Source: an uncultured Sphingomonas sp. (GTDB taxonomy: Bacteria; Pseudomonadota; Alphaproteobacteria; Sphingomonadales; Sphingomonadaceae). Taken from it: a DNA stretch of 64,000 nucleotides. The notes beneath the pieces were generated by a model. It was not told the DNA's origin. It did not search any database and saw nothing but the letters and a program-made list of their open reading frames with translations. Below, one piece after another: positions 1 to 64,000 of this stretch; the stretch's first letter is position 1, and every line of letters begins with the position of its first letter. The position numbers were made by a program, and so were the translations under genes. Location: contig NZ_CADCVZ010000061.1 of the NCBI RefSeq assembly GCF_902806265.1, forward strand, positions 1 through 64,000, in the 5' to 3' direction.

Positions 1-679
1 CGCGGTAGTCGGCCAGCCATTGGCTGGATACGTTCACATGCGCCGATTGGTTGATCCCGCCCGTCCAGACCCCGTCGGCAAACGCGCCTTCCTCATCGTC
101 ATCGAAGGTGATCTGGCCACCGCTGGTCACTTCCACGAAGCGCACGCCGATGACGTCCGACCACAGCTTCAGCGCTTCGCGCGCAAAGGTCTTCCCCTCG
201 GTCGTCAGACCGGTGAGGTTCACGGTCAGGCTGCCGCCCTGGCTCACCGCGAAATGGTGGGAGTCGCCGTACCAATAACCGCTTACGAGCTGGTCGGAAA
301 ATTGGTCAACGGTTCCCGTCGGGGGCGGCGTGTAGTTGTTGACCGCGAGTTGATAGGGGCCGACCTCGAGCTGATCGGCCTCGTCGTCATAAGCCGCCAC
401 ATCGATATAATAGGTGCCGCTCGCCGGGACGGTGAACGCAACGCGCGAGTCCATCGTCCCACCGCTGTCGTCGTTCTCGAACAGCACGTTCCCGGAGGCA
501 TCCAGGATCCGTAGGTAGCAGTCGATGGTGGCGGAGGTCAGGGTAACGGTGATCGACTGACCCTGGCTGAGGCTGATGCGGTACCAGTCATGGTCGCCCG
601 CCACTTCCAGGGTGTTGGAAGCTGTTCCGCCGACGGAAATGACGGCCGTGGTTGTTCTGTCCCCCGCGATATCCGCCAA
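1..679 (-). CDS. M10 serralysin-type metalloprotease, N-terminal part (truncated by window edge)
   Basis: The reverse strand reads as an open frame that runs off the left end of the window. The first 90 or so residues resemble a pre-peptidase beta-sandwich domain (motifs DHDWYRISLSQGQSITVTL and SGTYYIDVAAYDD). They are followed by the start of a matrixin-like catalytic domain (AREALKLWSDVIGVRFVEV, GQITFDDD). The zinc-binding HExxH and any RTX C-terminus would lie outside the window. No Sec signal is seen, which fits type I secretion as in serralysins (inference). No ATG is near the N-terminus. The TTG at 679 has a GGAG eight bases upstream and follows the upstream gene's stop by 5 bases, so co-transcription is likely. 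The start is uncertain. Confidence 0.7.
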   Translation of the reverse strand, partial: MADIAGDRTTTAVISVGGTASNTLEVAGDHDWYRISLSQGQSITVTLTSATIDCYLRILDASGNVLFENDDSGGTMDSRVAFTVPASGTYYIDVAAYDDEADQLEVGPYQLAVNNYTPPPTGTVDQFSDQLVSGYWYGDSHHFAVSQGGSLTVNLTGLTTEGKTFAREALKLWSDVIGVRFVEVTSGGQITFDDDEEGAFADGVWTGGINQSAHVNVSSQWLADYR

Positions 680-684
680 CGCCC

Positions 685-1083
685 TTACTCCCGTCCCTGT
701 TGTTGCTGCCCTGCCGCGAGCTCCGCCGCGATCGCCGTGGCGAGCATCCGAAGCGAACGCGCGCCAAGTGGCCGGTCGGAGCTGCCAACGGTGACCGTCC
801 GCAGGCGGCTGCCATCGGCAGCGGTAACGTCGGCTTTAACAAGAAAAGGTGAACGAACGCTCACCGCCACCACCCGGGGCGAGAACTTGCCAAGGTGCGC
901 TTCGAGGATGGAGCACACGGCATCGGCGCCGTTCAGCTCGGCCGGCAGCTGCTCCGCGCCCTGAATCTGGCACCAATCCCCGTCACTTGCCCGATCCATT
1001 GCCCAAGCACTCCGGGGAGGTCCGTCGGCGGCGGCCCATAGCAGGGCTGCGGCCGGGCCGATCCATGTGCTCCCCTTTATCAT
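685..1083 (-). CDS. Small secreted hypothetical protein
   Basis: This 132-residue ORF starts at ATG and has a possible signal peptide ending near AWA-MD at about residue 29. The mature part has two Cys residues (CQIQ and VCSIL) that could form a disulfide. It is followed by an alternating beta-rich stretch and a C-terminal helix (RSLRMLATAIAAELAA). I do not recognise a family. It lies 5 bp upstream of the M10 protease frame on the same strand, so the two are probably one transcript. By analogy with serralysin operons it could assist or inhibit the protease, but it does not visibly resemble the known Inh inhibitor. Function unknown. Confidence 0.55.
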   Translation of the reverse strand: MIKGSTWIGPAAALLWAAADGPPRSAWAMDRASDGDWCQIQGAEQLPAELNGADAVCSILEAHLGKFSPRVVAVSVRSPFLVKADVTAADGSRLRTVTVGSSDRPLGARSLRMLATAIAAELAAGQQQQGRE

Positions 1084-1267
1084 TCCGCGTGGCCTCGGCA
1101 GTGTCCGGTGGCAATCACCTTCAAGCTGTTGAGATTAACCGGATCCTAATCGCCCGCTGCCGCACCGTCCAGTGTCGCCTTGACTTCGCCCGGACCCTTC
1201 AATAGGGGCGCGTCCGAGCTTTCGAGCATCAGCCAACATCTTTTGATCAGAAACGGGCGGTCCGGCC

Positions 1268-1393
1268 ATGAAGATTCGCAACTCGCTCAAGTCGTTGAAG
1301 GACCGCCACCGGGACTGCCGCGTGATCCGCCGGCGCGGGCGGACCTACGTCATCAACAAGACGAACCGGCGCTTCAAGGCGCGGCAGGGCTAA
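1268..1393 (+). CDS. rpmJ: 50S ribosomal protein L36 (bL36)
   Basis: This 41-residue protein begins [18 protein letters not shown] and continues with [23 protein letters not shown]. It matches the longer, zinc-ligand-poor (C-minus, YkgO-like) form of L36 that is usual in alphaproteobacteria: only one Cys remains of the four zinc ligands in the short form. L36 binds 23S rRNA in the large subunit. The gene is free-standing, with about 180 bp of non-coding sequence upstream. Recognition is by sequence pattern. Confidence 0.93.
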
Positions 1394-1517
1394 GCTCCGC
1401 CGGCAAGGCATGCCGCTGCGGCCTGTCCCAACTCGGTTCATCGCTGGCGTTAAACATCTCGCCGTCATTGGCGGTTAAGCTCTTTGCGTCTATATGGAGG
1501 ATGCAAGGAGTTGTTCG

Positions 1518-1778
1518 ATGATTACCGTTGTTCGTGCATTGTCGTTGGTGGCCGCTTCGGCGTTGCTCGCCGGTGCGGGTGCGTCTGCGGCATCGGCGCA
1601 GAAGACCCCCAACAACTTCCGTTACGAGATCAGGGACGGCAAGCGGGTGCCCAAGCCCGGCAACCGGCTGGTCAAGCCCGACGGCAGTTGGCGCGAAGAA
1701 TCCCGCCAGGGCTCCTGCGTGACGATCAAGGAAAAGAGCGCGACCGGCGAGTACAAGGAAACCCGCCGCTGCGACTGA
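1518..1778 (+). CDS. Small exported hypothetical protein
   Basis: This 86-residue protein has a clear Sec signal peptide (ITVVRALSLVAASALLAG with cleavage near ASAQ). A short basic mature domain follows, containing NFRYEIRDGKRVPKPGNR and two Cys residues (QGSCVTIKEK and RRCD at the C-terminus) that may pair in the periplasm. The ATG at 1518 was chosen because AAGGAG lies 7 bases upstream and the signal peptide begins there. No family is recognised. The lack of an operon partner gives no functional hint. Confidence 0.7.
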   Translation: MITVVRALSLVAASALLAGAGASAASAQKTPNNFRYEIRDGKRVPKPGNRLVKPDGSWREESRQGSCVTIKEKSATGEYKETRRCD

Positions 1779-1817
1779 TCGTCCGGCGGCACTCGGGCGC
1801 GTGAGGGCTGGCGCCGT

Positions 1818-2213
1818 CTAGCCGCTGGCGGGCCTTCTCGGGCTCGGGTTTATCCGGCATCCGGGCAGGCCAAGCTGTTGCATGTCCTTGCACGGCCGGA
1901 CCTGCGCGCTGCCGTCGGGGCCCACGAAGATCGCCCAGCTGCGGCCGTCGTCGCAACTCGCCGTCCACAGCGACAAGCGCCGATACTCCTGCACATAGCC
2001 CGACTGGGTCACCCGGCGGCAGCGCAGGCCGCTGGCCAGGATCGCGCGCTTCAGCCCGATGTCGCGGCCCATGTCGTCGAGCTCGTGCAGCCGGTCCTGC
2101 TCGGGCGAGCGCACCACGATCTGCGGTTCGTTGACCGGCTGACCGGGCTCGCCGCGCTCGCCGCCGCACCCCGCCAGGCTCATCGCCAGAACCACGCCCA
2201 AGCTGTTCCGCAT
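1818..2213 (-). CDS. Hypothetical lipoprotein
   Basis: This predicted outer-membrane or periplasmic lipoprotein of 131 residues has a short signal peptide ending in a lipobox (MSLAGC). The mature part contains three further Cys residues (LRCRRV, TASCDDGRSW, RPCKDM) and an SWAIFVGPDGSAQVR segment. No family is recognised. The ATG at 2213 is preceded by a perfect AGGAGG at 7 bases, which lies between purT and this gene. An in-frame TTG at 2234 would overlap purT and has no better site. It is probably co-transcribed with purT. Confidence 0.7.
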   Translation of the reverse strand: MRNSLGVVLAMSLAGCGGERGEPGQPVNEPQIVVRSPEQDRLHELDDMGRDIGLKRAILASGLRCRRVTQSGYVQEYRRLSLWTASCDDGRSWAIFVGPDGSAQVRPCKDMQQLGLPGCRINPSPRRPASG

Positions 2214-2230
2214 CGCTGCGCCTCCTATCT

Positions 2231-3388
2231 TCAATCGTGGTAACGAAGCCGCACGCAGGCGGCTGCATCGCTGGCCCGTCGGCGCGCGTCAGCCACGCTC
2301 TCGCCGCGGGCCAGCGCCACGCCCATTCGCCGGTTGGGGAGCGTGCGCGGCTTGCCGAACAGCCGCAGCTCGGCGCCGGTCGCCAGCGCGTCGGCCACGC
2401 CGTTGAAGCCGAAAGCATCGCTGTCCTGGGTAGCCAGGATGACTGCGGAGGCGGCCGGGCCCGCGGGGACGATCGGCGCCACCGGCAGTCCGAGGATGGC
2501 GCGGAGGTGCAGTTCGAACTGGGTGGGCGACTGGCTCACCAGCGTCACCATGCCGGTGTCGTGCGGGCGCGGGCTGAGCTCGGAAAAGATCGCGCGCTCG
2601 CCGGCGATGAAGAACTCGACGCCGAACAGGCCCCGCCCGCCGAGCGCCTCGACCACCCGGCGCGCCTGGTCCTGCGCCGACTGCAGGGTCGCCGCGCCGA
2701 TCTCCGCCGGCTGCCAGCTCTCGCGATAGTCGCCGCCCTCCTGCCGGTGGCCGATCGGCGCGCAGAAGTGGACTCCGTCCGCCGCCGCCACCGTCAGCAG
2801 CGTGATCTCCGTATCGAAGCGGATGAACTCCTCGACGATCACCCGCGGCCGGTCGCCGCGCATGTTGGCAACTGCATGGTCCCAGGCCGCGCCGACCTCC
2901 CCAAGCGTGTGCGCGGTGCTCTGGCCCTTGCCCGAAGAGGACATGACCGGCTTGACGACGCAGGGCAGGCCGACCGCTTGCCCGGCCGCCAGCGCCTCCT
3001 TCCGGCTCTCGGCAAAGCGGTAGCGGCTGGTCTCAAGCCCCAGCTCCGCCGCAGCGAAGTCGCGGATGCCGTCGCGGTTCATGGTCAGCTGCGCCGCCTT
3101 GGCCGACGGCGCAACCCGCCAGCCTTCGCGCTCCAGCGCAGCCAGCGTATCGGTGTCGATCGCCTCGATCTCGGGCACGATCACGTCCGGCCGATGCTTC
3201 TCCACTGCCGCCCGCAGCGCCGCGCCGTCGAGCATGGAGAACACCTCCGCCGCATCGGCGACCTGCATCGCCGGCGCGCGGGCGTAGCGGTCGCAGGCGA
3301 CCACTTCGCAGCCCAGCCGCTTGGCAGCGATGGCGAACTCCCGTCCCAGCTCGCCCGAACCCAGCAGCATCAGCTTTGCGATGAACAT
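2231..3388 (-). CDS. purT: Formate-dependent phosphoribosylglycinamide formyltransferase (GAR transformylase 2)
   Basis: This 385-residue ATP-grasp enzyme makes formyl-GAR from GAR, formate and ATP in purine synthesis. It shows the N-terminal nucleotide/GAR domain ([20 protein letters not shown]), [15 protein letters not shown], the ATP-grasp segment ([29 protein letters not shown]) and the C-terminal [14 protein letters not shown] motif typical of PurT. Length is as expected for the family. The start codon lacks an obvious ribosome site; an internal ATG six codons later is possible. The gene diverges from a cyclophilin and is followed closely by a small lipoprotein gene. Confidence 0.95.
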
Positions 3389-3435
3389 GGATGGGCGTTA
3401 GCAAGGGTCCGCACCCTCGTCATCCAGGAGCATCC

Positions 3436-4320
3436 ATGCGCCGACTGCTTTGCCTGTCCGCTCTTCTCACCACCGCCGCGGCTCAGGCGCCCAAGCCGCT
3501 GACGCCGAGCGAGATCGTTGCCCAGGCGCCCGCGGCCGACTGGCGGACGATCCCGGCAGAAGACCTGCTGGTCATCGATTTCGAAGGCGGCGGGCGGACG
3601 ATCGTTCAGCTCGCCCCGCAGTTCGCGCCGGTGCACGTCGCCAACATCCGCGCACTGGCTGGGGCTGGCTACTGGCGCGGTGCGTCGGTCTACCGGGTGC
3701 AGGACAATTACGTCGCGCAATGGGGGACCAACGACGAGAAGGCGGCCCTGCCGACCGGCGTGGTGAAGCGTCCGCCCGCCGAGTACACCCGTCCGGTGCG
3801 CGGGCTGACCATCCGCCGCTTCCCGCATGCCGATCCTTATGCATCGAGGGTCGGGCACGCGAACGGCTGGCCGGTGGCGGTCTATGCCGGCGATCAAGCC
3901 AGTCTCACCCATTGCTACGGCACCGTCGGGGTCGGCCGCGACCTCGCACCCGATACCGGCATGGGCGGCGAGCTCTACGCGGTGATCGGCCACGCGCCGC
4001 GCCACCTCGAGCGCAACATCGCGACAGTCGGCCGGGTGGTGGAAGGCATCGAGCAGCTGAGCGCCTTGCCGCGCGGAACGGAAGCGCTCGGCTTCTACAA
4101 GGAAGGCGCAGTGGCCAAGCGGATCACCGCGGTACGCCTGGCGTCGGCACTGCCCGGCGCCGAACGGCCGAGCTTCCAGTACATGGCCGAGACGGGCCCC
4201 AGCTTCGCCGCCTATCTGCAGGCCCGGGCCAACCGCCGCGACGACTTCTACCAGGTACCCGCCGGCGGCGTGGACATATGCAATGCGCCGGTGCCCGTCC
4301 GTCGGACACCGGCGCGCTAG
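3436..4320 (+). CDS. Cyclophilin-type peptidyl-prolyl cis-trans isomerase, periplasmic
   Basis: This exported protein of about 294 residues has a short signal peptide ([16 protein letters not shown]). A cyclophilin-like domain of about 180 residues follows: [41 protein letters not shown], and a [14 protein letters not shown] segment as in PpiA relatives. The C-terminal 60 residues ([19 protein letters not shown]) are an extension found in some alphaproteobacterial cyclophilins. The ATG at 3436 follows CAGGAG by 5 bases; the longer in-frame extension to 3391 lacks a ribosome site. Several catalytic-site residues of E. coli PpiA are not conserved, so activity is inferred from fold only. Confidence 0.85.
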
Positions 4321-4419
4321 GCGTCGCTCGGGTTAGTCTCCCCCTCCGGCCTGGTACGCTGGCCGCACAGGGACTTCGCTGTACGCACCCCTCGAGAGGG
4401 CGCCGGGGGGAGAGTGGGG

Positions 4420-4680
4420 TTAGGCCGCCCAGGCCTGTCCTTGTTCGCGATTGCGATGCTGAATGATGACCGGCGCGCTGTGATGGCGCATGCTGGCTTC
4501 GGCCAGCGGCAGGGCCGTGGCGCAGAAAGCACACTCGGCGGAAACCCGCCCGATGATCCAGTGGGTCCGCCCGCAGCCGGGGCAATGGTTCACGTCATGC
4601 TCGCGGTACACGGCATGATAGCCGCGGCCGGCCGGGTCGTGCTTCAGCCCCAATTCGCCAAGACTCGGGAAGTTCGACAT
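4420..4680 (-). CDS. Small zinc-ribbon-like hypothetical protein
   Basis: This 86-residue protein has two CxxC pairs (NHCPGCGRTHW and AECAFCATAL) spaced like a zinc ribbon, and a His-rich tail (MRHHSAPVIIQHRN). The start is supported by AAAGGAA about 9 bases upstream. It is not secreted. It looks like a conserved small protein of alphaproteobacteria of unknown role. It stands alone between the cyclophilin gene (convergent) and the ABC permease gene. Confidence 0.75.
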   Translation of the reverse strand: MSNFPSLGELGLKHDPAGRGYHAVYREHDVNHCPGCGRTHWIIGRVSAECAFCATALPLAEASMRHHSAPVIIQHRNREQGQAWAA

Positions 4681-4755
4681 CGCAGTTATTCCTTTCGGAC
4701 CCTTTAACGATGGATCGTTCCGGAAAGTTGCAAGGTCCCGGCGCGGGACGGGCGG

Positions 4756-7226
4756 CTACAAGCTCCGCAACGCTTCGGCCGGACGGGCCCGCAAAGCCGG
4801 CCAGGCCGCCGCCACCGCCGTCAGGATCGCGACCGCAACACCGACCAGCGGCAGCGCGGCCAGCCCCGCCCAGCCGGGCCGGAAGGGCAGTTCGAACAGC
4901 TGAGTCACGGTCGCCCAGGCGGCCGCGGTGCCGAAGACGAAGGCGGCCAGCGCGACTGCCCCGCTCATCGCGCCGAACTCGATCAGCTGCGCGGTCAGCA
5001 CCTGCCTTCGGGTCGCGCCGACCAGCTTCAGCAATATGCTTTCGCGGGCACGGCTGGCCCGGGTTGCCGCCACCGCGCCGGCCAGCACCGCCACCCCGAT
5101 CAGGATGGCGATCGCGGTCGCCAGGGTAATCGCGGCGTCCATCGCCCGCAGGATGGTGGCGACCCGCTCGACCACCTCGGCCACCCGGATGGTGCTGACC
5201 ATCGGCAGCTCGGCAGCGAGCGCCCGCTCGAACGGCAAGGTCGAACGGCCAGCCCCGGGCGAGACCGTGGCCATCAGCGTATAGGGCGCCTGCTCCAGCG
5301 CACCCGGCGCGAAGATGATCGCGAAGTTGAAGCCGAAGCTGCGCCAGTCGATCTCCCGCAGCGACGCGATCCGCGCCTCGATCGGCCGGCCGAGCACCGC
5401 CACCGTCATGCTGTCCCCGACCTTCAGATTAAGCGCCCGCGCCGCTTCCGCATCGAGCGAGATCAGCGGCGGCCCGCGATAGTCGGCGGGCCACCAACTG
5501 CCGGCGACGACGCGATTGCCGTCCGGCAGCCCGCGGGCGAAGGTCAGCCCGCGGTCCCCGCGCAGCACCCAGGCGCCCTCGGGGATGGACTTCAGCGAAG
5601 CCACCGGCTGGCCGTTGAGAGCGGTCACCGGGCCGCGCAGCGACGGCACCATCCGCAGCTCGGCGCCAGGCAGAATGCGCTGGGCCAGCCCGCTGAACTG
5701 CCCTTCCGCGCTTGCCGGAATGTCGAGCGTGAACAGCGCGGGCGCCTGTTGCGGCACCGTTCCCCGCAGCTCGGCCGACAGGCTGCGGCCGATCCCGCTC
5801 AGCGCGACCAGCAGCGACAGGCCGAGTCCCAGGGCGACGCTCAGCCGCACGGTGGCCGAGCCCGGGCGATGCAGCGCGGCGACTCCCAGGCGGGTGATCG
5901 GACCGCCGCGGCCTGCCGACCCGCGCGCGACCCGCCCGACCGCCCAGCCGAGCAGGGCGAAGATCGCTCCCAGCGCCGCTGCCCCGATCAGCGCCTGCAC
6001 CGTCAGCCAGCGGTCGCCCGCGCTCCATAAGGCCAGCGCGGCGACCGCCGCCGCTGCGAGGGCGGGTACCAGCCACCCGCGCCAGCTCGGTCGGTCCTCG
6101 CCGCCGGCATCGCCGCGCAGGATGCGCGCGGGCCGCTCGGCGATCGCGCCGGCGATCGGGCGCCAGGCCGCGGCCACAGTGACTAGCGCACCAAACGCAG
6201 CCGACAGCAACAGTGCGCCCCATTGCGGCGCCGGGTCGACCGCGACCGGCAGCAGGTCTCCGGCCGCTCGCCCGACCAGCGCAGGCACAACACTGCCGAT
6301 CGCCAGGCCAAACGCGATGGCCACCGCCGCCAGTGCCGCCACCGACAGCCCCAGCATCAGCGCCAGGTCGCGCCGGCGCGCGCCGAGGATCTTGAGCACC
6401 GCGATGCTCTGCCGCCGCGATGCCGCGAAGGCCGCGGTGGCGCTGGCGATGCCGATGGTGCCGATGCCCAGCGCGCCCAGCGCAATCAACAGCAGCAATT
6501 GCCCGACCCGGTCCACGAACCGCCGGGTCCCGCCCGCCGCATCGCCCTTGTCCAGCGCCCGCCAGCCGCCTTCGGGAAATCGCGCCTGAAAGGCCTTGCC
6601 CACTTCGATGCCATTGGTAGCGGGCGGCAGCAGGAGGCGGTAACTGCTGGTGTAAAGGCTGCCGGGCTGGATCAGGCCGGTCTGCCGCAGTCCTTCAGGC
6701 GTGATCAGCACCGGCGGCGCCAGGGCGAAGCCCGACACGGCAGGCAGCTGGCGGAGGACGCCGCTGACCCGGAATTCGGCGAAACCGAGCCGCACCAGCG
6801 CCCCGATCCTGAGGTCGAAGCGCTCGGCCAGTTCCCGCCCGATCGCCGCTTCGCCGTTACGCGGCGCTCGCCCGGCGTCGAACAGCAGCCGGCCCGCCGG
6901 CGGCCACCCTGCGGGCACGCCCGACAGCTCGACCAGCGCACTGCCGTTCGCGGTCAGCAGGTTGGACCGCAGCGTTTGGCTTTCCGTCACCGGCCCGAGC
7001 TCGGCCATGGCGGCGCGTTCCTCGGAAGTGGCCGCCCGCTGCGCCGTGCTCAGCACCAGGTCCGCGCCCAGCAGCTCGCGGCTGTTGGTGTCGATGGTGG
7101 AGCGGATCGCGCTGGCGACGCTGGTCACCGCGGCCAGGCCCGCAACCGCGATCGTCAGGCAGACCAGCAGCAACCCCAGCCCGCCCAGCCCGCCCCGCAG
7201 GTCGCGCCGGGCCAGCGCCCAGGCGG

Positions 7227-7230
<4 letters not shown>
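4756..7230 (-). CDS. FtsX-like ABC transporter permease (YbbP family)
   Basis: This 824-residue inner-membrane protein has an N-terminal transmembrane helix (GLLLVCLTIAVAGLAAVTSV), a large periplasmic domain of about 200 residues and an FtsX-type transmembrane block around residues 240-360. A second periplasmic domain and another FtsX block at the C-terminus (TAIAILIGVAVLAGAVAA) follow, ending RPAEALRSL. The duplicated FtsX arrangement is that of the YbbA-YbbP family, which pairs with a cytosolic ATPase and is often next to a TesA-type esterase, as here. The gene overlaps the ATPase gene by 4 bases. Substrate unknown; lipid or lipoprotein handling is usually proposed. Confidence 0.9.
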
Positions 7231-7901
<671 letters not shown>

Positions 7902-8007
7902 GCGCGGCCTTCAGCTAGGGACGGGACCCCTCATCCGCAATGCCGCACGCTTGCCGCGCTCCGCCGGCAAAGATTGAAGCTCGGCCACGACGACCTAGAT
8001 TGAGCCG

Positions 8008-8670
8008 ATGTTCAACTGGTACATGCTTGCCGCTTTGGCCGCGCTTCCGGCCGCAGCTCCCGCCCAGGCGCCCGTCTCCGTGCCCGCCGGCGAACCCCTG
8101 ATCCTGGCATTCGGCGACAGCCTGACCGCGGGCTACGGTCTCGGCCGCGGCCTCGGCTTCGCGCCGCAGCTTGAGGACGCGCTCCGCCGTCATGGCATCA
8201 AGGCGCACGTCCACGACGCGGGCGTGTCGGGCGATACGACCTCTGGCGGCCGCCAGCGGCTCGGCTGGACGCTCGATGGACTGCCACGCAAGCCCGATCT
8301 GGCGATCGTCGAGCTCGGCGCCAACGACATGCTCCGCGGCGTCGATCCGGCGGTGACGGAAGCTAACCTCGACGCCATGCTCAGCGAGCTTCAGCGCCGC
8401 GAGATCCCCGTGCTGCTCGCCGGCATGCTGGCGGCGCCCAATCTCAGCCCGAGTTATCGCCGCCGCTTCGAGGCGATCTACCCGACGCTCGCCCGCAAGT
8501 ATGACGCGACCCTTTATCCGTTCTTCCTGCAGGGCGTCGCCGGCAACCGCGCGCTGGCCTTGCCCGACGGGGTTCACCCCAACTTCGAAGGCGTGAAACG
8601 GGTGGTCACCGGCATCCTGCCGACGGTTCAACGGGCGCTCGCCCGCGTTTCCCGCCGCGCCGCGGCCTAG
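8008..8670 (+). CDS. Arylesterase / lysophospholipase TesA-like (SGNH hydrolase)
   Basis: This exported esterase of 220 residues has a signal peptide (MLAALAALPAAAPAQA) and the four SGNH blocks: AFGDSLTAGYGLG (nucleophile Ser), DAGVSGDTTSGG (Gly), VELGANDMLRG (Asn) and the Asp-His pair in LPDGVHPNFEG. Length matches TesA. It hydrolyses acyl or aryl esters in the periplasm. It diverges from the YbbAP pair, supporting a shared envelope-lipid role. Its 3' end overlaps the convergent PilZ gene by 4 bases. Confidence 0.92.
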   Translation: MFNWYMLAALAALPAAAPAQAPVSVPAGEPLILAFGDSLTAGYGLGRGLGFAPQLEDALRRHGIKAHVHDAGVSGDTTSGGRQRLGWTLDGLPRKPDLAIVELGANDMLRGVDPAVTEANLDAMLSELQRREIPVLLAGMLAAPNLSPSYRRRFEAIYPTLARKYDATLYPFFLQGVAGNRALALPDGVHPNFEGVKRVVTGILPTVQRALARVSRRAAA

Positions 8671-9044
8671 GCGCCGAGCAGCCCTGACAGGTCGACCGGC
8701 TGCGCGAACTCGGCGCCGATCCGCTTGCCTTTGACCCAGCGCACCACTGCGTTGGCCCGCTCGCGGCCCGGCAGGATCAGCCACACCCGCGCGCCCGCTG
8801 CGAACTCGCCCCCGGTCTCGGCCATGAAGCCGGTGCTGGAGATGTTGAGCACGGTCGCTTCAGCGCCTTCGCTGCCCAGCTCACGCACCCGTGCGTCGAC
8901 CGCCACCGGGGCACGCGGCGCGATCCGGCGGTCGTCGGCCGAAGCTTGCTGTGCGATCCGGGCGTCGATCATGACCCTGCTAGGCTCCTCGTCCCTGCAC
9001 GGACGATCCTCCATCTCGGCCGACGGCCGGAATTGAGCGTACAT
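8667..9044 (-). CDS. PilZ domain protein (cyclic-di-GMP binding candidate)
   Basis: This protein is a PilZ domain with little else. The c-di-GMP binding pattern RxxxR is seen in DDRRIAPRAPV and the (D/N)xSxxG motif in VLNISSTGFMAE. A beta-barrel segment (ARVWLILPGRERANAVVRWVKGKRIGAEF) follows. It may link c-di-GMP to motility or envelope output. The start is ambiguous: ATG at 9044 (125 residues), ATG at 8972 (101 residues, just before the domain) or TTG at 9095. None has an ideal ribosome site. A diguanylate cyclase gene lies elsewhere in the window at 45.5 kb. Confidence 0.82.
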   Translation of the reverse strand: MYAQFRPSAEMEDRPCRDEEPSRVMIDARIAQQASADDRRIAPRAPVAVDARVRELGSEGAEATVLNISSTGFMAETGGEFAAGARVWLILPGRERANAVVRWVKGKRIGAEFAQPVDLSGLLGA

Positions 9045-9231
9045 ATCCACCGGATGGTTCCCTTCGCCACCCTTATGGTTGCCGGCGCTTAACAATGGGT
9101 ATCAAGCGCGCTCCACTGTGGCGCGCGCGACACTGGCGAGGCGCATTCATCGGTTGTATTGGTGGAGGCGGGCACAAGCATCGCGGCGGCTCCAGGTCGC
9201 TCCGGCGGGACATTCGAACAGGTTGGGCAGC

Positions 9232-10518
9232 ATGAGCACGCGTTTTCTTCTCACCACGCTCCTGGTTACAGCGGCCGCGGTGCCGGCCTTGGCGCAGGTC
9301 GCGGCTCCGCCTTTGGCTCCGCCTCCCGTCATCCAGCCTGCACCGGGTCCAGGCACGGCGGTGCCCGCTCAGCCCGATGCTCTCGCGCCTGCGCCGGTCG
9401 AGCTGCCCCCGCCGGCCTGGCCGCTCCCGGTCGCGCAGGAGCTTGCGGCCTACATCCGCACCGTCGGCAGCGAAGGGCTCGACCCGCGCGATTACGGGCC
9501 CGACCGGCTCGACGCGGCCATCCGCAGCGGCAATCCGCAGCTGCTGGCCGAGGTCGCCACCCGTACCTTCAGGCAGCTCGCTTCCGACCTCGCGCTCGGC
9601 CACGTCCGCGGCTCGGCCCGGCACCAATGGTTCGTGACCGACCCGGACCTGGCGGGCGGGCGCCTCGACCAGCTGCTGATGCAGACCGTGACCCGCGGGG
9701 GCGTAACGGAGATGATGCGCGGCCTGCTGCCGACCCATCCGCAATATGGCGCGCTCCGCCATGCGCTGACCGTGGAGCAGGCGGGCGGCGCGGCGGCGAT
9801 CGGCAAGATTCGGCTGAACATGGACCGCTGGCGCTGGCTGCCGCGCGACCTCGGGCAGCGCTACATCATCGTCAACGTCCCGGGCGAGCATGCCACGCTG
9901 GTCGAAAATGCGCAGACCCGCTGGAAGCACCGGGCGATCGCGGGGGCGGTGAAGACCCCGACACCCCAGCTGTCGGTCAACGCCACCGGCGTGATCCTCA
10001 ATCCCTGGTGGGAAGTGCCCAAGAGCCTGGCCGGCGAGGTCGCGGGCAAGCGCGGCTACGTCGCGGTGAAGGGCAAGGACGGCAAGGTCCAGCGCTGGCG
10101 GCAGCCGCCGGGGCCGGGCAACGCGCTCGGCAAGATCAAATTCGTGATGCAGAACCCGCACGCCATCTACCTGCACGACACCAACAACCGCAGCCTGTTC
10201 GACGCCCGCGCGCGCTTCCTCAGCCACGGCTGCATCCGCACGGAAAACATCCTCGACCTCGCCGCCGAGCTGCTCAGCGACGATGGCGGCGAGTACAATT
10301 CGGCCAAGATCGACGAGGTGCTGGCGAGCGGTAAGACGCTTCAGGCCAACTTCGTGCGACCGGTGCCGGTGTACATCGTGTACTTCAGCACCGCCGCGCT
10401 GACCGACGGCCAGCTCGTCCAGTACAATGACCTGTACAAGCGCGACGGGCGGGTGCTGGCGGCGCTGAACGACACGGGCTCGCCGGGCAAGCCGGCGACC
10501 AAGACTGCGGCGAAATAA
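9232..10518 (+). CDS. L,D-transpeptidase (YcbB/LdtD-type), periplasmic
   Basis: This 428-residue exported protein has a signal peptide (LLTTLLVTAAAVPALAQ), a Pro/Ala-rich linker, an N-terminal scaffold domain (residues about 60-190) and an L,D-transpeptidase (YkuD) domain at about 200-370. The catalytic motif is FLSHGCIRTEN, with the nucleophile Cys and an upstream His in IYLHDTNN. The family makes 3-3 cross-links in peptidoglycan. The internal ATG at 9232 is where the signal peptide begins; the longer frame from 9079 is not signal-like. It is followed by repeats rather than an operon partner. Confidence 0.92.
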   Translation: MSTRFLLTTLLVTAAAVPALAQVAAPPLAPPPVIQPAPGPGTAVPAQPDALAPAPVELPPPAWPLPVAQELAAYIRTVGSEGLDPRDYGPDRLDAAIRSGNPQLLAEVATRTFRQLASDLALGHVRGSARHQWFVTDPDLAGGRLDQLLMQTVTRGGVTEMMRGLLPTHPQYGALRHALTVEQAGGAAAIGKIRLNMDRWRWLPRDLGQRYIIVNVPGEHATLVENAQTRWKHRAIAGAVKTPTPQLSVNATGVILNPWWEVPKSLAGEVAGKRGYVAVKGKDGKVQRWRQPPGPGNALGKIKFVMQNPHAIYLHDTNNRSLFDARARFLSHGCIRTENILDLAAELLSDDGGEYNSAKIDEVLASGKTLQANFVRPVPVYIVYFSTAALTDGQLVQYNDLYKRDGRVLAALNDTGSPGKPATKTAAK

Positions 10519-10675
10519 GAATCTCCCTGCCGCGCAGCGGTGGGGAGGGGGACCGTCAGCCGAAGCCGCAGGCGTAGGTGGATGGTGGAGGGGCCAACGC
10601 CGGTTCCGACTGCATGACCTTGCCGTCACCCCGGACTTGATCCGGGGTCCGCCTTGTACTTTCCATCAGCGAGGG
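10519..10675. repeat. Intergenic repeat-like sequence with GGACTTGATCC hairpin
   Basis: There is no gene between 10519 and 10802. A perfect hairpin at 10629-10647 has arms CCCCGGA and TCCGGGG with loop CTTGA, and can act as a terminator for the transpeptidase gene. A degenerate relative occurs at 43731-43752 after the M16 gene (CATCCCGGACTTGGTCCGAG). In both places it faces a copy of the structured element described at 10676. The CCCGGACTTGATCCGGG core is a repeat often met in alphaproteobacterial genomes (from general knowledge, not searched). Confidence 0.6.
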
Positions 10676-10802
10676 GAGCCGTCACGGGAGTAAATCCCGT
10701 GACGTCGGTCCTGTCGCTCCTACCGTCGCGCAGGCCGGCCGTGGATTCGCGTCTCTCGCCTAAGTCGACGGTCGCTGCGCAACCGCTGCCTTACGCTCGG
10801 CG
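10676..10802 (-). repeat. Dispersed structured repeat element, copy A
   Basis: Read on the minus strand it begins at the stop codon of the 10803 gene (AGCGCCGAGCGTAAGG). It continues through an inverted GTAAG/CTTAG segment, then GGCCGGCCTGC and CGACAGGACCGACGTCAC, and ends with a perfect 9-bp hairpin (arms GTCACGGGA and TCCCGTGAC, loop TTTAC). Copies B-E share this order. It lies directly 3' of the gene it follows and in the same orientation. Confidence 0.75.
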
Positions 10803-11483
10803 CTACGCCAATTTATCCGCGTAGATCAGCCTTTGCCCGGCCAGCCGGTTCATCACCGCCCACTGGCTCTGCTTGCTGAAGGCGAAGCAGCCCTCCGACC
10901 GGCCGAGCTTGCCGTGCTGCGCGACCACGTCGGGCTCGGCGTACCAGGCGTTGTGGATCACGATCGCGCGCGCCTCGGCGTTGTTATTGGACCAATCGAG
11001 CCCGCGGACCCGCATGGAGAGGCCGTACTTGCCGTGGTAATAGTCGCTCGTGGCATAGGCGCCATTGCTGCTCGCCTCGGAGCCGGGCGTGTTGGAGAAG
11101 CTTTCCAGATACCCGCTGTGCGCCGGATCGGACCCGCGGCCGTGGGCGACCAGGTGGCTTTCGACGCTGCCGTTCAGCATGTTGACCACATGGAAGCGTG
11201 CTTCGCGGCTCTTCTGCGAGAAATCGACAATGCCGATGAAGTCGCGGGCGCGGACAGTGCCGCGGGCGAATTCGCGGTCGAGCGCGGCCTTGGCGCGCCC
11301 GAACAGCTGCGGGTCGATCCCGGCCGGCGCGGTCGGCGCGACGGGAACGGGCGGCGGCGGCAGGATCGGCGCGGCGGCGAAGATCGCGGCAGGCAAACCG
11401 GCGGGATTGGCGGCACTCGAAAGCGTGGCGGCGCCCGCCCCGATCGTGCCCCAGCGCAGCATGTCCCGGCGATTCATCGTCAT
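10803..11483 (-). CDS. Murein L,D-transpeptidase catalytic domain family protein (YkuD_2-like), Tat-like signal
   Basis: This protein of about 226 residues starts [12 protein letters not shown], an RR-containing Tat-like signal, followed by a hydrophobic Ala-rich stretch and a Pro-rich linker. The C-terminal domain has [40 protein letters not shown] and the Cys motif GRSEGCFAF, as in the YkuD_2 family of putative L,D-transpeptidases. The ATG at 11483 has GGAGG eight bases upstream; the longer frame to 11582 is unsupported. It faces the other L,D-transpeptidase gene across a repeat-filled gap, so two peptidoglycan cross-linking candidates lie side by side. Confidence 0.88.
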
Positions 11484-11770
11484 CCGTGGCCCTCCGTTAT
11501 TGGAAGAACTCTTTATCTCACAAAGGGTTAACAGGCGATAACCATTATCGGGAGTTGGGCGATCCCGGCGCAGGGAGCGCACAGTTCATCGCAGCACGAC
11601 AGCTCAAGGCTGGCTTGATCATGCCGGATCACGCTGGTAAGGGCCGCGGCTTCGGTGTGAGCTCTGCTCGCGACGGCAATGTTTGTTGGGCGGTCTCCGC
11701 ATGCCTCGCGCGTTCCGCCCTGCCGCCGGCACCTGGTCGGCAAACGATCAAAGGAGTTGAACGACTTTTT

Positions 11771-11977
11771 ATGCAGATCATCGTTCGCGACAATAATGTC
11801 GACCAGGCGCTGCGCGCGCTCAAGAAGAAGCTGCAGCGCGAGGGCGTCTATCGCGAGATGAAGCTGCGCCGTCATTATGAAAAGCCGTCGGAGAAGCGCG
11901 CCCGTGAGCGTGCCGCTGCCATCCGCCGCGCCCGCAAGCTGGAGCGCAAGCGGGCGGAGCGCGAAGGCGTCCGCTAA
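11771..11977 (+). CDS. rpsU: 30S ribosomal protein S21 (bS21)
   Basis: This 68-residue basic protein begins [20 protein letters not shown] and contains [20 protein letters not shown], typical of S21. The ATG at 11771 is the family start. AAAGGAG lies 14 bases upstream, a somewhat long spacing with a T-rich spacer. The upstream 287 bp (11484-11770) is non-coding and holds a small palindrome CGATAA-CCA-TTATCG at 11536-11550 of unknown meaning. S21 helps the small subunit recognise mRNA. Confidence 0.94.
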
Positions 11978-12039
11978 GCGGCTCGCGTCCGGCGCTTGAG
12001 CCGGGCGAATCCACTCTCCTCGATAAGGACCAGCGGCTG

Positions 12040-12546
12040 ATGAGCGCAACCCAGGTGCCGATTCGTCCGGTCGCGCGAGCTACCCGCGTCCGGGTTTTCG
12101 GCGGGCTGGTCCTGCTGGTTCTGCTCGGCATCGCGCTAGCCTGGTTCGGCGCGGGCCGGCTGCGCGGCGAGACCACCGCCAGCGGGCTCCAGATCCGCAC
12201 GGTGGAAGCGGGCAAGGGGCCGCTCGTCCAGGCCAACGACGGCGTGCTGATCGAATATGAAGCGCGCCTGTCCGACGGTACCGTGTTCGACACCACCGAA
12301 GGCAAGGGCCCCGTACCGATGATCCCGGGCCAGACCATCCCCGGCTTCGCGGAAGCGCTGCAGAAGATGCAGGGGGGTGGCCGCTACAAGGTCCACATCC
12401 CCTCCGCGCTGGCCTACGGCGCCACCCCGCCGCCGGGCGCGCCGATCCCGCCCAACGCCGACCTCGACTTCGACGTGCATGTCGTCCAGGTCGTGCCCAA
12501 CGCCGCCGCGATGATGGGCGGCATGGCTCCGCCGCCCGGCCAGTAA
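12040..12546 (+). CDS. FKBP-type peptidyl-prolyl cis-trans isomerase, membrane-anchored
   Basis: This 168-residue protein has an N-terminal transmembrane helix (GGLVLLVLLGIALAWF, residues 20-36) without a cleavage site. An FKBP domain follows (VLIEYEARLSDGTVFDTTEG, IPGFAEALQKMQGGGRYKV, IPSALAYGATPPPGAPIPPN, DLDFDVHVVQV). The active-site aromatic and Tyr positions are present, so catalysis is plausible. It would act on proteins at the outer face of the inner membrane. AAGGA lies upstream of the ATG. Its 3' end converges on lepB, a membrane-protein processing gene. Confidence 0.92.
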   Translation: MSATQVPIRPVARATRVRVFGGLVLLVLLGIALAWFGAGRLRGETTASGLQIRTVEAGKGPLVQANDGVLIEYEARLSDGTVFDTTEGKGPVPMIPGQTIPGFAEALQKMQGGGRYKVHIPSALAYGATPPPGAPIPPNADLDFDVHVVQVVPNAAAMMGGMAPPPGQ

Positions 12547-12564
12547 GCCTTCGGCGGAGCGGCT

Positions 12565-13506
12565 TCAGCTCCGCTTGTGCACCCGCAACGAACCCCCGGC
12601 GCGGTCGGGGCGCAGCGCGCCGAACCAGCTGGCCGGGTTCAGCACCTCGGTGGTGCCGTCCAGGCTGAAGGTGATGAACTCGGCCCGCCCGCCGATATTC
12701 TCCCATGGCACCGCTCCACCAAGCCCGTTGACACCCGCGCCCGTCTGAAACCGGCTGTCGGCGCTGCGGTCGCGGTTGTCGCCCATCAGGAACACATGGT
12801 CGGCAGGCACGCGCACCGGGCCGTAGTCATCGCCCGGGCTCTCGCCCACGTCGATGGTGTCGTAGGTCGCGCCGTTGGGCAGCGTTTCGCGCACGATCGG
12901 CAGGCGGCAGTAGCGCTTGCCGTCAGCGGCCTGCACCCCAAAGCCCATGAACTCGATCCCGCACGGCGCATTGGGGTCGACCGGGATCATGGCATCGGGC
13001 CGGATCTCGCGGCGGACGGGCTGCCCGTTGAGGATCAGCCGGCCGCCGCGAACCTCCAGCGTGTCGCCCGGTAGGCCGATCACCCGCTTGATATAGTCCT
13101 CGTTGGCGCCGGGCGGAGTGACGATCACGATGTGGCCGCGCTCAGGCAGCCGGCCGAACAGCCGGCCCTCGGTAAAGGGCAGGGTGATTCCCCAGCTTTC
13201 GCCCGGCCGGCGCAGCACCAGGCCGCGGAAGATCGCCGCCGGGTTGGGGATGGTGGGCGACACGTACGACCAGCCGTACGGATATTTGCTGACCACCAGC
13301 CGGTCGCCTTTCAGCAGCACCGGCATCATCGATTCCGACGGGATGTAGAAGGGCTTGGCGACGAAGCTGTGGAACAGCAGCACGGCCAGCAGGACCAGCG
13401 CCAGTCCCTTGATCTCCCGCCACAGGGCGGAGCCCTTGCCGCCGCGCTGCGAAGTTGCGACCGGGCCAGCGGCCGGGGCGTCCATGGTGAGGGCTTCGTC
13501 GGGCAA
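12565..13506 (-). CDS. lepB: Signal peptidase I
   Basis: This 313-residue S26A peptidase has one N-terminal transmembrane helix (GLALVLLAVLLFHSFVA) and the catalytic Ser in IPSESMMPVLLKGDRLVV. The catalytic Lys is in YIKRVIGLPGD and box E is GDNRDRSADSR. It cleaves Sec/Tat signal peptides on the periplasmic side. The start is TTG at 13506, directly after the acpS stop with GGAG inside acpS, or ATG at 13485 with no ribosome site. It is the last gene of the pyrE-pdxJ-acpS-lepB operon; rnc and era, often next in proteobacteria, do not follow here. Confidence 0.95.
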   Translation of the reverse strand: MPDEALTMDAPAAGPVATSQRGGKGSALWREIKGLALVLLAVLLFHSFVAKPFYIPSESMMPVLLKGDRLVVSKYPYGWSYVSPTIPNPAAIFRGLVLRRPGESWGITLPFTEGRLFGRLPERGHIVIVTPPGANEDYIKRVIGLPGDTLEVRGGRLILNGQPVRREIRPDAMIPVDPNAPCGIEFMGFGVQAADGKRYCRLPIVRETLPNGATYDTIDVGESPGDDYGPVRVPADHVFLMGDNRDRSADSRFQTGAGVNGLGGAVPWENIGGRAEFITFSLDGTTEVLNPASWFGALRPDRAGGSLRVHKRS

Positions 13507-13914
13507 TCAACGCTCCAGCTTGCGGGCTTCCAGGATGACAAAGGCCTGCGCCCAGGGGTGATCGTCGGTCATGGTCAGGTGGACTTGGATGGCGTGGCCC
13601 GGCGGGGTCAGAGCGTCAAGCCTGGCCCGCGCCCCGCCGGTCAGCGCCAGCGTCGGCTTGCCTGAAGGTTCATTAACCACACCGATATCGCGCATGAACA
13701 CGCCGCGCTTGAAGCCGGTGCCGACCGCCTTGCTGAACGCTTCCTTGGCCGCGAAGCGCTTGGCTAGCGTCCCTGCGGCGGTGAACGGCCGCCGCGCGGC
13801 CTTGGCCTGCTCGGTCTCGGTGAACACGCGGGCGAGAAAGCGCTCGCCAAAGCGGTCGATCGACGCCTGGATCCGCTCGATGTTGCACAGGTCTGAGCCC
13901 AAGCCGACGATCAC
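13507..13914 (-). CDS. acpS: Holo-[acyl-carrier-protein] synthase
   Basis: This 135-residue enzyme transfers 4'-phosphopantetheine from CoA to apo-ACP. The metal-binding Asp is in [14 protein letters not shown] and the catalytic Glu in [16 protein letters not shown]. Length is normal. It starts with GTG, which overlaps the stop of the upstream membrane ORF by 4 bases (ATGTGA), so translation is probably coupled. The next gene, lepB, begins at the base after its stop codon. Confidence 0.95.
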
Positions 13915-14225
13915 ATCAGTAGCCCGAGCTGCACACTGAGAAAGCTGGCAGCAATCATGGCGATGGAGATCAGCAGCCAGCGAAAGCCCTCTCGAATATG
14001 ATCTTTCCAGACGCTTCGAAGCGCCCGTTCGAGAAAGTGCAGCGTGAGCGCACCTGGAATCAGGCCATAGTGTAAGAGGATAAGCCAGCTATGGCCCTCC
14101 GAACGGGTACCCCAACCGAAGTCGAGCGCAGAGAAGAATATTAGCCACCAGAGGGTGCCTAAAGCGAGAACGGCAAAACTGAGTACTGCGAATACAATTC
14201 GCGACACGATGAGCACGTTGCTCAC
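13911..14225 (-). CDS. Small integral membrane protein of unknown function, A/T-richer than neighbours
   Basis: This 104-residue protein has three likely transmembrane helices (about residues 8-32, 46-62 and 82-102) and a charged loop ([18 protein letters not shown]). No family is recognised. Its coding sequence is about 54% G+C by hand count against roughly 68% around it, and its codons are less biased. It nevertheless overlaps both pdxJ (upstream) and acpS (downstream) by 4 bases, so it is fully integrated in the operon. This looks like a later insertion into the common pdxJ-acpS pair. Confidence 0.75.
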
Positions 14226-14950
14226 CGCGCGCTGTCCATCAGGTCGCGCATCCGCCGCACGCTCGGCTCTAGCCCGGTGAAGATCGCCTCGCCCACCAGG
14301 AAGTGCCCGATGTTGAGTTCGCGCACCTGCGGGATGGCAGCCACCGGCACGACATTCTCGAAGGTCAGCCCATGCCCCGCGTGCGGCTCGATCCCGTTCT
14401 TGGTCGCCAGCGCCGCGGCGTCGGCCAGCCGCTTGAGCTCCGCCGCCTGCTCCTCCTCCGCGAGGTGCGCGTAGCGGCCGGTGTGGAACTCGACCACCGG
14501 CGCGCCCAGGCGGATCGCTGCCTCGATCTGTGCGGGCTCGGGCTCGATGAACAGGCTCACCCGGATGTTGGCCGCGCCCAGCCGGTCGACGAAGTAGGCC
14601 AGGTGATTGTGCTGCCCCGCGGCGTCGAGCCCGCCTTCGGTGGTCCGCTCCTCGCGCCGCTCCGGCACGATACAGGCGGCGTGCGGCCGATGCTTCAACG
14701 CGATCGCCAGCATCTCCTCGGTGGCGGCCATCTCGAGGTTGAGCGGCACCGGCAGCTCGGCTGACAGCCGCGCGATGTCCTCGTCGGTGATGTGTCGCCG
14801 GTCCTCGCGAAGGTGCGCGGTGATCCCGTCCGCGCCCGCCTCCGCGGCGAGCAGCGCAGCCCGGACCGGATCGGGGTAGCCGGCGCCCCGCGCATTGCGC
14901 ACGGTCGCGACATGGTCGATGTTGACGCCGAGGCGAAGTGCGCCCGTCAC
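14222..14950 (-). CDS. pdxJ: Pyridoxine 5'-phosphate synthase
   Basis: This 242-residue TIM-barrel enzyme condenses 1-deoxy-D-xylulose 5-phosphate with 3-amino-2-oxopropyl phosphate in vitamin B6 synthesis. Family motifs are [48 protein letters not shown] and [13 protein letters not shown]. It starts with GTG and overlaps the pyrE stop by 4 bases. The conserved operon position next to acpS supports the call, although a small membrane ORF has come between them. Confidence 0.97.
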
Positions 14951-15531
14951 GCCCCGGCGCGGCTCCCGGGCTTGACCGCCGGCATCGCCTGCAGCTCGGG
15001 CGGCAGAGCGGTCGGCTCGAAGGTTGGAACGTCCAGCCGGATCAGCGGCGTGAACGGCACCCCGAGGTCCGCCGTCCCGCCCGAGCGATCCACAAGCGCC
15101 GCCCCGCCGATGACGCGTCCGCCCGCCGCCCCTACCGCCGCGATCGCCTCGCGCGACGATAGCCCGGTGGTCACCACATCCTCGACCAGCAGTACGGCGG
15201 CACCCGGCGCCAGGCGGAAGCCGCGGCGCAGCTCGAAGCTGCCGGCCGGCCGCTCCACGAACATCGCCGGCTTGCCCAGCGCCCGCCCCAGCTCATGCCC
15301 GATGATCACCCCGCCCATCGCCGGGGAGACCACCACCTCCACCGCGTCGCGCACTTGCGGCGGCAGCCGCTCCGCCAGCGCCCGCGCCAGCCGCTCGGCC
15401 CGTGTGCCGTCCATCAGCACCCGCGCGCATTGAAGGTAGCGCGGGCTGCGCAGGCCGGACGACAGGATGAAGTGGCCCTCGAGTAGCGCTTCCGCCGCCC
15501 GGAACTCGTTCAAGATCTCGTCGTCCGTCAT
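14947..15531 (-). CDS. pyrE: Orotate phosphoribosyltransferase
   Basis: This 194-residue enzyme converts orotate and PRPP to OMP in pyrimidine synthesis. It shows the PRPP-binding motif [25 protein letters not shown] near the N-terminus and [20 protein letters not shown]. It is the first gene of the operon that continues with pdxJ, the small membrane ORF, acpS and lepB. It diverges from ctaC. Confidence 0.95.
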
Positions 15532-15704
15532 CCGCTTACCCTCCGCCCGGGGGCTGAATAGGCGTGGCGCTGGCCCTCTACAACCAGTTGCAAAAGGGAA
15601 CAGACAAGCGCTTGAGGGCGCGGCGGTCCGCTCCTATAAGGCCGCCACTTGTCGGCGCGCGGCTCTGCGTTTGCCGAGCTGCTGGATCGCTGTTCGGGGT
15701 TGGA

Positions 15705-16883
15705 ATGAAACGGATCGGATTGTTGTTCGCCCTGGCCGCGGCCGGGCTCACCCCGGCAGCGGCGCAGACCCCGCCGGAGGTCGGCGCGCAGTCCAGCGAG
15801 GCCAGCGCGACTACCACCACCGCGGCCCCGGCCAACGCCCAGCCGAACCCCGGTCCGGGCGCGGTCGTCGATCCCACGCCGGGTCCGAGCGCGGTCGCTC
15901 CGGCCGCGCCGGGCGCCCCGGCGGTTGCCGGACCGGCGTTCCAGTACGCCGCCCCGGTCGCCGGCATCGGCATGCCCGACGGGCGCATGGGCACCCAGGA
16001 CCAGTTCACCCCGATCGGGCGCGAAGCCGCGGCGTTCCACAACAACTGGCTGCTGCTGCTGTGCGCGGCGATCAGCCTGTTCGTGCTGATCCTCCTGGTC
16101 TACGCCATGATCCGCTACCGCCGCAGCGCGCATCCGGTGCCCTCGCGGACCAGCCACAACACCTTTGTCGAGGTGATGTGGACGCTGGTGCCAGTGCTGA
16201 TCCTGGTGGCGATCGCCATTCCTTCGATCCGCCTCATCCGCCACCAATATTCGCCGCCGCCGGCCGACCTCACCGTGAAGGTGATCGGCAACCAATGGTA
16301 TTGGACCTACCAGTATCCAGACAACGGCGGGTTCGAGATCGTGTCCAACATGCTCAAGGAGCGGAACGAGGTCGCGGCCGGCGCCCGCTTCCGCACCGAC
16401 CGCGACGGACCGCGCCTGCTGGCCGCCGACGAGCGGCTGGTGATCCCGGCGGGCCAGACGGTGAAGTTCATCGTCACCTCCAACGACGTGATCCACAGCT
16501 TCTCCATCCCGTCCTTCTGGACCAAGATCGACGCCAACCCGGGCATCCTCAACGAGACCTGGGCCCGGGTCGACAAGCCCGGCGTCTACTTTGGCCAGTG
16601 CCAGGAACTGTGCGGCGCGCGCCACGCCTACATGCCGATCGCGGTGGAGGCGGTAACGCCCCAACGCTTCGCCCAATGGGTGGCGAGCAAGGGCGGCACC
16701 ATGCCCGGCGCACGGCCGGTGCCGGCGCCCGACAGCACGGCGGCGACCACCGTCACTCCCAAGAACGTCGCGCCCGCGCCCGCCCCGACGCCCGCGACCG
16801 GCAACCCGACCGGCGCTCCGCCCGCAGCGGCGGGCAACGGTCAGCCCGGCGTCGCCCAGCGCGCCACGGACGGCACCAACTAG
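15705..16883 (+). CDS. ctaC: Cytochrome c oxidase subunit II
   Basis: This 392-residue protein has a signal peptide (LLFALAAAGLTPAAAQ), a long Pro/Ala-rich segment (about residues 20-100), two transmembrane helices (LLLLCAAISLFVLILLVYAM and MWTLVPVLILVAIAIPS) and a periplasmic cupredoxin domain. The CuA ligands are in GQCQELCGARHAYMPI, with the electron-entry aromatic pattern GNQWYWTYQYP. The Pro/Ala-rich N-terminal insert and tail are longer than in most homologues. It accepts electrons from cytochrome c for the ctaD-encoded subunit 27 bp downstream. ATG at 15705 begins the signal peptide. Confidence 0.96.
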   Translation: MKRIGLLFALAAAGLTPAAAQTPPEVGAQSSEASATTTTAAPANAQPNPGPGAVVDPTPGPSAVAPAAPGAPAVAGPAFQYAAPVAGIGMPDGRMGTQDQFTPIGREAAAFHNNWLLLLCAAISLFVLILLVYAMIRYRRSAHPVPSRTSHNTFVEVMWTLVPVLILVAIAIPSIRLIRHQYSPPPADLTVKVIGNQWYWTYQYPDNGGFEIVSNMLKERNEVAAGARFRTDRDGPRLLAADERLVIPAGQTVKFIVTSNDVIHSFSIPSFWTKIDANPGILNETWARVDKPGVYFGQCQELCGARHAYMPIAVEAVTPQRFAQWVASKGGTMPGARPVPAPDSTAATTVTPKNVAPAPAPTPATGNPTGAPPAAAGNGQPGVAQRATDGTN

Positions 16884-18584
<1,701 letters not shown>

Positions 18585-18598
18585 GCTTGAGGCACCGA

Positions 18599-18638
18599 GC
18601 AGAAGGCCCGTCTTGCGAGAGCAAGGCGGGCCTTCTGC
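18599..18638 (+). terminator. Strong hairpin terminator after ctaD
   Basis: An 18-bp stem (GCAGAAGGCCCGTCTTGC with GCAAGGCGGGCCTTCTGC, one mismatched/wobble pair) closes on a 4-base GAGA-type loop 14 bp after the ctaD stop. No T-tract follows, so it may act as a bidirectional or Rho-assisted terminator or an mRNA 3' stabiliser. It marks the end of the ctaCD transcript. Confidence 0.8.
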
Positions 18639-18654
18639 GTAGAGCTGCCGAAAG

Positions 18655-18718
18655 CCGGCCGGCCTGCGCCGCAAGGCGGCGACAGGACCGACGTCATGGG
18701 ATTCACTCCCATGACGGC
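18655..18718 (+). repeat. Dispersed structured repeat element, copy B
   Basis: This copy contains GGCCGGCCTGCGCCGC, GCGACAGGACCGACGTCA and the 9-bp hairpin with arms GTCATGGGA and TCCCATGAC (loop TTCAC). Relative to copy A, the fifth pair is T-A instead of C-G, a compensatory change. It lies on the plus strand 3' of ctaD, in the same orientation. The left half seen in copies A, C and D is replaced by the ctaD terminator. Confidence 0.75.
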
Positions 18719-18728
18719 TCAACGCGAA

Positions 18729-18755
18729 GTTCGCTTTCAACCCAAAGCGGACATT
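18729..18755. repeat. Short palindromic repeat (GTTCGCTTT..AAAGCGGAC), left of lipoprotein gene
   Basis: The imperfect palindrome GTTCGCTTTCAACCCAAAGC continues as GGACATTA. A partial second copy (GTCCGCTTTCCACCCACATC) lies at 19261-19280, just after the lipoprotein gene 18803-19246. The gene is therefore bracketed by related repeat fragments. Confidence 0.45.
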
Positions 18756-18802
18756 AGGCCCTGTCTAGAGCACCGAAACTATCCAGCGCTATCGGTCTCG
18801 GC

Positions 18803-19246
18803 ATGAAGTGTCCCCTCCTCGTCCTCAGCGCATTAGCTGCTCTCGGCGGCTGCGGTCAGTCGCCTCGCTGTGCCTCCTATGATGCTCAAGGTCTTGTTGA
18901 GGCGCTCAAACCGAGAGAGCAGTTCAAGTCGATGCTCACAATGACCGTCGAGCGCACGCAGACGGCTGGCATGGCAGCTGCACGCGATGGCTCCAAGGGA
19001 CGCGAAAAGCTTGCGCAGGCCGTTGATGCGGCTGTCGAACGTCACGGAGCGGAATGGGAGCGAAACCTCGTCGCAAGCTGGCAAACCTTGAGCGCCGCAG
19101 AAGTGCAACAAGTATGCACTGCTCTGAAAGCACGTGACCAAGACACGTTCATGCGGTTTACAAAGCGTGTTGGACCTGTGGTGAAATCGCGGAACGAACC
19201 GCTGATGCAACGTGCGGCAGTCGATGTTCTAGACGCCGTGTGGTGA
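18803..19246 (+). CDS. Hypothetical lipoprotein
   Basis: This 147-residue protein has a lipobox (SALAALGGCGQ). The mature part is mainly alpha-helical (VEALKPREQFKSMLTMTVE, REKLAQAVDAAVERHGAEW, LSAAEVQQVCTALKARDQDTF), somewhat like DUF2059-type secreted helical proteins, but I cannot assign it. G+C is about 58% by hand count, below the surroundings, and codon use is less biased. It sits between fragments of a short palindromic repeat and occupies the place where ctaB or ctaG would be expected after ctaD. Its ATG overlaps the stop of a tiny frame that starts inside repeat copy B. Confidence 0.7.
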   Translation: MKCPLLVLSALAALGGCGQSPRCASYDAQGLVEALKPREQFKSMLTMTVERTQTAGMAAARDGSKGREKLAQAVDAAVERHGAEWERNLVASWQTLSAAEVQQVCTALKARDQDTFMRFTKRVGPVVKSRNEPLMQRAAVDVLDAVW

Positions 19247-19260
19247 GCGCGTCGTTGAAT

Positions 19261-19280
19261 GTCCGCTTTCCACCCACATC
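19261..19280. repeat. Partial copy of short palindromic repeat, right of lipoprotein gene
   Basis: GTCCGCTTTCCACCCACATC matches the left half of the repeat at 18729-18755, but the inverted right arm is lost. The rest of 19281-19453 shows no gene or obvious structure. Confidence 0.4.
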
Positions 19281-19453
19281 AGACTCACCCGTGCACGATA
19301 GGATTTCACCTGCTCCAACCGCGGGCTGGCCCGCCGCACGGCTCTTTCACATCCGCAATCACCACGGCAGCCTGCGCGACGACCGCGACCATCGGAACCA
19401 TTCGCAAGCGCGAGACCCCCGATCCACAGTCAACCGAGCCAACTAAGGCGCCG

Positions 19454-20050
19454 TCACTCCACCCGCCGCGCGGCCGTGATCTTCACCGTGGGCTCCAGCA
19501 TCTGCCCCCGCATCGCGCCCGCACCCTTGGTCGGCGACACCGGGCTGGCCAGGATCGCTTTCACCACCTCAAGCCCCTCGACCACCCGCCCGAACACCGC
19601 GAAGTCCCTGTCCAGCGAAGGGATCGGCCCAGCCAGAATGAAGAAGTCCGACTGCGCGGTACCCGGCCCCGCATTCGCCATCGCCACCGCGCCTGCCTCG
19701 TGCTTGAGGCCGGTCTCGCTGGTCGGCTCATGCTTTACCGGAGGGTAGAGCAGCCGCGCGTCGCGCACGCCGGCCTGGATCAGCCCGTTGCCGCCTCCGA
19801 CCGGCATCGCTCGGTAGAAGCCCACCCCGTCCAGCCGCTTCGCATCGATGTAGCGGAGGAAGTTGGCGACGGTCGCCGGCGCGCGCCCGCGATCGAGTGC
19901 CAACACGATCCGCCCTTTCTCCGTGTCCAGCGCGACGCGGACCAGATCGTCCTGCCGCGCCTCGGCAGCGGGCGGGGCCGGGACGGTCTGCGCCGCCGCG
20001 GGCAGCGGCAGCAGCAGGGCGGCGAGAAGGATGGCGATTCGGATGCTCAT
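19454..20050 (-). CDS. Cyclophilin-type peptidyl-prolyl cis-trans isomerase, periplasmic
   Basis: This protein of about 198 residues has a signal peptide (IAILLAALLLPLPAAAQ). Its cyclophilin fold shows VRVALDTEKGRIVLALDRG, TVANFLRYIDAKRLDGVGFY, GAVAMANAGPGTAQSDFFI and FAVFGRVVEGLEVVKAIL. The conserved FF of the active site is present. It is closer to canonical PpiA than the cyclophilin at 3.4 kb. Start is ATG 20050 or ATG 20062; neither has a clear ribosome site. It diverges from the flavin reductase with only 67 bp between. Confidence 0.93.
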   Translation of the reverse strand: MSIRIAILLAALLLPLPAAAQTVPAPPAAEARQDDLVRVALDTEKGRIVLALDRGRAPATVANFLRYIDAKRLDGVGFYRAMPVGGGNGLIQAGVRDARLLYPPVKHEPTSETGLKHEAGAVAMANAGPGTAQSDFFILAGPIPSLDRDFAVFGRVVEGLEVVKAILASPVSPTKGAGAMRGQMLEPTVKITAARRVE

Positions 20051-20117
20051 GGCGCGGAGCATGCCGCCGCCCACGCCCGCTCGCAACGGCTGTCCGCGCC
20101 CGCTATAGCCGCAAACC

Positions 20118-20636
20118 ATGCCCGAACCCGCCGAGCCCTTGTCCGAGTACCGCACCGGCTCCGACCCGCGCACCCTGCGCGACGCGCTCGGCTGCTTCGC
20201 GACGGGGGTGACGGTGGTCACCTGCCTCGACGGCAACGGCCAGCCCGCCGGGCTCACCGCCAACAGCTTTACCAGCGTGTCGCTCGACCCGCCGCTGCTG
20301 CTGGTGTGCGTCGCCAAGAACGCCGCCAGCGCCGCCGCCCTGATCCGCGCCAGCCACTTCGCAGTGAACGTGCTGCAAACACACCAGCAGCCCGCCTCTA
20401 TCCGCTTCGCCGCCAAGGGCGAGGACCGGTTCGGCGCGACCCCCTGGAGCCCGGGCGAGTTCGGTCCCCCCGTGCTGCGCGACTCGCTGGGCGTATTCGA
20501 ATGCGGCGCGCACGCTGTGCACGAGGGCGGCGACCACCACATCGTCGTCGGCGAGGTGCTCCGCGCAAGCTTCGACGCAGGGCTCGACCCGCTGCTCTAC
20601 TTCCGCGGCCGCTATCGCCGCTTGCATTTCGACTAG
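20118..20636 (+). CDS. Flavin reductase family protein (HpaC-like)
   Basis: This 172-residue FMN-binding split-barrel protein has DALGCFATGVTVVTCLDGNG, PAGLTANSFTSVSLDPPLLL and HFAVNVLQTHQQ, the flavin reductase signature. Such proteins supply reduced FMN or FAD to a partner monooxygenase. No two-component monooxygenase is next to it, so the partner is unknown. The following gene, 36 bp downstream, is an FAD oxidoreductase fusion. Confidence 0.92.
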   Translation: MPEPAEPLSEYRTGSDPRTLRDALGCFATGVTVVTCLDGNGQPAGLTANSFTSVSLDPPLLLVCVAKNAASAAALIRASHFAVNVLQTHQQPASIRFAAKGEDRFGATPWSPGEFGPPVLRDSLGVFECGAHAVHEGGDHHIVVGEVLRASFDAGLDPLLYFRGRYRRLHFD

Positions 20637-20672
20637 GGCGGGCCACCGCTCAAGCCAGCAGGAGAAGCGTCG

Positions 20673-22319
20673 ATGAGCACGGAACCGCACAGGCTTGCCG
20701 AGCCGCTCGACGCTGCCGACCCTTACGCCCGCGAGAAGCAGACCTTTCCCATCCTGTCGGCCGAGATGGCCGGCCGGATCGCCCGGTTCGGCGCGGAAGA
20801 ACAGCTGGCGAACGGCGACCTGCTGTTCCGCCGTGGCGAGCGCTCGGTCGACTTCTTCCTGGTGTTGAACGGCACGGTCGACATCATCGACCATGACGAG
20901 CGCGCAGGCGAGCGGATCGTCCACCAGCACCACGGGAGCCAGTTCACCGGCGAGCTCGACTTGTTCAACGACCGCACCATCCTGGTGTCCGGCCGCGCCA
21001 ACGGGCCGACCCGCGTCGTCCGCGTTCGCCGCCCCGACTTCCGTACCATGCTGACCGCCGAGCCCGATATCGCCGAGATTATCATGCGTGCCTTCATTCT
21101 GCGGCGCGTCGGGCTGATGCGGCACGAGCAAGGTGGCGTGCACCTGGTCGGCGCTTCGGGCGACCCGGACTTCATCCGCGTGGACGGCTTCCTCACCCGC
21201 AACGGTTACCCGCATATCGTGGAGCCGGAGCCGGGCGTCGCGCCCACCGTGCTGCACGACGGCGAGCGTCTGGTCCGCCCTTCCAACCGCTGCCTGGCTG
21301 ACCGGCTCGGGCTGACCGTCCCGCTCGACCCCGAGCGGCGCTACGACCTGGCGGTAGTGGGGGCGGGGCCGAGCGGACTGGCGGCGGCGGTCTATGCCGC
21401 GTCCGAAGGGCTGGACACCGTCATCCTGGAAACGGTCGCGCCCGGCGGCCAGGCCGGAACCAGCAGCAAGATCGAGAACTATCTCGGCTTCCCGACCGGT
21501 ATCTCGGGCCAGGCGCTGGCCGGGCGGGCGCAGGTCCAGGCGCAGAAGTTCGGCGCGCGGCTGGCGGTCGCGCGGTCGGTCGAGCGGGCCGAGCGGGACG
21601 CGGAAGGCTTCGTCCTCACCCTCGACTGCGGCGGCGAGATCCGCACCCGGGCGATCGTCGCTGCGACCGGTGCCCGCTACCGCAAGCTGTCGGCGCCCGG
21701 CATCGAGCGGTTCGAGGGCTCGGGCGTCCACTACGCCGCCACCGCCATGGAGGCGAACCTCTGCGCCGGCCGACCCGTGGTGATCGTCGGCGGCGGCAAC
21801 TCGGCCGGCCAGGCGGCGGTGTTCATGGCGCAGCACGTCGCCCATGTGCACCTGCTGGTCCGCGGCGACGGCCTTGCCGCCACCATGAGCCGCTACCTAA
21901 TCGACCGGATCGACGCGGGCGAGCGCATCAGCCTGCACCGCTATTGCGAAGTCGAGGAGGTCGGCGGCGAGCGGGGTATGGAATGGCTCCGCTGGCGAGT
22001 CCGCGGGCAGGAGCCGGAAACGGTTGAGGCCGCGGCCCTGTTCGTGATGGTCGGCGCCGCGCCCAACAGCGAGTGGCTCACCGGCCTGGCGGAGACCGAC
22101 GACAAGGGTTTCGTCTGCACCGGCAACGCCGGCAGCCCGTTCATGACCACCGCGCCGGGCCTGTTCGCGGTCGGGGACGTGCGCTCAGGCTCGGTGGAGC
22201 GGGTCGCCTCGTCGGTCGGGGAGGGCTCGGTGGTCATCCAGTTCGTTCACCGCTACCTCGAGGAGCTGAGCCGTGGCGACCACCGGACGCACGAAGCGCA
22301 GGCGGTCGCGGCGGAGTAG
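20673..22319 (+). CDS. Cyclic-nucleotide-binding domain / thioredoxin-reductase-like FAD oxidoreductase fusion
   Basis: This 548-residue soluble protein has three parts. Residues about 25-145 are a cNMP-binding (CAP effector) domain (FFLVLNGTVDIIDHDERAGE, FTGELDLFNDRTILVSGRA). Residues about 150-215 resemble a degenerate glutaredoxin-like domain (FIRVDGFLTRNGYPHIVE, LVRPSNRCLADRLGL). The rest is thioredoxin-reductase-like: FAD motif GAGPSGLAAAVYAASEG, NAD motif VIVGGGNSAGQAAVFMAQH and C-terminal FAVGDVRSGSVERVASSVGE. The CxxC redox pair of true TrxR is absent: HYAATAME stands at that place. It is therefore more likely a redox-sensing or non-disulfide reductase than thioredoxin reductase. Confidence 0.88.
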   Translation: MSTEPHRLAEPLDAADPYAREKQTFPILSAEMAGRIARFGAEEQLANGDLLFRRGERSVDFFLVLNGTVDIIDHDERAGERIVHQHHGSQFTGELDLFNDRTILVSGRANGPTRVVRVRRPDFRTMLTAEPDIAEIIMRAFILRRVGLMRHEQGGVHLVGASGDPDFIRVDGFLTRNGYPHIVEPEPGVAPTVLHDGERLVRPSNRCLADRLGLTVPLDPERRYDLAVVGAGPSGLAAAVYAASEGLDTVILETVAPGGQAGTSSKIENYLGFPTGISGQALAGRAQVQAQKFGARLAVARSVERAERDAEGFVLTLDCGGEIRTRAIVAATGARYRKLSAPGIERFEGSGVHYAATAMEANLCAGRPVVIVGGGNSAGQAAVFMAQHVAHVHLLVRGDGLAATMSRYLIDRIDAGERISLHRYCEVEEVGGERGMEWLRWRVRGQEPETVEAAALFVMVGAAPNSEWLTGLAETDDKGFVCTGNAGSPFMTTAPGLFAVGDVRSGSVERVASSVGEGSVVIQFVHRYLEELSRGDHRTHEAQAVAAE

Positions 22320-22332
22320 CGTCCGGCGAGGC

Positions 22333-23286
22333 TCAGTGCGCGGCCACGGTCTCGCTCTTCTTGCGCGGGATCAGGTGCAGCACCCCCACGATCGCGCCGC
22401 CGACGATCAGGCCCGCGATAGCGCCACCCAGCGCGTTGCCGAGCCATTCCCAAACGGGCACCCAGAAGCCCAGCGCCTCGGCCATGCCGTGCGCCGCGTC
22501 GTGGACCAGGTGCGGGATGGTCCCGAAGCCCAGCTCCTCCATCCCGTGCAGCAGGATCTGCCCGCCGACCCACAGCATCGCCGCGGTTCCCAGCGTGGCC
22601 AGCCCGGTCAGCAGCTTGGGCACGGCGCGCACCAGCAGGCGGCCGAACGCGCGGGCGAAACCCGGCCCGCGGGTCGACATGTGCAGCCCGATATCGTCCA
22701 GCTTCACGATCAGCGCGACCACCCCGTAGACGCCGACGGTGATGGCGATCGCCACCGCCGCCAGCGCCGCGGCCTGCATCGGCAGGCTGTTCGCCTCCAC
22801 TTCGGCCAGCGCGATCGCCATGATCTCGGCCGACAGGATGAAGTCGGTGCGGATCGCGCCCGCGACCTGCCGGTCCTCCAGCTCGCCCGGGTCGACCGAA
22901 TCGAGCAGCTCGACCTTCGTCTGCTCGTGGTGGAACAGCTTTTCCAGGATCTTCTCGGTCGCCTCGAACGCGAGGTAGGCGCCGCCGATCATCAGCAGCG
23001 GCGTGATCAGGAACGGCGCAAAGGCGGCCAGCAGCATGGCCACCGGCAGCAGGATCAGCAGCTTGTTCTTGAGGCTGCCGAGCGCGATCTTGCCGATGAT
23101 CGGCAGCTCCCGCTGCGGCGACAGGCCGGTGACGTAGCGCGGGGTCACCGCCGTATCGTCGATCACCACGCCCGCCGCCTTGAAGCCGGCGCGCCCCGCG
23201 GCGGCGCTCACGTCGTCCACCGAAGCGGCGGCAAGCTTGGCGATCGTCGCCACGTCATCGAGCAGCGCAGCTAGTCCGGACGGCAT
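22333..23286 (-). CDS. DUF808 family inner-membrane protein (YedI-like)
   Basis: This 317-residue protein begins MPSGLAALLDDVATIAKLAA and contains DDVSAAAGRAGFKAAGVVID, GYLAFEATEKILE-like and FHHEQTKVE motifs of the DUF808/YedI family. It has about six transmembrane helices in the middle and C-terminal half and ends with a basic tail. The biochemical role of the family is unknown. GGGAG precedes the ATG. It converges on the TrxR-like gene and diverges from serS. Confidence 0.9.
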   Translation of the reverse strand: MPSGLAALLDDVATIAKLAAASVDDVSAAAGRAGFKAAGVVIDDTAVTPRYVTGLSPQRELPIIGKIALGSLKNKLLILLPVAMLLAAFAPFLITPLLMIGGAYLAFEATEKILEKLFHHEQTKVELLDSVDPGELEDRQVAGAIRTDFILSAEIMAIALAEVEANSLPMQAAALAAVAIAITVGVYGVVALIVKLDDIGLHMSTRGPGFARAFGRLLVRAVPKLLTGLATLGTAAMLWVGGQILLHGMEELGFGTIPHLVHDAAHGMAEALGFWVPVWEWLGNALGGAIAGLIVGGAIVGVLHLIPRKKSETVAAH

Positions 23287-23358
23287 GGTGGCTCCCTGTT
23301 GTGTCGCGGCTGGTTAGGCAACTTGCCCCGCGGGCGCAATTCGCGCATCCGCCCGGCC

Positions 23359-24621
23359 ATGCTTGCCATGGACCTGATCCGCCGCGACCGCGAAACCGTT
23401 GAACGCGCCATCCGCGACAAGGGTGTCGAGCTCAGCCTCGACGAGCTCCTTGCACTCGATGGCGAGACGCGGGCCGTCAAGACCGAGATCGACCAGCTCC
23501 GTGCCGAGCGCAACGCCATCTCCGCCGGCTTCAAGAGCGCCGCACCCGAGGAGAAGGCGGAACTCGGCCGCCGCGCCAAGGAGGCCGGGGCGCGCGCGAC
23601 CGAATTGGAGCGCACCCTGGCCGACAAGGACGAAGCCCTGCGCGGCCTCATGCTCCGCCTCCCCAACATCCCCTACGAAGGCGCCCCCGTCGGCCCGGAT
23701 GAGAGCTTCAACCAGGTCGTCCGCATCGAAGGCGCCCCGCGCACCTTCGACTTCGAGCCGCTCGACCATGTTGCGCTGATCGAGCGCAACGGCTGGGCCG
23801 ACCTCACCCGCATCGTCCAGGTCTCGGGCTCGCGCCAATATTGCCTCAAGGGTCGCTTGGCGCTGCTTGAAGGCGCGCTGATGAATTGGGCGCTGGCCAG
23901 GATCGCGAACGCTGGCTTCACCCCGATCACCGTTCCCGCGCTCGCCCGCGTCCAGGCCTTCCTGCAGCAGGGCCAGTTCCCCGGCCACGAGGAAGAGGTC
24001 TACCAGCTGCCCAAGGACGAGCTGTGGCTGGCCGGCACCGCGGAGGTGGCGCTGACCTCGCTCCATTCGGGCGAGATCCTCGACCTGTCGAGCGGCCCGG
24101 TCCTCTATGCCGGCACTTCCCCCTGCTTTCGCCGCGAGGCCGGGAGCGCCGGCCGCGACGTGCGCGGGCTGCTCCGCGTTCACCAGTTCCTCAAGGTCGA
24201 GCAGTACGTCATCTGCGAGGCGGACGAGGCGGTCTCGGCCGAGTGGCACGCCCGGTTGCTCGGCCTGGCGGAACAGCTGCTGCGCGAGCTGGAGGTCCCC
24301 TATCAGGTGATCGAGACCTCGACCGGGGACATGGGGCTGGGCAAGTACCGGATGAACGACATCGAGAGTTGGGTACCCTCGCTTGGCAAGTACCGCGAGA
24401 CCCACAGCTGCTCGACCTTGCACGACTGGCAGGCCCGCCGCGCCAACCTCCGCTACCGCGACGCCGATGGCAAGGTGCGCTTCGCCCACACCCTCAACAA
24501 CACCGCGCTGGCCTCCCCACGCATCCTGGTGCCGCTGCTGGAGAACCACCAGACGCAGGACGGCCGCGTGCGGCTGCCGGAGGCGATCCGGCCGCTGCTG
24601 GGTGGTGCGGAATATCTTTAG
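23359..24621 (+). CDS. serS: Seryl-tRNA synthetase
   Basis: This class II synthetase of about 420 residues has an N-terminal coiled-coil arm (residues about 30-100, rich in Glu/Lys/Arg), motif 2 in SPCFRREAGSAGRDVRGLLR and motif 3 near LASPRILVPLLENHQ. It charges tRNA-Ser. ATG at 23359 or 23368 fits the family N-terminus (MDLIRRDRETVERAIRDKG); the longer frame from 23299 does not. It is ended by a stem-loop at 24623-24650. Confidence 0.96.
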   Translation: MLAMDLIRRDRETVERAIRDKGVELSLDELLALDGETRAVKTEIDQLRAERNAISAGFKSAAPEEKAELGRRAKEAGARATELERTLADKDEALRGLMLRLPNIPYEGAPVGPDESFNQVVRIEGAPRTFDFEPLDHVALIERNGWADLTRIVQVSGSRQYCLKGRLALLEGALMNWALARIANAGFTPITVPALARVQAFLQQGQFPGHEEEVYQLPKDELWLAGTAEVALTSLHSGEILDLSSGPVLYAGTSPCFRREAGSAGRDVRGLLRVHQFLKVEQYVICEADEAVSAEWHARLLGLAEQLLRELEVPYQVIETSTGDMGLGKYRMNDIESWVPSLGKYRETHSCSTLHDWQARRANLRYRDADGKVRFAHTLNNTALASPRILVPLLENHQTQDGRVRLPEAIRPLLGGAEYL

Positions 24622-24622
24622 C

Positions 24623-24650
24623 GCTCCTGCGGAAGCAGGAGCCCGATTTT
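24623..24650 (+). terminator. Rho-independent-like terminator after serS
   Basis: A perfect 8-bp stem (GCTCCTGC and GCAGGAGC, loop GGAA) starts one base after the serS stop codon and is followed by CCGATTTT. Confidence 0.75.
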
Positions 24651-24740
24651 CAACGCGAAGGCGCGAAGCAGAAAGGAAGACGCGAAGAGGATCGCACCCT
24701 TCGCGTCTTCCTTTCTGCTCCTTTGCGCCTTCGCGTTGAA
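24649..24740. repeat. Long inverted repeat (about 40-bp arms)
   Basis: The left arm runs from 24649 (TTCAACGCGAAGGCGCGAAG, then CAGAAAGGAAGACGCGAAG). It is matched in inverse by 24700-24740 (TTCGCGTCTTCCTTTCTGCT, then CCTTTGCGCCTTCGCGTTGAA), with a 12-base loop and few mismatches. The arms are A/G-rich and T/C-rich and could form a long stable hairpin. It lies between serS and the hydrolase gene and contains no ORF. Confidence 0.8.
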
Positions 24741-24772
24741 ACAATAATGGCCTGACTGCGTCGGGCAGACCG

Positions 24773-25483
24773 ATGACCCGCGACCCTGACACCATCCCGC
24801 CCTCGCAACTGGCCAAGCTAAACGAACTCGGCGCGCTGCTCCCCCGCATGTGGAAGAGCTTCGGCCACCTCGGGCCGCGCGGCCCGAAGGACGGCCCGCG
24901 CTGCCTGGTGATTCCCGGTTTCCTCGCTCACGACCGCACCACCGCCGCCCTCCGCCAAGCGTTCGGCGCGGCGGGCTGGCGCACCTACGGCTGGGCCAAT
25001 GGCCTCAACACCGGCGCCAAGGCCGGCACCATCGAGCAGCTGCGCGAGCGGCTGCGCTCGCTGGCGGGCAGAGGTCCCGTGCTGGTGGTCGGCTGGAGCC
25101 TGGGCGGCGTGTTCGCCCGTGAGCTGGCGCGCGAAGTGGCCGAACAGGTGCTGGCGGTGGTGACGCTCGGCTCGCCCTTTTCCGGCGACCCCCACTGGAA
25201 CAACGTCTGGCGGCTGTACGAGCTCGTCGCCGGCCACAAGGTCGACGCGCCGCCCGTCATGCGCATCCACGACAAGCCGCCGGTGCCCACCCTGGCGCTA
25301 TGGTCGCGCAAGGACGGGCTGGTCGCGCCGCGAGCCGCCTACGGCCTGCCGGACGAGAGCGACAAGGCGGTGGAGATCGGCTGCAGCCACATGGGCTTCG
25401 CAGTCACCGAGGGCGGCACCCGCCGGGTGGTCGAGGAAACGACGCGCTTCCTCAGCGAGCAGGGGCTGGCGGTTCCGCGCTGA
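24773..25483 (+). CDS. Alpha/beta hydrolase
   Basis: This 236-residue cytosolic alpha/beta hydrolase has the nucleophile elbow VVGWSLGGVFARELA and the oxyanion-side strand CLVIPGFLAHDRTTAALR. A likely catalytic Asp lies in LWSRKDGLVAPRAA and a His in IGCSHMGFAV. There is no signal peptide. The family includes esterases and lipases; the substrate is unknown. Its 3' end overlaps the convergent phhA gene by 32 bases. Confidence 0.87.
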   Translation: MTRDPDTIPPSQLAKLNELGALLPRMWKSFGHLGPRGPKDGPRCLVIPGFLAHDRTTAALRQAFGAAGWRTYGWANGLNTGAKAGTIEQLRERLRSLAGRGPVLVVGWSLGGVFARELAREVAEQVLAVVTLGSPFSGDPHWNNVWRLYELVAGHKVDAPPVMRIHDKPPVPTLALWSRKDGLVAPRAAYGLPDESDKAVEIGCSHMGFAVTEGGTRRVVEETTRFLSEQGLAVPR

Positions 25484-26222
25484 GGATCGCATCGACCGCT
25501 GCATCGACCCCGTCGGCCACGAAGTACATCGGCTGCATCGCGTCGTGCCGATAGGGGGTGGCGGTCGCTTCGGCCACGCTGAACCGCCGCCGCTCGATCG
25601 CGCCATCCTCCAGGCTCGCCCGCGCTTCGCCGAAGCTCGACGCCAGCCCGGCACCAAGGATCTTCACCTCGCCCCCTTCGCGGCACAGTCCGAACTCGAC
25701 CGTGTACCAGTAGAGCCGCGCCACCCACTCGCCCCTGCCGGCGGCGATCGCCTGGAGACCCGTCCGCCCGACCTGCTCCATCGCCGCCGCCATGCCGGGG
25801 TGCGCCAGCATCGGCACATGGCCGAAGATGTCGTGAAAGCAGTCGGGCTCCTCCAGATAGTCGAGCTGCTCCCGCCGGCGGATGAAGTTGCCGATCGGGA
25901 ACACGCGCTCGCTCAGCATGGCGAAGAACGCCTCGTCGGGCACCAGCCCGGGCACTGCTACCGTCTCCCAGCCGCTCCGCGCCTGCAGCCGCGCGTTCAG
26001 CCGTTCGAGCTCGGGCACGCCCGGCGCTCCCATGTCGAGCAGGTCCAGCCCGTCCAGAAAAGGCATCACCACCCGCGTCCGCAGCAGCTCCACCTGCCGC
26101 GCGTAGAGCGTGTCCCAGACCGCATGGTCCTCCGCGCTGAAGCGGTCCCAGCCCTGGTCCACCACATGGGCCTGCCATGCCGGCTTCTCCAAAGTGCTGG
26201 TTTCATCGAACTGCTGGAACAT
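25452..26222 (-). CDS. phhA: Phenylalanine 4-monooxygenase
   Basis: This 256-residue, single-domain bacterial phenylalanine hydroxylase turns Phe into Tyr using tetrahydropterin, O2 and Fe(II). The iron ligands are two His in CFHDIFGHVPML and a Glu in LYWYTVEFGLCRE. No regulatory ACT domain is present, as usual for bacteria. ATG at 26222 was chosen (AGGA about 10 bases upstream) over the frame from 26246. It is preceded by a leader peptide with three Tyr codons and a terminator, and phhB lies upstream on the same strand. This suggests attenuation control within the phhB-phhA unit. Confidence 0.96.
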   Translation of the reverse strand: MFQQFDETSTLEKPAWQAHVVDQGWDRFSAEDHAVWDTLYARQVELLRTRVVMPFLDGLDLLDMGAPGVPELERLNARLQARSGWETVAVPGLVPDEAFFAMLSERVFPIGNFIRRREQLDYLEEPDCFHDIFGHVPMLAHPGMAAAMEQVGRTGLQAIAAGRGEWVARLYWYTVEFGLCREGGEVKILGAGLASSFGEARASLEDGAIERRRFSVAEATATPYRHDAMQPMYFVADGVDAAVDAILSAEPPAPAR

Positions 26223-26244
26223 GGGCTTAAGTCCTCTCGGGCAC

Positions 26245-26276
26245 AAAAAACCCCGCCGGATTGGTGTCGGGCGGGG
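26245..26276 (-). terminator. Rho-independent terminator inside phhA leader (candidate attenuator)
   Basis: On the minus strand a 7-bp G+C stem (CCCCGCC with GGCGGGG, loop about 12 bases) is followed by TTTTTT. It ends 22 bases before the phhA start codon and 29 bases after the leader-peptide stop codon. The 5' arm could instead pair with GGUGGGG in the leader coding region, giving an antiterminator. Confidence 0.8.
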
Positions 26277-26304
26277 CGGTCAGGTCGCGTATGATAAGCG
26301 CGCG

Positions 26305-26364
26305 TCAGCCGGTCCCCACCTCTTGGCGGTAATAGTAGGCAGCGGCAGCAACGGTGCGCGTCAT
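26305..26364 (-). CDS. Tyr-rich leader peptide of phhA
   Basis: This 19-codon ORF, MTRTVAAAAYYYRQEVGTG, has an AAGGAG ribosome site 6 bases before its ATG and three consecutive Tyr codons (TAC TAT TAC). It starts 50 bp after the phhB stop. Downstream come a terminator with a T6 tract and then phhA, the enzyme that makes tyrosine. The layout is that of ribosome-stalling attenuators. GGUGGGG just after the Tyr codons can pair with the terminator's 5' arm, and ACCGGC near the end can pair with GCCGGU at the ribosome site. These pairings were found by eye. Confidence 0.7.
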   Translation of the reverse strand: MTRTVAAAAYYYRQEVGTG

Positions 26365-26413
26365 CACCGGCTCCTTATTCGCTCGCGCGGCTGAACGCCA
26401 GATGGCGATTTCG

Positions 26414-26671
26414 CTAGCGCCCCATTCCAGCGGCGAGCGCGTCGAGCGCCCGCGCCAGCTCCCGATCCTTGTCGGTGATCCCGCCGGCATCGTGGGTGGT
26501 CAGGCGGAAGTCGACCCGGTTCCAGCGCGAAGTGAACTCCGGGTGGTGGTCGACCTTCTCCGCATGCAGCGCGACTCGGGTGAGAAAGGCAAACGCCGCC
26601 CCGAAATCGCGAAAGCGGAAGCTCTTGGCCAGCGCGTCGTCCTGCTCGGTCCAGCCGTCGGGAGTGTCCAT
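26414..26671 (-). CDS. phhB: 4a-hydroxytetrahydrobiopterin dehydratase (pterin-4a-carbinolamine dehydratase)
   Basis: This 85-residue protein recycles the pterin cofactor after phenylalanine hydroxylation. The family motifs are FRFRDFGAAFAFLTRVALHA, EKVDHHPEFTSRWNRVDFRL and TTHDAGGITDKDRELA. ATG at 26671 has AAGG at 8 bases. A TTG at 26737 would add 22 residues that could complete the usual first helix (LADWRKAW), so the start is not certain. It lies upstream of the leader and phhA and diverges from hpd, which shares an 86-bp regulatory gap. Confidence 0.92.
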   Translation of the reverse strand: MDTPDGWTEQDDALAKSFRFRDFGAAFAFLTRVALHAEKVDHHPEFTSRWNRVDFRLTTHDAGGITDKDRELARALDALAAGMGR

Positions 26672-26757
26672 CGGCCATGCCTTGCGCCAGTCGGCCAGCC
26701 TTGAAAAGCCCGCTTCGGGGGAGCAGGGGAAAGGCAAGAAACAAGGAGTGCCCCGCC

Positions 26758-27834
26758 ATGGCTACCGCCACCGCCGAACTGACCCCGCTTGGGCTCGAGA
26801 ACCCGATGGGCACCGACGGCTTCGAGTTCGTCGAATATGCCGCGCCCGATCCTGAGCTGCTGCGTTCGCTGTTCGCCAAGCTCGGCTTTCCGGCGATCGC
26901 CCGGCACCGGACCCAGGACATCACGCTGCACCGCCAGGGCGACATCAACTTCCTGATCAACGCCCATGACGAAAGCCACGCCGCCGACTTCGCGTCGGAG
27001 CATGGTCCGTCCGCCGTGGCCATGGCCTTTCGCGTGCACGATGCGCCCGCGGCCCATGCGCGGGCACTGGAGCTGGGCGCTACCGACATGACGGCGCGCG
27101 GCCTCGGCTGGCCGGCGATCGAGGGCATCGGCGGCTCGCTGCTCTACCTGATCGACCGCTACGGCGACGCGGGCAGCGCCTACGAAGACGACTTCACCTT
27201 CGAACCCGGCTGGCAGGAGCGGATAGGGGAGGCGCATAGCCACCTCACTTACCTCGACCACCTGACCCACAACGTCCAGCGCGGCCGGATGGCGCACTGG
27301 GCCGACTTCTACGAGCGGCTCTTCAACTTCCGGGAGATCCGCTACTTCGACATCGAGGGCAAGGTCACCGGCCTATTCTCCAAGGCGATGACCAGCCCGG
27401 ACGGCAAGATCCGCATCCCGCTGAACGAAAGCCAGGACGACAAGAGCCAGATCGAGGAGTTCCTGCGCGAGTATAAGGGGGAGGGCATCCAGCACATCGC
27501 GCTCGGCTCCACCGACATCTACGCCTCGGTCGACATCCTGTCCGCGCGCGGCATTCCGTTTCAGGATACGCCGGAGACCTATTACGACCTGCTGGACGAG
27601 CGGGTGAAGAACCACGGCGAGCCGCTGGACGAGCTGAAGAAGCGCCGTATCCTGGTCGACGGCGCGCCGACCGAAGGACAGGGCCTGCTGTTGCAGATTT
27701 TCACTCAGAACGTGATCGGCCCCATCTTCTACGAGATCATCCAGCGCAAGGGCAACGAAGGCTTCGGCGAAGGCAACTTCAAGGCGCTGTTCGAGTCGAT
27801 CGAGCTTGATCAAATGAGAAGAGGCGTCATCTAA
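26758..27834 (+). CDS. hpd: 4-hydroxyphenylpyruvate dioxygenase
   Basis: This 358-residue Fe(II) enzyme converts 4-hydroxyphenylpyruvate to homogentisate in Tyr breakdown. Iron ligands are His in LTYLDHLTHNV, His in GIQHIALGSTDIY and Glu in FYEIIQRKGNEGFGEGNF; the C-terminal gate helix is present. ATG at 26758 follows AAGGAG by 10 bases. It is the first gene of an operon with a thiolase and paaD, and diverges from phhB-phhA, so both arms of Phe/Tyr breakdown share one control region. Confidence 0.97.
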   Translation: MATATAELTPLGLENPMGTDGFEFVEYAAPDPELLRSLFAKLGFPAIARHRTQDITLHRQGDINFLINAHDESHAADFASEHGPSAVAMAFRVHDAPAAHARALELGATDMTARGLGWPAIEGIGGSLLYLIDRYGDAGSAYEDDFTFEPGWQERIGEAHSHLTYLDHLTHNVQRGRMAHWADFYERLFNFREIRYFDIEGKVTGLFSKAMTSPDGKIRIPLNESQDDKSQIEEFLREYKGEGIQHIALGSTDIYASVDILSARGIPFQDTPETYYDLLDERVKNHGEPLDELKKRRILVDGAPTEGQGLLLQIFTQNVIGPIFYEIIQRKGNEGFGEGNFKALFESIELDQMRRGVI

Positions 27835-27840
27835 GAACGG

Positions 27841-29042
<1,202 letters not shown>

Positions 29043-29043
<1 letters not shown>

Positions 29044-29474
29044 TGCAGCCGATTTGGGATGTGTTGGCTGAGGTGCCCGACCCCGAGATTCCTGCGGTCT
29101 CGGTGGTCGACCTCGGCATCGTCCGGTCGGTCGAGGCCGGCCGGGTGGTGATCACACCCACCTACTCCGGCTGCCCGGCCACCCACGCGATAGAGCAGAG
29201 CATCCGCGAGGCGCTCGACGCCGCCGGCTATCGCCAGATCCGCATCGACACCGCCATCGCCCCGCCCTGGACCACCGAGTGGATCACCGCGGAAGGCCGT
29301 GACAAGCTGCGCCGCTACGGCATCGCGCCGCCCGAGCCCTCAGGGGAGGTCCACTGCCCGCAATGCGGCTCGGCCGACATTCAGGAGGTCAGCCGCTTCG
29401 GCTCCACCCCCTGCAAGAGCCAGTTCCGCTGCCTCAGCTGCCTGGAGCCGTTCGACCGCTTCAAGTGCCACTAG
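29043..29474 (+). CDS. paaD: Phenylacetyl-CoA epoxidase maturation protein PaaD
   Basis: This 143-residue protein has an N-terminal MIP18/DUF59 domain ([37 protein letters not shown]) and a C-terminal zinc ribbon ([31 protein letters not shown]). This is the PaaD architecture, thought to deliver Fe to the PaaABCE epoxidase. paaA, B, C and E are not in the window, so this copy is separated from its usual partners. Its ATG overlaps the thiolase stop. Confidence 0.92.
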
Positions 29475-29484
29475 GCGCAGCGGC

Positions 29485-30396
29485 TCAGCCGCATTGCGCC
29501 CGGTGCAGCAGCTTGTGGTCCGCCAGCACCAGCGCGACCATCGCCTCGACCACCGGCGCCCCGCGGATGCCGACGCAGGGGTCGTGCCGCCCGCCGATGC
29601 CGATGCTCGACGTCGGCTTGAACGCGACCTGCAGCACGATCGGCTGTCCGGTCGAGATACCCCCATCAATTCCGCTCGCTTTCATCGCCGCCAGGCTCGC
29701 CCGCCCGCTCGCCCGGCCGGCGGCGAACCCTTCGCCGATCTCCACGCCCTTGACCGCGTTGATCCCCATGCACGCCGCCGCGAGCTCCGCGTCCAGCTTG
29801 GCATAGACCGGCGCGCCCCAGCCCGCCGGCACGCCGGTCGCCACGCATTCGATCACCGCGCCCAGGCTGTCGCTGCTTGATCGAGCTTCGTCCAGCAGCG
29901 CATCCCAGCGCGCGGCGTCCGCCTCGCCGCCGATCTCCGCCACCCGCGCTTCGATCGTGACTTCCGGCACGATCAACCGCGCCACCGCGCCAGCAGCGAC
30001 CCGCGCCGCCGTTTCCCGAGCCGACGCCCGCCCACCGCCGCGGGGATCGCGCAGACCGTACTTGGCCTCATACGCCGCATCGGCATGACCCGGCCGCGGC
30101 GGCAGCCCCGCATAATCCTTAGAGCGCGCGTCCACATTCTCGATCATCATGCTGATCGGCGTGCCGGTCGTCCGCCCTTCGTACACCCCCGACAGGATGC
30201 GCACGCGGTCCGGCTCCTGCCGCGGCGAGACGTTGCGCCCCGTGCCCGGCCGCCGCTGGTCGAGCCAGCGCTGCACCCAGGCTTCGTCGAGTCCCAGCCC
30301 CGGCGGGCAGCCGTCCACCACCGCACCGATAGCCGGTCCATGGCTCTCGCCCCAGGTCGTGAAGCGCAGCGCCCGGCCGAAGCTGTTCCAGCTCAT
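29485..30396 (-). CDS. aroC: Chorismate synthase (shortened form)
   Basis: The gene product makes chorismate from EPSP using reduced FMN. Motifs: [50 protein letters not shown]-like ([16 protein letters not shown]), [48 protein letters not shown] and [14 protein letters not shown]. It is only 303 residues, against roughly 350-365 for most. Segments are shorter after [14 protein letters not shown]-like residues at about 150, around the FMN-proximal [10 protein letters not shown] loop, and before GRHDPC. Catalytic motifs remain. The ATG overlaps the aroA stop by 4 bases; this is the last gene of the aromatic operon. Confidence 0.93.
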
Positions 30397-31679
30397 CGCA
30401 GCTCCTCGATCCCCGCGCCGATCCCGCGCATCGCTTCGCGAAAGCCCGGAAAGCTCGTGGCGATCATCTCGGCCTCGTCGACCTCGACCGGCTCCGCGGC
30501 GCCCAGCCCGAGCACCAGGTGCGCCATGGCGATGCGGTGGTCGCCCTCCGTCCGCACCGCCGCGCCTCCGCGCACCGGCCCGCCCCGAACGACCAGCGCA
30601 TCCCCGTCCGCCCGCGCCTCGACCCCGCACGCGCTCAGCCCTTCGGCCATCAGCGCCAGGCGGTCGCTCTCCTTGTGCCGCAGCTCGTCGAGCCCCTCGA
30701 TCCGGGTCTCGCCCCGCGCACAGGCCGCGACCACCGCCAGGATCGGGATCTCGTCCACCATCGACGGGATCTCCTCGGGCGTGAACTCCGCCCCGAAGAT
30801 CGGCCCGAACCGCACCCGCACGTCGCCGATCGTCTCGCCCTGGCTGCCCCGCACATTGTCCAACCGCACGTCGGCGCCCATCCGCTGCAGCGCCATGATG
30901 AAGCCGGAGCGCAGCGGGTTGAGCAGCACGCCCTCCGTCCTCACCTCCGAGCCCGGGACGATCGCCGCGGCGGCCCAGGCGAAGGCGGCGGCGGAGGGGT
31001 CGCCGGGCACGCTCACCAGCCGGCCCTCAAGTTTCCGCGCGGCCCCGAGCCGGGTCACGCGCCCGTCCGTCTCGACCTCCGCACCGAAGTGGCGAAGCAT
31101 GATCTCGCTATGGTTGCGGCTGGGCAGGGGCTCGATCACCGTGACCGGCGCGTCGCTGCCGAGCCCCGCCAGCAGCACCGCCGATTTCACCTGCGCCGAG
31201 GCCGGCACGTTGAGGTGCTCGATGCTCCTGAGCCCGCCGCCGTGCATCGTCAGCGGAAGCGTGTCGCCGCCTTCGAAGCGCACGCCCATCGACTCCAGCG
31301 GCCTCCGCACCCGCCCCATCGGCCTGCGGCTGAGTGACTCGTCGCCAACAAAGGTGGCAGTCAGGTCAAACCCCGCCGCCGCACCCATCAGCAGCCGCGC
31401 CGCGGTGCCGCTGTTGCCGCACTCGATCGGCGCATCGGGCGAGCGCCACGGCGCCCCGATGACCCGCCACCGCCCCGGCCCGAACCGCTCCACCCGCGGC
31501 CCGAGCGCGCGCACCGCCGCGGCGGTGGCCTGCACGTCCTCGCTCTCCAGCAGGCCCGAGATCACGGTCTCGCCCTCGGCCAACCCGCCCAGGATCAGCG
31601 CTCGGTGCGACACCGACTTGTCGCCGGGCACCGCGAAGCGCCCGGACAGCGGATCACCGTGGTGCGCGCGCAGCTTCAG
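30393..31679 (-). CDS. aroA: 3-phosphoshikimate 1-carboxyvinyltransferase (EPSP synthase, class II-like)
   Basis: This enzyme of about 428 residues joins PEP and shikimate 3-phosphate. Motifs: [70 protein letters not shown] and [10 protein letters not shown]; the pattern is that of class II enzymes. Homology continues upstream of the only standard start (GTG 31631, inside VPGDKS) through PLSGRFA. No ATG, GTG or TTG exists before the next in-frame stop. I therefore place the start at the CTG at 31679, which overlaps the SDR stop as CTGA. This non-standard start is an inference. Confidence 0.9.
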
Positions 31680-32551
31680 ACCGCCAGCGCCTTGCCGACT
31701 TCAACCTGGCCCTGCTCGAGCCCAGACGCAGGAACCGTCGCCGTCGCAGGATCGCCGATCTCGCCCAAGCGATCGAGGATTGCCTGCGCCGCGTGGAGAT
31801 CGTCCATGCCGGCGATCGAGATGCCGCGGGTCAGCGTCACCTGCGCCTGCTCGATCCCCTGCGCCCCCGCGCACAGGATCGTCCGGTTGGGCGCATCTTC
31901 CGCCACTAGCGCCAGCAACGCGGGACTCACGTACTCGGGCTTGAGCAGCTCCAGCGCCTGGGGCGGCAGCAGCTGCTCGGTCATCGCCGTGCGCGCGGTC
32001 GGGGCCAGGCAGTTGACGCGGATGTTGGTCTTGGCGCCCTCCAGGCTGAGCGTCTGCATCAGCCCGACCAGCGCCATCTTCGCCGCGCCATAGTTCGACT
32101 GGCCGAAGTTGCCATACAGCCCGCTCGAGGAGGTGGTCATGACGATCCGGCCGTAGCCGCGCTCGCGCATGCCGTCCCATACCGCCTTGGTACAGATCAC
32201 CGAGCCCATCAGGTGCACGTCGACCACCAGCCGGAAGTCGGCCAGCTCCAGCTTGCTGAAGCTCTTGTCGCGCAGGATGCCGGCATTGTTGACCAGAATG
32301 TCGACCGCGCCCGCCCGGGCCACCATCTCCGCCACCGCCGCTTCGTCGGTGACCGAAGCGCCGGTCGCCTCGGCCTGGCCGCTGGCGCTGCGGACTTCCT
32401 CGACGACCGCCTCGGCCGCGGCGAGGTTCTGCGGCACGTCGTTGACGATCACCCGTGCGCCCGCCCGCGCCAGCAGCAGCGCGTGGGTGCGGCCCAGGCC
32501 GCCGCCCGCGCCGGTGACGATCGCTGTCCTGCCTTCAAGCGAAACGGCCAT
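31676..32551 (-). CDS. SDR-family oxidoreductase (HSD17B4/FabG-like)
   Basis: This 291-residue short-chain dehydrogenase has the NAD(P) motif TGAGGGLGRTHALLLARAG, NNAGILRDKSFSKL and the catalytic Ser with YxxxK (TSSSGLYGNFGQSNYGAAK). It resembles the (R)-3-hydroxyacyl-CoA dehydrogenase domain of HSD17B4-type multifunctional enzymes, not a known aromatic-pathway enzyme. It lies between trpA (17-base overlap; its AGGAG site is inside trpA) and aroA (CTGA overlap). It is part of the operon but its role there is unknown. Confidence 0.88.
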   Translation of the reverse strand: MAVSLEGRTAIVTGAGGGLGRTHALLLARAGARVIVNDVPQNLAAAEAVVEEVRSASGQAEATGASVTDEAAVAEMVARAGAVDILVNNAGILRDKSFSKLELADFRLVVDVHLMGSVICTKAVWDGMRERGYGRIVMTTSSSGLYGNFGQSNYGAAKMALVGLMQTLSLEGAKTNIRVNCLAPTARTAMTEQLLPPQALELLKPEYVSPALLALVAEDAPNRTILCAGAQGIEQAQVTLTRGISIAGMDDLHAAQAILDRLGEIGDPATATVPASGLEQGQVEVGKALAV

Positions 32552-33353
32552 GCTGCTCCTCTTGGCTGCCGGGCAGGGCAGTAGCGGCCTTCATCGCCAA
32601 GACAAGTTCACGTAAGCCGTCGGCATCCGCGCCCAGCCGCACCAGCGCCGAGCCGGCGATCACCCCCGCTGCGCCTGATGCTAGCGCTTCCCCGACCTGG
32701 TCCGGGGTCGAGATGCCGAAGCCCAGCACCGGCGGCGGAGCGCCCGCCTCCCGCAACAGCCCAAACAGCTGGTCATGGTCGAGCGCTAGGCGATCGCGGG
32801 TGCCGGTCACTCCGGCCCGGGCGACGCAATAGGTATAGCCCGACGACAGTTCGGCGATGCGGCGGATCACCGGCTCGGGCGTGTTCGGCGCGGCGATCAT
32901 GACGTAATCGAGCCCCGCCGCCCGCGCCGCGGCGGCATAGGGCTCCGCCTCCAGGCTCGGCACGTCCGCGACCAGGATCGAGTCGGCGCCAGCGGCGGCG
33001 GCATCCGTCATGAACCGCTCCCGCCCGCGCGCCGCCAGCAGGTTGGCGTAGGTGAGGATGCCCACCGGCACCGCCGGGTGCTTGGCCCGGAACTGCGCGA
33101 TCAGCCCGAAGCAATCGTCGACCCGCACGCCGGCCCCGAGCGCGCGTTCCGCCGCGGCCTGGATCACCGGCCCGTCGGCGACCGGGTCCGAGAAGGCAAT
33201 GCCGACCTCCATCATGTCGGCTCCGCCCTCGACCAGCGCGTCGAGCAGGGCCGCGCTGGTTGCCACGTCGGGGTCGCCGAGCATCAGGAAGCCGCCGAAT
33301 GCCCCCTCGGCCCGCTGGTGCAGGCGAAGAAACATCTCCTCGTAGCGGCTCAC
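32535..33353 (-). CDS. trpA: Tryptophan synthase alpha chain
   Basis: This 272-residue TIM barrel releases indole from indole-3-glycerol phosphate. The catalytic Glu and Asp are in [32 protein letters not shown]-like ([13 protein letters not shown]) and [17 protein letters not shown] are the phosphate-site motifs. It overlaps trpB by 4 bases and the following SDR gene by 17, so translation is coupled in this operon. Confidence 0.97.
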
Positions 33354-34531
33354 GCCTCCGCGCCCTTCAGCAGCTTGACCGCCTGCGCCATGTCCTTGTC
33401 GCCGCGGCCCGACAGGTTGACCACGATCACCGTCTCCTCGGTCGCGGCCTCCGCCAGCTCCAGCGCGTGGGCGAGGGCATGGGCGCTCTCGAAGGCCGGG
33501 ATGATGCCTTCCGTTTGCGCCAGCGCCTGGAACGCCGCCAGCGCGTCGCCGTCCTCCACTCCGACGTAGCTCGCCCGGCCGGTTTCCTTAAGGTGCGCAT
33601 GCTCCGGCCCTACCGCCGGATAGTCGAGCCCAGCGGAGATCGACCAGCTGTCCGCCACCTGCCCGTCCGAGTCCTGCAGCACCAGCGTCTCGGTCCCATG
33701 CAGGATGCCGTGCGAGCCGCGCAGGATGGTCGCGCCATGCTCGTGGCCGTTGAGGCCCTTGCCCGCCGCCTCGACCCCGATCAGCGCCACGTCTTCGTCG
33801 GGTACGAAGTCGCTGAACATGCCGATCGCGTTCGACCCGCCGCCCACGCAGGCCACCACTGAGTCGGGCAGCCGTCCCTCGACCTCCAGCGTCTGGGCCC
33901 GCGCCTCGCGGCCGATTACCCGCTGGAACTGGCGGACCATGGTCGGAAAGGGGTGGGGGCCCGCGGCGGTGCCGAGCAGATAGTGGGTTTCCGGGAAGCT
34001 CGCGGTCCAGTCGCGCAGCGCTTCGTTCACCGCATCCTTGAGCGTCCGCCCGCCGCCGGTCACCGGGATCACCCGCGCGCCCATCAGCTCCATTCGGAAC
34101 ACGTTGAGCTGCTGCCGCTCAACGTCGTCGGCGCCCATGTAGATCTCGGTCTCCAGCCCGAACAGCGCGCCGGCCAGCGCGGTGGCGACGCCATGCTGCC
34201 CCGCCCCCGTCTCGGCGATCAGCCGGCGCTTGCCCATACGCTTGGCGAGCAGCCCCTGCGCCAGCACCTGGTTGGTCTTGTGTGCGCCCCCGTGCAGCAG
34301 GTCCTCACGCTTGAGGTAGATGCGCGCCGGCGTGCCCGCGGCGAGGTTGCGGCAGCGGGTCAGCGGGGTCGGCCGCCCGGCATAGGTGGCCAGCAGCTCC
34401 TGCAGCTCGGCCCCGAACTGCGGGTCCTCCTCCGCCTCCAGGAACGCCGCCTCCAGCTGCTCCAGCGCCGGCACCAGGATCTCGGGCACATAACAGCCGC
34501 CGTAGCGGCCAAAGCGTCCGTCGTGCTTCAT
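33350..34531 (-). CDS. trpB: Tryptophan synthase beta chain
   Basis: This 393-residue PLP enzyme joins indole and serine. Motifs: [19 protein letters not shown] at the N-terminus, the PLP Lys in [18 protein letters not shown], the catalytic Glu in AETGAGQHG and the phosphate loop [12 protein letters not shown]. The ATG at 34531 overlaps the trpCF stop by 4 bases. Confidence 0.98.
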
Positions 34532-35871
34532 GCCGCTCTCCGGTCCAGTGGCCGCAGCCTGTCGAACAATGCCTGCACCTTGACCGGGTCCTTGCGCCCG
34601 GGGGCGGCCTCCACCCGTGAGCCGACGTCGATGCCGTAGACGCCCGTCGCCTGCGCGTCCCGGGCGTTGGTCGGACCAATGCCGCCCGCAAGAAAGGCCT
34701 GCGGCAGCCGCCGCTCCTGGCTGAGCGGCGCCCAGTCGAAGGCCTGCCCTGTGCCCCCGGGCCCGTTGTCGAACACCGGCCGGTCGCCGCCGCGGTCCTG
34801 GCCGGGCGCACAGGCGGTCCAGACCTCGCCGTCGAAGCCTGCCCTGATCCGGTCGATCGTTTCCGGCTGCTCCCGTCCATGCAGCTGTACCGCGGCCAGG
34901 TCGAGGTCGTTCGCCGCGGCAATGACGTAAGGCGCCGGCGCATCGCGGAACACGCCGACCGGCTTCACCCCGGCCTTGCGGGCCGCCTCGGCCAGCGCTC
35001 TGGCCAGCCGCGGCTCGATCGCACGGGGAGTGTCGGGCACGAACACAAAGCCAGCATGGCTCGCGCCGGCCAGGGCCGCGGCCCAGACATCGTCCGCGCG
35101 GGTCAGGCCGCACAGCTTCACCCGGCCGTGCACCAAGGCGCGGGCCGCCTCGTCGATGTCCTCGGCCGCCATCAACGACGAGCCGACCAGGAAGCCGTCC
35201 GAAAGGGGCGCAAGCCGCTCCACGTCCGCGCGGCTGCCGATCCCGGACTCGCTCACCAGCAGCACATCGTCGGGCACACGCGCAGCCAGCCGCTCGGTCA
35301 CCGCCAGGTCGGTCTTCAGCGTCTTCAGGTCGCGATTGTTGATCCCGATCACTGCGGCGCCAAGCGCCAGCGCCCGCTCCAGCTCGGCCTCGTCATGCAC
35401 CTCCACCAGGGCGGTCATGCCCAGCCGCTCGGCTTCCGCCAGCACCTTGCGGGCGGCCGCGTCGTCGAGCACGGACAGCATGCACAGCACGGCATCGGCC
35501 CCGTGCAGCCGCGCCTCGGCGACCTGCCGGGCATCGACGATAAAATCCTTGGCCAGCACCGGCCCGTCGAACTGCGCCCGCACCGCGCGCAGGTCTTCCA
35601 GCGATCCCCCGAAGAAGGGCGTATCGGTCAGCACGCTGATCGCGTCGGCCACGGGCGCATAGGCCCGCACCGCCGCTTTGAGCGTATGCCGGGCTTGGTG
35701 CCCCGATGGCGAGGCTCGCTTCACCTCGGTGATGAAGCGCGCCCCCGGCCGGGCCAAGGCTTCGCGGAGGCTGCGCCGCGTCGGCTCAGCTCCGGCCCCG
35801 TCGAAACCCGCCAGGCGCTGCGCCACGTCCGCCCGTTTGCGCTCGACGATCGCGCTGAGCACGTCAGCCAC
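34528..35871 (-). CDS. trpCF: Bifunctional indole-3-glycerol phosphate synthase / phosphoribosylanthranilate isomerase (TrpCF fusion)
   Basis: This 447-residue fusion of two TIM barrels resembles the E. coli TrpC protein. Residues 1 to about 250 are IGP synthase ([72 protein letters not shown]). Residues about 250-447 are PRA isomerase ([17 protein letters not shown] with the catalytic Cys, and [14 protein letters not shown] with the catalytic Asp). The start is GTG at 35871, with GGAGG 6 bases upstream, inside the end of trpD, rather than ATG 35886. Most alphaproteobacteria keep trpC and trpF separate, so the fusion is notable. Confidence 0.96.
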
Positions 35872-36937
35872 GGCTGGCCTCCACATAAGCGGCGAGCACC
35901 CGACCGCCGCGCCCGCCCAGCAGGGCGTCGCGCGCCATGCCGACGCCCTCGCCGAAGCTCGCTGCGCGCCCGGCCGTCATCAGCAGCGCGCCCGCGTTCA
36001 GCGCGACGATGTCCTGCTCCGGCCGTGTCCCGCCGCCGCCGAGCAGCTGCCGCAGCCGTTCGGCATTTTCCGCCGCATCGCCGCCCGTCACCGTGCTCAG
36101 CGGCGCGCGCTCGACCCCCGCCTCCTCCGGCGTGAGCTCGACTTCCGACAGCAAGCCGTGCGCCAGGCGGATGGCCCGTGTCTCCCCGTGCAGCGCCACC
36201 TCGTCCAACCCCGATCCGTGTACCACCAGCGCCCTTTCCACCCCCACTGCCTGCAGCACCTGCGCGATCCGCCGCAGCAGCTTGGGATCGGCGACGCCCA
36301 GCAGCTGAACGGGCGGGCGGGCCGGATTGATGCATGGGCCGAGCAGGTTCATCACCGTGCGCACCTCCAGCTGCCGCCGCACCAGGGCCGCATGCTTCAT
36401 CCCGGGGTGGTAGGCGGGCGCGAACAGGAAGCAGAAGCCCGTCTCGTCCAGCAGCCGCCGCGCCTCTTCCGGCGCGACCTCCACCGGCGCGCCCAGCGCT
36501 TCCAGCACGTCGGCCGACCCGCAGCGCGAGCTCACCGAGCGATTGCCGTGCTTGGCGATCGGCAGCCCGCACGCCGCCACCACGAACGCCGCCGCGGTGG
36601 ACACGTTGATCACCCCCGACCCGTCCCCGCCCGTGCCGCAGCAGTCGGCGAAGAGATAGTCCGGCCGCGCGAACGGCAGGGCCGCCGCCGACAGCGCCTG
36701 GGCCGCGCCGACCATCTCCTCCGCCGTCTCGCCCTTCATCCGGAGCGCGATCAGCATGCCCGCGATCTCCGCCGGCTCCAGCCGCCCAAGCACCAGCCGC
36801 TCGAACAGATGCTCCGCATCCTCCGCCGTCAGGTCCTCGCCGGTCAGCAGCCGGGGCAGGGGATTGGGCACCGGCCCATGATCGGCGGGCGGAGCGGCGG
36901 CCGGCAGCGGCAGGGCAGCGAAAGCGGCGTCGGGCAT
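35864..36937 (-). CDS. trpD: Anthranilate phosphoribosyltransferase
   Basis: This 357-residue enzyme transfers phosphoribose to anthranilate. The PRPP motif is GTGGDGSGVINVSTAAAFVV, followed by AKHGNRSVSSRCGSADVLEA. FLFAPAYHPGMKHAALVRR and RTVMNLLGPCINPAR complete the family pattern. ATG at 36937 has GAGG at 7 bases. It is the first structural gene after the trp leader; trpE and trpG are not in the window. The start of trpCF overlaps its end by 8 bases. Confidence 0.97.
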   Translation of the reverse strand: MPDAAFAALPLPAAAPPADHGPVPNPLPRLLTGEDLTAEDAEHLFERLVLGRLEPAEIAGMLIALRMKGETAEEMVGAAQALSAAALPFARPDYLFADCCGTGGDGSGVINVSTAAAFVVAACGLPIAKHGNRSVSSRCGSADVLEALGAPVEVAPEEARRLLDETGFCFLFAPAYHPGMKHAALVRRQLEVRTVMNLLGPCINPARPPVQLLGVADPKLLRRIAQVLQAVGVERALVVHGSGLDEVALHGETRAIRLAHGLLSEVELTPEEAGVERAPLSTVTGGDAAENAERLRQLLGGGGTRPEQDIVALNAGALLMTAGRAASFGEGVGMARDALLGGRGGRVLAAYVEASRG

Positions 36938-36953
36938 GGGAGAACCTCGGGGC

Positions 36954-36980
36954 AAAGAAAAACCCGCCGAAAGGGCGGGT
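36954..36980 (-). terminator. trp attenuator terminator
   Basis: On the minus strand the stem ACCCGCC/GGCGGGT (loop CTTTC) is followed by TTTTCTTT and ends 17 bases before trpD. It lies 36 bases after the stop codon of the Trp-rich leader peptide. GUUGGC within the leader could pair with GCCAAC just before the terminator, as a competing structure. Confidence 0.85.
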
Positions 36981-37015
36981 CGCGGTTGGCTGGGGAGGAA
37001 ACTGCTTCGATCAGC

Positions 37016-37111
37016 TCACCGCCAACGCCATCGCGCGCCGCCCATTGCGGTCCGCCACCAGCGCGGGGCAGCGCTGGTCGAGTAAGCGTAAGAGGCAGCC
37101 GGACCGACCAT
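37016..37111 (-). CDS. trpL: trp operon leader peptide
   Basis: This 31-codon ORF begins MVGPAASYAYSTSAAPR and ends APRWWRTAMGGARWRWR. It has four Trp codons in the last 14, including one WW pair and a WRW end. GGGAGG sits a few bases upstream of the ATG. With the terminator at 36954-36980 and trpD directly after, this is a classical transcription attenuator. Low charged tRNA-Trp should stall the ribosome at the Trp codons and let transcription continue into trpD-trpCF-trpB-trpA and beyond. Confidence 0.9.
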   Translation of the reverse strand: MVGPAASYAYSTSAAPRWWRTAMGGARWRWR

Positions 37112-37141
37112 CGCCGCCTCCCTCCCGCTTAAGCGCCCGCT

Positions 37142-37147
37142 TGTCAA
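37142..37147 (-). promoter_or_regulatory. Candidate -35 box (TTGACA) upstream of trpL
   Basis: A perfect TTGACA is present on the minus strand 31-36 bases before the trpL ATG. No good -10 hexamer is visible at the normal spacing, and such a promoter would leave almost no 5' leader, so this is only a candidate. Confidence 0.25.
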
Positions 37148-37242
37148 CGGCCCCGCGCCGCACTCGCCGCACGCCGCATCCCTAGGGGCTGTCCTACAAC
37201 GAACCAACCAGGTTACAACCGGCCGGCAAAGGAGCACCCACC

Positions 37243-38271
37243 ATGCTCGCCGCCGCCGCCGCCAACCACGCCGACCCGCTGATCAAAGTCACCTGCGACC
37301 GCTGCCGCGCCAACGGCGAGGCCGGCACGGACGAGTTCGCGGACTTGGCTGAGCTGCTCCGCTTCGCCCCCGTGCCGCGCAAGGCCAAGCGGTTCGACGG
37401 CTGGACCCCTGAGCGGCAGCAGGCGTTCATCGTCGCCCTGGCCGGCTGCGGCTCCGTCCGCCGCGCCTGCCACGCCATCGGCATGGCCCAGTTCGGCGCG
37501 GAGCAGCTGCGCAAGGCCGACGGCTCCGACGACTTCAACCTCGCGTGGGAGCGCGCGCTCGACATCGCCGAGGAAGACCGCGCCGCGCGCCTGGCGCAGG
37601 GCCTGGCCGACGCCCGTCCCCGCGGCCGCCCGCCGGCCCAGCGCGGCAACTTCACCCGCCCCGCGCCCGCCGAGCCCGAGCTTCCTGAGCCCGACGCCGA
37701 CCCGCGCGCCGAATGGTTCGACCGCATCCTCGACAACTATGTCCGCAAGCTCTGCGCCGAGCGGCAGGCGCGCCTTGAAGGCCGGATCGCCGCCGCCGAC
37801 TTCGCGCTCCGCCAGATCACGGTCATCGAGCTGTGCCTGGAGCTCGGCACCGTCGACCTCCTCGGCTTTCTCCGCGAAACCCGGCTCGGCCACCGCCTTA
37901 CCGACATCGCCGACACCCCCGCCACCCGCCTGCTGGACGGGATCCGCCGCGAGCACTGGCGCCTCGCCGGCGAGCCGCCCCGCCCCGAGCCCACGCCCGG
38001 CCAGCTGCTCGGAGACCACGGCACCCACCGCACCTACCGCAGCGAAGGCGTCAGCGGCGGCCCGGACGTGGACCTCAACAAGGAGCGGGCGAAGTGGGCG
38101 GAGCAGCATCGGTGGGATGCGGAGGCTCACATACAATGGGAAGCTCACGCCCGCCGCGAGTATGAAGCCCGAGCGCCGCGGCCAAGGCGAACGACGGCGC
38201 AGCCGACGCTTCGACTTGACCAAGAGCCGCGCAGGGCCGGCCAGCCTGCCGGCGGAGCCGGACAGGACTGA
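37243..38271 (+). CDS. Terminase-small-subunit-like HTH protein, hypothetical
   Basis: This 342-residue protein starts at ATG after AAAGGAG. Residues about 48-125 (RFDGWTPERQQAFIVALAGC, GSVRRACHAIGMAQ) look like the helix-turn-helix fold of phage terminase small subunits. A Pro-rich linker, a helical part (WFDRILDNYVRKLCAERQAR) and a charged C-terminal region follow. No phage genes are near. About the last 33 codons lie inside repeat copy C, which supplies the C-terminus and stop codon. I recall similar proteins as scattered hypothetical genes in sphingomonads. Function unknown. Confidence 0.75.
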   Translation: MLAAAAANHADPLIKVTCDRCRANGEAGTDEFADLAELLRFAPVPRKAKRFDGWTPERQQAFIVALAGCGSVRRACHAIGMAQFGAEQLRKADGSDDFNLAWERALDIAEEDRAARLAQGLADARPRGRPPAQRGNFTRPAPAEPELPEPDADPRAEWFDRILDNYVRKLCAERQARLEGRIAAADFALRQITVIELCLELGTVDLLGFLRETRLGHRLTDIADTPATRLLDGIRREHWRLAGEPPRPEPTPGQLLGDHGTHRTYRSEGVSGGPDVDLNKERAKWAEQHRWDAEAHIQWEAHARREYEARAPRPRRTTAQPTLRLDQEPRRAGQPAGGAGQD

Positions 38272-38319
38272 CGTCACGGAAGCGAAGCTGAACGAAGGAC
38301 AATTCACTTCGTGACGGCC
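38171..38319 (+). repeat. Dispersed structured repeat element, copy C (overlaps CDS 3' end)
   Basis: The left part, GAGCGCCGCGGCCAAGGCGA onward, is nearly identical to copy D over about 75 bases. Then come GGCCGGCCAGCCTGC and GGACAGGACTGACGTCACG, and a hairpin with outer arms GTCACG and CGTGAC and an enlarged, A-rich interior. It covers the last codons of the 37243-38271 gene and the GTG of the next small ORF. Confidence 0.75.
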
Positions 38320-38556
38320 CTTCTTCCCTTCCCCTCACCACCCCAACCCGAAAGCCCCAATCATGCCAACCCACCGGAGCCCACCGCCCCCAACACCCGC
38401 AGCTTCACCCTGAACAGCGGGGAAGCCCACGACCTCCTCTGCCGCCGCGAGCGCAGCATGCTCCCCCGCCTGCCGCGGCCCGAGCGCACCCCCGTCATCC
38501 GCGACCTCAGCACCCCGCCGAGCAAGGACGGGCAGGGCAGGCCGGAGCTCGGCTGA
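38311..38556 (+). CDS. Small hypothetical protein between repeat copies C and D
   Basis: This 81-residue frame has high G+C at third positions, as real genes here do. It has a Pro-rich N-terminus and a charged C-terminal part (AHDLLCRRERSMLPRLPRPE, then TPVIRDLSTPPSKDGQGRP). The only start is a GTG inside the right hairpin arm of copy C, with GAAGGA about 11 bases upstream. Its stop adjoins copy D. No family is recognised and the start is doubtful. Confidence 0.4.
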   Translation: MTALLPFPSPPQPESPNHANPPEPTAPNTRSFTLNSGEAHDLLCRRERSMLPRLPRPERTPVIRDLSTPPSKDGQGRPELG

Positions 38557-38684
38557 GCGCCGCGGCTAAGACGAACGACGGCGCAGCCGACGCTTCGGCT
38601 TAGCCAAGAGCCGCGGAGCGGCCGGCCGGGCTGCGGCGCTAGCCGACAGCTTCGACGTCAGGGGATTCACTCCCGTGACGGCTC
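38555..38684 (+). repeat. Dispersed structured repeat element, copy D
   Basis: This copy starts at the stop codon of the small ORF before it (GAGCGCCGCGGCTAAGACGA) and carries the GGCTAAG/CTTAGCC inverted pair, AAGAGCCGCGGAGCGGCCGG, GCCGACAGCTTCGACGTCAG and the hairpin arms GTCAGGGGA and TCCCGTGAC (loop TTCAC, one mismatch). It has the same orientation as copy C, about 385 bp away. Confidence 0.75.
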
Positions 38685-38915
38685 CTCTCGCCCAACAATC
38701 CCCAGCTATCGCGCGCGACGCCTTGCGAGCGTTCCTCGTTTGTTCCTACCACGCGCAAGTGCGAATCACCCGGGAAGAGCTGATCTGGAAAGCCCTGCTC
38801 GCCATTGACGAGCTTTACCAGCGCGCCCTGCGCGGCGAGCAGATTCCCAAGTCGCTGCTGCTGCGCTTCTCGCTCGCATTCACCCTTGCTTCTTCCCTGG
38901 CGCAGAAAGAAGCGC

Positions 38916-40739
<1,824 letters not shown>

Positions 40740-40885
40740 CGCGCGGGCCGCTAGCAGGTCGCGTGCGCCCTGTCAGCCGCGTGCCGCCCGTCGATCTTTG
40801 CGGCGCGTTGGTCGAATCAGGTTGCGCCGTCCGCACAAGGACTTAGCAAGCAGGAGCGAACTGCCTGCTGGAGCATCGACTCTCT

Positions 40886-43726
40886 ATGACCAAGCTGAAC
40901 CGCCTTGCCTTCCTTCTCGCCGGTGCTTCGGCGCTCGCCGCTTGCGCCACCACCGCGCCCCGCACGGTTGCGGAAGCGTCTGCACCGGCCGCGTCTGCCG
41001 CCCCTGCGGAGCCCGCGTCCGTCAGCACGCTGGTCAGTCAGGTCGCCATTCCCAATCAGGTGTTCCAGCTCGAGAACGGCTTGACTGTGGTCGTCCACGA
41101 GGACCGCAAGGCGCCGGTGGTGGCGGTCAGCACTTGGTACAATGTCGGCTCCAAGGACGAGCCCCGCGGCAAGACCGGCTTCGCCCACCTGTTCGAGCAT
41201 CTGATGTTCAACGGCTCGGAGAACCTGCCGGGCGACTTCTTCGAATATCTGCAGCAGATCGGCGCAACCGACTACAACGGCACGACGTGGTTCGACCGCA
41301 CCAACTATTTCCAGACGGTGCCGCGCGGCGCGCTGGAGCGAGCGCTGTTTATGGAAAGCGACCGCATGGGCTACCTCCTGGGCGCGGTCACCCAGGAGAA
41401 GCTGGATAACCAGATCGGCGTTGTCCAGAACGAGAAGCGGCAGGGCGACAATCAGCCGGGTGGGCTGGTCGAGTATGAGGTGCTCGCCAACCTCTTTCCC
41501 GAAGGCCACCCCTATCATCACAGCACCATCGGCTCGATGGCCGACCTCAGCGCCGCCAGCCTGGCCGACGTGAAGAGCTGGTTCCTCGACAATTATGGCC
41601 CCAACAACTCGGTGCTGGTGCTGGCTGGCGATATCAACGCTGCCGAGGCCCGGCCGCTGGTCGAGAAGTATTTCGGCGCGATCAAGCGCGGTCCGGTGAA
41701 CACGCCCGCGGCGGCGGACGTGCCGACGCTGGCCGCGCCCAAGTCGATCGTGATGAAGGATCGCGTCGCCGCGACGCAACTCCAGCGCTACTGGGCGGTA
41801 CCTGGCCTGCTGTCCGATCAGCTTGCGACGCTGGACCTGGGCGGCGCCATCCTTGGCGGGCTGGCCAGCTCACGGCTCGACAACATCTTGGTGCGCGACG
41901 AGAAGCTGGCGGTGGCGGTCAGCGCCGGGCTGCAGCCGTTCCATCGCGTCGGCCAGTTCGAGATCAACGTGACGGTCAAGCCCGGCGTGGACCCGGCGGT
42001 GGTCGACCGGCGCCTTGACCAGATCATGGCCGAGTTCCTGGCCAGCGGCCCGACGGAAGATGAGGTCCGCCGCGCCGCCACCCGCGACGTGGCCGGGCGA
42101 ATCCGCGGGCTGGAGCAGGTCGGCGGCTTCGGGGGCAAGGCGGTCGCGCTGGCCGAAGGCCAGGTCTACGCCGGCGACAGCGACTTCTACCAGCGCACGC
42201 TACAGCAATATGCGGCCGCAACGCCGCAGCAGATTCAGGCAACCATGCAGCAGTGGTTGAGCCGCCCGTCGTTCAACGTGCGGCTGGAACCGGGCGATCG
42301 CCCGCCCTACGTCGAGGCTGCGGCGCGCCGTCAGGCCAAGCGGAAGGCGGATATCGCGACGCCCAAGACGGTCCGGCCGATCCCGACCCTGGCGCAAACC
42401 CCCCCGCTCGACTTCCCGGCGGTGCAGCACGTCAAGCTGTCGAACGGCATGGAGGTGCACTACGCGCAGCGCTCGGCCGTGGCGGTGACGCAGATGGCGC
42501 TGGCGTTCGACGCGGGCTTCTCCGCCGATGCGCCGAATGCGAGGGGGCTGCAGAACCTCACGCTCTCGCTGCTCGACGAGGGCGCGGACGGCAAGACCTC
42601 GCAGCAGATCGCCGAGGAGCAGGAGCGGCTCGGCGCCGAGCTCAACACCAGCGGCACCGCGGACCGCAGCCTGGTGACCCTGTCGGCGCTGTCCGCCAAC
42701 ATTGGTCCCTCGCTCGACCTGCTCGCCGACGTGGTGCAGCGGCCGACCTTCGCGCCGGCCGAACTCGACCGGGTGCGCACCCAGACGTTGACCGCCATCT
42801 CGCAGGCGCAGAAGGAGCCCAACTCCATCGCTTCGCGAGCGCTGCCGGCGCTGCTCTACGGTGCCAACCACCCTTATGCGACGACCGGCCTCGGCCAGGC
42901 GGCGACGGTGCAGGCCGCCACGCGCGACCAGCTGGTTGGTTTCCAGCAGCAATGGCTGCGGCCGGACAATGGCGAGGTCTTTGTCGTATCCAACCTGCCG
43001 CTGGCCGAGCTGATGCCCGAACTGGAGGCACGCTTCGGCACTTGGCAGGCCCCAACCGCGGCCAAGGGAGCGAAGAGCTTCACCGCTCCGCCCGCCCGTC
43101 CGACCAGTCCGCGGATCGTGCTGATCGACCGGCCCGGCTCGCCGCAGTCGGTCATCCTGGGCGGCCAGGTCACGCCGATCGATCCCATGAGCGACATCGT
43201 TCCGGTCAGCGGCGGTTCGGAGGTGCTTGGCGGCAACTTCCTGTCGCGGATCAACATGGACCTGCGCGAGACCAAGGGCTGGTCCTACGGCGTGCGCGGC
43301 AGCATCGGGCTCAACGTCCATGCCGTGCCTTACCTTATCAACGCGCCCGTGCAGTCGGACCGCACCGGCGAGTCGATCCAAGCACTCAACGCCCAGATCA
43401 ACGATATCCTGGGCACCAAGGGCGTTACTCAGGACGAGCTTACCCGGCTGATCTCGAACAATGTCGATGCTCTGCCCGGCCGCTTCGAAACCAGCGCGGC
43501 GGTGCTGCAGGCAATGATCAGCAACGACCTCTACAAGCGGCCGGACGACTATTATGAGCAGCTGGCCGGCAAGTACCGCGGACTATCCCGTACCGGGCTC
43601 GACCAGGCCTTGCGCGGTGCGGTCGATCCGCGCGGGTTCGTGTGGGTGGTAGTCGGCGACGCGGGCAAGGTGCGACCTCAGCTGGACCGGCTCGGCCTGC
43701 CGATCGAGGTCGCTCAGCCGCAGTAA
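40886..43726 (+). CDS. M16 family zinc peptidase, lipoprotein with two M16 repeats
   Basis: This 946-residue exported protein has a lipobox signal (LLAGASALAACAT). The N-terminal M16 half has the inverted zinc motif HLFEHLMFNGSENL with a downstream Glu (VVQNEKRQG). The second, C-terminal half (residues about 510-930) lacks the HxxEH motif and is structural, as usual for the family. It would degrade peptides in the periplasm, anchored to a membrane. It stands alone between lepA and repeat copy E. Confidence 0.94.
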   Translation: MTKLNRLAFLLAGASALAACATTAPRTVAEASAPAASAAPAEPASVSTLVSQVAIPNQVFQLENGLTVVVHEDRKAPVVAVSTWYNVGSKDEPRGKTGFAHLFEHLMFNGSENLPGDFFEYLQQIGATDYNGTTWFDRTNYFQTVPRGALERALFMESDRMGYLLGAVTQEKLDNQIGVVQNEKRQGDNQPGGLVEYEVLANLFPEGHPYHHSTIGSMADLSAASLADVKSWFLDNYGPNNSVLVLAGDINAAEARPLVEKYFGAIKRGPVNTPAAADVPTLAAPKSIVMKDRVAATQLQRYWAVPGLLSDQLATLDLGGAILGGLASSRLDNILVRDEKLAVAVSAGLQPFHRVGQFEINVTVKPGVDPAVVDRRLDQIMAEFLASGPTEDEVRRAATRDVAGRIRGLEQVGGFGGKAVALAEGQVYAGDSDFYQRTLQQYAAATPQQIQATMQQWLSRPSFNVRLEPGDRPPYVEAAARRQAKRKADIATPKTVRPIPTLAQTPPLDFPAVQHVKLSNGMEVHYAQRSAVAVTQMALAFDAGFSADAPNARGLQNLTLSLLDEGADGKTSQQIAEEQERLGAELNTSGTADRSLVTLSALSANIGPSLDLLADVVQRPTFAPAELDRVRTQTLTAISQAQKEPNSIASRALPALLYGANHPYATTGLGQAATVQAATRDQLVGFQQQWLRPDNGEVFVVSNLPLAELMPELEARFGTWQAPTAAKGAKSFTAPPARPTSPRIVLIDRPGSPQSVILGGQVTPIDPMSDIVPVSGGSEVLGGNFLSRINMDLRETKGWSYGVRGSIGLNVHAVPYLINAPVQSDRTGESIQALNAQINDILGTKGVTQDELTRLISNNVDALPGRFETSAAVLQAMISNDLYKRPDDYYEQLAGKYRGLSRTGLDQALRGAVDPRGFVWVVVGDAGKVRPQLDRLGLPIEVAQPQ

Positions 43727-43730
43727 GCTT

Positions 43731-43752
43731 CATCCCGGACTTGGTCCGAGAC
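43731..43752. repeat. Degenerate copy of the CCCGGACTTGATCCGGG repeat
   Basis: CATCCCGGACTTGGTCCGAG follows the M16 stop by a few bases. It corresponds to the hairpin at 10629-10647 with mismatches in the right arm. As there, it faces a structured element (copy E). Confidence 0.45.
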
Positions 43753-43769
43753 CCGCCCGCACTGCTGGC

Positions 43770-43880
43770 GGACGTCACTGGAGTTAATCTCGTGACGTCG
43801 GTCCTGTCGGCTGCGCCGCAGGCCGGCCGACACGCGCGTTCTGCGCGCGTAAGCTCCCGTTTGCTTTGCAAACCCTTACG
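43770..43880 (-). repeat. Dispersed structured repeat element, copy E (supplies purK stop)
   Basis: On the minus strand it starts at the purK stop codon (CGTAAGGGTTTGCAAAGCAA). An internal perfect hairpin GTTTGC-AAA-GCAAAC lies inside the GTAAG/CTTAC pair. GGCCGGCCTGC, CCGACAGGACCGACGTCAC and a final hairpin (GTCACGAGA/TCCAGTGAC, two mismatches) follow. It has the same orientation as purK. Confidence 0.7.
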
Positions 43881-44934
43881 TTCTGACGCGCGTGACATGC
43901 CCCATCTTGCGTCCGGGCCTCGGCGCACCCTTGCCGTAGAGGTGCAGGGATGCGCCTGGTTCCGAGACGAGCTCCGGCCAGCGCAGCACATCGTCGCCGA
44001 TCAGATTGTCCATCGTCACGGCCCGGCTGCGCAGCGCCGTCGAACCCAGCGGCAGGTTGCAGATGGCGCGGATGTGTTGTTCGAACTGGGAGGTGGCGGC
44101 GCCTTCGATGGTCCAATGGCCGCTGTTGTGCACGCGCGGCGCGATTTCGTTGACCAGCGGACCTTCGGGGCAGGCGAAGAACTCCACCGTCAGCACGCCG
44201 ATATGCCCAAGCGCCTCCGCGATCCCCGCTGCCATGGCCCGCGCGGACGGACCATGCTCAAGCACCGCGGAGCTTGCGGGCACCGATGAACGCCGCAGGA
44301 TGCCGTCCTCGTGCCGGTTCTCCGGCAAGTCGAAGAAGGCGATATTCCCATGCTTGCCACGCGCCACTACCACCGAGAACTCAGCCTGAAAGGCGACCCC
44401 CGTCTCCGCCACCGCAGGCTGTTCGCCGATCGCTCCCCACGCAGACGCGGCCTCTGCGGGCTCGCGGACCCATGCCTGGCCCTTGCCGTCGTACCCGTAG
44501 CGGCGGGTCTTCAGGACCAGGGGGCAGCCGAGTTCAGCGACTGCAGCCTGCACGTCCTGGAGCGAGTCGGCCCGGCGCCATGGCGCCACGCGAGCGCCGG
44601 TCCGCTCGATGAAGCTCTTCTCCTCGGCGCGATCCTGGGCGACCTCCAATGACCGTGTGCCCGGCCGGAGCTTGTCGCCCAGGTGGGTCAGCGGCGCTGC
44701 CGGCAGGTTCTCGAACTCGTAGGTGACGACGTCGACCGAGTCGCCGAACCGGCGCAGCTCGTCCACGTTGCTGAAGTCGCCGCGCGTGAACTCGGCCGCG
44801 ATGTCCGCCGCCACCGGGCGCTCATGCGGATCGTAGATGTGGCAGCGGTAGCCGAGCTGCGCCGCCGCCACGCTCAGCATCCGGCCGAGCTGGCCACCGC
44901 CGACGATGCCGATCGTTGCGCCGGGCTCGATCAC
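43876..44934 (-). CDS. purK: 5-(carboxyamino)imidazole ribonucleotide synthase
   Basis: This 352-residue ATP-grasp enzyme makes N5-CAIR from AIR, bicarbonate and ATP. Motifs: [68 protein letters not shown] and [19 protein letters not shown]. It overlaps the purE stop by 4 bases. The last codons and the TAA come from, or adjoin, repeat copy E. Confidence 0.97.
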
Positions 44935-45413
44935 TCGGGTTCCTCGGCGATCCCGTCGGTCTGCTCCTGCCGCCAGCGCTCGAGGCGTTCGGCAAGCGTG
45001 GGATCGGCCAGAGCCAGGATGGCTGCGGCCAGCAGGGCAGCGTTCACCGCGCCGGCCCGGCCGATGGCCAGCGTTCCCACGGGCACTCCGGCCGGCATCT
45101 GGACAATCGAGAGGAGGCTATCGACGCCGTTCAGAACCTTGCTTTCAACCGGCACGCCGAGGACCGGCAGGCTCGTCATCGCCGCCGCCATGCCCGGCAG
45201 GTGGGCGGCGCCGCCCGCGCCCGCAATGATGATCCTTAATCCACGTTGTTTCGCTTGCCCGGCGTAGCGGTACAGTCGATCGGGAGTGCGATGTGCCGAC
45301 ACGATCCGCGTCTCGTAAGCGATCTGCAGCCCCTCCAGCGTCTCCGCAGCGTGGCGCATGGTATCCCAGTCAGACGCGCTCCCCATGATGATGCCTACCG
45401 CCGCGCTTGTCAT
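44931..45413 (-). CDS. purE: N5-carboxyaminoimidazole ribonucleotide mutase
   Basis: This 160-residue class I PurE converts N5-CAIR to CAIR. Motifs: [46 protein letters not shown] and [19 protein letters not shown]. The ATG at 45413 begins the usual N-terminus; the longer frame to 45497 has no ribosome site. It is first in the purEK operon and diverges from a GGDEF gene. Confidence 0.97.
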
Positions 45414-45544
45414 TCCCGTGTTCCGCCCTCGCTTCACCGGCCGAGCGGGAGCTTTAGGAAGGCGGCGGCAGAGGTGCAATCGCGAGCGATTCCACAAGTG
45501 GAGGAACCCGCGCTATAGTGGCGCGTATCGTTGGGAGCTCGGCC

Positions 45545-46111
45545 ATGACAGACCCCTCTGATGCCCCCGCCCTGGTTCAGGAGATCGGACGCTTGCGCGC
45601 CGAGGTCGCTCGGCTTGAGCAGCGAATCGAGCAGCTCGACCTGTTGGCTCATTACGACAGCCTGGTGCCGTTGCCGAACCGGCGCGGGTTCCTGCGCGAG
45701 CTGGAGAAGCGAATTGACCGCGCAAACCGCTACGGCGACCAAAGTGCGGTGCTGTTCGTGGACGTGGACGGCCTCAAGGTCCTGAACGACAGCTTCGGCC
45801 ATCATGCCGGCGATGCCGCGCTGCTGCATGTCGCCAATCTGCTCGCTGCCGGCACCCGGCAGAGCGATTGTGTTGCCCGCTTCGGCGGCGACGAGTTCGC
45901 CATCCTCTTGGAGCATGCCGACGGCGCAGAGGCTGCGGAGACCGCTACCCGGCTGGTGGACCGGATCGCCAGCACGGACTTCGAGCATGATGGTCACGCA
46001 ATTCCCTTGTCCGCGGCGATCGGGATTGCCTTGATCGAGCGTGGCGACCGGTGCGAAGCCGTGATCAACCGCGCCGACCGCGCGATGTACGAGGAAAAGG
46101 CGGCGGCTTAG
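45545..46111 (+). CDS. Stand-alone diguanylate cyclase (GGDEF)
   Basis: This 188-residue soluble protein has a short N-terminal coiled coil (LVQEIGRLRAEVARLEQRIE) followed by a GGDEF domain: DVDGLKVLNDSFGHHAGDAA and ARFGGDEFAILLEHADG. The active-site GGDEF is intact. An RxxD inhibitory site (RQSD) sits five residues before it, so product feedback is expected. It makes c-di-GMP. There is no sensor or EAL domain. ATG at 45545 follows GGGAG by 8 bases. The PilZ protein at 8.7 kb is a possible receptor, but not a neighbour. Confidence 0.94.
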   Translation: MTDPSDAPALVQEIGRLRAEVARLEQRIEQLDLLAHYDSLVPLPNRRGFLRELEKRIDRANRYGDQSAVLFVDVDGLKVLNDSFGHHAGDAALLHVANLLAAGTRQSDCVARFGGDEFAILLEHADGAEAAETATRLVDRIASTDFEHDGHAIPLSAAIGIALIERGDRCEAVINRADRAMYEEKAAA

Positions 46112-46133
46112 CAGCGGGCCTGCCGCCCACTGG

Positions 46134-46823
46134 CTAGCGCTCGCTCAGATAGTAGCGGTCGACCCGCCTCAGCTGCTCGTCCAATTCGTACACGATCGGC
46201 TGACCGGTCGGGATTTCCAGACCGACGATGTCCTGATCGCTGATGCCGGACAGCTGCTTCTCGAGTGCGCGGAGCGAATTGCCATGCGCAGCGACAATCA
46301 CCCGCTTGCCGGCCTTCAGCGCCGGCGCGATCTCCGCCTCGAAGTAGGGTAGAGCGCGGGCAATGGTGTCCTTCAGGCTCTCCGTCTGCGGAACCGCGAC
46401 CTCGGCGTAGCGTCGGTCGTGCTGCAGGCTCGCGTACGGACTGTCCTCCTCCAGCGGCGGTGGCGGGATGTCAAAGCTTCGCCGCCAGATCTTGACCTGT
46501 TCCTCGCCGACCTTGGCCACCGTTTCCGCCTTGTTGAGGCCGGTCAGCCCGCCATAGTGCCGCTCGTTGAGGCGCCAATCCTTGGTCACCGGCAGCCACA
46601 GCCGGTCCATCTGCTCCAGCACCAGATTGAGGGTCTTGATCGCCCGCTGCTGCACCGAGGTGAAGCAGCAGTCGAAGTCGAAGCCCTTGTCGCGAAGCAG
46701 CTCGCCCGCGGCGGCGGCCTCCGTCTTGCCTGCCTCCGTCAGGTCGACGTCCCACCATCCGGTAAAGCGGTTCTCCAGGTTCCATTGCGATTGCCCGTGA
46801 CGAAGCAGGACGAGGATGGGCAT
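46134..46823 (-). CDS. gpmA: 2,3-bisphosphoglycerate-dependent phosphoglycerate mutase
   Basis: This 229-residue glycolytic enzyme has the phospho-His motif [49 protein letters not shown] and the second catalytic His in [19 protein letters not shown] follow. Length and motifs match the dimeric/tetrameric dPGM type. It lies 4 bp after the M14 peptidase gene on the same strand. Confidence 0.97.
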
Positions 46824-46827
46824 CGGG

Positions 46828-47955
46828 TCAGGCCTTCAGTTCGAACAGGACGGCATGAAGCGCGTCCAGGCAGGACTCACCGAGATACTTCGACCGTTCC
46901 GCGCTCCACCCGCGCAGCGGATCAGGCAGATCGAAGTTGTCCTTGAACGGCATCTCAAGCGTCATCGATAGGCAGCCGTAGCGCTCAGCCAATTGGGTGG
47001 TCGACATGCTCATGTTCGCCTGGCCGGGCGCCGGGATCGCATAGCCCTGGGCGGTCTGGAAGTCGGGCGACAGCCGCTCCAGCGTGTCGCTGTACAGCTT
47101 GAACAAGCGGGTCTGCCGCTCGGTCAGCGAGGGAATGCCCTCGAACCCGGCCAGGAAGTTGGCGGGGATGGCCTCGTCGCCGTGGATGTCCATCGCGAAG
47201 TCGGGCGGCTGGCGATCCATGGCGTCGCGAACGCATAGAACTTCGGGGCTCTTCTCGGCCGAAGGCGCGTGCCATTCTCGGTTGAGGTTGGTGCCGATCG
47301 CGTTGGTGCGCAGGTGGCCGCGCTCCGACCCGTCAGGGTTCATGTTAGGAACGATGTGAAAGGTGACTTCGCGGCGGAGCACCCGGGCGACCGGATCGTC
47401 CGGGTCCGCTAGCTTCTCCAGCGCGCCTTCCATCCACCATTCGGTCATGCTCTCGCCCGGATGCTGGCGGCCGTAGAGCCAGGCCGTGAGCGGGCCGTCG
47501 CCGATCGTCAGGCAATCGATGTCGTGGCCGTCCAAGCTCTTGCCGAGGCTCCGATATCCCACGCCGGGGAGGCTCGCGATGGTCGCAACCAGGTCGTGGT
47601 GCCGCTCCATCGAATAAGGGGCGAAGTAGGCCAGCCAGACGAGATCGCTCTCAGGCTTGAAGCGGATGGTGAGGACGCCGTCCGCGTAGCCGGTGCCGTC
47701 CACCAGCAGCCAGTCCTCGCGGTCGTAGGACATCCGCGCCTTGTAGTCGGGCCAGCCATGCGGATAGGCGCTGCCGCCGCAATTGAGGATGCGCAGCACC
47801 AGATCCTGGTCGCGGGCGCCGGCAATCTTGAAGTGGAACCATTGGTAGAAGTCGGCCCCGCGGTCCACCACGATCTCCAGGTCGACCCGAACGCCGTTCT
47901 GGCTGACGACCCGGATATTGCCGGAGTCGAACGCACTCGAAATGGTTATCGCCAT
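46828..47955 (-). CDS. M14 family cytosolic-type carboxypeptidase
   Basis: This protein of about 375 residues lacks a signal peptide. An N-terminal beta domain of about 110 residues ([20 protein letters not shown]) precedes the zinc carboxypeptidase domain. The zinc ligands are His and Glu in [17 protein letters not shown] and His in [16 protein letters not shown], with the substrate-binding Asn-Arg in [10 protein letters not shown]. The architecture is that of the cytosolic carboxypeptidase (Nna1/AGBL-like) subfamily. ATG at 47955 or at 47964; neither has a strong ribosome site. Confidence 0.93.
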
Positions 47956-48073
47956 GGGCCCCATTGCTGCTGTTGGTAAGCAAGAGCGCGGCTCTTAGGC
48001 GCGACCGCTTGCGTCGTGAAGGCCGAAACGTCTAGCGGGTCTGCAGGGGCGGCCTTGAGGAGCAAACGCGCGC

Positions 48074-49077
<1,004 letters not shown>

Positions 49078-49081
<4 letters not shown>

Positions 49082-50697
49082 CCCTTCGCTCATGGGCGCT
49101 CGCGCCGCTCGCCGCCGTTCTGGTCGGGGCCGCGCCTGCGCCCGACGCCGAACTCGCCGCTTCGGCCGATCGCGTCCGGGCCCATGTCGAGTTCCTGGCC
49201 AACGACCTGCTGGAAGGCCGCGGCCTCGGCACCCGCGGGCATGAGCTTGCCGCGCTTTACGTCGCCAGTCAGTTCCGCAGCCTGGGTCTGCGCCCGGGCG
49301 GCGAGCGCGGCGGCTGGTACCAGCGCGTGCCATTCCGCCGCGCCGCGCACGAGGGCGTTCCAACGGTCACGCTGACGGCCGGGGGACGGACCGACAAGCT
49401 GCGTTGGGCCAGCGACGTTGCCGTGCGGCCAAGCCTGACCGAGCGGCAGCGCGACATGCGATCGGCGCTGGTGTTCGCCGGTTACGGCATTGCCGATCGG
49501 GCACTCGGCACCGACGATTTCCGCGGGCTGAACCTGCGCGGCAAGACCGCGGTGGTGTTCGCCGGGACCCCGGCCGGCCTCAACAGCGAGGTTGCCGCCC
49601 ACCTCGGCTCGCAAAAGGCGCGCATGGCGGCGGCGGCGGGAGCGATCGGGTTGATCGAGATCCCGGTCCAGCCGAACGGCCAGACCCGCCTCGGCCAGTT
49701 CGCGGGAAGTCCTGCCGTCGACTGGGTTGCCGGGGGCACGGCGGGCAGCACTCCGTCCGGACTGCGCTTCCGCATGGCGCTGTCCGAACAGGCGGCCGCG
49801 CGTCTCTTCACCGGTGCCCGCGCTAGCCTGGCTCAGGTCCGGGCGCAGGCAGCGCCCCGCGGCGCCCGGCCGACCGGCTTTCCACTCACCGCCAGCCTCA
49901 CGGTGCGCGCCAACTCGCAGTGGGAGGACTTCACCAGCCCGGCGGTGCTCGGCCTCATCCCGGGCAGCGACCCGCGGCTCGCGTCCGAATATGTGCTGCT
50001 GACCGGGCACCTCGACCACCTCGGCATCAAGAAGGACGCCAAGCCGGGCGAGGACAGGATCTACAACGGCGCGCTCGACAACGCGGCCGGCATCGCCACC
50101 ATGGTCGAGGCCGCGCGGGCGTTCACCTCGGCGGGCACCCGGCCGCGCCGTTCCGTCCTGTTCATCGCGCATACCGGCGAGGAGCTGGGCCTGCTCGGCG
50201 CCGACTATTGGGCGGCAAACCCGACGGTGCCGATCGGGCAGGTGGCAGCGGCGGTGAACCTCGACATGCCCGTGCCGCTCTACCCGTTCAGCGACGTGGT
50301 GGCGTTCGGCGCCGATCATAGCACGGTCGCCCGCACGGTCGCCGCTGCGGGCCGGACGATGAACGTCGCGGTATCGCCCGATCCGATGCCCGAGCAGTCG
50401 ATCTTCGTCCGCTCCGACCATTACCCGCTCGCCCGCCGCGGTGTGCCTGCGATCCTGCTGTTCACCGGCTACGGCAGTGGCGGCAAGCCAATCTGGGACA
50501 AATTCTTCGACGAGCGTTACCATAGCGTCCGAGACGACCTTAGCCAGCCGATCCTGTGGGACGCGGCGGCGCGCTATGCTCAGCTCAACTACCGCATAGC
50601 CCGCCGCCTGGCCGACGACCCGCAGCGCCCACGCTGGTACGCAGGGAGCTACTTCGGCGAGGCCTTCGCGCCGGGCCAGCCGAAGGCGACGCGGTAG
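49078..50697 (+). CDS. M28 family zinc aminopeptidase, exported
   Basis: This 539-residue protein has a signal peptide (LRSWALAPLAAVLVGAAPAP), an N-terminal domain, a PA-like insert (LVFAGYGI...), and an M28 catalytic domain. The zinc ligands are in LLTGHLDHLG, NGALDNAAGIATMVEAA, AHTGEELGLLGADYW, AVNLDM and VRSDHYPLARRGVPAILL. It would release N-terminal residues from peptides in the periplasm. CAGGAG lies just before the ATG, which overlaps the galE stop. Confidence 0.94.
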
Positions 50698-50720
50698 CCG
50701 GACCGTTCCCGGCGAACCCG

Positions 50721-51536
50721 CTAAGTGGCGAATTCCGGATCCAACCGGTACGCCTTCCGCAGCAGCGCCGGCCAGGCGAGCAGCTTGGCCGCGACCTTGA
50801 GCCCGGCGGCGCCTTGCTGTGCCGCGACTTCGGGCGTGCCCTGGGGCGGGTGGTTGCACTGGTCGGCAGCGGATAGAGCGTAGACCTGGGCCTGGCAGGC
50901 GCGCTCCAAGAAGTAGATGCGGATGAACGCCTCGCCGACCGTTTCGCCCACGCTCAGCGTGCCGTGGTTGCGGAGCAGCATGGCGTTGCGGCTGCCGAGG
51001 TCGGCGACGATGCGCTCGCGTTCTTCCAGGTCGGTTGCGACGCCCTCGTAGTCGTGGAAGGCGAGGTCGCCGCCGATCAGCATGGCGGTCTGGGTCAGCG
51101 GCAGCAGCCCCTCCTCGTGCGCCGCGACCGCCTGGCCGAACGGCGTGTGGAGGTGAATCACCGCCTGCGCATCCTCGCGCGCCATGTGGATTGCGGAGTG
51201 GATGGTGAAGCCCGCGGGGTTGGTGATGAAGGGCGTGGGGTCGACCGGGCTGCCGTGGAGGTCGACCTTGACCAGGCTCGATGCGGTCACCTCCTCGAAC
51301 ATCAGATTGTAGGGGTTGAGGAGGAAGTGGTGCTCAGGGCCGGGAATGCGGACGCTGAGGTGGGTGAAGATGAGGTCGTCCCAGCCGTAATGTGCGACCA
51401 GCCGGTAGGCCGCGGCCAGGTCGATGCGGAGCTTCCACTCCTCGTCGCTGACCTTGCCAGCTAAGCTCGGGATCTCGACCGACTGAAGCGCTTGGGTCCG
51501 CTCCATCCCGGCGGTAGTGCTGTCGACGCGGTTCAT
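50721..51536 (-). CDS. Class II aldolase/adducin family protein
   Basis: This 271-residue protein has the zinc-binding His pair in AVIHLHTPFGQAVAAHEEG and a further His in MLLRNHGTLSVGETVGEAF. LVAHYGWDDLIFTHLSVRIP is the family N-terminal motif. Bacterial homologues act as aldolases or of unknown function; eukaryotic adducin shares the fold. The ATG overlaps the maiA stop by 4 bases, so it may act on a ring-cleavage or sugar-phosphate product. Confidence 0.9.
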   Translation of the reverse strand: MNRVDSTTAGMERTQALQSVEIPSLAGKVSDEEWKLRIDLAAAYRLVAHYGWDDLIFTHLSVRIPGPEHHFLLNPYNLMFEEVTASSLVKVDLHGSPVDPTPFITNPAGFTIHSAIHMAREDAQAVIHLHTPFGQAVAAHEEGLLPLTQTAMLIGGDLAFHDYEGVATDLEERERIVADLGSRNAMLLRNHGTLSVGETVGEAFIRIYFLERACQAQVYALSAADQCNHPPQGTPEVAAQQGAAGLKVAAKLLAWPALLRKAYRLDPEFAT

Positions 51537-52183
51537 GGCGCTGTCTCCTCGGGAGCGTGGCGGTCGGGGTGCGCATCCTGAAACGCTTGAAGGCGGCACG
51601 CGTTCGCATCGGCGCGGGTGAGAGTCGGGTAGGGCTCCAGCGGTACCTGAAAGCGGCGTGCATTGTAGAGCTGCGGCGCCAGGCAGATGTCGGCCATGCT
51701 GAGCTGGTTTCCGTAGAGGAAGCTGCCCGCTTGCGGCGCGGCAAGCTGCTCGAGCGCGTCGAGACCCTCCGCCACCCAGTGTCGGTACCAGGCGTGGACC
51801 GCGTCCTGCTCCTGCCCGAGCGTGCCTTTCAGATACTTGAGCACACGTAGGTTGTTGAGCGGGTGGATGTCGCACGCGACCGTCAGCGCGAGAGCAAGGA
51901 CGTGGGCTCGGCCCGCCGGATCCTTGGGACCGAACGGCGGGTCGGGATCACGCGCGTCCAGATAGTCGAAGATGGCGAGGCTCTGCGCCAGCTTAAGGCC
52001 GTCGATCTCGAGCAACGGCACGAAACCCTGCGGATTGAGCGCGCGGTAGGCTTCGGAGCGCTGCGCGCCGTCAACTAAGCTGACCGGGTGGGGTTCGTAA
52101 GCGACACCCTTGAGGTTCAGCGCGATGCGAACGCGGTAGGAGGCGGAAGAGCGGAAATAGTCGTGAAGGACAGGATGAACCAT
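51533..52183 (-). CDS. maiA: Maleylacetoacetate isomerase (zeta-class GST)
   Basis: This 216-residue glutathione-dependent isomerase has the active-site motif RSSASYRVRIALNLKGV and NPQGFVPLLEIDGLKLAQSL. The C-terminal helices (VACDIHPLNNLRVLKYL) are typical of the zeta class. It converts maleylacetoacetate to fumarylacetoacetate in Tyr breakdown, two steps after Hpd, whose gene is at 26.8 kb. hmgA and fahA are not seen. It lies between a thioesterase and a class II aldolase in one strand run. Confidence 0.95.
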   Translation of the reverse strand: MVHPVLHDYFRSSASYRVRIALNLKGVAYEPHPVSLVDGAQRSEAYRALNPQGFVPLLEIDGLKLAQSLAIFDYLDARDPDPPFGPKDPAGRAHVLALALTVACDIHPLNNLRVLKYLKGTLGQEQDAVHAWYRHWVAEGLDALEQLAAPQAGSFLYGNQLSMADICLAPQLYNARRFQVPLEPYPTLTRADANACRLQAFQDAHPDRHAPEETAP

Positions 52184-52192
52184 GTCGGAGCT

Positions 52193-52594
52193 CTACTCCG
52201 GCCGGAGAAACGGCGCCACGATCTCCGGCCGAATGCGCTGCGGGCGGCCGGTTGCCTTGTCGAGCATCGCCCAGCCGGTGCGCGCGCGGACGCACAGCTT
52301 TCCATCGGGATCGGTGAACTCCATGAAACGGTCGAACCGCGCGCCGCGCGGCGCCTCGTCGACCCAGGTGCGGGCAGTGATCGTTTGTCTTTCGAGCGCC
52401 GGCCGGAGATAGTCGATCTCATGCCGAACCACGAGCCAGATGTACGCGTCGCGATACTCGGGCGGCGCCGCATCGTACCAGTGCGCGGTGGCGACCTGCT
52501 GGATCCACTGCACCCATACGGCATTGTTGACGTGCCCGAGCTCGTCGATGTGCTCGGGCAAAGCCAACAATCCCATGCGGAACTCGGGCGTCAC
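52193..52594 (-). CDS. Acyl-CoA thioesterase (4-hydroxybenzoyl-CoA thioesterase family)
   Basis: This 133-residue hot-dog fold protein has the motif IDELGHVNNAVWVQWIQQVA (Asp plus HVNN), followed by VVRHEIDYLRPALERQTI and GWAMLDKATGRPQRI. It hydrolyses acyl-CoA thioesters; the chain specificity is unknown. The start is placed at GTG 52594, which overlaps the S9 peptidase stop (GTGA). ATG at 52576 is the alternative and would cut a beta-strand. Confidence 0.9.
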   Translation of the reverse strand: MTPEFRMGLLALPEHIDELGHVNNAVWVQWIQQVATAHWYDAAPPEYRDAYIWLVVRHEIDYLRPALERQTITARTWVDEAPRGARFDRFMEFTDPDGKLCVRARTGWAMLDKATGRPQRIRPEIVAPFLRPE

Positions 52595-54747
52595 TCCCTG
52601 GCGGCACCCAGTTGCGTCAGCACAAAGGCATAGGCCTCGGCCGTTTCCCGTAGCGAGTCCCAGCGGCCCGACTTGCCGCCGTGGCCCGCGCCCATGTTGA
52701 TCTTGAGCAGTAGCGGGTTGCTGTCGGTCTTGGTGGCACGGAGCTTGGCCGCCCATTTGGCCGGCTCCCAATAGGTCACCCGCGGGTCGTTGAGGCCGCC
52801 GGTGATCAGCAGCGGCGGGTAGTTCTGCGGCCTGACCTGGTCGTAGGGCGAGTAGCTGCGGATCAGCTCGAACGCCGCCTTGTCGGTGATCGGATTGCCC
52901 CATTCGGGCCACTCGCCCGGGGTGAGCGGCAGGCTGTCGTCGAGCATGGTGTTGAGCACGTCGACGAAGGGCACGTCCGCAACCACCGCGCCGAACAGCT
53001 CGGGATTGCTGTTGACCACCGCGCCCATCAGCTCGCCGCCGGCCGAGCCGCCCTGCGCGCCGATCTTGCCGGGTGAGGTATAGCCGGCGGCCACCAAGCC
53101 CTTGGCCGCATCCACGAAATCGTTGAAGGTGTTGGTCCGTTTGGTCAGCTTGCCGTCCAGAAACCACTGGTAGCCGAGATCGTCGCCGCCGCGGATGTGG
53201 GCAATGGCGAAGGCCACCCCGCGATCGACCAGGCTCAGCCGCGTCGTCGAGAAACCGGGCGGGATGGCGTAGCCGTAGGCGCCGTAGCCGTACAGGAACA
53301 ACGGCTGGCTGCCGTCCTTGCGGAACCCCTTCTTGGTGACAACCGAGACCGGCACCCGCTTGCCGTCGCGGGTCGGCAGCATCAGTCGCTCGGTGACGTA
53401 CTGCGTCGGGTCGTAGCCGGACGGGATCTCCTGCACCTTGAGCGGCTTCAGCTGGTCGGCCTTCGGGTCGTAGTCGTACACGGTGGCCGGCGTGACCATC
53501 GAGCTATAGCTGAGGCGATAGGCGGCGGGGGCGAACTCGGGATTGCTGCCGAAGCCGGCTGAGTAGCTGGCCTCCTTGAACGGGATGCGCTCCTGTGCGC
53601 CGCTCGCATAATCCCTGAGGATCAGCTGATCGAGGCCGTCGACGCGCGTCGTCAGCACCAGGTGGTCGCGGAAGCTGGTGACCCCCCGCAGGTAGGTGCG
53701 GTCCGAGCCGGGGATCACCTCGGTCCACTCCGCTGGGCGGCTCGGGTGGGCCGAGGCGACGCGGAAGTTGACGTGATTGTCGTTGGTCAGGATCCACAGC
53801 TTCCCGTGCGCCGCATCGACATCATACTGGCGGTCCTTCTTGCGCGGGCTGATCAAGGTCAGCGGCTCCGTCGGGTCGCCCGCCGAGACGAAGCGCACCT
53901 CGCTGGTGGTGTTGTCGCCGCTTGAAATGAAGATCAGGCTGCGATCCTGGCTTCCAGATACGCCGACGGAGAAGCCCTTGTCCCGCTTCTCCTGGTAGAG
54001 TGTGCGAGCCTGCGCAGCGGGCGCGCCGACGCGGTGGTAGCGGGCGCGGTAGCTGCGCCAGTTCTTGTTGACCTCGGTGAAGACCAGGCCGCGGCTGTCA
54101 TTGGTCCAGACGGGCTGGCCGATGCCGACTTCGGTGACGGTCTCCAGGTCCTTGCCGCTGGCGAGGTCGCGCACCCTGAGCTTGAAGCGTTCGGAGCCGT
54201 TGTCGTCGACCAGCACCGCCGCGAGCTTGCCGTCCGGGCTGGTCGCCATGCCGCCAAGCCGAAAATACTCCTTGCCCTCGGCCTCCTTCACCTCGTCGAA
54301 GATCAGCTGGTCGGGGCCGCCCGCAACTGGCTTGCGGTACCATTGCCGGTATTGGGCGCCGGGTTTGAACGCCCACCAATAAAGGTAGTCGCCGTCCTTG
54401 ACCGGAACGGAGGAGTCGTCCTCCTTCTGCCGGCCCTTCATCTCCTGAAACAGCGTCTCGACCAGCTGCTCGTGCGGCTTCTTCCAAGCCTCGAAGTAGG
54501 CATTCTCAGCCTTGAGGTAGGCGAGCACGTCAGGGTCGTCGATCTTGGGATAGGACTGGTCCTTGAGCCAGTGATACGGGTCCTCGATGCGAATGCCGTG
54601 GCGATCGTAGCTGTAGGGGCGCTGCTCGGCCTTGGGCGGCGCGGGAAGTTCGGCGGCTCGGTTCATTGGCGCTTTCTGGGCTGTGGCTGGAACGGCCGCG
54701 AGCAAGGCTGCGGCGGCGATCGGTAGAATTCGCAGACGAAGGCTCAT
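52591..54747 (-). CDS. S9A family oligopeptidase B-like protease, exported
   Basis: This 718-residue serine peptidase has a signal peptide (RILPIAAAALLAAVPATAQ), an N-terminal seven-bladed propeller and an alpha/beta-hydrolase domain. The nucleophile is in GAQGGSAGGELMGAVVNSNP, with Asp and His in TGGLNDPRVTYWEPAKWAA and NMGAGHGGKSGRWDSL. These resemble oligopeptidase B (protease II). E. coli PtrB is cytosolic, but the signal peptide here predicts a periplasmic enzyme. It starts a run with the thioesterase, maiA and aldolase genes. Confidence 0.94.
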   Translation of the reverse strand: MSLRLRILPIAAAALLAAVPATAQKAPMNRAAELPAPPKAEQRPYSYDRHGIRIEDPYHWLKDQSYPKIDDPDVLAYLKAENAYFEAWKKPHEQLVETLFQEMKGRQKEDDSSVPVKDGDYLYWWAFKPGAQYRQWYRKPVAGGPDQLIFDEVKEAEGKEYFRLGGMATSPDGKLAAVLVDDNGSERFKLRVRDLASGKDLETVTEVGIGQPVWTNDSRGLVFTEVNKNWRSYRARYHRVGAPAAQARTLYQEKRDKGFSVGVSGSQDRSLIFISSGDNTTSEVRFVSAGDPTEPLTLISPRKKDRQYDVDAAHGKLWILTNDNHVNFRVASAHPSRPAEWTEVIPGSDRTYLRGVTSFRDHLVLTTRVDGLDQLILRDYASGAQERIPFKEASYSAGFGSNPEFAPAAYRLSYSSMVTPATVYDYDPKADQLKPLKVQEIPSGYDPTQYVTERLMLPTRDGKRVPVSVVTKKGFRKDGSQPLFLYGYGAYGYAIPPGFSTTRLSLVDRGVAFAIAHIRGGDDLGYQWFLDGKLTKRTNTFNDFVDAAKGLVAAGYTSPGKIGAQGGSAGGELMGAVVNSNPELFGAVVADVPFVDVLNTMLDDSLPLTPGEWPEWGNPITDKAAFELIRSYSPYDQVRPQNYPPLLITGGLNDPRVTYWEPAKWAAKLRATKTDSNPLLLKINMGAGHGGKSGRWDSLRETAEAYAFVLTQLGAARE

Positions 54748-54762
54748 TGTCCACCCCGCTCG

Positions 54763-54833
54763 CCCGACCTTGTCGAAGGGCTGATTTCCTCCTTACAGCG
54801 CTAGGATAAGTGCCGGGCTTCGACAAGCTCAGC
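54763..54833. repeat. Inverted repeat (GACCTTGTCGAAG / CTTCGACAAGCTC)
   Basis: Two 13-base arms, with one mismatch and about 39 bases between them, lie in the divergent gap between the S9 and M24 genes. The core CTTCGACAAGCTCAG is a repeat I recall as frequent in alphaproteobacterial and other genomes. It may end or separate the two transcripts. Confidence 0.55.
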
Positions 54834-54849
54834 CTGACGGAGTTGCCTC

Positions 54850-56643
54850 ATGTCTTCCCATGCCGACCGCCTTGCCGCTCTCCGCGAGCAACTCAAGGCC
54901 GACCGACTCGACGGCTTCGTCGTACCGCTGACCGACGAGCATATGAGCGAATATGTCGGCAGCTACGCGCAGCGGCTGGCCTGGCTGACCGGGTTCGAGG
55001 GGTCGGCGGGATCGGCGGTGGTGCTGCCGGAGGAAGCGGCGATCTTCACCGATGGGCGATACACGTTGCAGGTGCGGCAACAGGTCAACGGCGACCAGTG
55101 GAGCTTCCAGTCGGTACCGGAGACCAGCATCGCGGGATGGCTGAAGGACCATGTGCCGGAGGGCGCGCGCATCGGCTACGACCCGTGGCTGCACCGGCGC
55201 GACTGGGTGCGGCAAGCGACCGAGGCGCTTGCGGCGCGCGGCGCAGAGCTGGTGCCGGTGCGCGACAATCCGATCGACCGGGTATGGCGGGATCGGCCGG
55301 AGGCGTCGAAGGCGGCGCTGGCCGTGCATCCCGAGCGGCTGGCGGGGCGGAGCAGCGCCGACAAGCGGCAGGCGATCGCCGACTGGCTGACCGAGCAGAA
55401 GGCCGACGCGGCGGCGCTGGCGGCGCTGGACTCGATCGCCTGGACCTTCAACGTGCGCGGCACGGACGTCAGCCATACACCCGTCGCGCTGGCCTATGCG
55501 CTGATGCATGCAGACGGGACGGCGGACCTGTTTGTGGCCGGCGAGAAGGTCACGCCCGGAGTCCGCCAGCACCTCGGCAACGGCGTTCGGCTGCGCGAGC
55601 GGGCGGAGTTCGAAGCGGCGCTGGGCGAGCTTGGCGGCAAGACGGTCGCGGTCGATCCGGAGCGCTCGGTAGCGGCGATCTCCGAGGCGCTGGAAGGGGC
55701 CGGCGCCCAGGTCATTGCGGTCCGCGATCCCACCGTCCTTCCGCGCGCAATCAAGAATGAAGCGGAGCTCGCCGGGCACCGCGCCGCGCAGTTGCGCGAC
55801 GGGGCCGTGATGACGCGTTTCCTGAAGTGGGTGGAGGAGGAGGCGCCTTCGGGCGAACTCGACGAGCTGGCCGCGTCGGACACCCTGGAGGCGCTGCGGC
55901 GGGAGAACCCGGAGCTCCGCGATCTCAGCTTCAACAGCATATCCGGGGCGGGGCCGAACGGCGCAATCGTTCACTATCATTCCAGCGAGAAGACCAACCG
56001 CAAGCTGGAGCCGGGCTCGCTCTTCCTGATCGATTCGGGCGGGCAATATGAGGACGGCACCACCGACATCACCCGCACCGTGCCGGTGGGCGCCCCGACT
56101 GAGGAGATGCGCGACCGGTTCACGCGGGTGCTGAAGGGGCATATCGCGCTCGCCACCGCCCTGTTTCCCAAGGGCACCCGGGGCGGGCAGCTCGACAGCT
56201 TTGCACGGCGGCCGCTGTGGGAGGCCGGACTCGACTACGCGCACGGCACCGGACACGGGGTCGGCAGCTTCCTCTCGGTGCACGAGGGCCCGCAGCGGAT
56301 CGCGCCGGTCGGCAGCGCCTACGCCGGCGGCGACGAGCCGCTGCAGCCGGGCATGATCCTGTCCAACGAGCCCGGCTACTACAAGGCGGGCGAGTATGGC
56401 ATCCGCATCGAGAACCTGGTGCTGGTCGTCGCGCGGGAGGTTGCGGGCGCGGACAAGGAGATGCTCGGCTTCGAGACGCTGACCTTCGCGCCGATCGAGC
56501 GGCGGCTGGTTGTGCGGGAGATGTTGTCTGCGGAGGAGCTGGCGTGGCTCAATACCTACCACGCGCAGGTGGTGGAAAAGGTCGGGCCTACTCTGGGGGG
56601 CGCGGAGCGGGCGTGGCTGGAGGAGGCGTGCGCTCCTGTTTAG
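54850..56643 (+). CDS. M24B family Xaa-Pro aminopeptidase
   Basis: This cytosolic enzyme of 597 residues is of the three-domain type (like XPNPEP1 rather than the shorter PepP). It has two N-terminal creatinase-like domains and a pita-bread domain. The metal ligands are two Asp in IDSGGQYEDGTTDITRT, His in YAHGTGHGVGSFLSVHEG, Glu in ILSNEPGYYKAGEYGIRIEN and Glu in FETLTFAPI. It releases the N-terminal residue before proline. The last 56 bases overlap a small gene on the other strand. Confidence 0.95.
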   Translation: MSSHADRLAALREQLKADRLDGFVVPLTDEHMSEYVGSYAQRLAWLTGFEGSAGSAVVLPEEAAIFTDGRYTLQVRQQVNGDQWSFQSVPETSIAGWLKDHVPEGARIGYDPWLHRRDWVRQATEALAARGAELVPVRDNPIDRVWRDRPEASKAALAVHPERLAGRSSADKRQAIADWLTEQKADAAALAALDSIAWTFNVRGTDVSHTPVALAYALMHADGTADLFVAGEKVTPGVRQHLGNGVRLRERAEFEAALGELGGKTVAVDPERSVAAISEALEGAGAQVIAVRDPTVLPRAIKNEAELAGHRAAQLRDGAVMTRFLKWVEEEAPSGELDELAASDTLEALRRENPELRDLSFNSISGAGPNGAIVHYHSSEKTNRKLEPGSLFLIDSGGQYEDGTTDITRTVPVGAPTEEMRDRFTRVLKGHIALATALFPKGTRGGQLDSFARRPLWEAGLDYAHGTGHGVGSFLSVHEGPQRIAPVGSAYAGGDEPLQPGMILSNEPGYYKAGEYGIRIENLVLVVAREVAGADKEMLGFETLTFAPIERRLVVREMLSAEELAWLNTYHAQVVEKVGPTLGGAERAWLEEACAPV

Positions 56644-56734
56644 CGCCGTCGATGTCCCGCGCCTGCGCCTTCCGCCGCCGCAGGTTCTCGCGCAGCTTGG
56701 CCGCGAGCCGTTCGGCCTTATCCTTGTCGCCCAT
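56588..56734 (-). CDS. Small conserved basic protein
   Basis: This 48-residue protein begins MGDKDKAERLAAKLRENLRR and continues RKAQARDIDGAKQ with a Pro-rich tail. The ATG at 56734 has AAGGGA at 6 bases. The AERLAAKLRENLRRRKAQAR pattern recurs as a small protein of unknown function in alphaproteobacteria (recollection). It overlaps the 3' end of the M24 gene by 56 bases in antisense. Confidence 0.65.
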   Translation of the reverse strand: MGDKDKAERLAAKLRENLRRRKAQARDIDGAKQERTPPPATPAPRPPE

Positions 56735-56804
56735 CGCTTTCCCTTGACACTTTGGGAGCCCCGCGGCCATAGGCCCGCGTCCCCAGCATTCTTGGCCCGG
56801 ACAT

Positions 56805-56878
<74 letters not shown>

Positions 56879-56879
<1 letters not shown>

Positions 56880-56945
56880 TCTTCCGCGGTGAGCGTCATG
56901 CCGGGGGCATGACGCAGCGGAAGATCGCCAGCCGTCAGGCTGGCG
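56879..56945 (+). terminator. Two hairpins after tRNA-Thr
   Basis: Hairpin 1 is nested: ATCTTCCGC (56879-56887) pairs with GCGGAAGAT (56917-56925), with GTCATGCC/GGCATGAC inside. Hairpin 2 is CGCCAGCC-GTCA-GGCTGGCG (56926-56945), a perfect 8-bp stem. They probably end the tRNA transcript. There is no T-tract. Confidence 0.65.
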
Positions 56946-56961
56946 GAGAGCTGAGGGTGTG

Positions 56962-57963
56962 ATGCGCTTTTTCTCCGATAATGCCGCCGCCGCCCATCCG
57001 GCCGTGTTCGAGGCCATGGCCGCGGCCAACCGGCTCGACACCGCCTACGACGGCGACGCGCTGAGCCGGAAGCTCGACGAGGCCTTCGCCGACCTGTTCG
57101 AGACGGAGGTGGTGGCGCTGTGGGTCACCACCGGCACCGCCGCCAACTGCCTGGCGCTGGCGTCGATGGTGCCTGCTTATGGAGGCGTGCTGTGCCACCG
57201 CGAAGCGCACATCAACGTCGACGAGGCCGGCGCGCCAGAGTTCTTCACTGGCGGGGCCAAGCTGCTGCTGGTGGACGGACCCGGCGCCAAGCTGACGGTA
57301 GAGGCGGTGGCGGAAGCGCGCGGGCGCATCCGGGCGGATGTGCACCAAGTGCAGCCCTCCGCGTTGTCGATCACCAACGCTTCGGAATACGGGCTCGTCT
57401 ATACGCCCGACGAGACGGCGGCACTGGGCGAGTGGGCCCACACGCACCGGCTCGGCTTTCACCTCGACGGCGCGCGCTTCGCCAATGCGGTGGTCTCCAC
57501 CGGAGCCTCGCCCGCGGACCTGACGTGGCGGGCGGGCGTGGACGCGCTGAGCTTCGGCTTCGTTAAGAACGGCGGGCTGTCGGCCGAGGCTCTGATTCTG
57601 TTCAACGAGGAGCTGGCGGACAGCGCACGGCGGCGGCGCAAGCGGGCGGGCCATCTGCTGAGCAAGGGCCGCTACATGGCGGCGCAGCTGCTCGCCATGC
57701 TTGACGAGGAGATCTGGCTGACCAACGCGGGGCTCGCCAATGAGGCGGCCGAGCGGCTGGGGCAGGCGGCAGGCGAGCGGCTGGTCCACCCGGTCGAGGC
57801 CAATGAAGTGTTCCTGCGGCTGAGCGCGGACGAGGCCGCGGACCTGCGCCGGCAGGGCTACGACTTCTACGATTGGGGTGTGGACGAGGCTCGGCTGGTG
57901 ACCAGTTGGGACCAGGACCTTGCCGCCGTGGACAAGCTCGCCGACGCGATCCGCGGCTTGTGA
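56962..57963 (+). CDS. ltaE: Low-specificity L-threonine aldolase
   Basis: This 333-residue PLP enzyme cleaves L-threonine to glycine and acetaldehyde. It has RFFSDNAAAAHPAVFEAM at the N-terminus, WVTTGTAANCLALASMV, the Asp motif LGFHLDGARFANAVVS and the PLP Lys in SFGFVKNGGLSAEALILF. ATG at 56962 follows a GAGGG; a GTG directly before is possible. It follows tRNA-Thr on the same strand, a suggestive but probably accidental neighbour. The next gene overlaps its stop (GTGA). Confidence 0.94.
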   Translation: MRFFSDNAAAAHPAVFEAMAAANRLDTAYDGDALSRKLDEAFADLFETEVVALWVTTGTAANCLALASMVPAYGGVLCHREAHINVDEAGAPEFFTGGAKLLLVDGPGAKLTVEAVAEARGRIRADVHQVQPSALSITNASEYGLVYTPDETAALGEWAHTHRLGFHLDGARFANAVVSTGASPADLTWRAGVDALSFGFVKNGGLSAEALILFNEELADSARRRRKRAGHLLSKGRYMAAQLLAMLDEEIWLTNAGLANEAAERLGQAAGERLVHPVEANEVFLRLSADEAADLRRQGYDFYDWGVDEARLVTSWDQDLAAVDKLADAIRGL

Positions 57964-58889
57964 AAGGCGCAGACGGGCGGCCGGTCCACGGCGTCATCCT
58001 GCCGTTCGTCATCTTCACCCTGATCTGGGGTTCGACCTGGATCGTCATCCGCGACCAGCTGGGCACGGTGCCGCCGCAATGGTCGGTGACCTACCGCTTC
58101 GTCATCGCCGCCGCGGCGATGTTCGCCATCGCCGCCTGGAAGCGGGCGCCGCTGTTGCTTGAGCGGCGGCACTGGGGCCTGGTCGCGGTGGTCGGCGTCT
58201 TCCAGTTCTGCGTGAACTTCAACGCGGTCTATGTGGCGGAGCACTTCATCACCTCGGGCCTGGTGGCGACGGTGTTTGCGCTGCTACTGATCCCTAACAG
58301 CCTGCTCGCCTGGGCACTGCTTGGTCAGCGGCCGGGAGCGCGGTTCCTTCTCTGCTCGACCATCGCGATCGTCGGCATCGGCCTGCTGTTCCTGCAGGAG
58401 CTGCGGCGCGACCAGGCGAGCGATGCCGCGGTGCTGGCAGGCATCGGCTGGACCCTGCTCGGCATCATGGGCGCTTCGATTTCGAACGTGCTGCAGGCGA
58501 CAGAGCGATTAAAGCAGATCGCCGTGCTGACCATGCTCGCCTGGGCGATGGTGGCCGGCGCGGTCGCCGACGGCGTGCTGGCGCTGGCCGTGGCGGGCCC
58601 GCCGACATTCGAATGGACATGGTCCTATTGGATCGGGCTCGTCTACCTGGCTGTGTTCGCCTCGGCCCTGTGCTTCAGCCTCTACTTCCCGGTGGTGCGC
58701 AAGATCGGCCCGGGCAAAGCGGCATACAGCAGCGCGCTGGTGCCGATCGTCGCCATGGCGCTGTCGACCTTGTTTGAAGGCTACCGCTGGACTTTGCTGT
58801 CCGCCGCCGGGGCAGCGCTGGCGATCGGCGGGATCGTGCTCGCCTTGTCCAGCCGCCGTCCCGTTGCCGCCCCGCCACCGGCTGACTAA
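57960..58889 (+). CDS. EamA/DMT-family transporter
   Basis: This 309-residue inner-membrane protein has ten predicted transmembrane helices in two EamA repeats (FVIFTLIWGSTWIVIRDQLG, LVATVFALLLIPNSLLAWAL, ASALCFSLYFPVVRKIGPGK, LAIGGIVLALS). This family exports amino acids, metabolites or drugs; the substrate is unknown. The GTG start overlaps the ltaE stop, so the pair could link threonine or glycine metabolism to export. Confidence 0.9.
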   Translation: MKGADGRPVHGVILPFVIFTLIWGSTWIVIRDQLGTVPPQWSVTYRFVIAAAAMFAIAAWKRAPLLLERRHWGLVAVVGVFQFCVNFNAVYVAEHFITSGLVATVFALLLIPNSLLAWALLGQRPGARFLLCSTIAIVGIGLLFLQELRRDQASDAAVLAGIGWTLLGIMGASISNVLQATERLKQIAVLTMLAWAMVAGAVADGVLALAVAGPPTFEWTWSYWIGLVYLAVFASALCFSLYFPVVRKIGPGKAAYSSALVPIVAMALSTLFEGYRWTLLSAAGAALAIGGIVLALSSRRPVAAPPPAD

Positions 58890-58899
58890 GTCCGTGGGC

Positions 58900-61488
58900 A
58901 TGCTTGATGTCCGCCCCGCCGCCGCCGTTCCAGCCGCCATCCGCCGCGAGAACTATCGTCCGCCCGACTGGCTGGTGCGCGCGGTCGAGCTTGAGTTCGA
59001 GCTGGATCCTGCGCGCACAGTGGTGCGGGCGCTGTTGACGGTCGAGCGCAATGGCGAGCACGATCGACCGCTACGGCTGGACGGCGAGGACCTCGAGCTG
59101 CTCGCCGTCAGGATCGACGGTCGGGAAGTCGCGCCGGAGATGGACGGCGGTCAGCTGGTCGTGCTTGTCGCGGGGAACACGGCAACGGTGGAGACCGAGG
59201 TCGCGATCGCGCCCGAGCAGAACAGCCAATTGATGGGCCTATATGCTTCGGGCGGGCTGCTGTGCACCCAGTGCGAGGCGGAGGGCTTTCGCCGGATCAC
59301 CTTCTTTCCCGACCGGCCCGACGTGATGTCGCGCTACCGGGTGCGGATGAGCGCGGAGAAGGCGCGCTTTCCCGTGCTGCTGGCCAACGGCAATCCCATC
59401 GAGCAGGGCGCGCTCGAAGAGGGCCGCCACTATGCTGTGTGGGAAGACCCGTTCCCCAAGCCTTGCTACCTGTTCGCGCTGGTCGCGGGCGACCTCGCCT
59501 GCAACCGCGACAGCTTCACCACGATGAGCGGCCGTGAGGTCGAGCTCGGCATCTGGGTGCGCGAGGCCGATCTGCCCAAGACTGGCCACGCGATGCAGGC
59601 GCTCAAGAATGCGATGGCGTGGGACGAGCGCGAATACGGCCGCGAGTACGATCTCGACCGGTTCAACATCGTTGCCGTGTCCGACTTCAACTTCGGCGCA
59701 ATGGAGAACAAGGGGCTCAACATCTTCAACTCGCGGTACATCCTGGCCGACACGGAGAGTGCAAGCGACGCTGACTTCGACGCGATCGCCACGGTGGTCG
59801 CGCACGAATATTTCCACAACTGGTCGGGCAACCGGGTCACCTGCCGCGACTGGTTCCAGCTGAGCCTCAAGGAAGGGCTGACCGTCTTTCGCGACCAGAT
59901 GTTCTCGGCCGCGATGGGCTCCGAAGCGGTGGAACGGATCGACCAGGTGCGGACGCTGCGCGCGGCGCAGTTCCCGGAGGACGGCGGCCCGCTGGCGCAC
60001 CCGATCCGGCCCGACAGCTACCTGGAGATCAGCAACTTCTACACCGCAACGGTGTACAACAAAGGCGCCGAGGTCATCCGCATGCTCCGGACCATCCTTG
60101 GCCCCGAGGCCTACCGGCGCGGCACCGACCTCTACTTTGAACGGCACGACGGGCAGGCGGTGACCTGCGAGGATTTCGTGCGGGCATTGGAGGAGGCGGG
60201 CGAGGTCGACCTCAGGCAGTTCCGCCGGTGGTACAGCCAAGCCGGCACGCCGACGGTGCGGGCGCGGTTGGAGCAGGCGGACGGACGGACGGTTCTGCAC
60301 CTGGCGCAGAGCGTGCCGTCGACGCCGGGGCAGCCCGACAAGCAGCCCATGGTGATCCCGCTGCGCACGGCGTTGATCGGGCGCGACAGCGGGCAGGAGA
60401 TCGCGCCCGAGCGGGTGATCCTGCTGACCGAGGCCGAGCAGCGCTTCGACATCGAGGGCGTGAGCGAGCCGGCACTCCTATCGATCAATCGCGGCTTCTC
60501 CGCCCCCGTGATCATGGCTGCCGAGCGTCGGCCGGGCGAGCTGGAGCGGCTGGCGGAAACCGATACGGACAGCTTCGCGCGGTACGAAGCGCTGCAGGAG
60601 CTGATGCTGCGCGAGCTGCTGATGGGGGTAGGCGGCGGCGAAGTGCAGGCCGAGCCAGTGATCGAGGCGGTGCGCTCGACCCTCCAATCGCACGCGCTCG
60701 ACCTGGCGTTCAAGGCCGACGCGATCCTGCTGCCGACCGAAGCGCTGCTGGCGGAGCGGGTGGAGCTGGTCGACCCCGCGCGCATCCACGCGGTGCGCGA
60801 TGGGCTGCGCGAAGCGATCGGGCGGGCGCTCAGCGGCGAACTGGAGACGGGTTATGCGGCAGCGTCCGCGGCCGATCCGGCGAGCCTGGACGGACGGGAC
60901 AAGGGCCTGCGGCGGCTGCGCGCCGCGACGCTGGGCTATCTGGCGGCGGCGGACGCGGGGCAGGGGCGGACGCTTGCCAAGCGCCAGTTCGACGAGGCGC
61001 AGACCATGACGGAGCGGCAGTCGGCGCTGGCGGTCCTGGCGATGCTCGGCGGCCGCGAGGCGGAGGAGGCGCTTGGCTCCTTCTACGAGCGCTTCAGGGA
61101 CGACCCGCTGGTCGTCGACAAATGGTTCGGCGTGCAGGCCGGCGCCTCACGCGAGGACACGCTGGAAGCGGTCGAGCGGCTGGCGGCGCATCCGGACTTC
61201 ACCTTGGCCAATCCCAACCGCCTGCGGGCGGTCGCCGGCAGCTTCGCTGCGACGCCGTTCGCCTTCCACCGCCCGGACGGCCGCGGTTATGAGTGGTTGG
61301 CGGAGACCATCGTGGCGGCGGACAAGCTCAACCCCCAGACCGCCGCGCGCTTCGTGCCCCCGCTCGGGCGCTGGCGCAAGCTGGAGCCGGAGCGGGCGGC
61401 GAAGATGCGGGCGGCATTGGAGCGGATCCTGGCGGCCCCGGGCCTCAGCAAGGATGTGTTCGAGCAGGCGAGCAAGAGTTTGGGATAG
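58900..61488 (+). CDS. pepN: Aminopeptidase N (M1 family)
   Basis: This 862-residue cytosolic zinc aminopeptidase has the exopeptidase motif SDFNFGAMENKGLNIFNSRY and the zinc motif VVAHEYFHNWSGNRVTCRDW with the second Glu in LKEGLTVFRDQMF. The E. coli PepN-type C-terminal helical domain (residues about 540-862) is also present. ATG at 58900 gives the normal N-terminus; the frame upstream to 58774 belongs to the transporter gene in another frame. Confidence 0.96.
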   Translation: MLDVRPAAAVPAAIRRENYRPPDWLVRAVELEFELDPARTVVRALLTVERNGEHDRPLRLDGEDLELLAVRIDGREVAPEMDGGQLVVLVAGNTATVETEVAIAPEQNSQLMGLYASGGLLCTQCEAEGFRRITFFPDRPDVMSRYRVRMSAEKARFPVLLANGNPIEQGALEEGRHYAVWEDPFPKPCYLFALVAGDLACNRDSFTTMSGREVELGIWVREADLPKTGHAMQALKNAMAWDEREYGREYDLDRFNIVAVSDFNFGAMENKGLNIFNSRYILADTESASDADFDAIATVVAHEYFHNWSGNRVTCRDWFQLSLKEGLTVFRDQMFSAAMGSEAVERIDQVRTLRAAQFPEDGGPLAHPIRPDSYLEISNFYTATVYNKGAEVIRMLRTILGPEAYRRGTDLYFERHDGQAVTCEDFVRALEEAGEVDLRQFRRWYSQAGTPTVRARLEQADGRTVLHLAQSVPSTPGQPDKQPMVIPLRTALIGRDSGQEIAPERVILLTEAEQRFDIEGVSEPALLSINRGFSAPVIMAAERRPGELERLAETDTDSFARYEALQELMLRELLMGVGGGEVQAEPVIEAVRSTLQSHALDLAFKADAILLPTEALLAERVELVDPARIHAVRDGLREAIGRALSGELETGYAAASAADPASLDGRDKGLRRLRAATLGYLAAADAGQGRTLAKRQFDEAQTMTERQSALAVLAMLGGREAEEALGSFYERFRDDPLVVDKWFGVQAGASREDTLEAVERLAAHPDFTLANPNRLRAVAGSFAATPFAFHRPDGRGYEWLAETIVAADKLNPQTAARFVPPLGRWRKLEPERAAKMRAALERILAAPGLSKDVFEQASKSLG

Positions 61489-61489
61489 G

Positions 61490-62071
61490 CTAGCCCCCGA
61501 TCCAGCTCGCCGCTTGCAGCGCCACCGCGTTCGCGGCTTGGTTGAGCGCTGGGCCGACTGTAGGGGCGGTTCCGTCGGCGGGGGCGCTGGCCTGGAAGCG
61601 GCGGGTCTGGACGCGGCTGCCGCCGGCCGTGCTGAGCGCGGCGTCGTAGATCACGACCACCTGGCCGAGCTGGGCGTCGTAGCCGAAGCGGTCGAGCCGG
61701 CCCGTGACCCGCACGCCGGGGTCAAGCCCGGCCTGCCTCGGGTCGAGCACCACGCGGTTGGTGGTGCGCTTGACCGTTTCCGTCAGCAATTGCTGGAACA
61801 TCCGGTTGGGGCGATCGACCCATTGCAGGTCCTGGACGTAGGTCACCTGCCCCGGTCCTTCCAGCGCCGGCACCCGGACCTGGTCGAGCTCCTCGGCCAG
61901 CAGCGGCAGCTCGATCGTCACCGCCGCGCCCGCCTCCGCCGAGCGCACGAGGTCGGCTGCCGGCGGCGCTTGCGCCGTCAGCGTCAGCAGAGTTGAGGGT
62001 GTTTTGCCACCGAAGCAGGCGGTGAGCGCCAGGCAAGCCGCGGCGGCGAACAATGGGCGGGCGGCGTGCAT
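61490..62071 (-). CDS. ABC-type transport auxiliary lipoprotein of the Mla/Mce cluster
   Basis: This 193-residue protein has a lipobox signal (LFAAAACLALTACFGG). The mature part has LLTLTAQAPPAADLVRSAEA, IELPLLAEELDQVRVPALEG, YVQDLQWVDRPNRMFQQLL and VRVTGRLDRFGYDAQLGQVV. This is the PqiC-like auxiliary lipoprotein pattern found with MlaD/PqiB transporters. The ATG shares one base with the mlaD stop. It probably forms the outer-membrane side of the lipid bridge. Confidence 0.9.
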   Translation of the reverse strand: MHAARPLFAAAACLALTACFGGKTPSTLLTLTAQAPPAADLVRSAEAGAAVTIELPLLAEELDQVRVPALEGPGQVTYVQDLQWVDRPNRMFQQLLTETVKRTTNRVVLDPRQAGLDPGVRVTGRLDRFGYDAQLGQVVVIYDAALSTAGGSRVQTRRFQASAPADGTAPTVGPALNQAANAVALQAASWIGG

Positions 62072-63024
62072 CAACGGGACCTTCCGGGCTTGTGATCGGG
62101 GAGCTTGGGCTGGCCCAGCACGCCGCTGACGCCGCCGCTCTCGACCCGCTGGCTGACATTCTCCAGGCTGCTGGTCAGGTCGCGCAGGTCGCGGACCAGC
62201 CGGTTGACCTCGGGCAGGGTCGACTTGGTGAGGCTCTGAACGCCCGGCCGAGCGTCGGCCACCAACGCGTCGATATTGGCGGTGGTCTGCTGGATGGAGG
62301 CGATGGAGCGGCGGAGGTCCTGCGCCGCGGGGCGGCCTTCCTGGTTGACCAGGTCGGTAGTGCTTTCCGCCAGCTGCGCGACATTGTTGGCGGCAACCGC
62401 GGCATTGCGCGCGGCGATCCGCGCGTCGCCGACGGCGTCCGCCAGGTCCGGCGCGCGCTGCGCCAGCGTGCGGGTGGTCGCGTCGACGTTCTCCAAGATG
62501 TCGGAAATGGCGTTCTGGTTGCGGTCGCTGAGCAACTCGGTCAGCCGCTCGGTCAGCCGCTGGATCCGGTCGAGCAGCTCGGGCGCCGAGTTGAGCAGCG
62601 CGCCCAGGCCACCCGACGACGACGGGATCACCGGGCAGCCCTGCGGACCGACCGCGGTGAGCGGCGCGGCGCCCTTGACCGCGCCGGTCAGCTGGATCTC
62701 CGACACGCCGGTAAAGCCGACACCCTGGATTTCGGCCGTAGTACCCTGCAGGATGGGGGTGTTTTCGTCGACCTCGATCCGCACCCAGACGAACTCGGGC
62801 CGGTTCGGAAGGAGCGAGATGCGGGTGATCTGGCCGACCGGAACGCCCGAGAAGCTGACGTTGGAGCCGCGGTTGAGCCCGCCGACGCCCTGGCTGAAAT
62901 AGATGTCGAAGCACTTGCGCTGTTCGGTGTTGAGGCCGGTGATCCACACGGCGAACAGCAACAAACCGACCAGCAGGGCCAGCACGACGCTGCCCACCAG
63001 GACCTGGTTGGAACGGGTTTCCAT
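62071..63024 (-). CDS. mlaD: MlaD family (MCE) lipid transport protein
   Basis: This 317-residue protein has one N-terminal transmembrane helix (NQVLVGSVVLALLVGLLLFAV) and an MCE domain (YFSQGVGGLNRGSNVSFSGV, PVGQITRISLL, EIQGVGFTGVSEIQLTG). A long helical region (about residues 150-290) is rich in Asn, Ala and Gln. It would form the periplasmic ring that carries phospholipids. It lies 20 bp after mlaF. Confidence 0.93.
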   Translation of the reverse strand: METRSNQVLVGSVVLALLVGLLLFAVWITGLNTEQRKCFDIYFSQGVGGLNRGSNVSFSGVPVGQITRISLLPNRPEFVWVRIEVDENTPILQGTTAEIQGVGFTGVSEIQLTGAVKGAAPLTAVGPQGCPVIPSSSGGLGALLNSAPELLDRIQRLTERLTELLSDRNQNAISDILENVDATTRTLAQRAPDLADAVGDARIAARNAAVAANNVAQLAESTTDLVNQEGRPAAQDLRRSIASIQQTTANIDALVADARPGVQSLTKSTLPEVNRLVRDLRDLTSSLENVSQRVESGGVSGVLGQPKLPDHKPGRSR

Positions 63025-63044
63025 GGGTTAGTCCGTTTCCCCGC

Positions 63045-63830
63045 CTACGCCGCCGCCGCAGCGCGACCGCGCGGCCCATTGAAATATTCCTGGATCCACG
63101 GATGATCCATTTGCAGCAAGCGATCAATAGTATCGACCGCGATCACCCGCCGGTCGGCCAGCACCGCGACGCGGTCGCAGATGGCGTACAGGCTATCGAG
63201 GTCGTGGGTGATCAGGAACACGGTGAGGTCGAGCTTCTTCTGCAGCGACCGAATCAGCTGGTCGAACGCCTGGGCGCCGATCGGGTCGAGTCCGGCGGTG
63301 GGCTCGTCGAGGAACAGCAGTTCAGGATCGAGCGCCAGGGCGCGGGCGAGGCCGGCCCGCTTGCGCATGCCTCCTGAGAGCTCGGAAGGATATTTGTTGC
63401 CCGCTTCGGGTGGCAGGCCGGACATGGAGATCTTGTAGCAGGCAATCTCGTCCATCAGCTCGGTCCCGAGCTTGGGGAAATATTCCCGCAACGGAACCTC
63501 GACGTTCTCGGCCACGGTCAGGGTGGAGAACAGCGCGCCGTTCTGGAACAGGATGCCCCAGCGGCGGCGGATGTTCTTGGCCTCGTCCTCTTCGCGGCCG
63601 ATCATGTTCTCGCCCAGCACTTCGACGCTGCCGGCCGTCGGCGTCTGCAGGCCGATGACCGAGCGCATCAGCACCGACTTGCCGGTGCCCGAGCCGCCCA
63701 CCACGCCGATGATCTCGCCGCGGCGGACGTCGAGGTCGAGATCCTGGTGGACGATCTGGTCGCCGAAGCGGTTCTCCAAGCTGCGCACCTTGATGATCGG
63801 GGAGGCCCCGTCGGGCAGCGTGATCGACAT
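63045..63830 (-). CDS. mlaF: Phospholipid ABC transporter ATP-binding protein MlaF
   Basis: This 261-residue ATPase has Walker A (GVVGGSGTGKSVLMRSVIGL), the Q-loop region (WGILFQNGALFSTLTVAEN), signature ELSGGMRKRAGLARALALDP, Walker B LLFLDEPTAGLDPIGAQA and the switch His FLITHDLDSLYAICDRV. The VPLRE(Y/F)P and SGGMRKR features are those of Mla/Ttg2A proteins. ATG at 63830 overlaps the mlaE stop (TAATG). Confidence 0.95.
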   Translation of the reverse strand: MSITLPDGASPIIKVRSLENRFGDQIVHQDLDLDVRRGEIIGVVGGSGTGKSVLMRSVIGLQTPTAGSVEVLGENMIGREEDEAKNIRRRWGILFQNGALFSTLTVAENVEVPLREYFPKLGTELMDEIACYKISMSGLPPEAGNKYPSELSGGMRKRAGLARALALDPELLFLDEPTAGLDPIGAQAFDQLIRSLQKKLDLTVFLITHDLDSLYAICDRVAVLADRRVIAVDTIDRLLQMDHPWIQEYFNGPRGRAAAAA

Positions 63831-64000
63831 TAGATCCACCCGATCGAGCTGAAGAAGATGGCGAACACCGCGTCGAGGATAATCACCAGGAAGATCGACT
63901 GCACCACCGCGGCGGTGGTCTTGAGGCCGACCTGTTCGGCGTCGTTAGCAACCAGCATGCCTTGAAAGCAGCCGGCCAGCGCGATAATGAATCCAAACAC
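63830..64000 (-). CDS. mlaE: Phospholipid ABC transporter permease MlaE, C-terminal part (truncated by window edge)
   Basis: The last 56 codons of a permease gene read FGFIIALAGCFQGMLVANDA, then EQVGLKTTAAVVQSIFLVII and LDAVFAIFFSSIGWI. This matches the MlaE C-terminus, including the conserved cytosolic coupling loop (GCFQG...G) and last helix. The stop codon overlaps the mlaF start. The rest is outside the window. Confidence 0.93.
   Translation of the reverse strand: MFGFIIALAGCFQGMLVANDAEQVGLKTTAAVVQSIFLVIILDAVFAIFFSSIGWI

Follow-up and report, generated by a model that had tools for sequence, protein, structure and literature searches.

A candidate tyrosyl-tRNA-sensing transcription attenuator upstream of the phenylalanine hydroxylase gene phhA in a lineage of Sphingomonadaceae

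In E. coli, pheL-pheA and pheST are attenuated through the ribosome in response to an aromatic amino acid (PMC11802643; here and below, articles are cited by PMC number for the excerpts available to us). These systems read Phe codons and serve phenylalanine synthesis or charging; their targets include no hydroxylase. Among leaders with a Tyr codon, that of C. glutamicum aroR-aroF, which carries Phe-Tyr-Phe, comes closest; it is said to answer to phenylalanine and not to tyrosine, and its target is DAHP synthase (PMC11802643). The trpL attenuator of S. meliloti trpLE(G) shares with the one studied here a leader ORF with a run of end-product codons, a stop codon, a terminator, a predicted competing helix and, if our placement of the transcription start is right, a leaderless mRNA (PMC7298713). 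The gene phhA itself is under control of PhhR/TyrR in Gammaproteobacteria, in this case a DNA-binding regulator with a role in degradation and, as far as the excerpts go, without a leader peptide (PMC5343134, PMC3223726, PMC1173090). A tyrosine-supplying role of the hydroxylase (PAH), like the one proposed below, is known from Dyella and Legionella, which lack prephenate or arogenate dehydrogenase, and from Echinicola, where PAH works alongside the dehydrogenase; the excerpts of this article mention no attenuator (PMC7311316). Furthermore, an attenuator has been predicted before hisHb-tyrA in Agrobacterium (PMC1173090). The original prediction for the present locus, made from the DNA sequence, knew of no described attenuator for phhA. 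We likewise found none in the open-access literature that we searched, nor did we find there the combination of leader peptide, tyrosine codons and attenuation; tyrosine is not mentioned in the available part of PMC2965389.

The phhB-phhA interval in the window

The window is a stretch of 64,000 nt from an uncultured Sphingomonas sp. (NCBI RefSeq assembly GCF_902806265.1, contig NZ_CADCVZ010000061.1, positions 1 to 64,000). A leader ORF with three Tyr codons and a terminator with a T6 tract had been predicted on its minus strand between phhB and phhA, and these parts are present as described (Table 1). The model for 4a-hydroxytetrahydrobiopterin dehydratase (phhB) is one of five NCBIfam models above cut-off, and the phhB ORF possibly starts further out, at 26737 (-). 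The best TIGR01267 match of phhA scores 252.9 bits, slightly short of the cut-off of 264.75. The divergent neighbour is hppD (4-hydroxyphenylpyruvate dioxygenase, NCBIfam).

Table 1. Features of the phhA leader region and its flanking genes in the window.
Feature	Position	Strand	Basis
phhB, pterin-4a-carbinolamine dehydratase; outside the attenuator	26414..26671	-	NF002017, 89.8 bits, cut-off 80
Promoter-like element: CCATCTGGCGTTCAG (26405-26391) and GAATAA (26380-26375)	26375..26405	-	alignment of relatives
Leader ORF MTRTVAAAAYYYRQEVGTG, 19 codons	26305..26364	-	sequence; homologous leaders in 71/111 phhA loci
Putative sensor: adjacent Tyr codons TAC TAT TAC	26329..26337	-	sequence; Tyr clusters in relatives
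Region 1, CCGCC, partner of GGUGG (26320-26316)	26325..26329	-	predicted hairpin
Region 2, GGUGGGG, candidate antiterminator 5' strand within the leader	26314..26320	-	complementarity permutation tests
Region 3, CCCCGCC, terminator left arm and candidate antiterminator 3' strand	26270..26276	-	sequence, pairing tests
Region 4, GGCGGGG (26257-26251), and U-tract T6 (26250-26245)	26245..26257	-	sequence, covariation
Terminator: CCCCGCC arm, GGCGGGG arm, T6	26245..26276	-
phhA, phenylalanine 4-monooxygenase, proposed controlled gene; ATG at 26222	25452..26222	-	NCBIfam TIGR01267

The terminator stretch has a folding energy of -18.2 kcal/mol, which was equalled by 1 of 200 shuffles; it is missing from the output of a simple terminator scan, and taken alone the 180-nt region as a whole has an ordinary fold energy (z -0.22). 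The hairpin of region 1 (-8.0 kcal/mol) does not lie below shuffled sequences, 64 of 200 being equally low. The proposed competing pair of GGUGGGG with CCCCGCC is present, and the two form a helix in the folding model when the RNA is cut 5' of the right arm of the terminator (-22 kcal/mol), although its energy, too, is not below that of shuffles of the same stretch (59/200 as low). A second proposed pair, ACCGGC with GCCGGU at the ribosome site, did not hold up: GCCGGU precedes the ATG in one of 70 aligned copies, the window's own. A search with Rfam yielded nothing above threshold near phhA in the window, and with Trp_leader (RF00513, gathering threshold 41) the phhA leader scored 15.6 bits.

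An element of the form CCAT-N4-CGTTCAG-N11-GATAAG or similar precedes 55 of 61 leaders of the window's genus, and its TTCA lies 28-32 nt 5' of an in-frame ATG; shuffled sequences gave a mean of 4.5 and a maximum of 9. The count is favoured by the use of the element in choosing the leader ATG, and the start codon is ambiguous in 32 of 70 leaders, which have more than one in-frame ATG. The element became visible only on aligning relatives; a sigma-70 scan gave no site, the 15-mer occurs exactly once in the window, and allowing one mismatch it is unenriched there (2 found, 1.0 expected). If GATAAG is the -10 element, the 5' UTR would comprise a few bases at most and AAGGAG would not be the ribosome site. 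AAGGAG had been put forward as a good one, but SD-like words stand before only 6 of 70 leaders, the window's included, and are not conserved. In the window, AAGGAG is probably situated at the transcription start or 5' of it, and the leader mRNA is probably near-leaderless; transcription of S. meliloti trpL, whose mRNA is leaderless, starts at the ATG (PMC7298713).

Distribution of the leader and tyrosine metabolism in relatives

We searched 298 genomes of the family and 71 of the window's genus, which we take to be Sphingomicrobium, and found PhhA in 254 and 65 of them, respectively. The upstream sequences of 111 phhA loci were read. The family sample contributed its 30 best loci, the genus a further 62, some of them second copies, and a set of chosen genomes, nearly all without tyrA, the remaining 19. 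The chosen genomes are not a random set, having been selected for lacking tyrA or phhA, with the addition of one that has tyrA (G283; G, g and L numbers are our handles for genomes, genera and loci). The architecture of leader, stop and terminator is found at 71 of the 111 loci and in 3 of the 24 genera represented: 65 loci belong to the window's genus and 6 to two other genera of the family (g45, g54). A script recognized 67 of them by a rightly placed ORF with a Tyr cluster. The other four (L103, L106, L107, L114) were added by reading; they keep leader, terminator and RNA helices with one or two scattered Tyr codons, perhaps a sign of weakening control. The 40 loci without the architecture comprise 37 of other genera, 18 of these forming the bottom of the best 30, and three in the genus, namely both copies of G323 and the second copy of G307. 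Counting G347, 64 of the 65 PhhA-bearing genus genomes have the element, with G323 as the sole exception. Two Tyr-containing ORFs (L022, L155) were rejected as unrelated to the leader; they have no terminator.

Among the best 80 PhhA loci of named species in the matches listed, a Tyr leader precedes phhA in Sphingomonas arenae (L127), Sphingomonas parva (L130) and Sphingomicrobium astaxanthinifaciens (L131) and at L128, and a form with one Tyr codon in Sphingomicrobium lutaoense (L129); the scan found no leader/terminator pair at the other 75. In L130 leader and hairpin are present with an interrupted U-tract, as in L116; both were left out of the 70 aligned copies, as was L273. An RNA model run over the 298 family genomes gave 12 phhA leaders with at least 49.5 bits and nothing else above 35.1 bits, its training sequences including those 12. 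In the window's genome the phhA leader scored 87.8 bits and the next match 23.4 bits; of ten weaker matches there, the one that was read is a Trp leader. Of three family loci read below the 12 strong matches, two (L219, L220) look by eye like ordinary terminators behind other genes, and the third (L221) shows no Tyr leader.

We checked whether the Tyr run, the terminator and their spacing are kept in relatives. In 70 copies a Tyr cluster, a stop and a U-tract are again found, stop and U-tract lying 53-64 nt apart (mean 58.5, sd 2.0), which supports the initial reading of a Tyr run before a terminator as the mark of ribosome-stalling attenuation. YYY occurs in 35 and YY in 57 of the 70 leaders; at least two Tyr within six residues are present in 67, the remaining 3 falling short, and the last Tyr sits 7 residues ahead of the stop in 51. 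Tyr accounts for 21.6% of the regulatory part, compared with 0.8% of the N-terminal part, the regulatory part containing 1.0% Phe, 0.6% Trp and 1.4% His. The Tyr codons are 161 TAT and 25 TAC. Outside the Tyr cluster and the end the peptide is variable, and substitutions by codon position (328, 368 and 424 at positions 1, 2 and 3 in 92 overlapping pairs) give no clear coding signal.

A search with PF02153 (prephenate/arogenate dehydrogenase; positive in 13 of 14 of the control set) placed tyrA over cut-off in 263 of the 298 family genomes. It was missing over cut-off in all 12 genomes with a strong leader match as against 23 of 286 others, with a Fisher value of 1e-12 that ignores shared descent. 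Within the genus, PF02153 exceeded the cut-off in 4 of 71 genomes: G323, which has no leader, G310, which has one, G354 (leader present; doubtful assembly, 70% complete, 5% contaminated) and G307 (tyrA split into two pieces; of its two phhA copies, one has the leader; also a doubtful assembly). Eight more genus genomes gave matches below the cut-off (19.7-25.5 bits). The prephenate dehydratase gene pheA (PF00800) was found over cut-off in 14 of the 71, and in 12 of 53 of good quality. Because pheA was not found in the other 57, the usual enzymatic route to phenylalanine seems closed to most of the genus. It had been proposed that phhA is here a biosynthetic gene under end-product attenuation. 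The lack of tyrA, and often of pheA, in the same genomes argues for this, and so does the position of phhA beside shikimate-pathway genes in three relatives examined: aroA-pheA (G229), aroC-aroB (G310) and aroE-aroB (G323, leaderless copy). PhhA is therefore probably a tyrosine-supply enzyme in these bacteria.

The same evidence bears on an alternative in which the attenuator works, phhA is mainly catabolic in homogentisate breakdown, and the Tyr codons merely link its expression to the general translation state. The divergent hppD in the window would suit such a role, as would the PhhR/TyrR-controlled degradation gene of Gammaproteobacteria (PMC5343134). Such a gene should respond to its substrates and not to shortage of its product, and with tyrA missing from most leader genomes and aro genes as neighbours we consider this alternative improbable.

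In a PhhA tree of 119 sequences, 72 of them with a leader, the distribution of the leader takes three changes to explain, which can be read as a single gain plus two losses. The would-be losses, L119 (G323) and L118 (G307), are both in genomes with tyrA matches. These two leaderless copies fall inside the leader-bearing part of the tree; L118 adjoins the two-piece tyrA match and L119 adjoins aroE and aroB. The attenuator is not a prerequisite for losing tyrA, since there are genera with leaderless phhA and no tyrA: g19, g20, g52, g55, g60, g65, g80 and most of g7, together with genomes G010 and G190 (g11 and g64). In this comparison, the lack of tyrA in 13 genomes was read from the family list by elimination. 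The phhA loci L069-L087 except L078 lie in genomes without tyrA over cut-off and have no Tyr leader. Also, five genomes that are at least 99% complete, three of the genus (G321, G330, G333) and two of g54 (G053, G129), have neither phhA nor a pheA match, and no tyrA over cut-off; they are predicted to be Tyr and Phe auxotrophs or to use unknown enzymes.

Pairing of the terminator and its proposed competitor

The terminator pairs form in 96.8% of cells across 69 distinct sequences. Three of five measures (paired cells; two-sided changes per cell; covariation score) lay above all 500 shuffles, and the other two (pairs with a two-sided change; pair types) did not; the structure was derived from the same 69 sequences and relatedness was uncontrolled in these comparisons.

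The end of the leader (region 2) pairs with sequence at or just 5' of the left arm of the terminator. The forms differ between copies and the pairing is kept: in addition to GGUGGGG:CCCCGCC of the window we found GAGGUUGG:CCAACCUC, GAGGCUGG:CCAGCCUC, GCGGUGG:CCACCGC and GCGAUGG:CCAUCGC. Leader ends paired with their own region 3 at -19.5 kcal/mol compared with -16.6 kcal/mol for permuted partners in 70 copies, and none of 5000 permutations was as good; 38 non-redundant copies likewise gave 0/5000. Against the bases 5' of the arm only, 1/5000 permutations was as good; against the arm alone the pairing was not significant (302/5000). Two controls, leader end with spacer (4995/5000) and upstream leader with region 3 (4022/5000), were without signal. 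A reversed region 3 gave a weaker signal (8/5000), and since it also beats most permutations, composition contributes to the complementarity.

When the RNA was modelled up to the left arm, five or more 2:3 pairs formed in 70/70 models with a stalled ribosome and in 56/70 without a ribosome; the window copy does not form the 2:3 helix in the ribosome-free model. With the ribosome on the stop codon, 2:3 pairs are excluded by construction of the model. When the whole terminator is present, equilibrium folding keeps it (P 0.5 or more) in 61/70 stalled models, among them the window copy, in which it is restored with P 0.99. A switch would therefore have to be kinetic, with the antiterminator formed before the right arm is made. 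The best 2:3 helix overlaps the terminator arm by at least 4 nt in 47/70 copies and by at most 2 nt in 22/70; in the latter, antitermination would have to be positional or steric.

The terminator left unmelted at equilibrium in most stalled models could also speak for a Tyr run that acts otherwise than via termination, be it as an arrest peptide, through a trans-acting peptide or attenuated RNA, or by translational control, and in S. meliloti both peTrpL and the attenuated RNA do work in trans (PMC7298713). This seems to us very improbable, as the peptide varies outside the Tyr cluster and its end whereas the 2:3 complementarity is conserved, as is a terminator with a U-tract, and the gap from the U-tract to the start of the PhhA protein match, ranging from 16 to 167 nt, argues against translational coupling. 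That the terminator belongs to phhB, which in the window ends only 49 nt upstream of the leader ORF, and that the short ORF is an accident is scarcely credible: it is contradicted by conservation, ORF and terminator precede phhA also where the upstream sequence differs from that of the window, and the Tyr bias and the complementarity of regions 2 and 3 would go unexplained.

Proposed mechanism and relation to known attenuators

On the whole, phhA is very likely under a ribosome-mediated transcription attenuator that has tyrosyl-tRNA as its signal. Transcription would probably begin a few bases 5' of the leader AUG. With ample charged tRNA-Tyr, the translating ribosome would reach the UGA and cover region 2, leaving region 3 to pair with region 4, and the resulting terminator would halt RNA polymerase before phhA. 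With charged tRNA-Tyr scarce, the ribosome would stall at the Tyr codons and cover region 1, so that the emerging region 3 would pair with region 2 and polymerase would read through into phhA. PhhA would then convert phenylalanine to tyrosine, the only tyrosine route recognized in these genomes. A restriction of phhA expression to tyrosine shortage, as it appears from the sequence, would fit the loss of the usual tyrosine-making gene.

More tentatively, one may think of a lineage with an animal-like tyrosine metabolism, most members of which lack pheA and tyrA, import phenylalanine and make tyrosine solely via phenylalanine hydroxylase. The enzyme would be governed by a tyrosyl-tRNA attenuator of its own, possibly the first on record, and in about one third of the copies the antiterminator would abut the base of the terminator and antiterminate sterically; as a whole we regard this picture as possible but doubtful. 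If the attenuator works as proposed, it would be a regulatory fingerprint showing that PhhA, usually classed as degradative, supplies tyrosine in these bacteria, and the tyrosine source of tyrA-less genomes becomes a testable question.

The mechanism as such is known; the target phhA and the sensed amino acid tyrosine are apparently undescribed, so the list of ribosome-sensed attenuators would gain a target and probably an amino acid. The trpL systems differ in having Trp codons and trp genes. A Trp leader of similar layout is found before trpD in the window's own genome: it encodes MVGPAASYAYSTSAAPRWWRTAMGGARWRWR, lies in the window at 37111-36958 (-) with a terminator CCCGCC...GGCGGG-T5, immediately precedes a trpD-like ORF (36937-35864), and a TTGACA starts 36 nt before its ATG. 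Among 30 TrpD loci of the genus, for two of which (L259, L270) the script took a wrong anchor base, 21 have a leader with at least two Trp codons, and TTGAC stands 35-39 nt before the ATG in 18. In all 21 Trp leaders tested the best antiterminator reaches 7-8 nt into the terminator arm, whereas in 22 of 70 Tyr leaders it merely abuts; overlapping and abutting helices thus offer a natural series on what an antiterminator requires.
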